Of a stretch of DNA of 64,000 nt, positions 1 to 64,000 are shown one piece after another. Source of the DNA: Williamsia sp. (lineage in GTDB: Bacteria > Bacteroidota > Bacteroidia > Chitinophagales > Chitinophagaceae). A model generated the notes under the pieces. That model worked only from the letters and a program-made list of their open reading frames with translations, made no database searches and was not told where the DNA came from. Each line of letters begins with the position of its first letter. Position 1 is the first letter of the stretch. The DNA lies in the NCBI GenBank assembly GCA_015069695.1, contig JADCRZ010000011.1:89410-153409 (forward strand), written 5' to 3'. A program made the translations under genes and the position numbers.

Positions 1-533
1 GTGAAAATTGTACTGTATTGCTTCCACTCCGGTGATTGCAGGCGGGCCAGCTCACCTGTCCCCAGGTAAGCAACCGTTTTTCCGGCCGCCGTCTGCAGCA
101 TGATCGTGATATTAGGCAAGAGGGGGAAGGGACATTTATCAGTCGGCCTGCATACATTCATCATCCAGAGCGACAGCTCATACATGGTATTGCTTTTGAG
201 GCCAATGATGGTTGTCCGCAAAAAAGCGCCGCTGCTTGGCGATGCGTTCACCAGCATCATGTTCCCGTCTACATCACCCGGCGTATGATCCTCTGTCAGG
301 GTTTGCCAGTCGCCCCGGAAACAATCACTCGTGTACGCTGTGTAAGCATAGTGACCGTCTGTGGGACAATAGCGCGGCACACGCTGGTAGTCTGACGGGT
401 CTTCTGTGTTCAGATCAGGTACATAACCCGATCCGAAGTTGATGAGGATCTGCGGTTCTTTAAAACTGCAGTTAACATTTTGGGCTTTCAGGTGAATGAA
501 AGGAAGCAGCAGCAGGAGGAGTAGCTTTTTCAC
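1..533 (-). CDS. Secreted protein, N-terminal part (runs off window start), GTG start
   Basis: Manual translation of the minus strand from GTG at 533: VKKLLLLLLLPFIHLKAQNVNCSFKEPQILINFGSGYVPDLNTEDPSDYQRVPRYCPTDGHYAYTAYTSDC...; signal peptide then an open frame to the window edge. Absent from the ORF track. Confidence 0.75.
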   Translation of the reverse strand, partial: MKKLLLLLLLPFIHLKAQNVNCSFKEPQILINFGSGYVPDLNTEDPSDYQRVPRYCPTDGHYAYTAYTSDCFRGDWQTLTEDHTPGDVDGNMMLVNASPSSGAFLRTTIIGLKSNTMYELSLWMMNVCRPTDKCPFPLLPNITIMLQTAAGKTVAYLGTGELARLQSPEWKQYSTIF

Positions 534-583
534 AGTACAATTTTCTTGTTACTAAAGCTACTCCAATTTTTGCAGGCTTCTCC

Positions 584-3500
584 TTATTTTTCCTTCACCA
601 GTTTGATCCTCTTGGCCGGAATACCGTTTATCAAAATTCTTGCGATGTATACACCCGGAGCCAGGTTCCGCTTTCCGGGGTCAGCTTTCAGCGTTGTTTT
701 ACCTGCCGGCAACAAACCGCCGTTCTGCTTAAACAAGAGTTTACCCGCAAAATCATACAGCTCCACTTCTACTTTGTTTCCTGCTGCCGGACTGTAAACA
801 TCTACCAGGAAAGTTTCTGCGAACGGATTGGGATACACCCGCGTGATCTGGGTCTGTCCTTCCACCTGTTCGCGTGCCGCTGCACCTGCCAAGCCGCCGC
901 TTCTGTACTGCAGCGCACTCAGTGAGCCGCTGAATGCCGCATCCGGTATCAGCTGGCGAGAGATGCCCGGTCCGCTCCAGTACACCTGCACTGACTCACC
1001 GCCATCTTTTTCAAAATAGGCGAGCGCAAACGGATAAACACCGGCTGCCGGTACGTTCACGGTTGCTGATACACCATAGGCCCAGTGCAGCCCGTCATGA
1101 CTTACCAGCGGCATAGCTGTGTTCGAGTAGAGCGAATTGAAGTACAGCTTGCTGCCATCATCAGACACCACTTCAAACGTGTATGTGCCAGCGGTCGGGA
1201 TGGTGATATTGCCTTCCCATACCACGCCAAAGCTGTCGGCCCTGTTTTTTATATTCAAATCGATATTGGTGGAAGAGCCGGTCTTCACCGGTGTCAGCGC
1301 ACCAAAGTTGGGCAGTAAATTCCAGTTGCCTTCATAGTATTTGTAAGTTAGCCCGCTGTTTGTGGTGGACGCGCTTAAGTTCGCACTCGCAGCCGAGGTG
1401 TTGCCTGATGGATCACGCGCCCGGATGCTGAACACGTAAGCTGTGGATGGTGTGAGACTATCGGCCACCAGATCGTTGGTAGTAGTGGTATACTTCTTCA
1501 CACCGTTCCTGTAAATGTCGTAGGCAGTCACGGCTACGTTGTCCGTAGATGCATCCCAATGCAAGGTGATGGTGTTCCTTCCAGCACTCACCACCTTTAA
1601 GTTGGCGGGAACAGAAGGAGCTGTCGTATCGGTGGGCGGTGCTGCACCACTGAATGCCGCATCTGGTATGAGTTGGCGAGAGATGCCCGGACCACTCCAG
1701 TACACCTGCATCGACTCACCGCCATCTTTTTCAAAGTAGGTGATCGCGATCGGGTAAACACCGGCAGCCGGTACGTTCACGGTTGCAGATACACCATAAG
1801 CCCAATGCAGTCCGTCGTGATTCACCAGCGGTGTGGCGGTGCTGGAGTAAAGAGAGTTGAAGTAAATCCTGCTGCCATCATCAGATTGGGACTCAAAGGT
1901 GTAAGTACCGGCAGCAGGGATGGTGATGTTTCCTTCCCATACAAAAGCAAAGTTGTCGTTGCGCCCCGCCGGTCTTACTCCAATGTCTACGTTGTTGGTT
2001 GAACCTGTTTTTACAGGTGTTAAGGTAGAGAAGTTAGGCAGGTTGCTCCAGCTGCCTTCATAGTACTTGTAAGTTAATCCATTGAGCAACGTAGTTAAGT
2101 TCAGGGTGTTGCCGGCGCCGGATACATTGCCACTTGAGTCACGTGCCCGCACGCTGAATGCATAAGCAGTGCCGGGCAGCAAACTATCCGCCACAAAATC
2201 ATTTGTCGTAGCCGTGTATTTCTTCACCCCGTTTCTGTAAACATCATAGGCTGTCACTCCCTTGTTATCGGTAGATGCATCCCAGTGCAGGGTAGCCGTC
2301 GTAGTTCCTGCTGCTACCAATTTGAGGTTGGCAGGCACGGTAGGTGCTGCAGTATCTGCAGGGATGAGATTGCTGAACGCTGCATCAGGCACCGGCTGCC
2401 GCGCAAAGCCCGGGCCCGACCAGTATACCTTCATGGAATCTGCTCCGCTCTTGTCAAAATAAGTAATGGCGATCGGATACAAACCTGCCGTAGCTACATT
2501 CACACTGCCGGTGACAGATTTGGCCAGGTGCACACTGTCATTGTTTACAAGCGCAGATTTGCCCGGCACATAGAATGAATTAAAATAGAGCTGGCTTCCT
2601 TCATCGGACACGGTTTCAAATTGATACGTGCCGGGTGCAGGAATATTTACATAGCCTTCCCATACGATACCAAAACTGTCGGCCTTGTTTCTCACGCCTA
2701 AATTGATATTGGTCGACACACCTGTTTTCACAGGAGTGAGGGCATTGAAGTTGGGCAGCTGGGTCCATGCACCTTCATAATAACGATAGTTCAAGCCACT
2801 TGTAACAGCTGCAGTGGTGCCGCTTGCGGGGCTGCTGGCGGCTGATAGATTGCCTGTACTGTCCTTGGCTTTTACCGTGAAGATATAGGTAGTCTCCGGC
2901 AACAAGCTGTCGGCTGTAATGGCTGATTCTGCAGTGCTGTATTTCTTTGCGCCGTTTACAAATACATCATAGCCGGTTACACCTGCGCTGTCCGTTGAAT
3001 TGTTCCAGTCGAGATGGGCAAACGTACGGCCTGTATACAACACACGCAGGTTGGAAGGCATGGTTGGTGCCGTTGTATCTACCTGTAGCCTGGTGCCAAA
3101 ATAAGCATTGGGAATAACTTGTCTGCTGATGCCTGGCCCCGTCCAGTATATCTTCATAGTATCTGTACCCGCCTTGTCGAAATAGGTGATGGCGATGGGG
3201 TAGAAACCGGCGGCAGCAACAGCAACCGATTTGGATACCGACTTCGCCGCATGCACACTGTCGTTGTTCACCAGGGCTTCCGCGGTGGGCGAATAAAGCT
3301 GGTTGAAGTAGAGCTTGCTTCCTTCATCCGAGAAGGTTTCAAATTGATAAGTACCTGCTGCAGGCAGGAAGATATTTCCTTCCCATACCACCCCGAAACT
3401 ATCTGTCCGGTTTCTGATGCCCGGGTCTACATTGGCCGACAGGCCCATCTTGACCGGTATAAGGGAATTGAAATTGGGCAGTACGCTCCAGTTGCCTTCA

Positions 3501-6500
3501 TAGTACCGGTAGTTCAAACCGGTTGCAGGCAGGGCATTCGCCACTGTAACAACTACTTTGTCGGCCGGACTGGTAGCTGCTGCGTTGTCTGTAACCGTTA
3601 GTCCAAACACATAGGTTCCGCTCACCAGTCCGCTCACCACAGGAGCGGGTATTGTTTTGTTGCTGAACACAGCTGTTGCAGGACCGCTTAGCTGCGTCCA
3701 GTTATAGGCTGTAACGGCGCCGCCAAAATCGATCCCTGATCCGTTCAGCGTCAGGCTGCTTGCCGGAAGCCGGAGTACCGTATCCATGCCTGCATCAGCA
3801 ATAGGGGTTTGGTTGTTGTTGGGTGAACCGTACAGTTCTATGGCAGAAACTTTTGGATGGTCAACACCGCCGTCAATCATTGCCGAGCTGAAGTTGATGT
3901 TGAGGGTGCCATCTGTAACCGTTACCGGGAAGATCTCGGTGGTGGCAGTCAGATAACCCGCTTTTTTAAAGATGTCATAATCATTGAGCACCTTGGCTCC
4001 TTCTATGCTTACATCAAACACCCTGCTGCCTGCGGCCTTGTATTTCAGTTCGGCAAAATGCATCACAATGGTATAATCACCATTGTTGACCGGGATGGCG
4101 TAATTGAATGTATCGCTGGCACTGGTGCGTTCGGTCTGGTAAATAGCGCTATCCCCTGTGCCGGCGATCGGAGAGGTTGAAGAAAAAGTTACACCGGGTG
4201 CAGGGGCAAAATAAGCATCTGCTGCAAACGTACCGATCGAGTTGGTGACCTGTCCTCCGCCTGCATTGATGCGGTAATACGGAATGGTAACGTCTGCGCT
4301 GACCGTGGTGCTCACGCTGTCGCCCAGTCCCGAGTGATTTACTACGATCGAGGCAGTTTTCACACCGGCTGTAAGCGGTTTCAATTTCATACTGATCACA
4401 GCCGTTCTGCCGGCAGGGATTACAAACGGCAATGCATAGGGTATGCTGTCTGTAAAGTCTGCTGAACCTGACAAGTTGATGGAAGAAACCAGGATGTCCT
4501 GCGTTCCGCCCCTGTTGGTCAGGGTAATGGTGCGGTTGCTTTCGGTACCCAGCGGCGTGGTTTTGAAAGTTGAATCAAGTGTGGCGGTTAGCTGGCTTTG
4601 GGTGATCGGTGCATTGTTGGGGATGGTCGGGTTAAACAGGTAGAAGGCTTCCATGGATGTCAGCAAATTATCACCTCCCTTCAAACCCGCACCCGCTGCT
4701 ATATACAGCCCGTTGTTGCTCTTGATGGCTTGTGTGCCGTGCCGGCCCTGCTGCATATTGGCGACCCTTCTCCAGGTATTTGTTTGCACGTTCAGGGCTT
4801 CTGTTTCTACATGGGCTGACGGCTGTGCGCTCTCTCCGCCGATCACGATCAGTTCATTGCCCAGCACCTGTGCAGCTGCCCCGCCCCTGGGTGTGGGAAT
4901 ATTGCTGCCCACCGGCAGGGTCGACCACTGGCCGATGGTAAAATCATACACATCTACTTCGGGGATGGTAAGGTTCCATACTTCGCCCGTGCTGTCGGAG
5001 CTGCGCCGGCCACCGGCTACATACAGCTTGTCGTTGATCACAACGGCATGGAAATGATCCCTTGCCCTGGGGGCATCCGGCAGCACTTTCCAGGTATTGG
5101 TTGCAGGGTCATACTCATCAAACCATTTTACCCAGCCGGCATAATGGCCGTCTTTGATACCACTGACCAGGTAAATCTTGTTTTTATATGCTACTGCACC
5201 GGCCGATCCGCGCCTCCTGTCAACGGGGATGGTTGTGCCCGTCATCCATTTGTCGCGCAGGGGATTGTACATGTAAATCTGCGGAACAGGTGTTTCGTGC
5301 GGAAACGCACCGGTAAAGGCGCCGGGTGCGTATACCAGTCCGCCAATGGTGAGTGCCTGGAAATGGTTCAGCTCAACCGGCGTGGGGGCTTTGTTTGTCC
5401 AGCTGTTGGTTGCCGGGTCGTAAGCCTGGGTATTGGAGATGCCCCTGCCTCCCATCAAATAAAATTTCTCGCCTGCATCCACAAAGGCGTTTTCTTCCCT
5501 TTGCGTAAAGCCACCGCTTGATGGCATAATGATCTGCCAGGTTCCGTTTGCCGTAACAGAATCGTAGGAGATCTCAATAAAATCCCAGCTGGCAATAAAA
5601 GGCGTGGCGCCGCGCGAGGTAGAGATAATGCCTGTAGCAAGTGGATTCTTGGCCTGGATGGCATCCAGCAACACACCGCTCACGGCAATGGGCGAACCCA
5701 GGCTAAACTGCGTGCCGCCGTTGGAACTGTAGCGGGGCTGCACGGTACCTGCAATCGGATCCACGCCCAGGTACAGGTCAAGTGTAGAGCGGCTCATGCC
5801 TCCGGGAAGCGGAAACTGGTACGATACCGGAACGTCAGCGTTCTCATACACTACTTCAATCCCGCCTGCACCTCCGTTGGCATTCATCACGATCTTCAGG
5901 TAATTGCTCTGGTCGCCTGTGCCAATGTACATACCCTGCGATTGATAGTTCACAGGTGTTTTGCCATTGAAAAAGGGACCGAGCATGCGGCTGTGCATGG
6001 TAAACGGACCTGTTTTGGCATCCAGCTTTACGCCAAACTGAAAAGCATTTTCCTGGTTGTTCAGGGTGCCCAGCGCATCCCCTTTTGACACAGCAGTAAG
6101 CGTAAAAGCACCTACTGCTCCACCTGCAATCAGGCTGTCTTCGGAGAATAACTTCAGGTAATTGTTATCAGGCTTTTTATTGCTCATAAGGCCTGTAAAG
6201 CCCAATCCAAAAAAGCCTCTTTGCGGGTTGTTGTTGTAAAAATTGTAGTTGACCGGAATGGTTGTTTTTGTACCGTTGTTGGGATCGATCGGGAAAACAT
6301 CAAGCTGGTCAGGGATGCCATCGTTGTCGTCGTCGGGGTCGTTCAAGTCAGAGATTTTATCCTTGTCAAAATCAGGGGGTGTGCTCGAAGCAGAGCAGGG
6401 TTGCGTGCCGTTGTCAACTTCATCCGCATTCGTATAGCCATCATGGTCGTCATCCAGCGTGTCGTATTTTCCGGTGCAGGTTACAAAATCCTGCGGTTCA

Positions 6501-8185
6501 AAAATGGTGATGCCTTCGGTGCCATAGGTTGCTACCCAAACTGTTCCGGCAAACACATCGCTGTCGCCCTGCGCAATGATATCAAGCGGCTGGGAGCCAA
6601 AGCCTGAAGCAAAAGGGAGGTCCTGGTTTTGCCTGTCAGCAGCAGCGCGGGAATTGAGCACGCTCTTGCCATCAGCTGTAGGAATGATCCTGAATATTTC
6701 TCCGTTGTTGTAACCGGCAGCAAGGATATTTCCCTTTAAGGTATTGTTGAAATTGGAGGCCGTGTATTCTGCGAGTCCGTTGGTTGACGTTGCAAAAGTG
6801 AGCAGGGCGCTGTCCTGCACCCCGGGCATCAGGAACTGCCCTTCCCGAGGATCGGCCATGTCGAGCGGTACAGGTGGCCAGTCGGCAGGCAGCGGGTTGC
6901 TGCCTGTTTTGCTGTTGCGCCATACGCCGGTGGTGCCATTGTTATAAGTATACAAACCTGCAGCGGCCGGGTTGGCGCGAACCGGATTGGGATGACCACC
7001 ATAAAAGCTGCCGGGTACATAGGTGGCAATATTGCCAATGTAATGCAGGTTATCCAGGTTGTTTACGATCGGGTGGTTGGCACTGGGGCCGGTAGAGCCA
7101 GGTTCGCCATCGGGGTAATTGTTGGTGACCGTACCGGTGGTTCCTTCGTTTTCAGGATAACCGCCCCAGCCTTCGTTGGCCCCGTTGTCGATCGTATAAA
7201 TGCGGCCGGCTTTTCCGGGTGTTTTGGTGATCAGGATGTCATAGCTGTTGCGATAGCCGCCGGAGAAAATCTGTACTGGCCCGCCTTTCACCAGCTTGGC
7301 CTGGTTGAGCCCGTTGTTGCCGCCAAAGGGATCGTTTACATCGGTGCTGTCTGATGTATTGGGCCGGGTAGGATCATCCAGGGTAGGAATGTCATATTTA
7401 TACGCATTGTTACCGGTGCCTTTGGTGGGCATGGCCATGATGGCATTGAGATCGATCGATAAGATGGCAGCGGAAAGGGCCCGCTCGGTTGAGTAAGCAA
7501 AGTTGGTAGATGGCGCTCCGGCATTGGTGAAACCACCCACGGCAAGATAAAGCATGTTGTTGACATCATTGATCTGCATGCCGTTGGGAGAATGGTTTTC
7601 CTCCGAGCGGGGCAGGCCACGCACCAGGTCTATCTTCTGCCAGGTGCTTCCTGATTTGGTGATCAGGGATAAGATACCCGAATTGGTATCCAGGTTCAGG
7701 TCGCCCGCCGGGCCGCCCATGCGGCTGTCGCTGGAGGTGACATAGATCATGGGCTGGGCAGCGGTTCCTTTTACCACAATGCCGGTGATCTGGCGGGTAG
7801 GTACATAGGGGTTCACGGTCCCGTCGTCATCATGATTAGGTATGTTGTTGATCAGAAAAATGTCTTCCGATGCAGAAACAGAATAGTTATTGGATGCATT
7901 TCTTTTTATAGTTAGCGCACGGATGCCTCCGTTCAACTGACCCACATACAAACGACCATCGGGTCCGAACTGGATAGATGTCGGATTGTTGAGCGATGCT
8001 CCATTAAGGTTGCTGGGCGCAAAATTGTATTGCATGTTGCCGGCATCCGCTCCTCCGCTCACGCCTTCGTTCTGGGCAAATATGGCTGTTGCGCAAAAGA
8101 GCAGCAGCAGAAAAAAACAACCGCGTACAAAGGTGGGATAAACAGGATTGGGTCGGGTGTTCCTCAAGAAACGTCTATGTGTCAT
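584..8185 (-). CDS. Giant multidomain T9SS-secreted protein: PQQ/sugar-dehydrogenase-like propeller, Ca-binding type-3-like repeats, Kelch, malectin, PKD-like, 4x PA14 with fn3 linkers, C-terminal T9SS sorting domain
   Basis: Single 2533-aa ORF; signal peptide; DDDNDGIPD repeats; Kelch-like AYDPATNSW; malectin-like RINAGGG; repeated YYEGxW..VVWEGNI..YFxSxY blocks; C-terminus VYPNPFAETFLVDVYSPAAG...GVYIARI. Confidence 0.9.
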   Translation of the reverse strand: MTHRRFLRNTRPNPVYPTFVRGCFFLLLLFCATAIFAQNEGVSGGADAGNMQYNFAPSNLNGASLNNPTSIQFGPDGRLYVGQLNGGIRALTIKRNASNNYSVSASEDIFLINNIPNHDDDGTVNPYVPTRQITGIVVKGTAAQPMIYVTSSDSRMGGPAGDLNLDTNSGILSLITKSGSTWQKIDLVRGLPRSEENHSPNGMQINDVNNMLYLAVGGFTNAGAPSTNFAYSTERALSAAILSIDLNAIMAMPTKGTGNNAYKYDIPTLDDPTRPNTSDSTDVNDPFGGNNGLNQAKLVKGGPVQIFSGGYRNSYDILITKTPGKAGRIYTIDNGANEGWGGYPENEGTTGTVTNNYPDGEPGSTGPSANHPIVNNLDNLHYIGNIATYVPGSFYGGHPNPVRANPAAAGLYTYNNGTTGVWRNSKTGSNPLPADWPPVPLDMADPREGQFLMPGVQDSALLTFATSTNGLAEYTASNFNNTLKGNILAAGYNNGEIFRIIPTADGKSVLNSRAAADRQNQDLPFASGFGSQPLDIIAQGDSDVFAGTVWVATYGTEGITIFEPQDFVTCTGKYDTLDDDHDGYTNADEVDNGTQPCSASSTPPDFDKDKISDLNDPDDDNDGIPDQLDVFPIDPNNGTKTTIPVNYNFYNNNPQRGFFGLGFTGLMSNKKPDNNYLKLFSEDSLIAGGAVGAFTLTAVSKGDALGTLNNQENAFQFGVKLDAKTGPFTMHSRMLGPFFNGKTPVNYQSQGMYIGTGDQSNYLKIVMNANGGAGGIEVVYENADVPVSYQFPLPGGMSRSTLDLYLGVDPIAGTVQPRYSSNGGTQFSLGSPIAVSGVLLDAIQAKNPLATGIISTSRGATPFIASWDFIEISYDSVTANGTWQIIMPSSGGFTQREENAFVDAGEKFYLMGGRGISNTQAYDPATNSWTNKAPTPVELNHFQALTIGGLVYAPGAFTGAFPHETPVPQIYMYNPLRDKWMTGTTIPVDRRRGSAGAVAYKNKIYLVSGIKDGHYAGWVKWFDEYDPATNTWKVLPDAPRARDHFHAVVINDKLYVAGGRRSSDSTGEVWNLTIPEVDVYDFTIGQWSTLPVGSNIPTPRGGAAAQVLGNELIVIGGESAQPSAHVETEALNVQTNTWRRVANMQQGRHGTQAIKSNNGLYIAAGAGLKGGDNLLTSMEAFYLFNPTIPNNAPITQSQLTATLDSTFKTTPLGTESNRTITLTNRGGTQDILVSSINLSGSADFTDSIPYALPFVIPAGRTAVISMKLKPLTAGVKTASIVVNHSGLGDSVSTTVSADVTIPYYRINAGGGQVTNSIGTFAADAYFAPAPGVTFSSTSPIAGTGDSAIYQTERTSASDTFNYAIPVNNGDYTIVMHFAELKYKAAGSRVFDVSIEGAKVLNDYDIFKKAGYLTATTEIFPVTVTDGTLNINFSSAMIDGGVDHPKVSAIELYGSPNNNQTPIADAGMDTVLRLPASSLTLNGSGIDFGGAVTAYNWTQLSGPATAVFSNKTIPAPVVSGLVSGTYVFGLTVTDNAAATSPADKVVVTVANALPATGLNYRYYEGNWSVLPNFNSLIPVKMGLSANVDPGIRNRTDSFGVVWEGNIFLPAAGTYQFETFSDEGSKLYFNQLYSPTAEALVNNDSVHAAKSVSKSVAVAAAGFYPIAITYFDKAGTDTMKIYWTGPGISRQVIPNAYFGTRLQVDTTAPTMPSNLRVLYTGRTFAHLDWNNSTDSAGVTGYDVFVNGAKKYSTAESAITADSLLPETTYIFTVKAKDSTGNLSAASSPASGTTAAVTSGLNYRYYEGAWTQLPNFNALTPVKTGVSTNINLGVRNKADSFGIVWEGYVNIPAPGTYQFETVSDEGSQLYFNSFYVPGKSALVNNDSVHLAKSVTGSVNVATAGLYPIAITYFDKSGADSMKVYWSGPGFARQPVPDAAFSNLIPADTAAPTVPANLKLVAAGTTTATLHWDASTDNKGVTAYDVYRNGVKKYTATTNDFVADSLLPGTAYAFSVRARDSSGNVSGAGNTLNLTTLLNGLTYKYYEGSWSNLPNFSTLTPVKTGSTNNVDIGVRPAGRNDNFAFVWEGNITIPAAGTYTFESQSDDGSRIYFNSLYSSTATPLVNHDGLHWAYGVSATVNVPAAGVYPIAITYFEKDGGESMQVYWSGPGISRQLIPDAAFSGAAPPTDTTAPSVPANLKVVSAGRNTITLHWDASTDNVAVTAYDIYRNGVKKYTTTTNDLVADSLTPSTAYVFSIRARDPSGNTSAASANLSASTTNSGLTYKYYEGNWNLLPNFGALTPVKTGSSTNIDLNIKNRADSFGVVWEGNITIPTAGTYTFEVVSDDGSKLYFNSLYSNTAMPLVSHDGLHWAYGVSATVNVPAAGVYPFALAYFEKDGGESVQVYWSGPGISRQLIPDAAFSGSLSALQYRSGGLAGAAAREQVEGQTQITRVYPNPFAETFLVDVYSPAAGNKVEVELYDFAGKLLFKQNGGLLPAGKTTLKADPGKRNLAPGVYIARILINGIPAKRIKLVKEK
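925..1355 (-). repeat. PA14 repeat unit 4 (C-terminal-most copy; approximate bounds)
   Basis: Near-identical to 1648-2082 over long stretches at DNA level, e.g. gagagatgcccgg...ctccagtacacctgca...actcaccgccatctttttcaaa. Confidence 0.8.
1648..2082 (-). repeat. PA14 repeat unit 3 (approximate bounds)
   Basis: Internal repeat sharing LHWAYGVSATVNVPAAGVYP and YFEKDGGES.QVYWSGPGISRQLIPDAAFSG with unit 4. Confidence 0.8.
2368..2799 (-). repeat. PA14 repeat unit 2 (approximate bounds)
   Basis: LNYRYYEGAWTQLPNFNALTPVKTG...VYWSGPGFARQPVPDAAFSN block. Confidence 0.75.
3092..3521 (-). repeat. PA14 repeat unit 1 (approximate bounds)
   Basis: LNYRYYEGNWSVLPNFNSLIPVKMG...IYWTGPGISRQVIPNAYFG block. Confidence 0.75.
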
Positions 8186-8899
8186 AATATATCAGTGAAA
8201 AGGGCAGGCAATAGCAGCCTGCTCAAACAAAACTGGTTGTTCAATTACTTTTGGCATTCACAGGGGCGCAGAAAACTGCCTCCTTCTTATTGGAATCAAA
8301 TAGACACACGGTACCGCAAAGCACAGCATGCAGATTTTTTCAGGAACTTGGGAAGGATTTTCTAACAAGGACAGGTGTAGATAAACGACGCAATTTGTCT
8401 AGGAATTGAACCAGTTATGTATTGCAGTTAGTTTTTCCGATACATACCTGAAATCGGTTCATAAGATAAAAGTATTTCGGGCAAGGGGCACAAAGTGCAG
8501 TAACTTTTCGCGTAGCCGCCGCAAATATATTTATTCTATTTATTAAAGCAATGATCTTCATTCTTTTTGCGCAAAAAACTTTCTTCTTTCCTGCTGCGCC
8601 TAAGCATCCCCTTTAAATATACCTGACTTATACAAAAGATCATTCATGCAAATACACACATCTACTAATTTGAGACATCAATCAGTAGCTTTATAAACGC
8701 TTGAATTAACTTCATAGAATGCCTGAGCTAAGAACAGAAATACGGTTGATACATGGATTTACACAATCTATTCATTAAATAAGCTATTTTACTTGTCGAT
8801 ACAGGAAAATACCTACTTTTAAACCCTGATTCCTGCTTACCTGCCTGATACCAAAAAGTAAACTGCTTTCATTATCCCCAATTCATTAATCAAAACAAC

Positions 8900-9949
8900 A
8901 TGAAACACCTGTTACAAAAAACTCCTACACTGCGAAAGCTCGCTTTGTACTGTGCCCTTGCTGCTGGAACCTTTGTATTCGCTCCTGGTTGTACGAAAGA
9001 AGACAATGCTGTAGCGGTATCAAGCGTAACGCCCGTTGCAAGCGGTTTTAAAGGACCCATCGGGTTGGAACTCAAAGATGGCTGGGTATGGGTAGGTCAG
9101 TCAGGCACAGGCGCCAATGATGGCAAAGTCTCCGCCATCAGCCCGGGCGGCACCCTGTACGATGTGATCACCGGCTTTGAATCTGTCATCAGTCCGGAAG
9201 GCGATGGCGATGGCCCCACCCACCTGCTTTTTGCCAATGACAGTCTGTACATTCTTGGAACCGGCGGTAAGATGTATATCGTGGCACAATCTGCCTTGAA
9301 CCCAGGCGTAACCACCCTGAATGCATCCAGCCTGAAAGTGCAGAATATCGGCGCTTTCGTATTGGCATATCCGTTTGTGAACAATGCACATGATTCCCAT
9401 CCGTACAATTTTGCTATCGGGCCAAATGGTGCCATGTACATTACCGATGCTGCAGCCAATGCCATCCTGCGCCGCGAAAAAAATGGCGAGTTGAGCGTGG
9501 TAGCAGAAATTCCGGATTACAAAAATCCAACCCCCATCGGTCCCCCCACCGTACAAAGAGTGCCTACCGGTATATATTATGATGGCCAGGACTTTTTTAT
9601 CACTACGCTGACCGGCTTTCCTTTTCTCAACGACAGCGCAAAGATTTTCAAGCTGACCCCGCCCGCTTCAGGCATGGCTACCGCAACCGTTTACCAATCA
9701 GGCTTTACCACGCTGGTAGATATTGCGAAAGGAACTGCCGCCGCAGGCAAGGTTGTGCTGGAACATGGTAAGTTCAATCCTGCAGCTGGCTGGGTTGACA
9801 ATACCGGCCGCCTGCTCTGGGCCAATGGAACTTCTATTTCAGTGATAGCTGACGGCTTAAACCAGCCAGGTGGACTGAAACAAGCCGACGAACACACCTG
9901 GTATGTTACAAGCTTTAAGGACAATACAGTGCTGAAGATCACAAACTAG
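8900..9949 (+). CDS. Lipoprotein-like beta-propeller protein, ScyD/ScyE-like
   Basis: 349 aa; signal peptide with APGC; repeated propeller-like motifs (GPIGLELKDGWVWVGQSG, GPNGAMYITDAAANAILR). Confidence 0.7.
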   Translation: MKHLLQKTPTLRKLALYCALAAGTFVFAPGCTKEDNAVAVSSVTPVASGFKGPIGLELKDGWVWVGQSGTGANDGKVSAISPGGTLYDVITGFESVISPEGDGDGPTHLLFANDSLYILGTGGKMYIVAQSALNPGVTTLNASSLKVQNIGAFVLAYPFVNNAHDSHPYNFAIGPNGAMYITDAAANAILRREKNGELSVVAEIPDYKNPTPIGPPTVQRVPTGIYYDGQDFFITTLTGFPFLNDSAKIFKLTPPASGMATATVYQSGFTTLVDIAKGTAAAGKVVLEHGKFNPAAGWVDNTGRLLWANGTSISVIADGLNQPGGLKQADEHTWYVTSFKDNTVLKITN

Positions 9950-9975
9950 TCTTCACCTTTTTAAACAAACCAGAT

Positions 9976-10017
9976 AAGGGAGGGCGATGAGCAGGTTATT
10001 GTTCATCCTCCTCCCTT
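9976..10017. terminator. Putative bidirectional terminator between convergent genes
   Basis: aagggagg...cctccctt inverted repeat with further pairing (gatga/tcatc) between two convergent stops; overlaps the 3' end of the minus-strand ORF. Confidence 0.5.
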
Positions 10018-13000
10018 TCGCTATTTGCGAGGTGTGCATTAAACTGGCTGTTGATTTTACCCGGAGCGTATTCTTCTTCCCAGTACAAGCCGGTTGCCTC
10101 GTTCTTACTGGTAACCTGTTTTGCATTGAGCGGAAAAGGACCCGCGATGCCCAGGTACCTGGTTACATCTTCGTCTTCACCAAAGCTTACTTTATACAAA
10201 TAGAACTTCTGCTTCTTTCCCTTGTACATGGCCGTTTTCTCGCTTACGAATACTACACTGGCAGGGTCATCATCATCTGATGCATAACTAAGCATATAGC
10301 TGGCTGCAAACTGTTTCTGGTTTAACTGAGCAGCCGGAAATAAGGAAGCCTTACCAGCACTTTTGAGGGTATCATAAATAAAGGTTCTGTACGCATCTGC
10401 TTTTGCCAGTTTGCTGATAACAGGAACGGGCAGGGGCTGTTTGTTGTTGATAAGCCAGTTGATGGTCTGGTAACTGATGGCAAGATTGTTGAGCCGGCTA
10501 TACTCCTGCAGCTTTGCATTGCCGGTGGGTGTGTTGAGGGCGCCAAACAAGTCGAGCACATTGGTGAGACTGTAGTCATAATCATCCGCTTCAACCCCTT
10601 TCTTTTGCGTGGCCGCCGCTGCTATCAGGTGATCCAGCTGGGGCAGCAGGTCATCTTTTGTAATCACATTGCTGTCGAGCAAACTGCTAAGCAGGTAAGA
10701 CCAGTCCAGGGCAGCAGTTGGTTCTTTTAAAAGCGCTGCTATTTTGGGAAAAAGTTTTTTGGCAAGCGGCAGGTGTTTGGTCAGGGTATTTGCAAAAATG
10801 CTGGGACTTCCGGCAGGCGCGCCGGCCGAATCAAACAACCTGGTGGCTGCCTGGGAGGCATACGGTTGTTCCATCATCACCAGCAGCTTGAGCAGGGAGT
10901 ATTGAAGTTTTTGTGCTTCCCCGTTCAGGGTGTGATAGTGCTGCAGCACAAAATCAACGGTGGAGGAATCTGCAACAGGAGCAATGGCTTCAACCAGGCG
11001 GTTGTTGGCCCCATAGCCATCGGTGGAAAAATCTTTGAGTGGTTTTAACAGCAAGGGCAGAAAGGCGGGCAGATCTTTTTTCTGCAGCTTGGCATCGTAC
11101 AGGTAAAACGAAGCCTCATGGAATGTTGCGCTGTCGGCTGAACCCAGATCATCGACCAGTTTGGCGGTCTTGTTGCTGAACAGGGTTGTAGCAGGAGCGG
11201 GAGCGGGGAAATGGAACCGGTCAAAGAACTGCCGCGTATCTCCGTTCTGAGCCAGCCAGCGGGGAGTATAGGTGAATACCTTGTAAAGGGTATCACCATG
11301 CAGGATAAACCGGAACTTCTTTATGATAGAGCTGTAAGCATGTTGTATCTCTACATCAGCAGCTTTGTCATTCGATAGCAGGGTTAGCTTGAAACCCGTG
11401 ATGCTGTCTCCCTCTGCCTTGTACCTGTCTGCCACGGATGAAAAAAAACTGCTGTCCTGCTGTGTAAAATAATAGGCCGAAAACTTCTCCCGTTCTATGT
11501 TATAAGAAGTGGCCGTTGCTTTGTCATGGAAAACAAATTCATCTTTGGGCTCATCAGTTGCAGCAGTCGTGTCAACCACGGCAGCAATGCTGGTGTCTGG
11601 TTCGTCTTCTTTTTCTTCCTGTACGAGTGCCGGAAGCCAGGAGCTAAATGACCCATCCGGCGCCGTGCGGATTTGCCAGTCGCCGCGGCCGTAATTGTTC
11701 AGTGAAAAAGAGTGAAAAAAACTATCTGCCAGGGCATTGGCAGGATTGGTCCCCTTTGACTGGGCGATGAGAAAATACGTCCGGTTTCCGCGTAGTACAG
11801 TAAGGGTATGGTAATAAACATTTTCCGCTTTCGCGGGGCCGTTTACCTGTACAGCCGGATAGCCCTGGTGGGTAAGTATCCGGGAAACCGTGTCGCCTTT
11901 CATGAGCGCAAGTACCTGTGCTTTCACCAGCCGCAGATAGCTGGTGTCTGTCGGAATGTAATTGCCTGCCTTGGTATTTCTGACTGTCAGGGCGTAAGAA
12001 TTTCCTGAACTGTAATCCGTTGCTGAAAATACTTTCATTGCGCCGCTGCCATCTTCCCCACCGGTTTGCTCTTGTACAGCAGGTTGATGCGGAAATAGCA
12101 CCGAAAAAGCCTGAGCCGTATCCCGGTAGCTGATATAGGGCCGGGTGATAGTAGCAGTGGGCGTCATGACAAAGCTGTCAAAAAAACGCTTGGTGTCTTT
12201 GTCGTTGATTTCTTCCTTTTTTGCCAGCACCATGGCCATGTAGGCATAGCCGTTTGCCAGGTAAACGTTCAGGTGGATCAGCTGGTCGTTGCCGGTTTTC
12301 ATCACTACATCACGGCCTTCCCAGTTTTGCCGGGTAATGGGTTTTTGAGATACCAACCCCCGGTTAACACCGCCGCTCATGCGGTTGATCATGCTGGAAA
12401 ATACAGAGTCTTTTTTTTCTTCGGAGGCGGTAGAGTTGATCACCGCTGTGTAATACACTTTGCCCGTATACATGTCGTAGTAAAATTCCATGTCCATGAT
12501 TTCCTTCATCATGTCCATCGGCTGCAGGGTGCCAGGTGTTTCCACATGGTACAGGTTCAGCTCATGTGTAAAAAGGTTCCATGGCTGGTCAACGGTTTTG
12601 TAGGTATAATTTTCAGGAGCTATCTTTTTAGAAGAAAAGACCGGGTCTACGGAAAAGCCTCTTTTCCGCAGCAAATCGATCACGCCGGTATCGCCGGGCA
12701 GGTGGGCCACGCCTACAGCAAAAAAGCTGCTTCTCCGGCGGGCCAGACTGTCCATGCGCAGGGCCATCTTTACGTTGCGCCGCATCAGCACGATGTCTTT
12801 GAATTTCTGGTTGGCCTGTCCGGATGTAAAGGATTCTATTGCATCGAGGTCTTGTTTAAGGTAAATCTGTTTCATCGTTTCCAATATGTTCAGACCTGTT
12901 TCCCGGGCAGAATCCTGCGTCAGGTAAGCCAGATCGATTTCATCGAACAGATCGTCGATGATGCTCAGCTGGTCTTCTACGTCTTCGATGCCGCCGACCA

Positions 13001-13499
13001 GCTTGCCTTGCTTTTTGGCGATGCTGTAGAGGTAGAGGTCCATAAAGCTTTGCATATCGCCTTTTTTGTAAGCCTCTGCTGTTTGGCGGTTTTTGGCTTC
13101 CCAGATATCGCGGGTCGTAATTTTATCTGCCGGCTTGCCCAGGGTTTTTGAGAGTTTGCCCGCCCATTTGTCGTACTCTTTCCGGTTCATCAGGGTTTTC
13201 AGCAGGCGCCCTTCATTCTCCTGCGACCATTTGCGCACGCTGGCATTGATCACGCTGTCTGCATCAACTTCAATGTTGAAACCTTCGGCCTGTTCGAAAT
13301 AATGATAGAGGGAATCGCTGAAATAGAACAGGCGCTTGTCGCGCAGGTGGATGGTTCCATATAGAAAGGAAGGCTTGCTCAGGCCATTGCCGCTGATGCG
13401 CCAGAGAAAAGTCTGCGGCGTTTTTTGTGCGTACATGCTCATGCACAGGGCTGCTAAACCGGCCAGCAATACCATTCTTCTGCAGTAAATACGTGCCAT
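9996..13499 (-). CDS. TraB/GumN-family protein with a long C-terminal extension
   Basis: 1167 aa; signal peptide; N-terminal TraB/GumN-like FLWRISGNGLSKPSFLYGTIHLRDKR...FFAVGVAHLPGDTGVIDLLRKRGF. Confidence 0.8.
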   Translation of the reverse strand: MARIYCRRMVLLAGLAALCMSMYAQKTPQTFLWRISGNGLSKPSFLYGTIHLRDKRLFYFSDSLYHYFEQAEGFNIEVDADSVINASVRKWSQENEGRLLKTLMNRKEYDKWAGKLSKTLGKPADKITTRDIWEAKNRQTAEAYKKGDMQSFMDLYLYSIAKKQGKLVGGIEDVEDQLSIIDDLFDEIDLAYLTQDSARETGLNILETMKQIYLKQDLDAIESFTSGQANQKFKDIVLMRRNVKMALRMDSLARRRSSFFAVGVAHLPGDTGVIDLLRKRGFSVDPVFSSKKIAPENYTYKTVDQPWNLFTHELNLYHVETPGTLQPMDMMKEIMDMEFYYDMYTGKVYYTAVINSTASEEKKDSVFSSMINRMSGGVNRGLVSQKPITRQNWEGRDVVMKTGNDQLIHLNVYLANGYAYMAMVLAKKEEINDKDTKRFFDSFVMTPTATITRPYISYRDTAQAFSVLFPHQPAVQEQTGGEDGSGAMKVFSATDYSSGNSYALTVRNTKAGNYIPTDTSYLRLVKAQVLALMKGDTVSRILTHQGYPAVQVNGPAKAENVYYHTLTVLRGNRTYFLIAQSKGTNPANALADSFFHSFSLNNYGRGDWQIRTAPDGSFSSWLPALVQEEKEDEPDTSIAAVVDTTAATDEPKDEFVFHDKATATSYNIEREKFSAYYFTQQDSSFFSSVADRYKAEGDSITGFKLTLLSNDKAADVEIQHAYSSIIKKFRFILHGDTLYKVFTYTPRWLAQNGDTRQFFDRFHFPAPAPATTLFSNKTAKLVDDLGSADSATFHEASFYLYDAKLQKKDLPAFLPLLLKPLKDFSTDGYGANNRLVEAIAPVADSSTVDFVLQHYHTLNGEAQKLQYSLLKLLVMMEQPYASQAATRLFDSAGAPAGSPSIFANTLTKHLPLAKKLFPKIAALLKEPTAALDWSYLLSSLLDSNVITKDDLLPQLDHLIAAAATQKKGVEADDYDYSLTNVLDLFGALNTPTGNAKLQEYSRLNNLAISYQTINWLINNKQPLPVPVISKLAKADAYRTFIYDTLKSAGKASLFPAAQLNQKQFAASYMLSYASDDDDPASVVFVSEKTAMYKGKKQKFYLYKVSFGEDEDVTRYLGIAGPFPLNAKQVTSKNEATGLYWEEEYAPGKINSQFNAHLANSEREEDEQ

Positions 13500-15084
13500 A
13501 GGTAAGGTTCGAAATTAAATATTCTACGGGTAACGTACCGGAAGGTGGCAGAAGTATGGTAAGCGGGATTATTTTGTGGCGGCAGGATGGCCGCATTCAG
13601 TTCTATATACCGTCCATCTTTCGAGTTTTTCTTTATGAGCTGAGTGATGATTTGTTTCGCTTTGTTGTGGTAAGCAGATCTTTTTTCTACGTATTCGCTT
13701 TCCCGCGATTGATAGTAGTAGTAAAGGCAAAAGGCGTATAGGTCGGCTTCTCCGGCGGTTTGGAGAAAGTAGTTGAAGCGGTCGCTGAGGTCAAGAAAAC
13801 TGTCTAATTGGTAAGTTTTTATTGTTTCAAACGACAAGTTTTTTATTGCGGGGTTAAGCGCACGTATTTCATTGTTCAGCTTAGCCGGGTCCAAATAGAA
13901 TAAGTCAAAATCAAGAATATTTTTATTGAATCCGGATTTCGAAATGGATATGATTAAAGCTTTATTGTCGCTCGATAGCAGCACCTTGTTATAGCTGTTG
14001 TCGTAGTGACAAAAGGCAGGTAATCGAACGTAGCTCTTTGCTGTGCAGTAAGGTAAAAACAGTTGCTGATCCTCTTTTTCAACCGGAGCGGTAAAACCAG
14101 ATCATTTTCCCGGAGCTGGGCAATCATGATAAAACCGATAAATTCCATCACAATATGACAGGCCCTGCCGATCTGCTCCAGCCGGCGCAAACTCATCTTG
14201 TCAAAGCCATCGCTGCCTTCTATAGAAGTAAATAATTTCTGCAGGTGAGCCGAAACAGGAAACGGGAGGTATTTGATGATCGCTTTTTGTTTGTCGTTCA
14301 AGGTAACGATTTCACTACCCGAAGCTTCCTCACTCTTCATGTCGCGGACCTTTTTGTTGCCGGCCCGGTCCAGGGCTTCAAAGATGATCTGTGTTAGCTG
14401 TTCATTGGGCTCGAAACTGGGAGGTGTTTCAACGGACAGCACGGGCAAAGGATTTATGTTGACATGATCAGGGTGTTTGCAAAACAATTCCCAGAGTGGT
14501 GTAAGACTATCCTGCTTTTCTAAAAACACCAATCCCCTTGCCGGCTTTTCAGTTATCTTCAGGTCTTTGTTCGTCATTGTCTGCGCGGGCCCCAGCGCGT
14601 CATCAAATGCTTGTTTGATCGTCATTTTGCGCTGGCAGATGTTGCGGTAGAACCGGATGGAAAATTCAGTCGCGCTCTTGTCCTCTACCGATGCGTTGGT
14701 TGCGATAACAGCAGGTACACCGATCTCCAAGAGCCGCCTGACCTGCCCGGCTGTTGAGCACCCGTTCAATACCACCAGCTTCAGCGTTCCTCTTTTTACG
14801 CTTTCATGCGATTAATATGCGATCCCGTCGGAATTGGCAGCCACTTCATTGAATAAGAGGGAATCCCTCCCTGCATGTCCGCTGAAATGAAACAGGGCCA
14901 CATGGCCTGTGTAAATATCCAGCGCTTCGTTGATTCTTTCAAGGGTTGCATAAGGTTCCCTGTGTATGTAGAACAAGCCCCTGTTCGCTTCCAACAGGCT
15001 TCGTTGTACACTGTCGTCTCCCTGGTTCAAGGTGTCAAGCGGACGTTCAAGACTGTTCGCGTAGGAAAGAAAAATGACCTTCAT
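13454..15084 (-). pseudogene. CHAT-domain (caspase-like) protein, disrupted by an in-frame stop and a frameshift
   Basis: ORFs 14812-15084 (FHFSGHAGRDS), 13954-14775 (VVLNGCSTAGQVRRLLEIGVPAVIATNAS) and 13454-13984 are collinear. First two are in the same frame separated by TAA (14812-14814); the third frame is open from 14101, where the second loses coding character. Confidence 0.75.
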
Positions 15085-15166
15085 GATCCTAATTTAAGAA
15101 GGAAAATCAGCATGGTGTACACTTCATGCTAAACTTTCTGAAGCAGAACCAGGATGTTGTGAGCTC

Positions 15167-16135
15167 TTATACCTGAAACTTCTCCGGCCTTTGCCGCAAA
15201 GCCCACTCAAAAAGGCTGTAGTATAAAATACCTGCAGGCCACCACCCGGGCTGGAAGTGAGCAACAACAGCGATGTGCAGCAGTACAAATGACCTGACGG
15301 TGGCGAGGATAGGAACCAGGGCACCCTGTTCATTTTTTGTTTTAGTGGTGTGTGCAATGAATTGTCCGTACACAGCAATGATAGACGCGGCTATGCCAAA
15401 AGAGATTTCATGCCAGTCTTTTCCCGGCTGCCACCAATAACAGGCAAGGGTAACCGCTACCAACAAATCTCCTCCCTGTACCGTTCTTCTCCAGCCAAAT
15501 ACAACAGGAAAAGTTTTGTACCCGGTGGCCCGGTCAGCTTCAATGTCTTTTAAATAACCGATCAAAACAAAGTTGGCGTAGGAGAGCAGGGTCACCAACA
15601 GGTAAGGGATTAAATGGATGGGAAACTGGTGAATTTTGGGTGAAAGCTGGACAAAATAACCCATCAGCGGCAGAAGGGCTACGATCCATGCATTGTAAAA
15701 GGGGCCGCCGAGCGGGATATTCTTTTTGACGTATGAATAAGTGGCCAAACCAACCACGGCACCCAGGCTCAGTCCCAAGCAAACCGGATTGAACCAGTAA
15801 AACAGGCACCCGGATAACAGCAATCCACTCAGGCTAACAATCAGTACATTCCTGATAGATACAATGCCCCTGGAAAGTGGCCGGTAAGGAGCGGAGAGTT
15901 TGTCGGTGTCTGTCTGGAAACAATCGGTCAGGGCCTGGCCAAAGCCATAGCCCAAAAAAAATATGCCGAGTGCTACAATTGTTTTGAATGGATGTGGGGA
16001 GGGATCATAGCTCATGGATACACCCGCTGCTCCTGCGATGCCGGAAACAAAAAGAAGATAAGGCCGCATCTGCACAAAATAAGCCCTCCAGAAGCGGGGA
16101 ACGTAAAGGGGATAGATGTGGGGGCTTTGATTCAT
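15167..16135 (-). CDS. UbiA-family prenyltransferase, integral membrane
   Basis: 322 aa, multiple TM segments, UbiA-like DCFQTDTDKLSAPYRPLSRG motif and GYLKDIEADRATGYKTFPVVFG second motif. Confidence 0.85.
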   Translation of the reverse strand: MNQSPHIYPLYVPRFWRAYFVQMRPYLLFVSGIAGAAGVSMSYDPSPHPFKTIVALGIFFLGYGFGQALTDCFQTDTDKLSAPYRPLSRGIVSIRNVLIVSLSGLLLSGCLFYWFNPVCLGLSLGAVVGLATYSYVKKNIPLGGPFYNAWIVALLPLMGYFVQLSPKIHQFPIHLIPYLLVTLLSYANFVLIGYLKDIEADRATGYKTFPVVFGWRRTVQGGDLLVAVTLACYWWQPGKDWHEISFGIAASIIAVYGQFIAHTTKTKNEQGALVPILATVRSFVLLHIAVVAHFQPGWWPAGILYYSLFEWALRQRPEKFQV

Positions 16136-16136
16136 G

Positions 16137-17081
16137 TTATTGTCCCAGTAAGGTAAGGGCTTTGGGCATTACGGTGATGGACACGTGCTTAGCCATGACT
16201 GTCTCTCCATCACATTCAAATACCACCGGTTCATCAGATGAAAGACTAAATGATTTTGTAAAAACAGAAAGGCGTGCAGGGCTCTCATCAAACCTTCCTT
16301 TCTCCAGCCCGTAAAGGGTTTGCAGCAATTCAAAGCGGTTCATGGCTGTGCAGATATTCAGTCCCAGCTGTCCGTCGTCGGGCAGGATAGGTTGGGTGTA
16401 ATGCAGGGTGCCGGATATAAAGGGGCTTTTGATCAGGTTGATATTGGAAAGCTGCACCTGCCTTTCTTCCTCATTGAACCGGATAAAAACCGGTTTATTC
16501 GTGAACCGCAGAATGGTTGAAAGAGCGGTGTGGGAAATGGCCAGGCCGGTGGCGTGCTTCTTCAGCCATCGCAACAAGGGGCCCGGGTGATTAAAGCGCC
16601 AGTTTCCTTCTGCCGTTGCACCAAAGCTGGCATTGACGATAAAATAGGTTTCCTGCAGCCCATTGTCTGCATCGCCGTAAACAGCCCTTCCGGTATCCTG
16701 TTGCTGATAAGGCCTGGACAGATCGATCCGCACCGGAATGCCTTGAATAAAATGCTGAAACGGTTTTAAAAAATCATTGCTCGAACCCAGTCCGACCGCG
16801 CCGATGGGGATAGCCTTACTTTTTTCATCTTTCGCTTTCAGCAAGGCATTGACCAGAGTATGCAAACTGCCATCACCACCGGCAGAGATGATGCAGCTGG
16901 GGCGTGCATCCTGCAACAAGGGCAGAAGCGTTTCACCCAGCAGACTGCCTTTTTCTGATACCAGCTCGGTAACCGGTACACCCAGTTTTTGCTTCACCTT
17001 GTCTTTTATCAAAAGCCAGCGCTTCCAACCCCTGCCCCCATGGCAGGCAGGGTTTACAACAACAATGGCATGTTCGATCAT
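16137..17081 (-). CDS. Diacylglycerol kinase-family (DAGK catalytic domain) lipid kinase
   Basis: VVNPACHGGRGWKRW and IISAGGDGSLHTLVNALL motifs. Start at 17081 (MIEHAIVVVNP) preferred over the longer track ORF. Confidence 0.85.
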   Translation of the reverse strand: MIEHAIVVVNPACHGGRGWKRWLLIKDKVKQKLGVPVTELVSEKGSLLGETLLPLLQDARPSCIISAGGDGSLHTLVNALLKAKDEKSKAIPIGAVGLGSSNDFLKPFQHFIQGIPVRIDLSRPYQQQDTGRAVYGDADNGLQETYFIVNASFGATAEGNWRFNHPGPLLRWLKKHATGLAISHTALSTILRFTNKPVFIRFNEEERQVQLSNINLIKSPFISGTLHYTQPILPDDGQLGLNICTAMNRFELLQTLYGLEKGRFDESPARLSVFTKSFSLSSDEPVVFECDGETVMAKHVSITVMPKALTLLGQ

Positions 17082-17109
17082 ACAAATAGTTTGTTTGGTT
17101 GGGATAAGC

Positions 17110-18045
17110 TCAGAGACAGCGCACGTCAATAGTCACCTTGTCTTTTTTATTCAGCGGAAAATCTGCAAGTACATAGTATCCATAGGTGTTGATAGATTGT
17201 TTTTCCAGCGCCCGGTAAATCACATCTCCTTTGCGGCAACCGACCAGCAGGTAGTTGATAGCCTGGTGTTCCAGTTCCTCCAGCACATCATTGATTCCTT
17301 TTATGTTTTGCGCATCGTGGTTGTATAAACAGGCAAATCTAAGTGTATCTCCTTCCTGCGGAGCATGGGCATACCTGGCCGGTTGCAGCAATTGACCGAT
17401 GCGCAATCCCCATTTGAGTACCGGGTGAATATGCGTGATCGCAAGCCTGTACATTTTATAGGTATAGAAGTACCCGAGTCCGTTCGGCAAAACAGTGTAG
17501 TAAGAAGGGTCTACAGTTTCTTCCTGAAAAAGCGTGATAGAGAAGAGGAATGGATGCTCATTTGCCTGCCTCTGTTGCGGCACCCTTGCTTTTGTGGGCA
17601 GGGTTAGATAAACAAACTCATACAACCATATTTTGTGTACGGCACTTACCAGGCGGATAACAGGGTGGTTGGATAATTTCAGGGTAATAAAATTCCGGGT
17701 CAGTCCGTGCTCTTTGAAAAAGGTCTGGTAAAAATGTTTTGCCATCAGTTTGCCGACACCCTTCTTTCTGTACAGGGGATGGACCTTCACGTCATAACAA
17801 ACACCCGATGGAAAGCGATCCCCATTCACAATCATTTCAGTTTTTGCGCCAATGGCTGTACCGATTGCCTTTTCATTCTCATCCACGGCCAAACAGGTAT
17901 GATAGGTTTTATAGACAGTTGTGCGGGAAAGAAAATGGTCTTTCAGGATCTCCAGCTTTATGCTACGGCCCTGTACGATGGCCAGCTCCAAAGCACGGAG
18001 GCTGGCATCGTATTTTGGGTCATAAGAAACCAGGCGTACGTTCAT
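17110..18045 (-). CDS. GNAT-family N-acetyltransferase/acyltransferase
   Basis: 311 aa; VCYDVKVHPLYRKKGVGKLMAKHFYQTFF resembles the GNAT acyl-CoA binding motif; ATGA overlap with the upstream gene. Confidence 0.75.
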   Translation of the reverse strand: MNVRLVSYDPKYDASLRALELAIVQGRSIKLEILKDHFLSRTTVYKTYHTCLAVDENEKAIGTAIGAKTEMIVNGDRFPSGVCYDVKVHPLYRKKGVGKLMAKHFYQTFFKEHGLTRNFITLKLSNHPVIRLVSAVHKIWLYEFVYLTLPTKARVPQQRQANEHPFLFSITLFQEETVDPSYYTVLPNGLGYFYTYKMYRLAITHIHPVLKWGLRIGQLLQPARYAHAPQEGDTLRFACLYNHDAQNIKGINDVLEELEHQAINYLLVGCRKGDVIYRALEKQSINTYGYYVLADFPLNKKDKVTIDVRCL

Positions 18046-19118
18046 AAGTGCTGTTTGTTTGTTGTTGCTGCAATAGAAAATACCTGGTACATCCGCGTCG
18101 ATTCAGCGGCAGTACGGTCCTGTAGGCAAGGAAACTTTTTAGCCAGCATGATCCTCGAATTTCCATCCAGCCGGTTGCGAAGAAACGTTCTCCATACTAT
18201 TGTGCTTCCCGGCCCAACTGTATGGTCAAGCAGCTTTTCCAGGTAATGCCTGTCCTCAAAGCTCAGGATGTCTGAGAAGGAATAAAAGACAGATCGGGCA
18301 GAAGCTGGCAAGCCCATTTGGGTGAAAGCCAGCAGATCAATGTGATGAAAACAAATCTCGAAGTTCTTTGTGATTAACCGCTGCCTGATCTTCTGCAAAA
18401 CTTCTTTTTGCAGGGAAGGCGGCAGGTGTACAGGATGCATCTCGCGCAAGTGCCCTTTAAAGATCAGGTGGGCCATAAAGCAGGCGGGTGCTTCACCGCG
18501 GCGGATAACCTCATCCAATGCAACAGGGATAAGTCCTGTTTGGGCCCCTGTTCCCGTAAAAGCAGGATCCTGGTTGCCGCCTGCTTTATAAACCAAAGGG
18601 TAGCAGAACAGGTGCTTAAGCAGCTTCCATCTCCGGTGCGGAAACTTGCCGGACAGTGCACCAGCCCCTGAAAAGATCAGCTCAAAATTCTTCCCGAGAA
18701 AAAAACGGACAAGCGGCCGCACTCTTTGCAGGAACCGTTCGAAATGCCCGCTGTTTAAAATTCCTTTTTCGATGCGCCTGGCCTTTTCTTGCCAGTAAAG
18801 CAAACAGCCACGATCGAGGTTTGCTTTTATCCTGTCAAATTGTTTTTTTCTCCATCCTGCTGGCGCCGGGTAGTGCCCGCAAAACTGCCAGTACTCCTCT
18901 ACCTCCATGTTTTCCAGGGCGGCCAGTTTAAGCTGCAGCAAGTAGAGCGCTTCTCTGTTCAGATCCACCGCGTGAAATATCCGGCAGCCTTCCACATCCA
19001 TCAGGGCCAGCATGCGTTCACCGCTGCCGGCTACGGCTACCACCGTGTTGCAGCCGGATCGCCGGAGCAAATCCCGTTCGATCCGGTTGTCTTCATTGAC
19101 GTGTGAATAGTAGATCAT
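18042..19118 (-). CDS. DUF3419/BtaA-like SAM-dependent 3-amino-3-carboxypropyltransferase-family protein
   Basis: MIYYSHVNEDNRIERDLLRRSGCNTVVAVAGSGERMLALMDVEG..HAVDLNREALYLLQLKLAAL. Real start is ATG at 19118, overlapping the upstream stop (ATGA); the track ORF N-terminus overlaps the upstream gene. Confidence 0.75.
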   Translation of the reverse strand: MIYYSHVNEDNRIERDLLRRSGCNTVVAVAGSGERMLALMDVEGCRIFHAVDLNREALYLLQLKLAALENMEVEEYWQFCGHYPAPAGWRKKQFDRIKANLDRGCLLYWQEKARRIEKGILNSGHFERFLQRVRPLVRFFLGKNFELIFSGAGALSGKFPHRRWKLLKHLFCYPLVYKAGGNQDPAFTGTGAQTGLIPVALDEVIRRGEAPACFMAHLIFKGHLREMHPVHLPPSLQKEVLQKIRQRLITKNFEICFHHIDLLAFTQMGLPASARSVFYSFSDILSFEDRHYLEKLLDHTVGPGSTIVWRTFLRNRLDGNSRIMLAKKFPCLQDRTAAESTRMYQVFSIAATTNKQHL

Positions 19119-20362
19119 GAATGATAAGCGCTTGGGTCGTTCCAGACTTCTTCTGTAGCAGTGGCCAGCCGGTCGATGTCTTCCCGGGTATGGGTTGCCA
19201 TGATGCTGATCCGGAACCGTTCCCCTCCCGGCGGTACGGCCGGGTATTCGATGGGGTTGACAAATATGCCTTTCTGGTGAAATAAAAAGGCTGCCTTTTC
19301 CAGGCTCATTTGTTCCGGTAATTTCAGCGCGATGATAGCGGCCTGCGGGGGTACGCAAAAACCAAAGGGTGCCAGCTTTTGAATGGCATAGGCTGCATTC
19401 TGCTGCAATTGCTTGCGCAGCCACGGTTCTGCATGGATCACTTCCAATCCGGCAAGTACAGTGGCAACAACCGGTGGCGGCAGGGAAGCAGAAAACACAT
19501 ACGATCTGGCATGATAGCGCAGGTATTCTACCAGTCCGGCAGAAGCGGCAACAAATCCGCCACAGGTGGCAAATGCTTTGCTGAATGTTCCCATGGTGAT
19601 GTCAGCTTCGTGTGCGCATTGCAGGTAGGAAGCCGTGCCGCTTCCTTCTTCACCCAGCACCCCCGTACCATGCGCATCGTCTACCACCAGCATGGCGCCA
19701 TCCTGTTTGCACAACCGGGCAATTTGATCCAGCGGAGCCAGGTCTCCATCCATGGAAAACACGCCTTCCGTGCAAACAAAGACCGTTCCCTGCTTTGGTT
19801 TGGCTTCTTCCAGCAAAGCCGTCAATTGTGTTATGTTGTTGTGGAGGTAAGGGATCCCTTTGGCTCCCGTGAGCTGCAAGCCGTCATAAAGGGAAGCATG
19901 ACTTTTCTCATCATACAAGATCAAATCATTTGATCTGCACAGGGCACCTGCGATGCCTAAATTGGCAGCAAAACCCGATGAAAAGACCAGGGCTGCTTCT
20001 TGTGATTTAAACGCTGCCAGCCTTTCCTCCAGTTCTGCAATCAGCCGGTTGTATCCATTGAGCAGCGGAGGCCCACCCATGCCGCAGCCATAGCGGTCAA
20101 TCGTTTCTTTCACGCGTTGAACCACGTGCGGATGGGTTGCCAGGCCAAGATAATTGTTGGAAGCAAACATGAGCATGTTGCGCAAAGCGCCTGTAAACGG
20201 GTCTTGTACAGTTACCTCCCTGTCTGCTGCCGACAACAGGGTTCGTTTATACGTCAGCGTTCTTTCATTCAGCATACACCGGAAAGCTTGCATGCGGGCC
20301 GGCAAGGATTGTTGTACTGCCTGTTTGCCAAGCTCCCTGAGTTTGTTTTGCTTGCTTGTCAT
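19115..20362 (-). CDS. PLP-dependent alpha-oxoamine synthase-family enzyme (KBL/AONS/SPT-like)
   Basis: MLMFASNNYLGLATHPHV, VVDDAHGTGVLGEEGSG, TFSKAFATCGGFVAAS (PLP Lys). Start at 20362 (MTSKQNKLRELG). Confidence 0.85.
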   Translation of the reverse strand: MTSKQNKLRELGKQAVQQSLPARMQAFRCMLNERTLTYKRTLLSAADREVTVQDPFTGALRNMLMFASNNYLGLATHPHVVQRVKETIDRYGCGMGGPPLLNGYNRLIAELEERLAAFKSQEAALVFSSGFAANLGIAGALCRSNDLILYDEKSHASLYDGLQLTGAKGIPYLHNNITQLTALLEEAKPKQGTVFVCTEGVFSMDGDLAPLDQIARLCKQDGAMLVVDDAHGTGVLGEEGSGTASYLQCAHEADITMGTFSKAFATCGGFVAASAGLVEYLRYHARSYVFSASLPPPVVATVLAGLEVIHAEPWLRKQLQQNAAYAIQKLAPFGFCVPPQAAIIALKLPEQMSLEKAAFLFHQKGIFVNPIEYPAVPPGGERFRISIMATHTREDIDRLATATEEVWNDPSAYHS

Positions 20363-20372
20363 ATTTCCCGGT

Positions 20373-21416
20373 TTAAGGGTGCGACCATTGTTCCTGTTGC
20401 TGCAGGAGCAGACTGAAATAAGCCCGCACGTTTCCGCCGGCTTCCGCAAATAAGTTGGGAACCAGGGCCGGAGCGCAGGCAACGGAGAGAGAGCCGGATA
20501 AGAAGCAAAGCTTTCTTTCCATTGTTGCCCTGCCCAGCAAAACCGGTTGCCAGTCTTCCCGCCGGCTTGCCGCCAAAAACTCCGGCTGCTTTAATGCAGG
20601 AATGCTAAACAGGAGCTCATACTCCCCGTGCGGACCAGCCATAAACATCCACGCGGGTAGTCCGCTCAACTGCTGTACAGGCAGGATGGCAGGATGCAGT
20701 ACATCGTCGAGGGGTACCGTGAGCTCGAAACCTGTTTCATTCAGCTCCGAAAGGACCGAGAGCGCCGGGAACAATCCGTCACTGGTATCCATACACGCTG
20801 TTGCATGCTGCCTGATAAACCTGCTCTCCTGCAGGCGGGCAAAGGGTTTGTAAGCAATGGCAGCTGAGGGATTGAACAACCTGCCGTAAGCATAGGCATT
20901 GCCTGCTCCCAGTCGCGCGGTCGCATAGAGATAATCACCTGGTTTTATCCCGGTGCGCAGCAAGGGTTTGCCTGATTCCAGCTGGGCGATTGCCGTTGCG
21001 CTGGTTGAGCAGGCAACACCCAAATTGGTGTCTCCACCCAGCACATAGATCCCGTAAGCACTGCAGGCTCCATGGATGCCTGCCTTAAATCCTTCCAGCC
21101 AGTCGGGGCCTTGTTGAACAGGCAGCACGAGCGAAAGGAGCAAGCCCATCGGTGCTGCGCCAACTGCTGCCAGATCGCTGAGAGGGGCTGTCACCGTCAT
21201 CCAGCCGATCAGGTGGGGATCGCTGTATAAACCTTCCCTGATCTCTTCATGGATGCCGTCTGTTTTAAACACCATGTATTTCTCCGGCTCGCCCGGGAGC
21301 CGGATGATTTCTGCATCTGCCTGCAGCAAACCGTTTACCTGCGCCGGATGCCGGGGAAAACTGCCGGCTACTGACATGGTAAACGCCATCTCCTTATTAA
21401 AAATAGATTCCTGCAC
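20373..21416 (-). CDS. AIR synthase/ThiL-like ATP-dependent kinase-family protein
   Basis: VFKTDGIHEE.., TAPLSDLAAVGAAPMGLLLSL, VLGGDTN, CMDTSDGLFPAL: ThiL/PurM fold motifs. Confidence 0.75.
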   Translation of the reverse strand: MQESIFNKEMAFTMSVAGSFPRHPAQVNGLLQADAEIIRLPGEPEKYMVFKTDGIHEEIREGLYSDPHLIGWMTVTAPLSDLAAVGAAPMGLLLSLVLPVQQGPDWLEGFKAGIHGACSAYGIYVLGGDTNLGVACSTSATAIAQLESGKPLLRTGIKPGDYLYATARLGAGNAYAYGRLFNPSAAIAYKPFARLQESRFIRQHATACMDTSDGLFPALSVLSELNETGFELTVPLDDVLHPAILPVQQLSGLPAWMFMAGPHGEYELLFSIPALKQPEFLAASRREDWQPVLLGRATMERKLCFLSGSLSVACAPALVPNLFAEAGGNVRAYFSLLLQQQEQWSHP

Positions 21417-21702
21417 GGGGTAAAGTATAGATTGCCAAAGGAAGCTGTTTTTCAGCGCTAATAAAAGGGTGATTTTACCTGATAATGGATGGATGAGCCG
21501 TGTAAGTTCTCTAAGCTATCGTTTTAAACCGGAACAGAAAAATTGCATTTGGCCTGCGCAGGGTGCGGCTTGGCAATTTCCTGTTTCCATTTGATAACCC
21601 TATCCGGTGAAAGCAAACTGCCAATCCAACCGGGGCAACTGCCAAACAGCCAAGCAGAAAGTTGTATATTAAGGTATATTTAGTCACACCAGCAACCAAC
21701 AT

Positions 21703-24700
21703 GTGAAACCAGGCTGCATCCTTATATTGATGTTTAGTGTGTTTTCCCTGCGGGCACAGGTAGATTCCATTCCTGTATTTAAACAGGTGATCCTGCCTGG
21801 TTCCCCTTCTATCACCTCTGAATATTTCTTTTTCTCGGAAGATGGACTGATGTGGTTTTCCACCGCGCAAGGCTTAAACTCCTTTGATGGTTCTGACCTG
21901 GTATGCCATTCATCCCTGCAGCAAGCAAATTTATTTTCACTCAACTACATCAATGCCATGGTAGAAGACGACCGGCATAATTTCTACATAGGCACACCTG
22001 CCGGATTGTATTATTATAACCGGTCTGCAGGGTCATACACCGACATCGCCATTTCTCCACGCAAGGGCGGTCCTTTGTTTCATCCCGGCATCGCAGCCTT
22101 GCACCTTGATCACAAAGGCGTTTTGTTTGCCGGATCTGCCAACAGCGGATTGCTGGTATACGACCCTGCTGCCACCCGTTTGGCGCATTACAATCTCGAC
22201 AACTCAACACGGATTGATTGGCAGGACCGCTCGCTGAATACCGTTGTTAGCTTTGCCCCTCATGCAACCGATGAAAGCAAGCTTTGGATCGGTAGCTTTC
22301 ATGGTATTTACTTGTTCGATAAAGTCAAAAAGACATTTCTGCAAAACTTCCGGATCGTAACAGATGTCTATCATCAATATGCTCCTTTTTCAACCGGCCA
22401 TGTTAGCGTGGACGTGCAGCGCATGGATGTAGTCAATGATAGCATCATTTGGTTCAACTCCTGGGCCGGTGGCTTTGCCTGCTATAATACCAGGACCGGT
22501 GAGGTAACAATCCCTTTTGGAAGGTCAGGCCTCTTTCACGCAAAACATGTTTACTACGGATACATCATTCCGGAATTTGTGAAATGGTCACCGGGAAAAT
22601 ACCTGCTGGGTGTTTACAATGGACAAACAGCTATCTATGATACGCGGAGTGGCAACGCCCGGTATTTCAAGGTCGCTGACAACAAATACACGGAAGAGCA
22701 AACAAAATTTGTTACGCAGGACAGGCGGGGAAATACCTGGTTGCTGCAAAGGGGACGCTTGTATGTATCATTGCCGCCCGGTTTGCGGCTGCGCACAGTG
22801 GAAGTGCCCAATCAAACGGCGGTCAGTTTTTCAAGACCGGATATGCGGGGGATCTGGTTTGATACTGCAACCGGTTTTTTCTACGGCGCTTTCATGAGTT
22901 CAACGGGGGTGCACGTATTTGATACCAGTTTCAGGCTGCAAACAATAATACCCACCCCCTTGATCAACAGTTTTTTTTCTTATGCTTCCAGTCTGGACAA
23001 GGAAATTATCAAAGACGGCAGCGGCCGGTTCTGGACAACCGGCTGGAAAACCCATGTGCTGCTGCCCGGTAAAAAAAGGTTTGAGCCCGTTGAAAAAGTC
23101 TTTCCTTCCCTTTCCCGGATGGGCACAGAAAATCTATTCGATGGCCTCCTGGTTTCCCGCAAGGGCGATATACTGATCAGGAGAACCGATGGCCTTCTCT
23201 ACCAGATCAACCACCACTCTCTGAAAGTTGATAGCTTGTATTGTAAGCCCCTGAGCAACTCGGGCGCGGAGATACGCATGACCAAAAACTGGTATGATGG
23301 AGACAGAAACATGGTTTACCTCACTGCCAAGAATTGCCTGGAACAGGTTTCGCTCGATGATGGAAAGCACAGGCGGGTGCCGAACCTCTCTTTACTGGGC
23401 AACTCCCCGCTGCCTCACTATGGTGCTTGCCTGTGCACGCTGGATGCAGCAGGAAGGATCTGGTGCATGGTGCGGGAATCAGGTGTCCGCATCATTGACC
23501 CCCATTCGCTCCGCTGTATAGATTCCATCGAGTTCGGCAGCAGGGGATTGATCAGGGGCGGCTATACAGCGATTGTGGGCGGGCTGCGCAATTACATGCT
23601 GTTCCGTGCACAGAACGGGGTGGTGGTATACGATACCAGAAAGCAACAATCATTTTTCTTTGACCACTCCAATGGTTTGGCTTCTCCCGACCTCAAATCC
23701 CTTTTGTACAGTCATGGCTATATGCTGGTCGGTGAGAACAGTTCCTTTGAGTATTTCAACCTCACTGATCTTGATAATTATTCCACAGAGATCATTCCTT
23801 ATGTAAATACGATCATGGCAGATACCTTGCCTGTTTTTGTCCGCGCAGACCTCCGGCAGCATGCACCCCTCCGTTTGCCGCATGACCAGAATACCTTGAT
23901 GATCAGTTTTTCTGCCACAGAATTTTTCTTTCCGGAGCGTCTTGAATATGCGTACCGGCTGAAGGGTATTGATAACAAATGGCATTGCGTGAATTCATCA
24001 AACCGGAAAATTTCTTATTCACAGCTAAAGCCGGGCACCTATGTATTTTGCCTGATGGCACAGCGGGAGGGAGGCAACTGGCAGGGCAAGGCGGTGGAGT
24101 ATACGATCAGCATCGTACCGGCATTCTGGCAAACACTTTTATTTAAGTTGCTGGTAGGTTTGGCTGTGGCAACCGGCGCTTACCTGCTTTACCGCAGGCG
24201 CATTACCTTTATCAGGCAACAACACGTGCGGCAAGCCGCCCAGGAAAAAGCCCTGCTCGAATTGGAAGCCCGCGCCCTCCGCTCCCAGATGAATCCGCAT
24301 TTTATTTTTAACAGCCTGAACTCCATCAAATCCCTGATCAACAAAAATCAGAATGAACCCGCCGCTGTTTATCTCACCACTTTTTCAAAGCTGATCCGGA
24401 CCCTTTTTCAGCATTCAGACAAGCGCGAGATCAGTCTCTACGAAGAACTGGAAACCTGCCGCCTGTACACACAACTGGAGAAAATGCGCTTTGGGGAGAA
24501 AGTTGATTTTGTTTTTGATATCGAAGAAGGGATTGACCTGAAAGACATCAAAGTGCCTGCCCTGGTGCTGCAGCCTTTTATTGAAAACGCCATCTGGCAT
24601 GGACTGATACCCAGGGAGGAAGGTGGCAAGCTGGCTGTAACGGTGAGCCAGCACGATGGAACGGTGGAGTGCACGATTGATGACAACGGGGTAGGGAGGG

Positions 24701-24894
24701 ATGTGTCTGCAAAATACAAAACCGGACTGGCTGTTTATGAATCAAAAGGCATTTCGCTCACCCAATCGCGCCTTCGCCTGGACAAGCTCATGAACAACCG
24801 GGAAGATACGCTCCTGATCATCGATAAGAAGGATGAAAAGGACTGTGCGGCAGGTACTACCGTGATCATCCGTTTTACTCAACACAACAGCTGA
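21703..24894 (+). CDS. Two-component regulator propeller / LytS-type sensor histidine kinase
   Basis: N-terminal reg_prop-like repeats (FFFSEDGLMWFSTAQGLNSFDG), Y_Y_Y-like region, TM, then ALRSQMNPHFIFNSLNSIKSLI and ATPase region. GTG start at 21703. Confidence 0.9.
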   Translation: MKPGCILILMFSVFSLRAQVDSIPVFKQVILPGSPSITSEYFFFSEDGLMWFSTAQGLNSFDGSDLVCHSSLQQANLFSLNYINAMVEDDRHNFYIGTPAGLYYYNRSAGSYTDIAISPRKGGPLFHPGIAALHLDHKGVLFAGSANSGLLVYDPAATRLAHYNLDNSTRIDWQDRSLNTVVSFAPHATDESKLWIGSFHGIYLFDKVKKTFLQNFRIVTDVYHQYAPFSTGHVSVDVQRMDVVNDSIIWFNSWAGGFACYNTRTGEVTIPFGRSGLFHAKHVYYGYIIPEFVKWSPGKYLLGVYNGQTAIYDTRSGNARYFKVADNKYTEEQTKFVTQDRRGNTWLLQRGRLYVSLPPGLRLRTVEVPNQTAVSFSRPDMRGIWFDTATGFFYGAFMSSTGVHVFDTSFRLQTIIPTPLINSFFSYASSLDKEIIKDGSGRFWTTGWKTHVLLPGKKRFEPVEKVFPSLSRMGTENLFDGLLVSRKGDILIRRTDGLLYQINHHSLKVDSLYCKPLSNSGAEIRMTKNWYDGDRNMVYLTAKNCLEQVSLDDGKHRRVPNLSLLGNSPLPHYGACLCTLDAAGRIWCMVRESGVRIIDPHSLRCIDSIEFGSRGLIRGGYTAIVGGLRNYMLFRAQNGVVVYDTRKQQSFFFDHSNGLASPDLKSLLYSHGYMLVGENSSFEYFNLTDLDNYSTEIIPYVNTIMADTLPVFVRADLRQHAPLRLPHDQNTLMISFSATEFFFPERLEYAYRLKGIDNKWHCVNSSNRKISYSQLKPGTYVFCLMAQREGGNWQGKAVEYTISIVPAFWQTLLFKLLVGLAVATGAYLLYRRRITFIRQQHVRQAAQEKALLELEARALRSQMNPHFIFNSLNSIKSLINKNQNEPAAVYLTTFSKLIRTLFQHSDKREISLYEELETCRLYTQLEKMRFGEKVDFVFDIEEGIDLKDIKVPALVLQPFIENAIWHGLIPREEGGKLAVTVSQHDGTVECTIDDNGVGRDVSAKYKTGLAVYESKGISLTQSRLRLDKLMNNREDTLLIIDKKDEKDCAAGTTVIIRFTQHNS

Positions 24895-24897
24895 TTT

Positions 24898-25644
24898 ATG
24901 ATACGGGCAATCGTGATCGATGATGAACAAAGCTGCGTGGACAGCCTTTGTTTTGACCTGGAGAAATGCTGCCCGGACGTGCAGGTGCTTGAATGTTGCA
25001 CCTCACCCAAACAAGGCATCCTTGCCATTCGCAAACGCAAGCCTGACCTGGTTTTTCTGGATGTGCAGATGCCATGGATGAACGGCTTTGAGATGCTGGA
25101 GCTGATAGACGAGAAAAATTTCTCCGTCATTTTTACCACCGCATTCGATCAGTTTGCCGTCAGGGCTTTCCGGATCAGCGCGGTTGATTATTTGCTGAAA
25201 CCCATCGATGTTACCGAGCTGAAAGAAGCGGTGCAAAAAGTGGCAGAAAAGATCAACCCGCAAACAGGGCCTGCCCATATCGAGAATCTATTGCAGAATA
25301 TTCAGAAACCGGAAGCCAGCCGGCGCATTGCGTTTCGCGGAAGAGAGTCATATGAATTCATAGAGCCGCACAATATCTTGTACGCCCATGCCGAAGGCGC
25401 TTACTCCCACATCATCCTCACCAGCGGAAAAAAACTGGTGATCTCAAAAACGCTGAGCGACATCGAGGAAATGCTGCCGCCCAGCCATTTCCAGCGCATC
25501 CATCATTCTTCCCTGGTCAATATCAACCATGTCACCCATTTTTTTAAAACAGATGGCGGTTATGTTGTGCTCGACGGCGGTGAAAAGCTGGCCGTCAGCA
25601 ATTCAAAAAAGGAAGCCCTGATGGAAAAGCTGGGATTAAAATAA
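24898..25644 (+). CDS. LytTR-family response regulator
   Basis: Receiver domain (AIVIDDEQ, LVFLDVQMPWMNGFEML) and LytTR domain (HFQRIHHSSLVNINHV). 3 bp downstream of the kinase. Confidence 0.93.
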   Translation: MIRAIVIDDEQSCVDSLCFDLEKCCPDVQVLECCTSPKQGILAIRKRKPDLVFLDVQMPWMNGFEMLELIDEKNFSVIFTTAFDQFAVRAFRISAVDYLLKPIDVTELKEAVQKVAEKINPQTGPAHIENLLQNIQKPEASRRIAFRGRESYEFIEPHNILYAHAEGAYSHIILTSGKKLVISKTLSDIEEMLPPSHFQRIHHSSLVNINHVTHFFKTDGGYVVLDGGEKLAVSNSKKEALMEKLGLK

Positions 25645-25649
25645 GAATC

Positions 25650-26786
25650 TTAAGGTTTCAGCTTGATCACTTCCGACCCGGCCAGTAAAAAAGCACCGGC
25701 ACCATATACTTCCCAGCTTTCTTCGCTAAAGTTTTTCTGCGGATCAGCCCCGATCGGTTGAACCCAGCCTACCCGTCCTTCGGATGATACCAGGGTATTC
25801 AGGCTTGTCCAGGCTTTGCGCACTACGGGCCCGTATTTTGCCTTGTTCAGGATGCCCTGGTTGATGCCCCAGGCCAGAGCATAGCAATAAAATCCGGAGC
25901 CACTTCCTTCGCCGCCGGGATAAGATTCAGGATCAAGCAGGCTGGCGCGCCAGAGACCATCGGCTTGTTGCAGCGAAGCGATCTTCTCGGCCATTTCTTT
26001 GTAGATCGTAAGGTAGAAATTCCTGTTGCGGTAATTGGCCGGCAGCTCCTGGAGCAGCTTTACCAGTCCGCCCATTACCCAGCCATTGCCCCTCGACCAG
26101 AACACCAGCTTTCCGTTTTTTTCGCGCTTGCCTTCTCCCTGCTGGTTGATCAGGTAACTGGCATCGCGGGCAAAAAGATGATATTCTTTGTTGTACAACA
26201 GATTGTAAGTTTGTTTGAAAAGGGTATCGTTCAGGGTATAATAAGAAGGGTCTTTTAAGGTTGTGCCCAATTTGGCAAGCACAGGGGGGGCCATAAACAA
26301 GGCATCGCACCACCACCAGGTAATGCCGTGCTGCTGCACTTCACGGCCCGGAACCTGGCTCATTTTCTTAACCGTATCGATGGTGCCCTGGATTTTTTGC
26401 TGATCCTTTTTGATGCGGTACAGATCGATATAGGTTTGGCAAATGGCAATATCATCGGCGTGGTCGTAGCGGCGGCCGGGTTGCCAGCCGGTGCGCTCAC
26501 CCAGGGCGTTGAGAGAGTCAAGAATAGCCTGCGACCTGGTGGTATTGTAAGCAGCCACTACACCGGCGTAAAAAGCGCCGTTGGTCCAGTCGGTGGGTGG
26601 GTGTTTGGGATTTTTCAGCTGCCAGTCGGTTACGGCGAGCATGGTTTTTTTTATGTAATCGCTTTTAAACACATCTCCGGCTTTCTGCTGTGAGCGGGCA
26701 GGAAGCGCGAGGAGAGAAAACAAAAGCAAGGAACAAAAAGAAGAAAGGGGCAACCGGGAGAAAGGGTGATTAGGCCATTGTTTCAT
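25650..26786 (-). CDS. Glycoside hydrolase family 88/105-like (unsaturated rhamnogalacturonyl hydrolase)
   Basis: DWQLKNPKHPPTDWTNGAFYAGVVAAY, WWWCDALFMAPPVLAKLG, FWSRGNGWVMGGLVKLLQELP, signal peptide. Start at MKQWPNHPF. Confidence 0.85.
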   Translation of the reverse strand: MKQWPNHPFSRLPLSSFCSLLLFSLLALPARSQQKAGDVFKSDYIKKTMLAVTDWQLKNPKHPPTDWTNGAFYAGVVAAYNTTRSQAILDSLNALGERTGWQPGRRYDHADDIAICQTYIDLYRIKKDQQKIQGTIDTVKKMSQVPGREVQQHGITWWWCDALFMAPPVLAKLGTTLKDPSYYTLNDTLFKQTYNLLYNKEYHLFARDASYLINQQGEGKREKNGKLVFWSRGNGWVMGGLVKLLQELPANYRNRNFYLTIYKEMAEKIASLQQADGLWRASLLDPESYPGGEGSGSGFYCYALAWGINQGILNKAKYGPVVRKAWTSLNTLVSSEGRVGWVQPIGADPQKNFSEESWEVYGAGAFLLAGSEVIKLKP

Positions 26787-26835
26787 ATGCGTAAGAATTG
26801 TTGATGTTGTTGAGCGTGATGAAGGCTTGTATTGT

Positions 26836-28131
26836 TTATCCCTTATTTCGGGGAGCAATATAATCCATTGGCATGTAGGGAACCAGGGCGTCCGGGATTT
26901 TTATGCCCCCTTCCGCTGTCTGGTAATTTTCCATGATGGCTACTGTTGTTCTGCTGAGCGCAACGGCTGTTCCGTTGAGGGTATGCAAAAATTCGTTTTT
27001 GCCGGTATCGCCGTTTTTATAACGGATGTTCAGGCGGCGGGCCTGGTAGGTGGTGCAGTTGCTGGCAGACGTGATCTCACCATACTCGCCTTCTTCTCCC
27101 TTGCCGGGCATCCAGGCTTCTATGTCGTATTTTTTATAGGCCGGTGCTCCCAGGTCTGCAGAGCAGTTCAGCACGATATGATACGGAATGCCGAGGGCCT
27201 GGTAGATAGATTCTTCCAGCTCCCTGATCTGCTCCAGGATGCCATCGCTTTGTTCGGGCGTGCAGAAGGCAAACAGCTCGATCTTTTCAAACTGGTGTAC
27301 CCGGTACAATCCTTTGCTGGCGCGCCCTGCAGTGCCGGCTTCGCGGCGGAAACAATGGCTTTCGGCAACATAGAGCAGGGGCAGTCTTTGCGGGTCAAAC
27401 GTTTCGCTGGCATGCATACCGCCCACGGCTATTTCTGCGGTGGCAATCAGGCTCAGGTCTTCGCCATTCAGCTCATAGGTATTGCTTTCTGCACCCCGGG
27501 GAGCAAAGCCGATGCCCTGCAATACACCGTTTCTGGCCAGGTCAGGCGTTTGCAAGGGGATAAATCCATGCTCGATCGCTTTCTTAAAAGCAAATGATTT
27601 GATGGCATGCTGCAGCAACACCCCCTCCCTTTTCAGAAAATAAAACTTGGGACCCGTTACCTTGGCCCCAGCCTCAAAATCGATCAGGTCGAGCTCGCGG
27701 CCCAGTTCCACATGATCCATGGGTTTAAAATCAAATTGCCCGGGTTCCAGGTGGGTCTTAAAAATTTTGTTGTCGGCATCACTGTTGCCCACGGGTACAT
27801 CGGGCGACATCCAGTTGGGCAGCTTCAGTGAAGCATCGTTGAAGTTGCTGAGGATGGAATTATAATAGGTGGTCAGTTCCGCGATCTGTTGTTTTAATTC
27901 GCGGCCTGCAGTAACGTAGGAGGGTTTCTCTGCTACAGGAACCGATTTGATCAGCTCTGCATTTTTGTTTGCCTGCGCCCGCAGGGCTTCTAATTCCTGC
28001 TCGGCTTTGAGCTTGGCTGTGTACAGCTCTACTACCTGGTCAACATCGGCATCTACCTGGCGGGCCTTGATGTTGTTTTTCATGGCCTCTACCAGTTCAG
28101 GTTTGCCGATCAGTTCTTTTACGTTTATCAT
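26836..28131 (-). CDS. serS: Serine--tRNA ligase
   Basis: N-terminal coiled coil and class II motifs (CFRREAGTAGRASKGLYRVHQFEKIELF; TLNGTAVALSRTTVAIMENYQ). Confidence 0.93.
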   Translation of the reverse strand: MINVKELIGKPELVEAMKNNIKARQVDADVDQVVELYTAKLKAEQELEALRAQANKNAELIKSVPVAEKPSYVTAGRELKQQIAELTTYYNSILSNFNDASLKLPNWMSPDVPVGNSDADNKIFKTHLEPGQFDFKPMDHVELGRELDLIDFEAGAKVTGPKFYFLKREGVLLQHAIKSFAFKKAIEHGFIPLQTPDLARNGVLQGIGFAPRGAESNTYELNGEDLSLIATAEIAVGGMHASETFDPQRLPLLYVAESHCFRREAGTAGRASKGLYRVHQFEKIELFAFCTPEQSDGILEQIRELEESIYQALGIPYHIVLNCSADLGAPAYKKYDIEAWMPGKGEEGEYGEITSASNCTTYQARRLNIRYKNGDTGKNEFLHTLNGTAVALSRTTVAIMENYQTAEGGIKIPDALVPYMPMDYIAPRNKG

Positions 28132-28303
28132 CCGGTTTGTTCTTGATAAATTAATTGCTTGTAAAATGCAGGTTCAACCTGCACCTACAGGGTGGAAAAC
28201 GGGCAAAAATAGAAAAATTACACCATGATGCGCCCACGGGTTCTACATCGTACTTAACTGGTAAAAACAGGCTGCTTGTTGTAAGTGCAGTTCCTGTATA
28301 TTT

Positions 28304-29509
28304 ATGCGTATGAAAAAAGTGTTTTTAGTATTCATTGCATTCGCTGTTGTAACCCCACTTGCTGCACAGGATCACGATGAGGCAAATTATGATGAGGCTA
28401 AAGTGCCTGCTTACACGCTTCCCGATGTGCTCAAAACCGGGACAAACAAACAGGTCAGTAACAAGGGAGTATGGGAGAAGAGCAGAAGGGGGGAGATCCT
28501 GACCTTGTTTGAAAACAACGTGTATGGTCAGATGCCCAAAGCATACGACCGCATCAGCTATGCGGTGACGCATGAAGAAGCGGCTGCAATGAACGGGAGG
28601 GCCCGGTTAAAGCAGGTAGTCATCAGTGTGTTTAAGGGTGATTCGTCCGTAAAGATCAACCTGGTTCTTTTTGTTCCCGCCAGTGTAAAAAAACCGGTTC
28701 CTGTTTTTTTGCTGATCAACAACCGGGGCCGTGAAAATACCGATCCCACGCGGGCAGCCAAAAGCGAGTTCTGGCCTGCTGAAATGGCCATCGATAGCGG
28801 CTATGCCATTGCGGCCTTTCATGTGAGCGACCTGGCTCCGGATGATAAAACCCAGTTTGTAAATGGTGTGTTGAGGCTTTATCCGGAGCAGCTGCTGATG
28901 GCCAACGGCATGCGGGCCATCGGGGCCTGGGCCTGGGGCGCCAGCAGGGTGATGGACTATTTTGAAAAGGACAGGGATATAGATGCAAAAAAAGTAGTGG
29001 TCGTCGGTCATTCCCGCGGCGGAAAAGCTTCGCTGTGGGCCGCTGCGGAGGACACGCGTTTTGCCATGTGCGTATCCAACTGTTCAGGAAATACCGGTGC
29101 TGCCCTGGCCCGCCGCCAGTTTGGTGAAAGGATCAGGCGGATCAATACCACTTTCCCGCATTGGTTCACGGATAACTACAAAAAATTCAACGACCGCGAA
29201 GATTCGCTGCCCGTTGACCAGCACATGCTGATTTCCCTGATCGCGCCCCGGCCGGTCTATGCGACCAATGCCACCAAAGACCTCTGGGCCGATCCCAAGG
29301 GAACTTATCTGTCGCTGAAAAATGCAGAGAAAGTATATGCCTTGTACGGACTTTCCTCCAGGCTCTCCCCTGATCCGCCCCCGGTTGAAAAGCCGCTCCT
29401 GGAGCCGCCGCTCGGCTATCATATCCGGGAAGGTGAACACAACTTAACCGCTTACGACTGGACCCAGTTCATCATCTTTGCCAACCATTATTTCACTTCG
29501 CGGAAATAG
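28304..29509 (+). CDS. CE15 glucuronyl esterase-like alpha/beta hydrolase, secreted
   Basis: Signal peptide; VVVVGHSRGGKASLWAAAEDTRF nucleophile motif; MLISLIAPRPVYATNATKDLWADPKG. Confidence 0.75.
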   Translation: MRMKKVFLVFIAFAVVTPLAAQDHDEANYDEAKVPAYTLPDVLKTGTNKQVSNKGVWEKSRRGEILTLFENNVYGQMPKAYDRISYAVTHEEAAAMNGRARLKQVVISVFKGDSSVKINLVLFVPASVKKPVPVFLLINNRGRENTDPTRAAKSEFWPAEMAIDSGYAIAAFHVSDLAPDDKTQFVNGVLRLYPEQLLMANGMRAIGAWAWGASRVMDYFEKDRDIDAKKVVVVGHSRGGKASLWAAAEDTRFAMCVSNCSGNTGAALARRQFGERIRRINTTFPHWFTDNYKKFNDREDSLPVDQHMLISLIAPRPVYATNATKDLWADPKGTYLSLKNAEKVYALYGLSSRLSPDPPPVEKPLLEPPLGYHIREGEHNLTAYDWTQFIIFANHYFTSRK

Positions 29510-29533
29510 TGCAGGCCCTAAACCGCCCATCGT

Positions 29534-30586
29534 ATGCTGCCATTAACCCCTTTCTCTGCAACAAAGCTGCTGATAACAATTTATGTGTGTTTTGCAGGAA
29601 CCCTTATCACTACGCGGACACCTCATTTGTTTTGTCCTATGCCCCCGCAAAGCAAGGCGGTAAAAATAATTTTCGACAGCGACATCGGACAGGATTGCGA
29701 TGATGCAGCTGCCATGGCGCTGATGCACCAGTTTGCTGACAGGGGAGAAGCAGAAATCCTCGCTACCATGTTTCCCATGCACGACCCGATGGGCGCGCCG
29801 GCAATGGATGTGATCAACACCTATTATGGCCGGCCTGGTATTCCTGTTGGTACGTACAAAGGAGATTATGAATACAAAGGCAAATTGTACGATCATTACA
29901 ATACCAAACTGGCCCAGGCTTTTCCGCATGACCTGATAAAGGGAGCCGATGCGCCGGATGCAGTTATGCTGTACCGCCAGATACTGGCAAAGCAAGCCGA
30001 CGGAACTGTTGTGATTGTGGCGGTAGGACCAGAAAGGCTGCTGGCCGACCTGCTCAAAACGCCTCCCGATACCTATAGTAACCTGGATGGTTATGCGCTG
30101 GTAAAGAAAAAAGTAAAGCTCCTGACGGTGATGGGAGCAGGCTTTCCTTCCGGAGATGAGTGGAATATCAAGATCGCACCCGATGCGGCCAGGCTTGTTG
30201 CAGAAACCTGGCCAACGCCCATCGTATACAGCGGATTTGAAATCGGCAGTGTCATCCGCACCGGCAGCCGCCTGCTGACAGAAACCTCTGCAAACAATCC
30301 GGTTCGAGCAGCTTTTGAAAACCATCCTTTTGTAGACAAACTCACCAAAGACCGCCAGAGCTGGGACCAGACAGCCATGCTTTATGCCGTGCGGGGAACG
30401 CAGGATTACTGGTCGCTCGAAGGCAATGGCTTCAACAGGATCGACAGCACCGGAAAAAACAAATGGATCAACGGCCCCTCAAAAAACCATCGCTACCTCA
30501 TCCTGAAAAAAACGGCCGCCGACATGCAGAAGCTCATAGAAGACCTCATGGTAGCACCACCCGCATCAGTGGCCAAGCGGCCCTGA
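29534..30586 (+). CDS. Inosine-uridine-preferring nucleoside hydrolase-family protein
   Basis: KIIFDSDIGQDCDDAAAMALMHQ (DxDxxxDDA motif). Start may instead be 29639 (MPPQSKAVK). Confidence 0.85.
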   Translation: MLPLTPFSATKLLITIYVCFAGTLITTRTPHLFCPMPPQSKAVKIIFDSDIGQDCDDAAAMALMHQFADRGEAEILATMFPMHDPMGAPAMDVINTYYGRPGIPVGTYKGDYEYKGKLYDHYNTKLAQAFPHDLIKGADAPDAVMLYRQILAKQADGTVVIVAVGPERLLADLLKTPPDTYSNLDGYALVKKKVKLLTVMGAGFPSGDEWNIKIAPDAARLVAETWPTPIVYSGFEIGSVIRTGSRLLTETSANNPVRAAFENHPFVDKLTKDRQSWDQTAMLYAVRGTQDYWSLEGNGFNRIDSTGKNKWINGPSKNHRYLILKKTAADMQKLIEDLMVAPPASVAKRP

Positions 30587-30782
30587 CACCGATCTTGCAA
30601 GCTACGCTTAAACTTTCCCTTGTTTCCCTGCCCTCTCAAACTTCGACATAAGTATAAATAGGGGAGAAGGACCGTCTGTGTAACAGGGTGAACCATCACC
30701 CCCGCCGGCTTCACAGATCCTGCACTCCCTTGCTTCAGAAGCTTCCGTTGCGCGTTTATTTCTACACGTAAAATTTAAAACC

Positions 30783-31373
30783 ATGAAAGAAAAACAATTC
30801 AGCAAGGAACTGAGTTCTTATGTTTCTTTTGCCCTGAAATCAAATTCCGCTACCCTGTCTGCCCAGTTTGTAGACAGCACAGGAAACATCACCAGCAACC
30901 CTGCCGGCCAGCCTGAAATACCCGGCCGGCTTTCCGATAATGAGTTCCGTACCATTGAAGCTTTGCTGGAAAGATATGCTCCTGTCAAAGCTTACCTGCC
31001 GGGTGCCACCACCATCAATACCCTTGAAGGGGTTGACCCTGATTACAAGGCTGACGCCGTTTACCAGAAACCTGGTTTTAGATACAAAGCCGTTGCGGTG
31101 AACAAGAACCAGCTGGAGATCGCCCGGTATGTTTCAAAAAAGGTAGATGACATCTACTCCCTTTGCATGATGGGTGAGCGCGGATTGGCCAAGGCCAGCT
31201 ATGATGCCCTGCAGGATTTCCTGGCCAATACAAAGGCTGCGCTGATCAGCGAGTACAAGTCGGTAGCCGACCTGGAAGAATCTGTGGGCATGCATGCCGT
31301 AGGTACGAACGGCAACCCGCAGGCGCTTAGAAATCCGGTCATCTTTATCCTGATCGAAATCTTTATCGGTTGA
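30783..31373 (+). CDS. Hypothetical protein, first of a three-gene cassette
   Basis: 196-aa ORF, no signal peptide, hydrophobic C-terminus NPVIFILIEIFIG; family not recognised. Confidence 0.7.
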   Translation: MKEKQFSKELSSYVSFALKSNSATLSAQFVDSTGNITSNPAGQPEIPGRLSDNEFRTIEALLERYAPVKAYLPGATTINTLEGVDPDYKADAVYQKPGFRYKAVAVNKNQLEIARYVSKKVDDIYSLCMMGERGLAKASYDALQDFLANTKAALISEYKSVADLEESVGMHAVGTNGNPQALRNPVIFILIEIFIG

Positions 31374-31405
31374 TCCAACCTGAGAGAAGCCTTATCTATG
31401 AAGTC

Positions 31406-31453
31406 AGAAAGGGATGTGCGTATGCCGCATCTCTTTCTGCATTTTTCTTTTGT
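31406..31453 (+). terminator. Intrinsic terminator
   Basis: agaaagggatgtg-cgtatgc-cgcatctctttct stem (two G-T wobbles) followed by gcatttttcttttg T-rich tract. Confidence 0.65.
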
Positions 31454-31475
31454 TTATCTTCTAAACACTTTTGTT

Positions 31476-32312
31476 ATGGCTGAAATATCAAAAGAGTCGC
31501 GCATCCTTCTGCTTGAATCGCAGCTGCATGCCCTCCTGGGTAATTTTGGGGCAATTAGATCTTTGTTTGCAGACCATGTAGAGAGCGGGTTTACAGAAAC
31601 TTTTCTCGCCGGTGAACTGGCAAAGCTGGCGGAAGACCCTGACCATATTCTCCGCAATGTGATCGGGCAAACCAATATCAATGTCATCAACAGCAGCTAT
31701 GTTGATTACAGCATCCAGCTTCGCGGGCCTTTTCAGCGCACCGGCAACCAGGTTAAATGGATGGGCATCAGCCAGGTGGTGAGCATCAAAGGTCCGGGCA
31801 GCATGCGGGTGAGGGTATTGGAAGTGCCGGAGGAGCTTGATATAAATTATTTTCAACCCGGTATCCATTACACCGTGGTGGAAGAAAGAAGATTGCACCA
31901 GGGTGATTTTATTTCTGCCAGCAAACCCTCCTTCCTGTTGGATGTGGTGGAAATCAGCGGCGTCGTTGTGATCGAGATACTGACAATTAAAGATCCGGAT
32001 GCTGACATCTTCTGGAATTTTGACGACGAAGGAAAATCTTATATGGCAGAGGCAGCCAAGGTTACCATGTCGCGGCTCGTGAATATGCTCAATGTGGCAG
32101 CCGTTATAGGAACCGCCGTTCCCGGCAGCTTGTATGAAAGCATCTTTGCCTGGGGCGATGCCACCGTGCGGCTGAAAGCCATCCAGACCATGCTTACGGA
32201 AGGAAATTTTGCTGCTTTCGACCGTCTCCAGGAAGCCATTGATTCATCCGATCATACCCTGTCTGATGGGGCACAACGCATTCTAGACAGACTTGTAGAC
32301 GCCAAATCCTGA
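31476..32312 (+). CDS. Hypothetical protein with probable beta-rich core and alpha-helical C-terminus
   Basis: Start at MAEISKESRILL, downstream of the terminator. Family not recognised. Confidence 0.7.
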   Translation: MAEISKESRILLLESQLHALLGNFGAIRSLFADHVESGFTETFLAGELAKLAEDPDHILRNVIGQTNINVINSSYVDYSIQLRGPFQRTGNQVKWMGISQVVSIKGPGSMRVRVLEVPEELDINYFQPGIHYTVVEERRLHQGDFISASKPSFLLDVVEISGVVVIEILTIKDPDADIFWNFDDEGKSYMAEAAKVTMSRLVNMLNVAAVIGTAVPGSLYESIFAWGDATVRLKAIQTMLTEGNFAAFDRLQEAIDSSDHTLSDGAQRILDRLVDAKS

Positions 32313-32330
32313 AAACTAAAACAGTTTACC

Positions 32331-33224
32331 ATGCCCTTGCAAATTGATATGCCAAATGATGCTGCATCCATCGAATTGGATGAATACATAGAGACCATTG
32401 CTTCCATGAAATACGATCTGTCTTGCCAGGAAGATCTGGTTGATTCTGCCATCTACCTGAAGCGATTGGCCAACAACAAAAAATTTTTGATCAACCACAT
32501 GAGCAACGAGCTCCGGGAGATTGCTTCTTTTCAAAAAACAAATACTTACGGACCCGCTGTTTTTATCCTGCACAGCAACGAAAATTATTTTCTGCGCGCT
32601 GTGGTCTGGAATCCCGTATCCAGGATAGAACGGTCTATCGAAAACTTCCGATACGATATTTGTCATGATCACAATTTTGACATCCTGACCGTTGGCTACT
32701 GTGGCCCCGGATACGAATCAAGGGGCTATACCTATGATTACAGCAAGGTCAAAGGCCTGTTGGGTGAAAAGGTAGAGCTGCAGCCGCAGGAATTATTTAC
32801 GCTGTCACAAGGCAGGGTTGCGCTGTTCAGGGCCAAGCAGGACATCCATATCCAGCTGCCGCCCGGCAGTGTATCTGTTTCACTGAACCTGATCCCGCGC
32901 AGCAATAAGATCAATGAGCCACAATACCAGTTTGATGAAGCCACCCACCGGATATGCCGGTACCTGCATTCATCCGGAAGGGAGCTGGCCGTGCGGTTGG
33001 CCGGTGCCCTGGGCGATGAGAACGCAGTGGAGATCCTGGAAACCATTTATAAAAACAATCCCAGCGCGCATGTAAAAGCGTATGCTGCCCAATCCCTTAT
33101 CCAGCTGGATCCGCAGCGGACAGAAGAGGTGGCGGAAAGGATACAAGGGGATAGCGCCCTGGCCTTCGACATCTTTCAAAAGGAGCGCATGCGCTACGGC
33201 TCCAGCTTTGAGCTGTATGCCTGA
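32331..33224 (+). CDS. Hypothetical protein, cupin-like core plus HEAT-like C-terminal repeats
   Basis: CHDHNFDILTVGYCGPGYES (HxHxF-like) and LAGALGDENAVEILETIYKNNPSAHVKAYAAQSLIQLDP HEAT-like segment. Confidence 0.6.
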   Translation: MPLQIDMPNDAASIELDEYIETIASMKYDLSCQEDLVDSAIYLKRLANNKKFLINHMSNELREIASFQKTNTYGPAVFILHSNENYFLRAVVWNPVSRIERSIENFRYDICHDHNFDILTVGYCGPGYESRGYTYDYSKVKGLLGEKVELQPQELFTLSQGRVALFRAKQDIHIQLPPGSVSVSLNLIPRSNKINEPQYQFDEATHRICRYLHSSGRELAVRLAGALGDENAVEILETIYKNNPSAHVKAYAAQSLIQLDPQRTEEVAERIQGDSALAFDIFQKERMRYGSSFELYA

Positions 33225-33279
33225 GAAAAATCTTGTTTTCTTTGTCTTTCAATTTATCTATCCAACTGATTTGCTACAG

Positions 33280-33287
33280 TAATTTTG
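33280..33287 (+). promoter_or_regulatory. Putative Bacteroidota -7 box (TAnnTTTG)
   Basis: TAATTTTG 33 bp upstream of the 33320 ATG; no convincing -33 element. Confidence 0.35.
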
Positions 33288-33319
33288 TGTACTTTTAAGT
33301 TACACAACGCAAATCAATC

Positions 33320-33778
33320 ATGGCCCAATTTACTCTTTCTATCAACGGCAAGCAGTACCAACCTGATGTTGCCGAGGATACGCCCTTGCTCTGGGTGCTG
33401 CGCGACCACCTGGGATTGGTAGGAACCAAATACGGTTGCGGCATTGCACAATGCGGCGCCTGCACGGTTCATATGAACGGATCTGCTGTCAGGTCCTGCC
33501 TGCTGCCTGTTTCTGCCATCGGAGAGGGAAAAATCACCACCATCGAAGGACTGTCTGAAAATGGCGACCATCCCCTGCAGCTTGCATGGGATGAAGTAGA
33601 TGTGCCGCAGTGCGGCTATTGCCAGGCCGGTCAGATCATGACTGCCGCGGCCCTGCTGAAAAAAAATCCCAAACCGTCGATGGAACAAATTGACACGGCG
33701 ATGCACGGCAATCTTTGCCGCTGCTGCGCTTATCACCGCATCCGCGAAGCCGTCAAACTGGCCAGCACAAAAATCTGA
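33320..33778 (+). CDS. (2Fe-2S)-binding subunit of a xanthine-oxidase-family molybdenum hydroxylase (IorA-like)
   Basis: [20 protein letters not shown] and [16 protein letters not shown]...[18 protein letters not shown] ferredoxin motifs. Confidence 0.92.
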
Positions 33779-33782
33779 TCCT

Positions 33783-35975
33783 ATGTCAACCGCAACAAAA
33801 ACAAGCAGAAGGGAGTTTTTTAAATTGGGTTCTCTCACCGGCATGGGGCTGATCCTTGGCTTCGACTGGTTCAGCGCAGAGGCCAAAACACCCGTCGTGA
33901 TACAGGGAGCCGCGCAGGCTGCCGCCAGTGGTTTTAACAGCTATCTTTCCATCGCTTCAGATGGTGTCGTAACGATCTTGTCGCCGAATCCGGAACTGGG
34001 ACAAAACATCATGACCTCTTTTCCCATGATCGTGGCCGAGGAGCTGGATGCGGATTGGACAAAAGTAAAAGTGGTGCAGGCTTCCCTGGACACCAAGAAT
34101 TTCGACCGGCAGGTAACAGGGGGAAGTGGCGCTGTGCCGCATTCCTGGAAGCGCCTGCGTACAGCCGGTGCCGCAGCCAGGTGGATGCTGATCCAGGCCG
34201 CCGCCAAAAAATGGAACCTGCCTGCAGAAGAATGCACTGCGGAGAACGGTTTCGTGATCCATGCCAAATCCGGTAACAAACTGGGCTATGGCGAGCTGGC
34301 CGAAGCGGCAGCTGCCATACCGGTTCCTACAGATATCAAATTCAAAGACCGCAAAGATTTCAAACTTATTGGCAAGGCGGTCCGCAATGTTGCCAACAAG
34401 GACATCGTGCGCGGCAAAGGGTTGTTTGGTCTTGATTTTTATAGAGAAGGCATGTTGTTCGCCGTGATCCAGCGCCCCGAGGCATTTGGCACAAAGGTGA
34501 AATCGGTGGATGCTGCTGCGGCCAAAGCCATGCCGGGCATTGTTGACGTGGTCACGTTTAAGAACAACGTGGCTGTTGTGGGCAAATCGACCTGGGAGGT
34601 CATGAAAGCACGCAAGGCCGTGAAGATTGAATACGAAAAGGATGGGAATACCGAGAGCACAGCAGATCACAACAAAATATTTCTTTCCCTGCTTGATGGG
34701 AATACAGCCACCGTGCGCAGAAAAGAAGGCGATGTTGAAACAGCCTTTAAAAATGCAGCCAAGGTAATCAGAAGCGAGTACCAGTGCCCGTTTCTTTCGC
34801 ACAGTCCGATGGAGCCCATGAACTTCTTCGCCCACGTGCGGCCTGATGGCGTAGAGCTTATCGGGCCTACCCAAACACCCGGTACAGCCCGGCAGGCCAC
34901 GGCCAAGTTGTTGAATATACCGGAAGATAAGATCACGGTTGAGATCACCCGCCTGGGTGGCGGATTTGGAAGAAGGCTGAAAGCAGACTATGCCGTGGAA
35001 GCAGCTGAACTTTCGAGCATCATCAAAGCACCGGTGAAACTGATCTGGAGCCGCGAAGATGATATGACAGGAGGCAGCTACCGGCCCGCTGTGCGCTACC
35101 GCTTTGAAGCGGCGCTCGACAAACAGGGAAATATGATCGGTTATAAACTGCGGGGAGCCGGTATCAACTCAGGCAACCCCACCCGGGAAGACAATTTTCC
35201 CTCCGGCTCTGTTGAGAATCTGCTGATTGATTCTGCAGAGCATAATTCACCCATCACAACCGGTGCCTGGCGCGCACCCATCACCAATTTCCTGGCTTTT
35301 GCCGAACAATCCTTCATGGATGAAGTGGCGTTTGCAGCCGGAAAAGACCCGATCCAGTTCAGGCTGGAGCTGCTGGAAAAGGCGAAAACGGCGCCGGTTG
35401 GTCCTGTCCGCTATGATGTTGACCGGATGATCGGGGTAACCAAGCTGGTGGCAGAGAAAGCGGGCTGGAAGAAAAAGCCGGGTGTTTCACAGGGCTTCAG
35501 CGTTTACTTCTCGCACCGTTCCTATGTAGCACAGATTTGTGAGCTGGCCATGACTGCCGGAAAACCGGTGGTTAAAAAAATACATGCAGCCGTTGATTGT
35601 GGTGAAGTGGTTAATTTAAGCGGAGCCCGGCAGCAGGTTATGGGCGGTATTACAGATGGAATGGGCCATGCCATGTTTGGCAAGCTTTCTTTCAAAGATG
35701 GTGTGCCAGAACAAAAAAATTTCAACAGCTACCGGCTGATCCGCATGAAAGAAATTCCGCAGATAGAGACCCATTTTGTCGACAACGGGATAGAGCCAAC
35801 CGGACTGGGCGAACCGGCTCTTCCACCCACAGGCGGTGCCATTGGCAACGCGTTCTTTGCAGCCACCGGCAGACGGCTGAAAACACAGCCTTTTGTTGAT
35901 GATGAAGCATACAAGGCACCGGCGGTTAAGAAGCAACAGCCTGCCAGCACGCTCAAAAAAGAACGGAAGCCTTAA
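33783..35975 (+). CDS. Molybdopterin-binding aldehyde/isoquinoline oxidoreductase large subunit (IorB-like)
   Basis: Twin-Arg-like start MSTATKTSRREFFKLGS; ELGQNIMTSFPMIVAEELD; GGGFGRRLKADYAVEAAEL; GLGEPALPPTGGAIGNAFFAATGRRL. Track ORF start at 33690 overlaps the upstream gene. Confidence 0.92.
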   Translation: MSTATKTSRREFFKLGSLTGMGLILGFDWFSAEAKTPVVIQGAAQAAASGFNSYLSIASDGVVTILSPNPELGQNIMTSFPMIVAEELDADWTKVKVVQASLDTKNFDRQVTGGSGAVPHSWKRLRTAGAAARWMLIQAAAKKWNLPAEECTAENGFVIHAKSGNKLGYGELAEAAAAIPVPTDIKFKDRKDFKLIGKAVRNVANKDIVRGKGLFGLDFYREGMLFAVIQRPEAFGTKVKSVDAAAAKAMPGIVDVVTFKNNVAVVGKSTWEVMKARKAVKIEYEKDGNTESTADHNKIFLSLLDGNTATVRRKEGDVETAFKNAAKVIRSEYQCPFLSHSPMEPMNFFAHVRPDGVELIGPTQTPGTARQATAKLLNIPEDKITVEITRLGGGFGRRLKADYAVEAAELSSIIKAPVKLIWSREDDMTGGSYRPAVRYRFEAALDKQGNMIGYKLRGAGINSGNPTREDNFPSGSVENLLIDSAEHNSPITTGAWRAPITNFLAFAEQSFMDEVAFAAGKDPIQFRLELLEKAKTAPVGPVRYDVDRMIGVTKLVAEKAGWKKKPGVSQGFSVYFSHRSYVAQICELAMTAGKPVVKKIHAAVDCGEVVNLSGARQQVMGGITDGMGHAMFGKLSFKDGVPEQKNFNSYRLIRMKEIPQIETHFVDNGIEPTGLGEPALPPTGGAIGNAFFAATGRRLKTQPFVDDEAYKAPAVKKQQPASTLKKERKP

Positions 35976-36042
35976 CCCGGGTCCCGGACAGTACAAAGGA
36001 TGGTTGCATTTTGTTATTGCCTTCCCAAATCATTAAAACTGC

Positions 36043-36450
36043 ATGAAGACTTTCAGGAACTGCTGTTTGTACCTATTTGCGTTTGCTTTTCTTTGCCTCC
36101 CACCTGCTTGTTCAAACCAGGCCTTAACAGCCAATGCCGCAATTGAAAGAGCAGGTTATCCGGTGGCCATTGAAAGGGCAAAAAAGAAGAAATTGTACAT
36201 GGTATTGCATTCGGGTGTCAATGTTTACTCCATCACTTCTGTACAGGTAGACAAAGCCAGGCAACAGGCAACGGTGCAACTCGATAAGGTAGATTCCCTC
36301 TATCTTGTTCCGCCGGGCGGGTCTGCCCCGGCAGCCAAAAGCAGAACGGCTGCCATCCATTGGTACACGAGCGATTCAACCAGTTATACCCTGGACGAGC
36401 CACATACGATCTTGCTGGACAAGATCGCCCGCATGGAACGGGTTGATTAA
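36043..36450 (+). CDS. Small hypothetical lipoprotein
   Basis: 135 aa; lipobox-like FLCLPPACSN. Confidence 0.7.
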   Translation: MKTFRNCCLYLFAFAFLCLPPACSNQALTANAAIERAGYPVAIERAKKKKLYMVLHSGVNVYSITSVQVDKARQQATVQLDKVDSLYLVPPGGSAPAAKSRTAAIHWYTSDSTSYTLDEPHTILLDKIARMERVD

Positions 36451-36462
36451 TCTCTTTGGCAT

Positions 36463-36885
36463 ATGGCAAAAAATAAAACCGTAGAAACCCAGGACAGCGT
36501 ACAGGCTTACCTGGACTTAATCGCAGACGAAAAAAAGCAGCATGACTGCGCTGAAATCGTAGCGCTGATCAGCCAGCATACCGGCCTCGAACCCAAAATG
36601 TGGGGCAGCGCCATCATAGGTTTTGGCAGCTATCATTACAAATATGCCAGCGGGCGCGAAGGCGATGCTCCGCTTGCAGGCCTCTCTGCCAGGATCAACG
36701 CCATCACCTTGTACCTCGCCGACGATCCGGTCCAAAAAGAAGCCATGCTAAAGAGACTCGGAAAACACAAAGCAGGAAAGAGTTGTGTTTATATCCAGAA
36801 GCTCGAAGACATCAACAAAGACGTATTGATTGAGATGGCTTCCAATTCTGTCAGCTATCTCAAGAAGCAGTATCCTTCCACATAG
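36463..36885 (+). CDS. DUF1801-family protein
   Basis: MWGSAIIGFGSYHYKYASGREGDAPLAGLSARINAITLYL...GKSCVYIQKLEDINKDVL. Confidence 0.85.
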   Translation: MAKNKTVETQDSVQAYLDLIADEKKQHDCAEIVALISQHTGLEPKMWGSAIIGFGSYHYKYASGREGDAPLAGLSARINAITLYLADDPVQKEAMLKRLGKHKAGKSCVYIQKLEDINKDVLIEMASNSVSYLKKQYPST

Positions 36886-36897
36886 GATCATCGAAAG

Positions 36898-37635
36898 ATG
36901 CAAATTTGTCTTGCACAAACAAACCCGGTGCCTGGTAACATCCAGCGCAACATTGATCAGCATTTGCAGTTGATAAAGCTGGCAGCTTCCCGCAAAGCCC
37001 GGATGATTGTATTCCCGGAACTCTCGCTGACCGGGTATGAACCGGCGCTTGCGGGCGAACTGGCAACAGATCAGCATGATAGCCGGCTTGCTCCTTTTCA
37101 GCAGATCAGTGATCGGGAAGAAATGATCATCGGTGTTGGGCTGCCGGTCAAAACGGCCGCGGGTATTGCTATCGGTATGGTGATCTTTCAAGCTTTCGAG
37201 CCTCCGCTATTGTATACTAAGAAATGGATTCATGCAGATGAAGAGCCTTATTTTATAGGGGCTTCCCATTTTACAGGGCTGCTTGGTGGTGAAGCCCGGA
37301 TTGCCCTGGGCATTTGTTACGAACTGTCAGTACCGGAACATGCAGCGCAAGCTTTTCAGGCCGGTGCAAAGATTTATCTTACCAGTGTTTCCAAGTTGAT
37401 ACGCGGCATAGACAAAACATACACCAGGCTGGCTGAGATTGCCCGCACATACTCGCTGACTGTACTCATGGCAAACCAGACCGGACTGGCAGAAGGAGAG
37501 CGCTGCGCAGGAAGAACGGCAGTTTGGAACGACCAGGGTGAGCTGATAGCGCAGCTTGATGAAGTGCGGAAGGGAATTCTGCTGATAGACACAGATACGC
37601 AGGAAGTGATAATGCAGTACCTGGATCAGGCTTAA
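36898..37635 (+). CDS. Carbon-nitrogen hydrolase (nitrilase-family)
   Basis: FPELSLTGYEP and LGICYELSVPEHAAQAFQAGAKIYLTS (Glu/Cys catalytic motifs). Confidence 0.88.
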   Translation: MQICLAQTNPVPGNIQRNIDQHLQLIKLAASRKARMIVFPELSLTGYEPALAGELATDQHDSRLAPFQQISDREEMIIGVGLPVKTAAGIAIGMVIFQAFEPPLLYTKKWIHADEEPYFIGASHFTGLLGGEARIALGICYELSVPEHAAQAFQAGAKIYLTSVSKLIRGIDKTYTRLAEIARTYSLTVLMANQTGLAEGERCAGRTAVWNDQGELIAQLDEVRKGILLIDTDTQEVIMQYLDQA

Positions 37636-37726
37636 ATGCGGACACAACTTTTTATATACAGCGCAATCTGTTCACCTGTTTGAAGAAAGTGCTCTTGAAA
37701 AGAAAAATACCACCCGCACAAAATGG

Positions 37727-38632
37727 CTACTTCTTAAGTTGGTAAGTGAAGATCTCTGGTCCTGTTTTAAGCCGAAGCGAAATCTTCACTTCTTCATCTG
37801 TGCGCGTGATCTGGATGTCTCTGTTCTTTGGTTTGCGGGAATCATTCTTTCTCCACCATTGACGTATTTGCGCATCGCTCATGTTGCGCAAATTTGCAGG
37901 CGGATCCGGTGGGGAAGGAGGTTCTTCTTCCTGAACGATTTCAACAAGCTCAACATCTTGAACCACAAGAGAATCTCCTTGTTGTCCATTATCTTGTTGC
38001 TGAACGGTCCTGGGTTTCCGCCATTCCGGTGAATACTGCGGATGCTCTTCCAATCGTTTGATGTGCATGTCGCGCAGTCCTGTTGCATTTTGCATAGGGC
38101 CCTGGTCAATATAGTATGTGTCCTGACGCTCTATGATAGAACGGAGATACAGGGACAATTGCTTGTTGCTTACTTTGCGCGTACTCAAGTCGAAGCCGGC
38201 AAACACTTTCCGCACTGCTGCCAATTCCGCCGGGGTAGCTGGATTGCTCAGGGGCACTACAGAAACATGCCGGATGCCGGGTACCGCCTGTAATTGCATG
38301 GCCAGTTTATTTTTGTCTTTTCCGGCTGCCGGAATAAAGACCAGATCTGTAGTTATGGAGTCTTTTGTCATACCCATGATACTCTGCCACATCCCTGTTA
38401 TCCTGATCTCGGCATTGAGCCTGTTGAGGTGGTTGCTCGTATCCGCAGAAGCGGTCATAGAAATCAGGTAAACAGCGGGTGTAAGGGCTTGCCTGTTTTG
38501 CTGGCTATTTTTCTGCGCATATGAATGCAGCACAAAAGACAGCGGCAGCAAAACCACCAGGCTCCAAACAGACCACTTGACAAAGATGCGTTTCCTGCTA
38601 CTATATTTTTTAGAGTGATGGAAAGGGTTCAT
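37727..38632 (-). CDS. Hypothetical membrane-anchored protein
   Basis: N-terminal TM segment (WSVWSLVVLLPLSFVLHSYAQ) and Pro-rich linker; start at 38632 (MNPFHHSKK). Confidence 0.65.
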   Translation of the reverse strand: MNPFHHSKKYSSRKRIFVKWSVWSLVVLLPLSFVLHSYAQKNSQQNRQALTPAVYLISMTASADTSNHLNRLNAEIRITGMWQSIMGMTKDSITTDLVFIPAAGKDKNKLAMQLQAVPGIRHVSVVPLSNPATPAELAAVRKVFAGFDLSTRKVSNKQLSLYLRSIIERQDTYYIDQGPMQNATGLRDMHIKRLEEHPQYSPEWRKPRTVQQQDNGQQGDSLVVQDVELVEIVQEEEPPSPPDPPANLRNMSDAQIRQWWRKNDSRKPKNRDIQITRTDEEVKISLRLKTGPEIFTYQLKK

Positions 38633-38837
38633 GGGTCGGTTTATGATGAATAGATGCAGTACTTGCTTGTATGAAAATAAGAAATTCCGGCGGGAAAATT
38701 TGCAACACAATTTATGAAATGCAAACCCCGTCCTTTCGCAAACCACCCCTTGAATGATCGTTTTTGCACCCTGGTAAAACTTCCTGTACTGCGTATGTTT
38801 GTGGCAGTAATCTATCTATTCAACCAACCACAACCAT

Positions 38838-39308
38838 ATGCAAAAGATCACCACATTTCTCTGGTTCGACACCCAGGCCGAAGAAGCTATGAACTTTTAT
38901 CTTTCTGTTTTCAAGCATTCAAAAGCAGGTAAGGTATCCCGTTATGGCGATGCAGGGCCCGGACCAAAAGGATCGGTTATGACAGCCAGCTTTGAGCTGG
39001 AAGGACAGGAATTTATTGCCCTCAACGGAGGCCCGCAATACCATTTTACGCCTGCGATTTCCTTGTTTGTAAACTGTACAGACCAGCAGGAAGTAGATGA
39101 ATTGTGGGACAAGCTCTGCGAAGGCGGCAAGCCCGGGCCCTGCGGCTGGCTGGAGGATAAATTTGGTCTTTCCTGGCAAATTGTTCCCCGTGAATTTTTT
39201 CAGATCATCCAGAACCCCGATCCTGAAAAGTCTAAAAAAGCCATGCAGGCCATGATGAAAATGCAAAAACTTGATCTGGACAAGCTGCGCGAAGCCATTG
39301 AATCATAA
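38838..39308 (+). CDS. VOC-family (PhnB/3-demethylubiquinone-like) protein
   Basis: MQKITTFLWFDTQAEEAMNFYLSVF...SWQIVPREFFQIIQNPDPEKSKKAMQAMMKM. Confidence 0.9.
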   Translation: MQKITTFLWFDTQAEEAMNFYLSVFKHSKAGKVSRYGDAGPGPKGSVMTASFELEGQEFIALNGGPQYHFTPAISLFVNCTDQQEVDELWDKLCEGGKPGPCGWLEDKFGLSWQIVPREFFQIIQNPDPEKSKKAMQAMMKMQKLDLDKLREAIES

Positions 39309-39420
39309 ACCATGTGAAGAGACCCCAAACAAATCGCCTGTCTATGCGTTGTGTGAAAAGCGGCAAGGTGGAAGAAGGTATGAGTTTTGTACAAGTTTAG
39401 TATACAAAAAATAGATCCAT

Positions 39421-39663
39421 ATGGACCAGTACAATAAGAACATCAAACCAAATCCAAAGACCGGCAACGAAGAAAGAACGCTGGAAAACACACAGGCAAA
39501 AACAAGCGACCAGGTACGCGAAGGACAGGAAGACAGCTCTATCCACTACGACAAAAAAGATCCTGAAGGTGATTTTCCCAAGATCAATCCGGACGACATG
39601 CAGCGCGATCACCAGCAGGAGTACCTGTCGGATGAGAATACGCTCAAGGAAGATAATAAATAA
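39421..39663 (+). CDS. Small highly charged hypothetical protein
   Basis: 80-aa ORF, hydrophilic, probably disordered. Confidence 0.55.
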   Translation: MDQYNKNIKPNPKTGNEERTLENTQAKTSDQVREGQEDSSIHYDKKDPEGDFPKINPDDMQRDHQQEYLSDENTLKEDNK

Positions 39664-39675
39664 CCGGTAGCAGCA

Positions 39676-40941
39676 TTACAGTATCCACTCCACGACCTGG
39701 TTATTCCATTCGGAACGGTAGGGGGTGGATACTTTGATGTAGTTGTCTGAGTAGCCTTCCATCATTCCGTTGCGGCTGGTGCTTTCAAAAAGAACATTTC
39801 TTTTTTGCCCCTCATGCTGGCGGCTGAAATATTGCATCTTTAAAAAGCTGAGGTTTCTCAGCTTTTTGTTTCTTTCGTGGCGTACAGGTATGGGTACAAC
39901 GGGTTTGATGTCCAGTGCCCTCGTGTGCGCTCTTTCAGAATAGGTAAATACGTGCAGGTAAGAGATAGGCAGCTCGTGCAAAAATTTGTACGTTGATTCA
40001 AACTCTTCTTCCCCTTCTCCCGGAAATCCAACAATTACATCCACACCAATTGCACAATGCGGCATCAGTGATTTAATCAGCTCCACTTTTTCGCTGTACA
40101 ACTCGCGCTGGTAGCGGCGGCGCATCAGTCCAAGAACCTTGTTGCTCCCGCTCTGAAGAGGGATATGAAAATGAGGCATGAAGCGTTCGCTGTTTGCAAC
40201 AAACCGGATGATCTCATCAGAGAGTAGATTGGGTTCGATAGATGATATGCGGTATCGCTGGATCCCCTCTACCTGCTCGAGTGCCTGGATCAGGTCAAAA
40301 AAACTTTCCTGACGGATGCCTGTTGTCGGGTCTTTGCCAAAATCTCCTAAGTTGATGCCCGTCAGCACAATTTCCTTTACTCCTTTTTCTGCCAGGGCCC
40401 GGGCGTTGCGGATGGCTCCCTCGATGGTATCGCTGCGGCTCTTGCCCCTGGCCAGGGGAATGGTACAGAAGGAGCAGTTGTAATCGCAGCCGTCCTGCAC
40501 TTTCAGGAATGCGCGCGTTCTTTCATCCACAGAGAACGAAGCATTGAACCCGCTGATGTCTTCCACATCGCAGCTGCAGATGCGGGCAGAATCACCTTTG
40601 GAAAATTCTTTGAGGTGGTGCGGGAGGTTGAATTTCTCTGCAGCACCCAATACCAGGTCAACACCGGGGATGGCGGCAATTTCCTGCGGTTTGAGCTGTG
40701 CATAGCAGCCGGTGATCACCACGGTGCTGGCTGGTGCCTTGCGCTGGATGCGGCGCACCAGCTGCCGGCATTCCTTGTCGGCATTTTCTGTTACCGAACA
40801 GGTGTTGATCACGTAGATATCAGCCTGTTCGGTAAACTCCTTTTTTTCAAAACCTTCCTGCACCAGCTGGCGGGAAAGCGCCGCTGTTTCTGAAAAGTTC
40901 AGCTTGCAGCCCAGGGTATGAAAGGCAACTGTTTTGTTCAT
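39676..40941 (-). CDS. mtaB: tRNA (t6A37)-C2 methylthiotransferase MtaB
   Basis: TLGCKLNFSETAALSRQL; radical-SAM CDYNCSFCTIPLARG; TCSVTENADKECRQLVR. Confidence 0.9.
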   Translation of the reverse strand: MNKTVAFHTLGCKLNFSETAALSRQLVQEGFEKKEFTEQADIYVINTCSVTENADKECRQLVRRIQRKAPASTVVITGCYAQLKPQEIAAIPGVDLVLGAAEKFNLPHHLKEFSKGDSARICSCDVEDISGFNASFSVDERTRAFLKVQDGCDYNCSFCTIPLARGKSRSDTIEGAIRNARALAEKGVKEIVLTGINLGDFGKDPTTGIRQESFFDLIQALEQVEGIQRYRISSIEPNLLSDEIIRFVANSERFMPHFHIPLQSGSNKVLGLMRRRYQRELYSEKVELIKSLMPHCAIGVDVIVGFPGEGEEEFESTYKFLHELPISYLHVFTYSERAHTRALDIKPVVPIPVRHERNKKLRNLSFLKMQYFSRQHEGQKRNVLFESTSRNGMMEGYSDNYIKVSTPYRSEWNNQVVEWIL

Positions 40942-40971
40942 ATGCTAGAACCGGCAAAGATACCGGCATTC

Positions 40972-43893
40972 TTACTCACTTTTCATGACACCGTCCTCGG
41001 TAACTTCCATATAGGCTTCCACCGGCTCGCACACACAAATCAGGTTGCGGTCGCCGTGGGTGTTGTTGACGCGTGAAACAGCCGGCCAGAATTTATTGTG
41101 CGTGATATATCCCAGCGGAAAGGCAGCTTGCTTGCGGCTGTATGCATGGTTCCATTCATCCGCAGTCAGCACCTCCTGGGTATGGGGCGCATTTTTCAAC
41201 ACATTGTCTGTGCGGTCGGCCCGGCCTGCTTCAATGTCTTTGATCTCCTTGTAGATAGAGATCAGGGCATCACAAAAACGGTCAAGCTCTGCCTTGTTCT
41301 CACTCTCTGTAGGCTCGATCATGATGGTGCCGGCTACCGGGAAGCTCAGGGTCGGTGCATGAAAGCCGTAGTCCATCAGCCTTTTGGCCACGTCTTCCGC
41401 TTCCACACCCGCACTTTGCTTGAACGGACGCAGGTCTACAATAAACTCATGTGCGCAGGTACCGTGGATACCTGAATACAAAACCTTGTAGTATTTCTCC
41501 AGCCTTGCCTTCATGTAATTTGCATTCAGGATCGCGTACTCGGTCGCTTTTTTCATGCCGGCTGATCCCAGCATCCTGATATAGGCATAGCTTACCAGCA
41601 GGATGCTGGCAGAGCCAAAGGGCGCTGCTGACACGGCGCCATTTCCGGGCTCATCTTCCAGCGTCTTTTTTTCCAGGGCAACATGCCCGGGCAGGTAAGG
41701 AGCCAGCTTTTTATTCGCACAGATAGGTCCCATACCAGGTCCGCCGCCTCCATGCGGAATCGAAAATGTTTTGTGCAAATTGAGGTGACAAACATCTGCC
41801 CCGATTTCTCCGGGTGAGGTAAGTCCAACCTGTGCGTTCATATTGGCACCATCCATGTATACCAGTCCGCCGTGCTCATGCACGATGTCGCAGATTTCGC
41901 GGATGCTTTCTTCAAAAACACCGTGGGTAGACGGATAGGTGACCATCAATCCGGCCAGGTCGTTCTTGTGTTTTTCTGCCTGCATGCGCAGGTCTTCAAC
42001 ATCGATGTTGCCCGCTTCATCACATTTGGTGACCACGACCTTGAAGCCGGCCATCACAGCCGAAGCCGGGTTGGTTCCATGGGCAGAAATAGGGATCAGG
42101 ATGACATTGCGGTGTGCAGCTCCATTGTGACGGTGATAGGCGCGGATGCTCAGCAGACCGGCATACTCGCCCTGGGCACCGCTGTTGGGTTGCAGCGAAG
42201 TGGCTGCAAAACCGGTGATCTTGCTCAGCCAGTTCTCCAGGTTGGTGATCAGCTCTTTGTAGCCCTGCCATTGGCTCTCCGGTGCAAAAGGATGCAGGCG
42301 GCTGAACTGGGGCCAGCTCACAGGGATCAGCTGGGTCGCTGCATTCAGCTTCATGGTGCAGGAGCCGAGCGGGATCATGGAGGTATTGAGTGAAAGGTCT
42401 TTGTTCTCCAGGAACTTGATATAACGCATCATCTCGGTTTCGCTGTGATGGCTGTTGAATACCGGATGCGTCAGGAACTGCGAGGTGCGCGTGAGGGAAG
42501 TGGGTACATTGTCCAGACTTCCTTCCAGGTCAAAGCCGGCGCTGTACAGGTCGATGTCGCGGACAGTGGCAAACACGCCGAGGATATTCATCACGTCTTC
42601 CTGGCTGGTTGTTTCATCCAGCGATATGCCGATCTTGTTGCCGGAATAAAAGAAGTTGATTTTCCGCAGCTCAGCGAGTTTGCGGATGGCCGCTACATCA
42701 TCGGTTTCTACCGTAATGGTATCAAAAAAAGATTCATTGACAACCGTATACCCCAGTTCCTGCAGCTCATACGCAAGCGTCTGGGCCAGCACGCTGATCC
42801 TTTTGGCGATATTGGTCAATCCGGCCGGGCCATGGTACACTGCATACATTGCGGCGATATTGGCCAGCAGGGCTTGTGCGGTGCAAATGTTGGAAGTGGC
42901 TTTTTCACGGCGGATATGCTGCTCCCGGGTTTGCAGGGCCATGCGCAGGCAGCGGTTGCCGCTGGCATCGATGCTGACGCCAATGATACGGCCCGGCATC
43001 AGGCGTTTAAATTCATCCCGGGTGGAAAAGAAAGCTGCATGCGGTCCGCCAAAACCCATAGGCACACCAAAACGTTGCGCAGAACCGATGGCTACATCGG
43101 CGCCGAGCTCACCAGGTGGTGTTAGCAGCGTCAGGGCCAGCAGATCGGTTGCCATCACTACATAGGCATGTACATCATGCGCCTTTTTGATAAAGCTGCG
43201 GTAATCGTCTACACTGCCGTTGGCAGCAGGGTATTGAACCAGGGCACCAAAGAAACTTTCATCCAGGGCGGTTGCCAGGGCAGCTGCGTCTCCAAATACC
43301 AGTTCAACAGGGGTGGGTGTGGCCCTTGTTACCAGGAGGTCTTTTGTTTGCGCAAAAACATTGTTGTCAACAAAGAATTTGGGAGAGGTGGCCTGGCCTG
43401 TTTTGTTTTTGTAATTAAACAGCATCATCATGGCTTCGGCAGCAGCTGTTCCTTCATCCAGCAGGGAAGCGTTGGTAACAGGCAGGGCTGTTAAATCACT
43501 TACCACGGTCTGGAAGTTCAGCAGGCTTTCCAGCCGGCCCTGTGATATCTCGGCCTGGTAGGGCGTATACTGGGTATACCATCCGGGGTTCTCAAATACA
43601 TTGCGCAGGATCACGCTGGGCATGATGACGTCGTAATAACCCTGCCCGATATGGGAGGTAAAAACCTGGTTTTTTTCAGCCAGGGTCTTTAGCTCGTTGA
43701 GGTATTCCCATTCGCTGACGGGCTCGGTAGCGTCCAGGGGTTCTTTCAGCCTGATAGAACCCGGCACTGTTTGTTGGATCAGCTCATCTATTGAACGCAG
43801 GCCTACCGTCTGGAGCATGGCGCTGGTTTCAGCCTCGTCAGGCCCCACATGACGGTCAGCAAATTCATTCCTTTGTTGCTCAAAAATATTCAT
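40972..43893 (-). CDS. gcvP: Glycine dehydrogenase (aminomethyl-transferring), P protein
   Basis: 973 aa; [53 protein letters not shown]. Confidence 0.96.
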
Positions 43894-43984
43894 ACTGGTT
43901 ATCCTGGATTTTTAATCTATTTTCCGCTTGTAGTTACATTTGGGGCCCTCCACTTGTTCATTCCCGCTCTCCATTTAGACATCG

Positions 43985-43992
43985 TACCTTTG
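43985..43992 (+). promoter_or_regulatory. Putative Bacteroidota -7 box (TAnnTTTG)
   Basis: TACCTTTG about 75 bp upstream of the 44068 start. Confidence 0.35.
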
Positions 43993-44067
43993 CCCCAAAA
44001 AGTTGCGCAAAGGTAAGCGCTTCCTGCAAGAAAACTAGCGGGTTCGCTCCTGCGAAGAGATCAATTT

Positions 44068-44553
44068 ATGCGTGATGAAATCTTAAAAAACTGGGAGGTC
44101 CGCTCTGCGGGCCGGCAAAAGGCTTACAAACGGCTGCTGCAGCGGGGTGATAAGAATGCGGTGCTCCGCCAGCTCCCCCGTCTCCACGAAGAGGCCTTTG
44201 AGCAGATCGATTGTACCCAATGCGCCAATTGTTGCCGCAATTATTCGCCCCGCTTTAAAACCCCCGATATAAAACGGATCGCCAAATCCCTGCAGCTCAA
44301 GGAAAGCGAGTTGATTGAAAAATACCTCCGCCTGGATGAGGATGGCGACTACGTAACCCGCTCGGCGCCTTGTCCCTTCTTGGGTGCCGACAACCGCTGC
44401 ACCATTTATGAACAGCGGCCTTCCGACTGCATGCGTTTTCCCTATACAGATGAAGATGTGCTGCTTAAACGGCCCCAGCTGACGCTGAAAAACAGCAGCT
44501 TTTGTCCGATCGTGTATTATGTGCTGGAAAAACTAGTACTCCATTTTCCGTAA
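44068..44553 (+). CDS. YkgJ-family cysteine cluster (Fe/Zn-binding) protein
   Basis: CTQCANCCRNYSPRF ... APCPFLGADNRCTIYEQRPSDCMRFPY. Confidence 0.88.
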   Translation: MRDEILKNWEVRSAGRQKAYKRLLQRGDKNAVLRQLPRLHEEAFEQIDCTQCANCCRNYSPRFKTPDIKRIAKSLQLKESELIEKYLRLDEDGDYVTRSAPCPFLGADNRCTIYEQRPSDCMRFPYTDEDVLLKRPQLTLKNSSFCPIVYYVLEKLVLHFP

Positions 44554-45789
44554 GGAAGGGGCCTTCAGCCAGGTAACCACGGCCACAGTGATCGTCATGC
44601 AACCGCCAAATACGACCGAAGGGATGGTGCCAAGCAGCCTGGCCACTACACCGCTTTCAAACTGGCCCAGTTCATTGGAGGAGTTGATGAACATGGAGTT
44701 CACGGACGATACCCGTCCGCGCATGACATCGGGCGTTTTTAATTGCAGGATGGTGCCGCGGATCACGACGCTGATACCGTCAAGCAGACCACTGCACAAG
44801 AGGGCAATGAATGAAACAAAGTAAATCTTGGACAAGCCAAATACAATGATGCAGGCACCAAAACCTGCTACCACGCCAAGCAGGATCGTGCCTTGCTTTC
44901 TGCGCAACGGAAACAAGGTCATGATCATGATAATGGTAATCGATCCGATGTCCGTTGCTGCATTGAGCCAGCCAAAGCCGATGGCGCCTACTTTCAGGAT
45001 GTCGCGCGCAAACACCGGTATCAGGGCGGTGGCGCCTCCAAACAGCACGGCAAATAAATCAAGCGCCATGGCGCCCAGCACTTCTTTGGTCCGCACCACA
45101 AAACGCAAGCCTTCAAATATACTTTCCAGGGTCCGTTTTTCCGTGCTGGTCAGCAGGATCGGTTTGGAAGAAATTGAATACATGTAAAACAAGGCAATCC
45201 CTGTGTAAACGGCCACAATGCTGAATATCACTACATAATGCGTATGGGCGATCAGGAAGCCGGCGCTTGCATGCCCGATCACGGAAGCCAGCAGGAACAC
45301 GCTGGTATTGAGGGTAACAGCATTGGCAAGCTGCTCGCGCGGCACTATCTGTGCGATGATAGAAGTAAGGGTCGGCCCCGCAAATGCCCTGATCATACCG
45401 GTACAAAAAATGATCGCATAAATACTGCCCTGGATCCAGGGTACGGGCACATGGGAACTAAAATAACTGGTGGATATACCGATCAGGGCCAGGGCACAAA
45501 GCAGGTAGTAGAAGGTGGTGCGGATCAGCATCAGCCTTTTATCGCTTTTGTCGATAACATGCCCGGCATACAGGGCCAGGATAAAAGCAGGCAAAAACTC
45601 CGACAAACCCACCAGTCCGATCGCAAACGGATTGCGGGTGAGCTCATAAATCCGCCAGCCTACTACGGTTGTTACCATGCGCAGGGCCATCACATAAAAA
45701 AAACGCGCGGTGACCAGGTAGCGGTACTCCGTTACTTTGAGGGTCTGTAAAGCGTTGGTATATGTTCGCAAAGAATTGTCTGTAGGCAT
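44533..45789 (-). CDS. MFS transporter
   Basis: About 12 predicted TM segments; LSEFLPAFILALYAGHVIDKSDKRLML. Start at MPTDNSLRTY. Confidence 0.85.
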   Translation of the reverse strand: MPTDNSLRTYTNALQTLKVTEYRYLVTARFFYVMALRMVTTVVGWRIYELTRNPFAIGLVGLSEFLPAFILALYAGHVIDKSDKRLMLIRTTFYYLLCALALIGISTSYFSSHVPVPWIQGSIYAIIFCTGMIRAFAGPTLTSIIAQIVPREQLANAVTLNTSVFLLASVIGHASAGFLIAHTHYVVIFSIVAVYTGIALFYMYSISSKPILLTSTEKRTLESIFEGLRFVVRTKEVLGAMALDLFAVLFGGATALIPVFARDILKVGAIGFGWLNAATDIGSITIIMIMTLFPLRRKQGTILLGVVAGFGACIIVFGLSKIYFVSFIALLCSGLLDGISVVIRGTILQLKTPDVMRGRVSSVNSMFINSSNELGQFESGVVARLLGTIPSVVFGGCMTITVAVVTWLKAPSLRKMEY

Positions 45790-45849
45790 ATCCTGGCAGT
45801 GGGCTTTCCGGGCGGCACGGTGCAAATGTAGGGGCTACCCGGAACATAT

Positions 45850-46482
45850 TTACGGTAAGGTAAAATAATGTTGGCCTTCGTCGTAATCTTTTTCCAGTGC
45901 ATCGAGTACCACCTGCAGGTGGTCTTCCCTTCCCAGGAAATCGGCATGGGTGGCATCGATGACCAGGGTTTTCAGGTTGTGCTGCCTGATGTAATTGGTA
46001 TAGGTCTGCTGCAGGTTGTAGAGGTATTCGTCGGCAATGGCCTGTTCAAAATGCCGGTTGCGCTTGCGAATGTTCTGCTGCAGCTGCACAACCGGAACAT
46101 GGAGGTACAGCACAATATCGGGCTGCACCAGTTGCTGAAAGATGATGTCGAACAGGCGCTGGAACAACCTGAACTCTTCATCGGGCAGGTTTACTCTGGC
46201 GAAAAGAAGGCATTTGGTGAACAGGTAGTCGGAAATCGTGATGCTTTGAAACAAGTCCTTGGTATGGATCAGTTCCTTGAGCTGCTTGTAGCGCTCGGCC
46301 ATAAAAAACAGCTCGAGCGGAAAGGCAAACTGGCGCTGATTTTCATAAAATTTTGGCAGGAAGGGATTGTCGGCAAACTGTTCCAGGATCAGCCGGGCAT
46401 TGTAGTGTTTCGACAACAGGTGGGCGAGGGTGGTTTTACCGGCTCCGATATTTCCTTCTATGGCAATAAAATGATAGTTCAT
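45850..46482 (-). CDS. Deoxynucleoside kinase
   Basis: P-loop IAIEGNIGAGKTTLAHLLS; dNK-like FPLELFFMAERYKQL. Confidence 0.9.
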   Translation of the reverse strand: MNYHFIAIEGNIGAGKTTLAHLLSKHYNARLILEQFADNPFLPKFYENQRQFAFPLELFFMAERYKQLKELIHTKDLFQSITISDYLFTKCLLFARVNLPDEEFRLFQRLFDIIFQQLVQPDIVLYLHVPVVQLQQNIRKRNRHFEQAIADEYLYNLQQTYTNYIRQHNLKTLVIDATHADFLGREDHLQVVLDALEKDYDEGQHYFTLP

Positions 46483-46506
46483 GGGGCATTTGGTTGGATA
46501 GATGAT

Positions 46507-47046
46507 TTATAGCTCTGGACCTGCATTCCCTGCTGCCGGCCGCTGCACCTTTTTGACGGGCAGCTCGTCCGGACATACTGCCAGTATTTCCGCAATGCTC
46601 TTTTTCAGGACAGGATGCTGAACAGCAGGCGCCAGATCAGCCAGCGGCTGCAGGGCAAAGCGCCTTTTAGGCATTTCCGGGTGTGGAATGGTGACCAGGG
46701 AGGTTGTATGGATTTCATCATTGAACAGCAGGATGTCGATGTCAATAATCCGCGGCCCGTAGCGCTTCTCTCTGATCCTGCCCATCTGTTCTTCTATCTG
46801 CAGCAGCTGTTTCATGAGCCATTCCGCAGTGCCGGAAGTTTGCAACCGGAGCGCCTGGTTTAAGAACGGGGCTTGATCTGTAAGGCCCCAGGCGGCTGTT
46901 TCGTATACCGGTGACCGTTCCGTGATCGTACCGCAGCAAGCCCCGATCAGGGTGGCAGCCTGCTCCAGGTGAGCCCATCTGTCGCCAATATTGCCTCCTA
47001 TAAGCAGATAGACCGTACTGTAATATTGCCAGTTCAAAGTATTCAA
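46507..47046 (-). CDS. folK: 2-amino-4-hydroxy-6-hydroxymethyldihydropteridine diphosphokinase
   Basis: YLLIGGNIGDRWAHLEQA ... RYGPRIIDIDILLFND ... IPHPEMPKRRFALQPLADLAP. Confidence 0.93.
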   Translation of the reverse strand: MNTLNWQYYSTVYLLIGGNIGDRWAHLEQAATLIGACCGTITERSPVYETAAWGLTDQAPFLNQALRLQTSGTAEWLMKQLLQIEEQMGRIREKRYGPRIIDIDILLFNDEIHTTSLVTIPHPEMPKRRFALQPLADLAPAVQHPVLKKSIAEILAVCPDELPVKKVQRPAAGNAGPEL

Positions 47047-47053
47047 ATATCTT

Positions 47054-47061
47054 TAATTTTG
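47054..47061 (+). promoter_or_regulatory. Putative Bacteroidota -7 box upstream of sppA
   Basis: TAATTTTG 29 bp before ATG 47090; possible -33 TTG at 47026. Confidence 0.4.
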
Positions 47062-47089
47062 CTATCCTTCAAAAAAAAGGTTTCAAATA

Positions 47090-48853
47090 ATGAAAAGTTT
47101 TTTCAAAATGTTCTTTGCCGCCTTGCTGGCGGCAATTGTCTTTGTTTTTCTTGGGGTGCTGGTACTGGGCGGCATCATTGGCAGCCTGGCTTCCTCCAAA
47201 GAAGTGCGTACAGGCGAAAAAGCTGTGTTGCTGATAGACCTTAACGAACAGTTCAATGAACAGGTACAGGAAAACGCCCTTGCAGGCCTGGGCGCTGCAG
47301 AGGTATACGATAAACCCGGTTTGTATGATGTGGTGCGGCTGATCCGCTATGCCAAATCCGATTCTTCCGTAAAGGGCATTTACCTGAAAAGCAGTGGCAA
47401 CGCAAACGGTTTTGCCGCCAGTGAGGAGCTCCGCAACGCGCTGGCTGATTTCAAGCAAAGCAAAAAGTTTGTGTATGCCTACGGCGATGTGATCTCGGAG
47501 AAAGCATATTATGTGGCCAACATAGCCGATAAAGTGTATTGCAATCCGCAGGGTGCACTGGAATGGAAAGGCTACTCGATCGAATATGTTTTTTTCAAAC
47601 AGGCCCTTGACAAGCTGGAGATCAAGCCCCAGATCTTTTATGCCGGCAAATTCAAAAGTGCTACAGAGCCTTTCCGGGAAGAAAAAATGACCGAGCCAAA
47701 CCGGCTGCAGAGCTATGAACTGCTGTCTTACCTGTACAGGAGGTTCCTGCAAAACACAGGTGCCGCAAGAGGGATAGACACGGGCACCTTGCACCAGTAC
47801 GCCAACAACTATACCATCCGCACGGCCAGGGATGCAGCACAGTACAAGCTGATTGATGCGGTGAAGTACGATGACGAAGTGCAAAGCGAGTTAAAATCCA
47901 GGCTGGGCATTGAACAAAATGAAAAGATCAATTTTACCCCGGTCGGGAAATACGCCAAAGCAGTTGCTTACAGAACAGGGACGGGCAAAAACAGGATCGC
48001 GCTCATTTATGCCGAGGGTGATATTGTAGATGGAAAAGGAGACCAGGGGCAGATCGGTGGCGATACCTTCCGGGGCTGGATCCGCAAGGCAAGGATGGAT
48101 GATGATGTAAAAGCCCTTGTGTTCCGTGTGAATTCCGGCGGCGGCAGCGCTCTTGCCAGCGAAACCATCTGGCGTGAGCTGGAAGTTACGCGCAAAACCA
48201 AGCCGGTTGTTGTCAGCTTCGGTGATGTAGCAGCATCAGGCGGTTACTATATCTCCTGCGGTGCCGACAGCATTTTTGCCGAACCCAATACGATCACAGG
48301 TTCTATCGGTGTGTTCACCATTATACCGGATATGAAATCGTTCTTTAACAGCAAGCTGGGGGTTACGTTCGATGGCGTAAAAACCGCCGATCATGCCGAT
48401 GCACTGACCGCGGTACGGCCGCTGACAGATGTAGAAAGAACGTTTGTGCAGAACGATGTAGACACGATCTACCATGCATTTTTGTCGCGCGTGGCAGCAG
48501 GCCGCAAGATGTCGGTAGCCATGGTGGACAGCATCGGGCAGGGCCGGGTATGGACAGGGGAGAAGGGCCTGCAGCTGGGATTGGTAGACAAACTGGGCAA
48601 TCTGCAGGATGCGGTTGATTGCGCCGCCCGTTTAGCCAAGATCAAAGAATATCGATTGAAAGAATATCCCGAGCCCCAGAACCTGCTGGACCTGCTCCTG
48701 GGAAATTACCAGAAAGTAGAAGAAACAAAACTCAAGGCTATCCGGGAAGAGCTGGGAGAGGAGGGCTTCAATCTGTACCTATCCCTGCGCAAAGCCCGCC
48801 GTTCTGTTGGAAAGGCCCAGGCAAGCATGCCTTTTGAGATCCAGGTGAAATAA
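47090..48853 (+). CDS. sppA: Signal peptide peptidase SppA (67K type)
   Basis: 587 aa; N-terminal TM; RVNSGGGSALASETIWRE; FGDVAASGGYYISCGADSIFAEPNTITGSIGVF. Confidence 0.93.
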   Translation: MKSFFKMFFAALLAAIVFVFLGVLVLGGIIGSLASSKEVRTGEKAVLLIDLNEQFNEQVQENALAGLGAAEVYDKPGLYDVVRLIRYAKSDSSVKGIYLKSSGNANGFAASEELRNALADFKQSKKFVYAYGDVISEKAYYVANIADKVYCNPQGALEWKGYSIEYVFFKQALDKLEIKPQIFYAGKFKSATEPFREEKMTEPNRLQSYELLSYLYRRFLQNTGAARGIDTGTLHQYANNYTIRTARDAAQYKLIDAVKYDDEVQSELKSRLGIEQNEKINFTPVGKYAKAVAYRTGTGKNRIALIYAEGDIVDGKGDQGQIGGDTFRGWIRKARMDDDVKALVFRVNSGGGSALASETIWRELEVTRKTKPVVVSFGDVAASGGYYISCGADSIFAEPNTITGSIGVFTIIPDMKSFFNSKLGVTFDGVKTADHADALTAVRPLTDVERTFVQNDVDTIYHAFLSRVAAGRKMSVAMVDSIGQGRVWTGEKGLQLGLVDKLGNLQDAVDCAARLAKIKEYRLKEYPEPQNLLDLLLGNYQKVEETKLKAIREELGEEGFNLYLSLRKARRSVGKAQASMPFEIQVK

Positions 48854-48966
48854 ACTTTCTATATATCCCTTCAAGTTGTTCATAGTACACGATACCAGGT
48901 TAGCTTGGTTGGTACGGTTCAGGACCGGAATGCAGTAGGATAAAAGAGACAGGTAGCGCCAGCAAT

Positions 48967-49015
48967 AAAAAGGAAGGGAGCAGATCAGTGATCTGCTCCC
49001 TTCCTTTTTTTGCAA
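48967..49015. terminator. Strong bidirectional intrinsic terminator between sppA and the THX gene
   Basis: aaaaggaagggagcagatca-g-tgatctgctcccttccttttttt: perfect ~20-bp stem flanked by A and T tracts. Confidence 0.9.
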
Positions 49016-49022
49016 AAAACAG

Positions 49023-49136
49023 TTAGGCTTCTTTTTGCTCGGTCGTTTTTTTCTTGGCAGGTTTTGCCGGCCTAGATTTACCAAACGAACCCTTGAATAT
49101 CTTTCCTTTTTTTGTTTTCTTGTCTCCTCTTCCCAT
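49023..49136 (-). CDS. 30S ribosomal protein THX-family small basic protein (37 aa)
   Basis: Manual translation: MGRGDKKTKKGKIFKGSFGKSRPAKPAKKKTTEQKEA*; the MGRGDKKTKKGKI start is typical of Bacteroidota THX. Below the ORF track length cutoff. Confidence 0.85.
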   Translation of the reverse strand: MGRGDKKTKKGKIFKGSFGKSRPAKPAKKKTTEQKEA

Positions 49137-49226
49137 AGTCGTATTTTTTTAAAAAATCAAATCAGCAGCAAAGATGCGGTTTTCTGTTTACAACTGGTGT
49201 AAATAAAAAAGGGCTGCTGGAAAAGC

Positions 49227-49496
49227 TTATAGTTTTCCGGCCAGTTCTTTTCCGGCTTTGAACTTGGCTACTTTTTTTGCTTTGATTTTTATCACGTCAC
49301 CTGTTTGTGGATTGCGGCCATTGCGGGCAAGGCGCTTTGAAACAGAGAAAGTGCCGAAACCAACCAGGGTAACTTTTCCGTTCGATTTCAGGGTTTTGGT
49401 AACCGCTTCAATAAAAGAGTCCAGTGACGCGTTGGCCTGGGTTTTTGTGATTCCTGCATCATCGGCAATCTTGGCGATTAATTCGGATTTATTCAT
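49227..49496 (-). CDS. HU-family DNA-binding protein
   Basis: MNKSELIAKIADDAGITKTQANASLDSFIEAV...GFGTFSVSKRLARNGRNPQTGDVIKIKA. Confidence 0.95.
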   Translation of the reverse strand: MNKSELIAKIADDAGITKTQANASLDSFIEAVTKTLKSNGKVTLVGFGTFSVSKRLARNGRNPQTGDVIKIKAKKVAKFKAGKELAGKL

Positions 49497-49697
49497 GTCA
49501 GGGATTTTTGTTTAAGTGTAACAAATATAGAAGGTTTTTGCGTTTAGCAAAATTTTTTTAAGACAGCAGAAAGTTATTAAATCGATACAACCCGCACGTG
49601 GCAAGGATTGTAGCGTATCCTCTAATTGAGGCGATTCGGGATTATTTTCTGAAACACAGGCGGGACAAGGGTTTCGGCGCACACGGCGCCTCACTGT

Positions 49698-50003
49698 TTA
49701 TCCTACCTGCTGCATCACAGTGCCAAAACTGACCACGGCATTGTTCCAGTGGTCCAGTTGCCTGCGCAAGAGGGCCGTACCGGCGCCGGTCATAAAATGC
49801 TGATAATTCTCCAGGCTATGTGTATAGAATTGCAGCGCATACGTAGGGCCATCTGTCTCATCCGTTTCCAGCAATCTGACCAGCTGGCCATGATAAAACA
49901 AATCAATGGAAAGCATGTCTGGCATGTATTTCTGCTGTACCCAGGCCAGCCATTCTTCGTGCACCGACCAGTCAACTTTACAGGTGATGTTGTAAATAAT
50001 CAT
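49698..50003 (-). CDS. DUF4286-family protein
   Basis: MIIYNITCKVDWSVHEEWLAWVQQKYMPDML...QFYTHSLENYQHFM. Confidence 0.85.
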   Translation of the reverse strand: MIIYNITCKVDWSVHEEWLAWVQQKYMPDMLSIDLFYHGQLVRLLETDETDGPTYALQFYTHSLENYQHFMTGAGTALLRRQLDHWNNAVVSFGTVMQQVG

Positions 50004-50030
50004 TTTTATTGCTTTTCGCCCGTCAGCGCT

Positions 50031-51251
50031 CTATTTCTTACTGACTTCTTTCGACATCCTGAAGGTAAGTATCAACAATGTCAACAACACCGTGCCAATA
50101 ATGATCCATAGTATCCATTTACTGTTTCCGGTTGCAGGTATCACGGCAGCAGGATCAGGAATTTTCTGTACCCGTCCGACCCTGATCTCCTGCAATTTGG
50201 CAGATTGAATGCTGTCGCGGAAGAAGGCCAGGTCAAAGTCAGGCTTTCCTACCTGCTCGTTGCCGGTCAGAATAAAATATTTCTTGTCTTTCTCCAGCTG
50301 CGCCACCAGTTGCTGGTTTGCCTGGTAAGCAGCAATGGAATCCGGTACAAGCGGGGGATTGTCGGCATTAAAAATCTTTACCAGCAGCTCCCGGGTTTTT
50401 GCCGAGAACAGCACGGTGTGGTTACCCGGACTGAACGTCTCTTCTTTCACCAGTGTGTACCCGGAAGGGCCCTTTGCATATACTTCCACGCTTCGTTTAT
50501 ACAAGGCCGGTCGTTTGACCGGAACCGTGAGCTTGTCTATTTTATACGGATTGTCGAATAGAATATGCACGTAAGAGTTCCGGTCTGTACTGTCTGTTTG
50601 GCGAAATGTACGGATGGGAACGGGTGTGTATTTGCCGGCATAAGCCAGATTCTTATACATGCCTGCCTGTAAAATATTCAGCGGCAGCAAGCCCCGGTCG
50701 TCTATGATGAGCTTGAAAAAGCGGTAGTTGCTGAGCGGAAAAAGAATGGCTTGAACAAAGCGATCGCCCGACTGGGTTCCGTTTTGCTCAAGCTCAATAT
50801 GTTCATCGATTACAAACCAGTTTTTCTGGTCATCGCTGCCGCTCAGGACGGCCGTTCTGTAGGCGCTGGCATTTTTGATCACAAGCAGCAGAGAACTGAT
50901 GGCTACACCGGATTCGTTGCTGATCACAAGTTCTGTACTGCTGTCGCGCTTTGCAAGGCTCAGGATGCGGTAGCTTGTAAAACTGCCGGAAGTGATAGCC
51001 GGCAGGTCAGTTTGCAGGATATAGGGAACCGGTGTGCCGGCACTGTCTGCGATCCGCAGGTCAGAAAGATCGGCCGCTTTGCAGGATGCCACCAGCTGCG
51101 GCGGAAGTGAAATCGAATAAAACCTGCTTTCCGGTACGGGGCCCAAAGGCGTTTTGTAGGCAAATGTTACCTGGGCCTGGCCAGACAAACCTGCCAGCAG
51201 CAGGCAGCCAAAAACCGGCAGCTTACACAGAGACATTCTTCCCATCTTCAA
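50031..51251 (-). CDS. DUF3999-like membrane protein
   Basis: Signal peptide, discoidin/carbohydrate-binding-like beta domain, C-terminal TM; adjacent to a DUF2339-like gene. Confidence 0.65.
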   Translation of the reverse strand: MKMGRMSLCKLPVFGCLLLAGLSGQAQVTFAYKTPLGPVPESRFYSISLPPQLVASCKAADLSDLRIADSAGTPVPYILQTDLPAITSGSFTSYRILSLAKRDSSTELVISNESGVAISSLLLVIKNASAYRTAVLSGSDDQKNWFVIDEHIELEQNGTQSGDRFVQAILFPLSNYRFFKLIIDDRGLLPLNILQAGMYKNLAYAGKYTPVPIRTFRQTDSTDRNSYVHILFDNPYKIDKLTVPVKRPALYKRSVEVYAKGPSGYTLVKEETFSPGNHTVLFSAKTRELLVKIFNADNPPLVPDSIAAYQANQQLVAQLEKDKKYFILTGNEQVGKPDFDLAFFRDSIQSAKLQEIRVGRVQKIPDPAAVIPATGNSKWILWIIIGTVLLTLLILTFRMSKEVSKK

Positions 51252-53697
51252 TGATGATAGTTTTCAAACGTTGATACATGAACGAAACGATCAGCAACAA
51301 AACACCCAGTATAAAGAAAGCAGCGATCTTTCCTGCTACCGGAATGTTGCGGATGTCATATACAAACAACTTCAGCAAGGTAAGGGAAAACAAGGTCAGT
51401 GAAATAATGCGCAGGGTTCTGAATTTGTACAGCATGCCAGCATACATAAACATAAAGGAAAGCGCACCCCACAAAATCGGCAGGCCGGCTTTTATATACA
51501 CGTCCTGGATATGACCGAGCGGATTGGCAGAGGAGTAAAACAAGGTATTTGCCAGCAAATGTACTTCTGCACTGGCGTAAATGATAACGGCAACGCACAT
51601 GAGCCAGGTAAGTGCGATTCCGTTTTCCTTCACAGCCGCACTGGATGTGCTTCGCAGCGCCCTGATCATCATAAAAAGAACAATGCCCACAAGTATGGCT
51701 GTGATCCAATGGGCCGTAAAATGTACTCTGTACAAATTCTCTGTCAGCATATCCTGCTGTATCTGGAAAACAGTGACCAGGCTGAATAAATAAATCAACA
51801 AGGTAACTACCAGCAGGCCTGCATAGAGATACCCGGGCATAACCAAAAACCTGATCCGCTTTGATACCCATGTTGTTACAAGAACAAATCCGGTTGTATA
51901 CAGCAGCAGGTACAGGGGTGCGATTTCTACCTGGTGATAATAATAACCAAACTGGTAATTGATCTCAAAAATACCTGCCAGGAAAAGCAGGATCAGCGCA
52001 GCAACCCGGAAAACAATTTTGTTGGGCCAGCTGGCCGGTTTAAAAGCTTGTTGAATTTCTCCCCTCCGCAATAAAAACAATCCGTATGAGGCTAACGCTG
52101 CAAAAACGGTCGTGATAAATCCCTTGTTGGCAATCACATCAACATGGCTGAAAGAAAAGACGTAGAGATTGATCCAGACCATTACCAGACTGATAAGCAT
52201 GGCTGTCCATATGATCAGGGAAGCGATCCGGATGATAGGGATCTGTGATCTGAGATAAAGCCAGTACAGCACGACACATTCACTGGCCCAGAAAAGGGTG
52301 ATCCAGTTTCCGTTTAATTGGATGGGGGCAGTAAGAGAGATAAAGGTAAGCGTGATGCCGATCAGCAGGTAAAGAATGTTTTTGTCGATGTTCTGCCGCT
52401 TCAGCAGGAGATAGGAGAGGGCCAAGTTAAACACACCCATGCAGGCGCTGAACAAGCCATGGTATTCTTTTTGGTTCATGGCCGCCAGGCAGTAAAGGCC
52501 GGCAGCAAAGTAAGCACCTGTATTCGAAAGAAGGATGCCAAAATCCGCCGCCAAAAACTGTTTGCGCTCTTTGATGTTGTTGGCAATGTTCACAGCCAGG
52601 AACAGGAGGTAAAACAAGGTGGCGAATATAAATCCGCCGCGGTATACATCCTGGCTGGTGGCATACGGAAGATTGAATATCCACCCGCCAAAAAGCAATA
52701 CGGTAAAAATAAATGCCAGCACATTCAGGATGCGCCAGGTTTTGTTGTAAGCGATCACCAGCAGTCCGCCATTCAAGATCAGCAAATAGCTAAACAGCAC
52801 TTTGTAATTCCCGCTTCCGTTGCTGACCATAAAAGGCGTGGCAAAGCCCCCCACCAGCGCGATCACGGCCAGTTCCTGCCGGTTGTACAGGTGCGAGAGC
52901 ACAACGGCAAATGCGGTGATCACCACCATAATGATAAAGGCAACCGTCTGGCTGAACAAATGAAACTGCTGATAGGCCAGGGTGATGGTAAAATAAAATA
53001 CTGCCAGTCCGCCTCCCACTAAAACAGAGCTGAACCCTTTGTAGCTGTTTCTGAGGCGGTGGGCAACTGCCACCAGGATGCCACCGCAGAGCACGCCAAT
53101 GCCTACCCTGCCTACCGGACCGATCCAGTTGTTGTCGATCGCGTATTTGACAAAGAACCCGATGGCCAGCACAAGGATGGCAATACCGATCTTGCTGACC
53201 AGGTTTTCTCCAATAAATTTTTCCAGGTCAGGGTTGCGCTCCATAAATGAAGGCCGGGCGGGAATTGTGGGGCGTACGGGCGGAGGAGGGGGCGTATTAA
53301 AAGCGGCGATCGGGGGAGCAGAGGGTTGCAGTTGTGTGCCGAGGCCTCTTGCCGGTGCCTCCGCTTCCTCCGGCAATCCTGCTTTTTCAAGCAAAGATTC
53401 CAGTTCCTGCTCAAGCGATTTTTCTGCCACCGGTACCGGGGGAGGTGGTGGCGCCGGCCTGACTGGTTCCGGTCGCACAGGTGCTGGTTGGGAAGGGATG
53501 TAGCTTGCAGCCGGCGGTTCAGAGACTGGCGGTTTTGCAGCTGGGGTAGAAACCGGTTGTCCCAGTCCGGGTTGTATTTCCTTGTGTAAACGCCGCACTT
53601 CCGATTCCAGTGAATCAAAGCGGTTAAGGAGCGTATTTTTCAAGGAATTGATCAGGATAAGAACGATCACGAACAACGCAACGGAAAGGATCTCCAT
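51223..53697 (-). CDS. DUF2339-like polytopic membrane protein
   Basis: N-terminal TM, Pro-rich linker, FIGENLVSKIGIAILVLAIGFFVKYAIDNNWIGPVGRVGIGVLCGGILV, then many TM helices. Confidence 0.85.
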   Translation of the reverse strand: MEILSVALFVIVLILINSLKNTLLNRFDSLESEVRRLHKEIQPGLGQPVSTPAAKPPVSEPPAASYIPSQPAPVRPEPVRPAPPPPPVPVAEKSLEQELESLLEKAGLPEEAEAPARGLGTQLQPSAPPIAAFNTPPPPPVRPTIPARPSFMERNPDLEKFIGENLVSKIGIAILVLAIGFFVKYAIDNNWIGPVGRVGIGVLCGGILVAVAHRLRNSYKGFSSVLVGGGLAVFYFTITLAYQQFHLFSQTVAFIIMVVITAFAVVLSHLYNRQELAVIALVGGFATPFMVSNGSGNYKVLFSYLLILNGGLLVIAYNKTWRILNVLAFIFTVLLFGGWIFNLPYATSQDVYRGGFIFATLFYLLFLAVNIANNIKERKQFLAADFGILLSNTGAYFAAGLYCLAAMNQKEYHGLFSACMGVFNLALSYLLLKRQNIDKNILYLLIGITLTFISLTAPIQLNGNWITLFWASECVVLYWLYLRSQIPIIRIASLIIWTAMLISLVMVWINLYVFSFSHVDVIANKGFITTVFAALASYGLFLLRRGEIQQAFKPASWPNKIVFRVAALILLFLAGIFEINYQFGYYYHQVEIAPLYLLLYTTGFVLVTTWVSKRIRFLVMPGYLYAGLLVVTLLIYLFSLVTVFQIQQDMLTENLYRVHFTAHWITAILVGIVLFMMIRALRSTSSAAVKENGIALTWLMCVAVIIYASAEVHLLANTLFYSSANPLGHIQDVYIKAGLPILWGALSFMFMYAGMLYKFRTLRIISLTLFSLTLLKLFVYDIRNIPVAGKIAAFFILGVLLLIVSFMYQRLKTIIIEDGKNVSV

Positions 53698-53799
53698 AAG
53701 GGCTGAGTTTAAGCGGTTGCTTAAAGTTAACTAAGCCGCCGGAAAACCCTCCCAAAATATTGTGCAGCCGGCTATCCCCAAACAGCGAGTGGTTAGCTG

Positions 53800-53850
53800 T
53801 CTGAACCATCCAATCCCCGAATCTTCCAATCCTGTAAATCATGGTTCAGA
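53800..53850. repeat. Intergenic palindromic repeat element
   Basis: TCTGAACCAT (53800-53809) and ATGGTTCAGA (53841-53850) perfect 10-bp arms; internal CCAATCCTGTAAATC shared with the 63.5-kb element. Confidence 0.75.
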
Positions 53851-54609
53851 AATCTCCACAAAAACCGGACAGTGATCGCTGTGCACAACATCGGGTAAAA
53901 TGGTGGCGTGGTGGATAGCGGGTTTCAGGTTGTCGGTAGTTGTGATATAGTCGATGCGCCAGCCTTTGTTTTCTTTTCGTACGCTGGGGAAGCGCTGGCT
54001 CCACCAGGAGTAGTGGTGCGGGTCTGGATTGATATGCCGGAAGGAATCGACAAATCCGCTGGCAAGAAACTCATCCATCCAGGCCCTTTCTTCGGGCAGG
54101 AAGCCGGAAGAGTTCTTGTTGCCTTTGGGATCGTGGATGTCGATCTCTTTGTGTGCGATGTTGTAGTCGCCGCACAGGATCAGCTTGCTTCTTTGTTTGC
54201 GCAGGCTGCCCAGGTAATCATTCAGTTCATTCAGCCAGATATATTTATATGTCTGCCTCACCTCACCACTGGTGCCGGAGGGGAAGTAGGCATTGAGCAG
54301 GGTGATGTCGCCGAAGTCAAGCCGCATCACCCTGCCTTCTGCATCGCTTTGCATATAACCGTTGCCCAGCTGTACAAAGTCGGGTTTGATTTTGGTGAAA
54401 ACGGCTACGCCGCTGTAACCCTTTTTTTCTGCCGAGTACCAGTAGTCATGGAATCCCAGTTGGGTAAACTGCTGGTGGTCTACATTTTCCTTCACGGCTT
54501 TTGTTTCCTGGATGCAGATGACATCAGCCGGATCGGTTTTGAGCCAGTCAATAAATCCTTTTTTGATGGCCGAACGGATGCCATTCACATTGTATGAAAT
54601 AATGCGCAT
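53839..54609 (-). CDS. Exodeoxyribonuclease III
   Basis: MRIISYNVNGIRSAIKKGFIDWLKTDPADVICIQETKA ... CGDYNIAHKEIDIHDPKGNKNSSGFLPEERAWMD ... DHCPVFVEI. Start at 54609. Confidence 0.93.
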   Translation of the reverse strand: MRIISYNVNGIRSAIKKGFIDWLKTDPADVICIQETKAVKENVDHQQFTQLGFHDYWYSAEKKGYSGVAVFTKIKPDFVQLGNGYMQSDAEGRVMRLDFGDITLLNAYFPSGTSGEVRQTYKYIWLNELNDYLGSLRKQRSKLILCGDYNIAHKEIDIHDPKGNKNSSGFLPEERAWMDEFLASGFVDSFRHINPDPHHYSWWSQRFPSVRKENKGWRIDYITTTDNLKPAIHHATILPDVVHSDHCPVFVEISEP

Positions 54610-54616
54610 AAGAAGC

Positions 54617-56371
54617 TTACATTTTGGATGTTGATGAGTTAGAACCGGATGTGCGTTCCAGCTTTTTGATGGTGTAAACAGTGGGATCAAGAGATGACAA
54701 AAAGGTGTTGGCGTAATAACCAAACACGGAATAGTCATTGTTTTTGTACTTTACCAGCGCCGGCGTATATGCTTTCCTGAAAGCCTCGTCATCAAAGATC
54801 CCTTTGAGCAACGAGTACATCAGGGAATTTCTGAAACCTGGCTCGTTCTCATACAGCACAAACGGGATAGAGTCTTGTACCGCTTCTCCTCCGTGTGCGG
54901 CACCAAAAATTTCGGGCCGCAGTTTCCAGAATCCATCCCAGGTAAAAGAAGCATGGTCGCGCAGACCGGTTTTTACCCCCGTTGCATGCGCCATGATGGT
55001 ATTGTTCAATCCCAGCAGATCGATGGTATTTCCGTTGTATGTATAACCTACTCCGCCGGTTGCCATGGCCCCGATCGAGGGCAGGCGCTTGCAGGCTGCA
55101 AATGTTTCGTTTAGCTGGTTCCCTGCTGTTCGCCCTCTGACGGCTACTTCAAATTCAGGAAAGATAATACCGGAACCGCCGGAGGTAAAAAAATCAGACA
55201 GGGTCAGCTTGGAAAGAAAAACGAGGGAAAACAGAAAGGCGAGCAACAAGGCTGCCACAGCGCGTCTGCTGCTGCGGATGGTTACTCCCGCATATTGTTT
55301 CCAGAGCGCAAAATTGCATGCGGAAAGGGCAAGCAGGGGAAGGATCGGCTGAAAAAACCGGCCAAAAATAAAATGATCGCCTCCTGCCAATACCGGCAGG
55401 CCAAAGCCGGCGCAAACAATCACACCCAGGATCAAAGCTATCTTTTCCTGCAATGTCCATGCAGCAGGTTGTTGACCCCTCTTTTTACGCAACAGGATGG
55501 CTGCGCCAAAGAACAACACCATCACCAGCAAAAAGGCTGTATACGGATAAAAATAAAATAGCCTGAGTACATAGCGGACCCCTGAAAGGATGTTTTCCTT
55601 GATGCTCGAAGATACTTTTGCATAATAGGTGTTGGGCAAGGGATATCCAAAATAAGACAGGCGCCAGCCAATGAGCGCGGCCAGTGAGCCAATATGGGCA
55701 ACCAATGGAAGAAGGGTTTTGCGCAGAGCGGCTTTCCAGCCTTCTTCTGCCCGGAGCATGATAAACAGGATGCCGATAAATAAAAAATTAAAGGCCAGGC
55801 TTTCCGGCCTTGTAAGATTGATCAGCACAACCAGCAAACTAAACACAGCTATATTGATCCGCTTGCCCGGCAAATAATAATTTCCCAACTGGAGTGAGAT
55901 AGAAGTAAGCAGAAACATCCAGAGAGGGGTTTCCATCAGGCTCAGTACATTCCATTCCATAAACCCGCGTGGCAAGATCAACAGCGCAAGGATGATCAGG
56001 TCGCTTGCGGTAAGCACCTTGTTTTCTGTGCCATTGAGCTTTCTGGCAAACCGCGTTACACCATAAAGGGTGAAAAAACTCAGTAGAAAACATGTGGCCA
56101 ATAGCAGGGTCGTGATCCGGTCCGGTGAAATTTTATACAGCAGTCCACCCAGGAGGGTCCACAATAGGGAAGTAAAGCCTTCTACCCGTTCTCCGCCCGG
56201 GTTCCATACCAAACCTTTGCCTTCTGCCAGGTGTTTCATATACACGAAATAGATATTGGCATCATCGATCCCGATGGATGGATGCTGGTATCCGTACCAG
56301 TAAATACCGGTCAGAACAAGGAGTGCAGCGAAGATCAGCAGGGAAAGAAAAAGCTTGCCGGGGTATTTCAT
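54617..56371 (-). CDS. Polytopic membrane protein, GT39/ArnT-like glycosyltransferase-like
   Basis: GIDDANIYFVYMKHLAEGKGLVWNPGGERVEGFTSLLWTLLGG, many TM helices, luminal C-terminal domain. Confidence 0.65.
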   Translation of the reverse strand: MKYPGKLFLSLLIFAALLVLTGIYWYGYQHPSIGIDDANIYFVYMKHLAEGKGLVWNPGGERVEGFTSLLWTLLGGLLYKISPDRITTLLLATCFLLSFFTLYGVTRFARKLNGTENKVLTASDLIILALLILPRGFMEWNVLSLMETPLWMFLLTSISLQLGNYYLPGKRINIAVFSLLVVLINLTRPESLAFNFLFIGILFIMLRAEEGWKAALRKTLLPLVAHIGSLAALIGWRLSYFGYPLPNTYYAKVSSSIKENILSGVRYVLRLFYFYPYTAFLLVMVLFFGAAILLRKKRGQQPAAWTLQEKIALILGVIVCAGFGLPVLAGGDHFIFGRFFQPILPLLALSACNFALWKQYAGVTIRSSRRAVAALLLAFLFSLVFLSKLTLSDFFTSGGSGIIFPEFEVAVRGRTAGNQLNETFAACKRLPSIGAMATGGVGYTYNGNTIDLLGLNNTIMAHATGVKTGLRDHASFTWDGFWKLRPEIFGAAHGGEAVQDSIPFVLYENEPGFRNSLMYSLLKGIFDDEAFRKAYTPALVKYKNNDYSVFGYYANTFLSSLDPTVYTIKKLERTSGSNSSTSKM

Positions 56372-56537
56372 ACATGTCAGGTTGTTGAAGAACCACAGGG
56401 TTGGCCCGAAGATAGTATTTTGTACGTAGATTCAAAATGGGTACAGCTGGCAGCCATGCTTACGTTTACTGCACGATACCAGTACAGCAGGCCGCAGCAT
56501 CCGGGTAAATGTAATAAATTACGCTTTTTAAAATAGG

Positions 56538-57188
56538 ATGATGGAGCAGGACATACAAAGCATGAATAAGTGGTTGATTGTGCTGAGCGCATTGTACGGA
56601 ACTGACCTGGTGGTATGTACAATTGTGTACAGGACGCCTTATTTCCGAACCTTGTTCTGGTCTGTCACAACGGAACTTTTTCTGGGTGTGCTGGCATTGC
56701 TGATGGTAGCGGTCTTGTACAAAGACATGCGTCCGCTGTTTAGCTGGAAGGATTTTTCTGTTTTAAAAGCGGCGGTTTACAGTGGTGCGGCCGTTTTGCT
56801 GGCCATCGCCGTAAATGTGATCGTTCAATGGGTCAACTACAGGATCTTTCACCAGGATGTTCATTTCTACCAATCGTTTATTTATCTCAAATATCCCAAG
56901 CTGGCCATGATCCTGCGGATTGTGCTGCTGCCGGCCCTTTTTGAAGAAATCGCCTATCGGGGCGTGATCCTGGAAAGTCTCCTGCGACTGGCCGACAGGC
57001 GCAGGGCTATCATGATCGGCGCCTTCCTGTTCGCCATTATACACATGAGCTTTATTTCCTTTTTCTGGCTGGTGCCCTTTGCCATCTGGCTGGGCAATGT
57101 GCGTACCCGGGAAGGAACCATCTGGTACGGGGTCTTTATCCATTTATTTTTCAACCTGACGGCCTGTGCGTTTGAGCTTTGGGGCTGA
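56538..57188 (+). CDS. CPBP-family intramembrane glutamic endopeptidase
   Basis: FEEIAYRGVILESLLRLADRR (EExxxR motif), FAIIHMSFISFFWL (second His motif). Confidence 0.88.
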   Translation: MMEQDIQSMNKWLIVLSALYGTDLVVCTIVYRTPYFRTLFWSVTTELFLGVLALLMVAVLYKDMRPLFSWKDFSVLKAAVYSGAAVLLAIAVNVIVQWVNYRIFHQDVHFYQSFIYLKYPKLAMILRIVLLPALFEEIAYRGVILESLLRLADRRRAIMIGAFLFAIIHMSFISFFWLVPFAIWLGNVRTREGTIWYGVFIHLFFNLTACAFELWG

Positions 57189-57198
57189 TAAGCCTTTT

Positions 57199-59925
57199 TT
57201 AAGCATCGTACTCCAGTATCGGGCGCAGCCATCTTTCTGCTTCTTCCACCTCCATGTTTTTGCGGGCAGCATAATCTTCTACCTGGTCTTTTTCAATTTT
57301 TCCGATGCCAAAATATTTGCTTTGCGGATGCGCAAAATACCAGCCACAGACTGATGAGGCGGGGTACATGGCGAGGGATTCGGTGAGTGTGATACCGGTC
57401 GCTTGCACTGCTTCCAGCAAGTGAAACAGTTTGTATTTTTCTGTATGATCCGGACAGGCGGGATAGCCGGGAGCAGGACGGATACCTGTGTATTTTTCCT
57501 GGATCAGCTCATCGTTGGTCCACTGTTCGCTTTGCGCATAGCCCCAGAATTCCTTGCGTGTCTTTTCGTGCATCAGCTCTGCAAATGCTTCGGCCAGTCT
57601 GTCGGCCAGGGCCTGCAGGATAATCTTGTTGTAGTCGTCGTGCGCCTTTTCAAAAGCTTTGATATGCGGTTCGATGCCATGGATGGTGACGGCAAAAGCG
57701 CCCAGGTAGTCTTCTTTGCCAAACTCAGCCGGCATGATAAAATCAGCCAGGGAGATGTTGGGCTGACCGGCTGCTTTTTTTGTTTGCTGGCGCAGAAATT
57801 CCAGCTGAACTTCTTCGGTGGCACCTTCCAGCTCATTCTGTACCGTAACCGAATCTTTTCCATTGGAGCGGGCCTTCCAGAAACCAACTACAGCCCGGGG
57901 TTCCAGCCATTTTTCGGCTATGATCTTTTTCAGCAGGGCCTGAGCATCGTTGTAAAGCCGGGTTGCTTCCACGCCCACTTTTTCGTCCTGCAGGATCTGC
58001 GGAAACTTGCCATGCAGCTCCCAGGCAATAAAGAACGGTTGCCAGTCGATGTAGGGAACCAGCTCTTCCAGGTTGTAGGCAGCAAAAGCTTTTGTGCCGG
58101 TGAATCGGGGCTTGGCAGGAGTGTAATCAGTCCAGCTGATGGGCACTTTATTTTTAATTGCGTCCCCGTATTTTAAATAAGCCTTCGCCGTTTTTTTATT
58201 TCCGAAATCTTCTTTGAGCTTTCTGTATTCGGTCTGTACATTTTTGATAAACCCGGCTTTCTGCTCCTGGTTCAGCAGGTTGCCGGCGACAGTTACGCTG
58301 CGCGAAGCGTCCAGTACATGCACCACACCCTGCTCATATTCCGGTGATATTTTTACAGCGGTGTGCATGCGGGAGGTCGTAGCGCCGCCAATCAGCAGGG
58401 GTATATCCAGGTGCTGCCGTTTCATTTCACGGGCTATATGCACCATCTCATCAAGCGAGGGCGTGATCAGTCCGCTCAATCCGATAATGTCTACTTTTTG
58501 TTCGCGGGCGGCTTGTAAGATCTTGTCGGCCGGAACCATTACACCCAGGTCAATGATGTCGTATCCGTTGCAACCCAGTACCACGCCGACGATATTCTTG
58601 CCAATATCATGCACGTCGCCTTTTACCGTGGCTAGTAAGATCTTTGCAGGGCCGGTTCCTTCTCCATCAGCTGCGCCTCCAATTCCTTCTCTGAGGTTTT
58701 TTTCTTTTTCTGCCTCGATAAAAGGCGTGAGCACAGCCACTGCCTTTTTCATGACACGTGCACTTTTTACGACCTGGGGGAGGAACATCTTGCCTGAGCC
58801 AAACAGATCGCCGACGATGTTCATGCCATCCATCAGTGGTCCTTCAATAACTTCAAGAGGGCGTGCGTACTGTTGGCGGGCTTCTTCGGTATCTGCGTCT
58901 ATGTAATCAGTAATGCCGTTTACCAGGGCATGGCTCAGTCTTTTTTGCACCGGTTCATTGCGCCAGGCTTCGTCTTTGGCAACCGCTTTTCCTTTTGCTT
59001 TTACCGTGTCTGCAAAAATGAGCAGTTTGTCAGTAGCATCTGGATGGCGGTTCAGGATCACGTCTTCACACAGTTCCCGCAGGCCGGGTTCTATTTCATC
59101 GTATACAGGTAACTGGCCGGCATTAACGATGCCCATGTCCATGCCGGCTTTGATGGCATAGTACAAAAACACGGCGTGCATGGCTTCGCGCACCGGTTCG
59201 TTGCCGCGGAAAGAAAAGGAAATATTGCTGACGCCCCCACTCACTTTGGTGAGGGGCATCTGCTGCTTGATCAGGCGGGTGGCTTCAATAAAGTCTACCG
59301 CATAGTTGTTGTGTTCTTCAATACCGGTTGCAATGGCAAAAATGTTCGGGTCGAAGATAATATCCTGTGCATCAAAACCGACTTGTTCAGTCAGGATCTT
59401 GTATGCTCGCCCGGAGATGTTTACTTTTTTCTCCAGCGTATCGGCTTGTCCGTTTTCGTCAAAAGCCATGACCACTACAGAGGCACCAAAACTTCTGCAT
59501 ACAAAAGCCTGTTCAATAAATTTTTCTTCGCCTTCTTTCAGGGAGATGGAGTTTACAATGCATTTACCCTGCACGCATTTTAGCCCGGCTTCAATGATGT
59601 TGAACTTGGAAGAGTCGATCATGATCGGTATGCGCGCAATGTCGGGTTCGGCCTGCAAGAGGTTTAAAAACGTTTGCATGGCTTTTTCGCCATCAAGCAG
59701 GGCATCGTCCATATTTACATCCAGGATCTGTGCGCCGCTTTCTACCTGCTGGCGGGCGACCGACAGGGCTTCTTCATAGTTGCCTTCCTTGATGAGGCGG
59801 GCAAACTTTTTTGAACCGGTGACGTTGGTCCGCTCTCCGACATTCAGAAAGTTTGTTTCGGGCCGTACGATCAGGGGCTCGAGGCCCGACAGGCGAAGAA
59901 AGGGTTTGATGCTGATGCTTTCCAT
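57199..59925 (-). CDS. metH: Methionine synthase, pterin/B12/activation-domain part (split MetH)
   Basis: [19 protein letters not shown]; cobalamin motif [28 protein letters not shown]; activation domain [21 protein letters not shown]. Start at 59925. Confidence 0.93.
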
Positions 59926-59996
59926 AATTTTTCCGTTTCCCTGCGGGTATAGCCGATGCGACTCCACGCAAGGTCTCTTTATTGTATGAGGTCTAA

Positions 59997-61013
59997 CTAG
60001 GCCAGTGCCGTTTCCAGTACTGGCAGCCTTCTGGGTGCAAAATCTTTTACGTAATCCGCGATGTGTTTGATGTGGTCTGGCGTGGTGCCGCAACAGCCAC
60101 CAACTATGTTTACAAAACCTTCCTGTGCCCATTCTTCAATGATATGGGCTGTTTCGTGCGGCTGTTCATCGTACTCGCCAAATGCATTCGGCAAACCGGC
60201 ATTCGGGTAAGCCGAGGTATAGCAGGAAGCGATCTGGCTTAGCTCCTCAATATGGGAGCGCATTTCGGTAGCACCCAGCGCACAGTTCAAGCCGACGCTG
60301 AGCGGTTTTGCATGCGACACAGAAATATAAAATGCCTCCAGTGTTTGTCCGCTTAGGGTCCGTCCTGAAGCATCCGTAATAGTACCGCTGATCATGATAG
60401 GCAGTTCTTTCTGGCGTGTATCCCGGAAGTACTTTTTGGCGGCGTAGATGGCGGCTTTGGCGTTGAGTGTGTCGAAGATGGTTTCTACCAGCAGCACGTC
60501 CACGCCACCGTCTACCAATCCTTTTATCTGTTCGGAATAGGCTGCTGCCACCTCATCGAATGTGACGGCCCGGTACCCAGGATTGTTTACATCGGGAGAG
60601 AGGCTCAGGGTTTTGTTCAGTGGACCAATGGCACCTGCTACAAAGCGGGGCTTGTCCGGATTGCGGGTTGTATATTCATCCGCAGCGGAGCGGGCAACGG
60701 AGGCGGACGCTACGTTGAGCTCATAGGCGAGTGGCTGCATGTCGTAATCAGCCTGGGCGATGCGGGTGCTGCTGAAGGTATTTGTTTCAATGATGTCGGC
60801 GCCGGCTTCCAGGTATTGCTGGTGTATGCCCCGGATAATAGCGGGCTGTGTGATGCTGAGCAGGTCGTTGTTGCCTTTTACATCGGTATGCCAGGAAGCA
60901 AAGCGCTCACCGCGGTAATCTTGTTCTGTTAAACGGTGTCGCTGGATCATGGTGCCCATGGCCCCATCGATGATCAGGATCCTTTCCTGTAAACATTGCT
61001 CGAGTGTTTTCAT
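59997..61013 (-). CDS. Homocysteine S-methyltransferase domain protein (N-terminal half of split MetH)
   Basis: [57 protein letters not shown]. Confidence 0.93.
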
Positions 61014-61291
61014 GCCAACCTCCTTTTTAAATTTGATACAATGACTTTATTCATGCAAGGATTGCTGAAGGGCCCTGAATGAATGCCTTGGATAAGCGCA
61101 GAACTTTAAACGGAGAACGGTGTGGTGTGCTAACAACACGGGTAGATTCTGACGTTTATTAGTTCAGTTGATGCCAGCCATTTTGCAGCCGGCACCGGCG
61201 CCCTTCTGGGCCGAACAATAAACAAATCCGCCCAGACCGGGTGCAAATGTAAGCAGGTTGGCGTTAATACACAAAAAAGGAAAGAAGAGGG

Positions 61292-61912
61292 CTATTTGTT
61301 GGCCACATAGCTCTCAACAGGTAACCTGTTGGCGAGGGAACGGGCGAGGGTCATCTCGTCGGCGTATTCCAGTTCGCCGCCAAAGGCAATTCCGCGCGAG
61401 ATGGTGGTTACTTTCACGGCGTGCTGGGGCAGCTTTTTCTGAATATAGTAAATGGTGGTATCGCCCTGGATGGTTGGATTGAGGGCAAAGATAATTTCTC
61501 CGGTTTGTTCTTTTTGTACCCGCTGAACGAGGGGGTCGATGGTAAGCTGGTCGGGGCCAACGCCATCAAGAGGTGATATAACGCCCCCTAGTACATGGTA
61601 CAAGCCGCTGTATTGCTGGGTGGTTTCGATCGCAATTACGTCGCGGATGTTTTCCACTACGCAGATCATATCCTGCTTGCGCAGGGGGTTGGCGCAGATA
61701 GAACAAACTTCTGTATCTGCAATATTGTAACAACGCTGACAGAACCTGACTTCTTTCCGCATCTTTGAAATGGCTTCGCTGAACTGCTGTACCGTTTCAG
61801 GTTCTTGCTTTAATAAATGCAGCACCATGCGCAGGGCTGTTTTCTTTCCGATACCCGGCAAACGGGAAAATTCGTTGACGGCGTTCTCCAGTAAATTTGA
61901 CGGCAATTGCAT
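61292..61912 (-). CDS. recR: Recombination mediator protein RecR
   Basis: FSRLPGIGKKTALRMVLHLLKQ; CQRCYNIADTEVCSIC; GVISPLDGVGPDQLTIDPLVQR. Confidence 0.95.
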   Translation of the reverse strand: MQLPSNLLENAVNEFSRLPGIGKKTALRMVLHLLKQEPETVQQFSEAISKMRKEVRFCQRCYNIADTEVCSICANPLRKQDMICVVENIRDVIAIETTQQYSGLYHVLGGVISPLDGVGPDQLTIDPLVQRVQKEQTGEIIFALNPTIQGDTTIYYIQKKLPQHAVKVTTISRGIAFGGELEYADEMTLARSLANRLPVESYVANK

Positions 61913-61979
61913 TCTGTAAAGATACGAAATAGCAGCCAGGAGAAGGGTGAAAAAGAGGAGAAAATCGGGCGATTTCAGC

Positions 61980-63440
61980 TTACTTTACCGGGGCTTTTGG
62001 CGGGTTCTCAGCAGGTTGCAAATTGATGGTATGATCATTGCCCCAGTTTGCTTTTACGTTGAATTTCTTGTCTATCGACAGAACCTTTTCGGGCTGTTTG
62101 TGTTTGCCGAAAAACTCACCGGCATCCCAGCGGCCATTTCCGTTCTCGTCATACAGAATACGGATCTCATAATCGCCGGGACGGAAGATTTTTACGTTAA
62201 ACTCCTTGGTTGTAAAAACATGGGTGTACACGATCTTTTCGCTTTGTATCAGTTGCAGCACGGGGTGATTACTTAGGTCAAGGATAGGGAAACGCAGGCG
62301 CAACTCCCCATAATCTTCCTGCTTCTTGGTTTTAAAATCAATGGTATCGATCTTGACTAGTTTTCTGCCGGCGCTGTCTTCTGCCAGTTCTTTGCCGAGG
62401 ATCAGGTTGTAAGCCGTACCGAGTTTCCAGGTGTACAAAAGGCTGAACCTTTGATTGAGCGAATCAGGTACAAGAGCGTAATTGCTGATCTGTTGAAATT
62501 TCTCGTCTGTAAATACCAGTTTTGTCGAATCAAATGTTTTGAGCGGTGTGGCAAACTGGATGCGCAGGGTATCAAGAATATCATGCTGTCCGTTTTCCAG
62601 ATTGGTCTGGTAGCGCAGGCGTTTGTCTTCGGCCTTTTTTTCGCGGGAACCGGTTGCAATCGGCGCAGGACCGGAGCCCCGTTTTTTGGGTTCTTCTGCT
62701 TTTTCCACGTAAGCATACAGCTGCACCGGCTCGTTGTTGGCCGAGATCGTCAGCGGTTTGCCGGCAAAAGCAAACAGTTGCGAGGGGTCGGTGTACCTGC
62801 GTGTGCCGCTCTCATCTTTGAGGGCGTAGAGGTAAAAGGTACCGGAGGGCAGGTTGCGAAAGGTAAAATGACCCCTGTTATCCAGCCGGGTGATATACCG
62901 GGGCCGCTTTTTGACCACCGCAGAATCATCTCCATCCTGGTACAGCATCGCGATCATGGTAGAATCGGTTTTGCCCGTTTCCGCAATCGTTACCGTGCCG
63001 CTGAGGGTGCGGTCATCAAGGTAAGTCCCGGTGGAAAACACATAGGTAAATTCCTTGTATACATTGCCTTCATTGATGTCTTTGATGGCCTTTCCAAAGT
63101 TGATGGAGTAGGTCGTATTGGGCTGGAGTGTGTCTTTTATCGTGATCGTGATGGTACGCAGTTTCGCATCGAAACTTGGATTTAAGGTCGGAAGGGGTGA
63201 AACGATGACATTCTCCGAGGCATTTTCCAGCTGCACATACTCATTGAAGTTCAGGGTGATTTTTTTCCCGGTAAACTGCAAAGCCGAATCCCGCGGCGCT
63301 GCAGCCAGCAATACCGGCGGCAAGGTATCCTTCGGCCCACCGGTCGGCGGAATGATATTGGCGCACCCCGTATCGCCCACCATCAATATACCCAGGAACA
63401 GGCAAAGCAGTCCGCTAAATAAAATCTTTTTCAATAACAT
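61980..63440 (-). CDS. Ig-like (SbsA-type) domain lipoprotein
   Basis: Lipoprotein-like GDTGCANIIPPTGGPKDTLPPVLLAAAPRDSALQFTGKKITLNFNEYVQLENA; common Bacteroidota architecture. Confidence 0.8.
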   Translation of the reverse strand: MLLKKILFSGLLCLFLGILMVGDTGCANIIPPTGGPKDTLPPVLLAAAPRDSALQFTGKKITLNFNEYVQLENASENVIVSPLPTLNPSFDAKLRTITITIKDTLQPNTTYSINFGKAIKDINEGNVYKEFTYVFSTGTYLDDRTLSGTVTIAETGKTDSTMIAMLYQDGDDSAVVKKRPRYITRLDNRGHFTFRNLPSGTFYLYALKDESGTRRYTDPSQLFAFAGKPLTISANNEPVQLYAYVEKAEEPKKRGSGPAPIATGSREKKAEDKRLRYQTNLENGQHDILDTLRIQFATPLKTFDSTKLVFTDEKFQQISNYALVPDSLNQRFSLLYTWKLGTAYNLILGKELAEDSAGRKLVKIDTIDFKTKKQEDYGELRLRFPILDLSNHPVLQLIQSEKIVYTHVFTTKEFNVKIFRPGDYEIRILYDENGNGRWDAGEFFGKHKQPEKVLSIDKKFNVKANWGNDHTINLQPAENPPKAPVK

Positions 63441-63535
63441 GCGCTAAAAGCTGCAAACATAGGCGCTTTGCCGAAACCTCCTACAGCCCAGTTGATAATT
63501 TTAGCATAAAATGCCTGAACTGGGATTTACAGGAT

Positions 63536-63888
63536 TGTCTGAACCTTGATTTACAGGATTGATGGGATGCGCAGGATTGGACGTGGATGTGAGAAGGCTC
63601 TGCTTGTGGCGGGTGTCATGCAGCTGCTGTCTTGCACCTACCCCTGCCCCTTCCGGGAAGGGATACGTCTTTGTCTATCGCATACATGGCCTCTCTCGTT
63701 TCTTCTTTGCCCTCTTTTTTCCGGGATTTTTTGTCTTGAACCAGGATTACACGGATGACAAAAAAAGGGGAGATGCCTCCTCTCTCATCTTCTTCTCTCC
63801 ACTCGAGCCTCTCACAATTCTCTTCTTCTCTCTTCTCCCCATCCAATCCTGCGCATCCCATCAATCCTGTAAATCAAGGTTCAGACAT
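63536..63888. mobile_element. MITE-like element bounded by perfect 46-bp inverted repeats
   Basis: 63536-63581 TGTCTGAACCTTGATTTACAGGATTGATGGGATGCGCAGGATTGGA is the exact reverse complement of 63843-63888. No transposase seen. Confidence 0.6.
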
Positions 63889-64000
63889 TCTTCCCCCGGC
63901 CTTTTGAAAGGGGCGTGAAGAAATTTACGGAACGGAGCGTTCAGCAACGAACACGCCTGGTACTATTCTATAGTCCCTCCATGCAAAGGCTGAAAGAAGA

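Follow-up and report, generated by a model that had tools for sequence, protein, structure and literature searches.

The question raised by this locus is what a run of six closely packed genes makes, and whether all six belong to one unit. The genes lie within a window of 64,000 nucleotides, the whole stretch of DNA that was analysed, and had been read from sequence as a candidate undescribed lipid-biosynthesis operon.

Layout of the six-gene operon

The six open reading frames are present on the minus strand with exactly the spacings given in the original prediction: from the AIRS-family gene to the UbiA gene these are 10 bp, two successive 4-bp ATGA overlaps, 28 bp and 1 bp. Each of the six family assignments is backed by a Pfam match (Table 1), and none of the six proteins reaches an NCBIfam equivalog cut-off. 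As for the alpha-oxoamine synthase (AOS), a longer frame with a TTG start was rejected as an over-extension, and the table gives its refined limits. A scan with the Bacteroidota consensus returned no promoter upstream of the operon, the matches in the window being at chance level.

Table 1. Genes of the operon, listed from the AIRS-family gene to the UbiA gene
Product	Position in window	Strand	Place in cluster	Pfam match
AIRS-family ThiL-like kinase	20373..21416	-	core	AIRS 5.2e-20
PLP-dependent alpha-oxoamine synthase (AOS)	19115..20362	-	core	Aminotran_1_2 2e-57
DUF3419 (BtaA-like) enzyme, probably SAM-binding	18042..19118	-	accessory	DUF3419 1.4e-25
GNAT-family acyltransferase	17110..18045	-	accessory, paired with DUF3419	Acetyltransf_1 2.5e-07
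DAGK/YegS-like lipid kinase	16137..17081	-	core	DAGK_cat 2.1e-11, YegS_C 2e-10
UbiA-family prenyltransferase-like membrane enzyme	15167..16135	-	core	UbiA 9e-27

A four-gene core conserved across Bacteroidota

The profile of the cluster UbiA retrieved 25 loci from many Bacteroidota families, and in all 20 of those with enough contig sequence UbiA, DAGK, the ThiL/AIRS-like kinase and the AOS are contiguous; the true unit is this four-gene core, UbiA-DAGK-AIRS-AOS, and its grouping goes far beyond chance. The prediction had named co-occurrence of the families at chance level as a finding that would refute it, and this comparison did not refute it. Its six-gene unit held in part: the same set in identical order recurs in two further loci (L036 and L037), but the conserved unit has four genes, and DUF3419 and GNAT are an adjacent add-on pair in 4 of the 20 clusters (the window, L036, L037 and L078). 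In 14 other loci a radical SAM gene adjoins the core in place of this pair, and the two alternatives never occur together in one locus among the 20 clusters. That ordinary cofactor genes (ThiL, BioF and UbiA) merely came to lie side by side is hardly credible: similarity at the family level agrees with it, but all scores fall under the equivalog cut-offs, the host genome carries BioF-, KBL- and SPT-type paralogues elsewhere, and an arrangement kept in 20 loci contradicts chance.

Regarding the search itself, a DUF3419 scan of the genome contigs gave two relatives only; DUF3419 was the wrong anchor, being an accessory gene whose matches (~27% identity) mostly lie away from the core; the core came to light on changing the anchor to the UbiA profile. 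Scores on this profile are bimodal, with cluster members above 240 bits (one weaker, reduced member has 139) and ordinary UbiA proteins near other DUF3419 genes below 30 bits. The cluster UbiA was present in 7 of 398 genomes sampled across the phylum, and a DUF3419 orthologue in 2 of 200 genomes of the same family; order-level searches represent one sample of 147 genomes, counted once. The viral contigs searched held no relative of the cluster.

The surroundings of the core vary. A short-chain dehydrogenase (SDR) adjoins UbiA in six related clusters; the absence of an adjacent ketoreductase, as originally noted, is therefore true of the window and does not extend to its relatives. L036 adds a P450 and a fatty-acid desaturase, L037 an MMPL exporter and L078 an FtsX-type ABC exporter, while in L109 and L110 a polyprenyl synthase and a probable type-2 IPP isomerase adjoin UbiA. 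Finally, one locus (L123) has UbiA, AIRS and DAGK and lacks the AOS within the 20 kb examined, which indicates that these three can act without it.

A patchy spread of this kind resembles that of a natural-product cluster, and a specialised metabolite other than a membrane lipid, such as a signal, a pigment or an antibiotic, is a possible though less favoured product; an AOS-derived aminoketone would be its starting point, and the enzymes named above would serve to tailor it. The variable tailoring genes and exporters agree with this, and so does the fact that AOS enzymes also produce CAI-1-type signals, the PDB relatives of the AOS including CAI-1 synthase; against it, UbiA and the DAGK/YegS lipid kinase are constant in the core, and the neighbourhoods that were inspected showed no sign of an NRPS, a PKS or a carrier protein. 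If the metabolite were amphiphilic, this reading would overlap with the lipid pathway preferred here.

Signatures of the core and accessory enzymes

The AOS scored 386 bits with the NCBIfam bioF model (cut-off 426) and 337.8 bits with that of the CFB serine palmitoyltransferase (NF047600, cut-off 640); its closest PDB relative is a bacterial serine palmitoyltransferase (SPT), at 337 bits. It has the features of the alpha-oxoamine synthase superfamily (PLP Lys, stacking His, DxAH, Asn and Arg): K262, the PLP lysine, together with H155, D229, H231 and N70 is invariant in the 20 cluster enzymes, and R384 is near-invariant. These 20 form one clade (support 99/94) apart from SPT, KBL and BioF, in a tree whose comparison set was 25 paralogues, nearly all from cluster-bearing genomes; an earlier tree with few references had given weak support (74/61), which rose to its present value with 20 added paralogues. 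The motif GPP[LH]LNG (GPPLLNG in the window) occurs in 20/20 cluster enzymes and in 0/25 paralogues, with GPP where SPT has GSR. In related enzymes the residue pair so replaced is close to the substrate pocket, and the amino acid used may thus not be serine. Like SPT, the AOS has Ala 30 residues past the PLP lysine, whereas the cysteate-specific SulA/CapA enzymes have an active-site Lys there (PMC9304779).

These data bear on the reading of the locus as a variant ceramide or sphingolipid operon, with the AOS acting as SPT, GNAT as ceramide synthase and DAGK as ceramide kinase. The closest PDB relative of the AOS, the SDR of related clusters and the ceramide kinase known from Caulobacter (PMC11324152) would fit, but this reading is unlikely given the score of the AOS (338 bits against the 640-bit SPT cut-off), its separate clade and its GPP motif, and it leaves UbiA and the ThiL-like kinase without explanation. 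In addition, a separate sphingolipid locus of the genome (L129) encodes an SPT proper (728 bits, over the same 640-bit cut-off) beside a GNAT and an epimerase; the statement that the window is not a standard sphingolipid locus was borne out, as the standard one sits elsewhere in the genome.

As for the two kinases, the ThiL-like protein reaches 121.5 bits with NCBIfam thiL, below the equivalog cut-off of 184, and the PDB proteins nearest to it are thiamine-monophosphate kinases (145 bits); the ThiL-type Asp metal/ATP motifs (D34, D53, S80-D81, GGD 127-129 and DxSD 210-213) are invariant in 23 cluster homologues. This enzyme has no obvious role in sphingolipid chemistry. The DAGK protein combines the glycine-rich GGDG (68-71) and the YegS C-terminal domain of DAGK/YegS lipid kinases, and AGGDG (67-71) is invariant in 23 homologues.

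The closest PDB relative of UbiA is DGGGP synthase, at only 38 bits; the latter makes an ether by prenyl transfer onto glycerol. The second Asp motif is canonical (DxxxD; D197, D201), and the first reads TDxxQxDxD, invariant in 23 homologues, against the canonical NDxxDxxxD, so that the enzyme may not use a prenyl diphosphate.

Regarding the accessory pair, the DUF3419 protein of the window belongs to a separate clade, in which MIYYSHxNED and GSGER replace the CWED and SAGDN of most other DUF3419 proteins compared. Its AlphaFold2 model (pLDDT 68) has a SAM-methyltransferase-like fold, with an uncharacterised Leptospira protein as top match, and it probably binds SAM. Given its own clade and altered motifs, the BtaA-type transfer that the original prediction cited for this family, and betaine-lipid chemistry with it, is not to be assumed. 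Accordingly, the reading in which a BtaA homologue makes a DGTS-type betaine lipid and its neighbours are unrelated is very improbable; the Pfam family agrees, but DUF3419 is absent from 16 of the 20 clusters and no BtaB-type methyltransferase is among the six genes. The model of GNAT (pLDDT 49) was too poor for comparison. The betaine-lipid operon, the SPT operon and the chance cofactor grouping were all considered and dropped.

A candidate amino-lipid pathway

In the preferred reading, to which we give roughly an even chance (about 0.5), the window holds one variant of an undescribed conserved cluster whose core would build a long-chain, sphingoid-like amine and then modify it. That a conserved pathway exists is very likely, and that its product is a lipid is likely; this would be an amino-lipid derived from the AOS, probably carrying prenyl and phosphate groups, whose tailoring is interchangeable.

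From what is observed, namely the gene set, the gene order and the distinct AOS clade with its motif, we infer the following substrates and order of steps. Judging from its family and catalytic residues, the AOS would join an acyl thioester and an amino acid into a 2-amino-3-ketone, to be reduced by a ketoreductase; the SDR adjoining UbiA could serve in six relatives, and the window would require an unlinked enzyme. The DAGK-type kinase would then give a lipid monophosphate, which the ThiL-like kinase could phosphorylate again, much as ThiL phosphorylates thiamine phosphate; UbiA would attach to the product a prenyl or comparable allylic lipid group, most simply through an ether bond in the manner of DGGGP synthase. 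As for tailoring, in the window DUF3419 may move an aminocarboxypropyl group from SAM and GNAT may acylate an amine; in relatives the radical SAM enzyme stands in their place, and a P450, desaturase or exporter can be added. The contiguous core, the recurring six-gene order, the bimodal UbiA scores, the AOS clade with its motif and its SPT-like Ala, the conserved catalytic residues of the core enzymes and the lipid-type partners (DAGK/YegS, P450, desaturase, exporters, SDR and isoprenoid genes) speak for this reading; the odd first motif of UbiA, the GPP change, the role of the ThiL-like kinase, L123 and the lack of an adjacent ketoreductase in the window speak against it.

Known systems share parts of this proposed chemistry. 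The bacterial sphingolipid pathway of Caulobacter and Bacteroides, which comprises SPT, a ketoreductase, a GNAT-type ceramide synthase and a ceramide kinase, has the AOS first step, as well as an SDR in common with several members and a GNAT and lipid kinase in common with the window variant; the cluster differs in its separate AOS clade with the GPP motif, in its UbiA and ThiL-like core and in that GNAT is not core, and its host has a separate SPT locus. The sulfonolipid pathway, which relies on the SulA/CapA cysteate acyl-ACP transferase (PMC9304779), also makes an AOS-based long-chain amine in Bacteroidota, but the cluster has Ala for the SulA Lys, no cysteate-synthase gene, and UbiA with two kinases. 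With the archaeal-type ether lipid genes of the FCB group (GGGP and DGGGP synthases, PMC7852524), the likeness lies in UbiA, which by profile comes nearest to DGGGP synthase, and in the isoprenoid genes of L109 and L110; in contrast, the cluster UbiA scores only 38 bits with the DGGGP synthase of solved structure and has an altered first Asp motif, the AOS is core, and GGGP synthase was not noticed in the cluster. BtaA shares the DUF3419 family, whereas the window protein is of a separate clade (NED/GSGER for CWED/SAGDN), accessory and without a methyltransferase partner. Finally, the sphinganine cluster SgaAB, described as a PKS-AOS pair (PMC12134224), likewise centres a small amphiphile cluster on an AOS; it lacks the UbiA, ThiL-like and DAGK core, and the cluster lacks a PKS.

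The open literature searched gave no matching description of this gene combination, in keeping with the earlier view that it is likely undescribed. Overall, the families, the operon, the likely novelty and the non-standard locus stood; the six-gene unit needed correction, the absence of an adjacent ketoreductase applies to the window, and BtaA-type chemistry is not to be assumed. In conclusion, the four-gene core, whose AOS enzymes form a clade distinct from SPT, KBL and BioF, is spread over many Bacteroidota families and appears to be undescribed in the literature searched. Genomes can be mined with two concrete tools, the motif GPP[LH]LNG and the profile of UbiA, and the six-gene set is small and suited to expression. 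More speculatively, and with less likelihood than the preferred reading as a whole, the product could represent a novel class of lipid that combines sphingolipid and archaeal-lipid logic, with a sphingoid-type backbone, an ether-linked isoprenoid and a phosphate; its head groups would be homoserine-like and acyl in the window lineage or radical-SAM-modified in others. If the product does join a sphingoid base and an isoprenoid, it would bear on questions about the lipid divide and on those Bacteroidota lipids that still await identification.

The six-gene operon and its closest relatives

The original prediction placed six almost gapless genes on the minus strand, and all six were found in the window with the claimed distances of 10, -4, -4, 28 and 1 bp; the starts of the alpha-oxoamine synthase (AOS) and DUF3419 genes were reset. 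Each family assignment (AIRS/ThiL-like kinase, AOS, DUF3419, GNAT, DAGK and UbiA) is backed by Pfam. None of the six proteins reaches an NCBIfam equivalog threshold; that library therefore gives no functional name to any of them. Downstream lies a CHAT-domain gene split into three overlapping or adjacent ORFs, the middle one with a Pfam CHAT match of 1.3e-06, which looks like a decayed gene; directly upstream is a divergent two-component pair, a propeller-type histidine kinase followed by a response-regulator-like gene. Response-regulator-like genes of a different kind are also near the related clusters L088 and L090.

Coordinates of features in the window and in other loci
Feature	Locus	Position	Strand
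Six-gene operon	window	15167-21416	-
AOS, reset start (ATG)	window	20362	-
DUF3419, reset start	window	19118	-
Split CHAT-domain gene	window	13454-15084	-
Two-component pair	window	21703-25644	+
DAGK, PEMT/ICMT-DUF3419 fusion, GNAT, decarboxylase-like gene, FtsX/ABC exporter	L070	3649-11870	
Lone radical SAM gene, own genome	L128	8650-10023	

Outside its own genome, the DUF3419 protein had only distant matches (~27%) in 247 class-level genomes, and the other five genes were absent from those of their loci that were fetched. Among 200 same-family genomes there was one further true orthologue (50%), in G324, where the six genes keep the window order and are 44-62% identical; GNAT and DAGK are separated there by two inserted genes, for a cytochrome P450 and a fatty-acid desaturase. 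A contig scan returned the same locus as L036 and added L037, from a Bacteroidetes MAG, which has the same six genes in order and an MMPL exporter at that insertion point. The six genes are thus not a chance grouping, since their order is repeated in these two loci and a core of them in 20.

The four-gene core and its variable neighbours

The real unit is a core of UbiA, DAGK, AIRS-like kinase and AOS. The profile of the operon's UbiA is bimodal, scoring above 240 bits for cluster members versus below 30 for ordinary UbiA proteins beside other DUF3419 genes; it matched 7 genomes in the phylum sample (398 genomes) and, in two order-level samples, 13 of 147 and 8 of 98, some genomes being common to more than one sample. 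This gave 25 distinct loci, L036 and L037 included, with one weaker member (G1016, 139 bits). Wherever the contig is long enough (20 loci), the four genes always occur together, mostly contiguous, overlapping or within ~150 bp; in window-type loci, DUF3419, GNAT and inserted genes separate AOS from DAGK. Only part of the gene set is present in L108, L118, L119 and L122, whose contigs are short or broken. The G1016 locus, L123, is a reduced variant, having cluster-type UbiA, AIRS and DAGK with an NAD-epimerase-like gene, and no AOS found within the 20 kb fetched.

As for the neighbours, a radical SAM gene with the canonical CxxxCxxC motif adjoins the core in 14 loci, and DUF3419 with GNAT is present in four (window, L036, L037 and L078); no locus has both and two have neither (Fisher p = 0.003, relatedness of loci ignored). 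In L078, an FtsX-type ABC exporter sits between AOS and DUF3419; its permease resembles, by eye, that of locus L070. A short-chain dehydrogenase adjoins UbiA in L091, L112, L114, L115, L116 and L120, one of which scored 103 bits with the 3-ketodihydrosphingosine reductase model, under the cut-off of 400. In L109 and L110, UbiA has beside it a polyprenyl synthase, with a Pfam match of 4e-72 for the L109 protein, and a second gene that, judged from sequence, is a probable type-2 IPP isomerase. A radical SAM gene also stands on another contig of the own genome (L128), with no cluster genes around it; its product shares 39% identity with the cluster type.

Features of the encoded proteins

The nearest solved relative of AOS is the serine palmitoyltransferase (SPT) 3A2B (337 bits), from Sphingobacterium multivorum (PMC9304779). 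The catalytic positions of AOS are conserved, and all 20 cluster AOS carry GPP[LH]LNG. The corresponding motif is GSRFLNG or GSRYLTG in SPT-type proteins and GSRLLTG in BioF; GPP was found in none of the 25 paralogues compared, and in a tree with these the cluster AOS form a single clade (99/94). The own genome has separate SPT-, KBL- and BioF-type paralogues, the latter two named from sequence only, and a fifth AOS; its SPT lies in a distinct sphingolipid locus (L129) with GNAT, epimerase and further lipid-type genes. The position of Lys281 in the cysteate-specific SulA (PMC9304779) is Ala here, which argues against a cysteate enzyme.

Regarding the other core proteins, the AIRS protein retains the ThiL Asp motifs, with a score under the ThiL cut-off, and DAGK retains GGDG. 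UbiA, whose nearest match is DGGGP synthase, has an intact second Asp motif and a first one altered to TDxxQxDxD, invariant in 23 of 23 sequences.

The DUF3419 proteins of the window, L036, L037 and G783 group together as a clade (100/100), and L078 joins them at 94/80 on a long branch that makes its placement less sure; the clade has NED and GSGER or GGGAR, whereas most other DUF3419 proteins compared have CWED and SAGDN. An AlphaFold2 model (3-sequence alignment, pLDDT 68) resembles SAM-methyltransferase folds, and aminocarboxypropyl transfer is possible. In G783, which had no UbiA-profile match in the phylum sample, the DUF3419 gene lies next to, and is oriented divergently from, a GNAT gene of another type (L068). 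Two loci of other Bacteroidota, L076 and L077, combine DUF3419 with a different UbiA, a PPDK/PEP-utiliser-like gene, GNAT-like genes and, by eye, a dolichol-kinase-like membrane protein with no Pfam match; L077 adds HMG-CoA reductase, and L076 PS decarboxylase and MMPL. They are possibly another undescribed lipid cluster, and their DUF3419, UbiA and other kinase-like genes offer an analogy only.

A candidate pathway

A search of 5.39 million open-access papers turned up no account of this gene combination, which falls short of proving novelty. From the observed gene content, order, clades and motifs, we infer all of the following chemistry. AOS would condense an acyl group with an amino acid, and the product would be reduced. 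The two kinases would then phosphorylate it; because ThiL normally converts a monophosphate into a diphosphate, a relay from DAGK to the ThiL-like kinase is proposed. UbiA would transfer a lipid or prenyl group; UbiA and the two kinases may form a separable module, consistent with their occurrence in L123 without AOS. Finally, exchangeable tailoring would complete the product.
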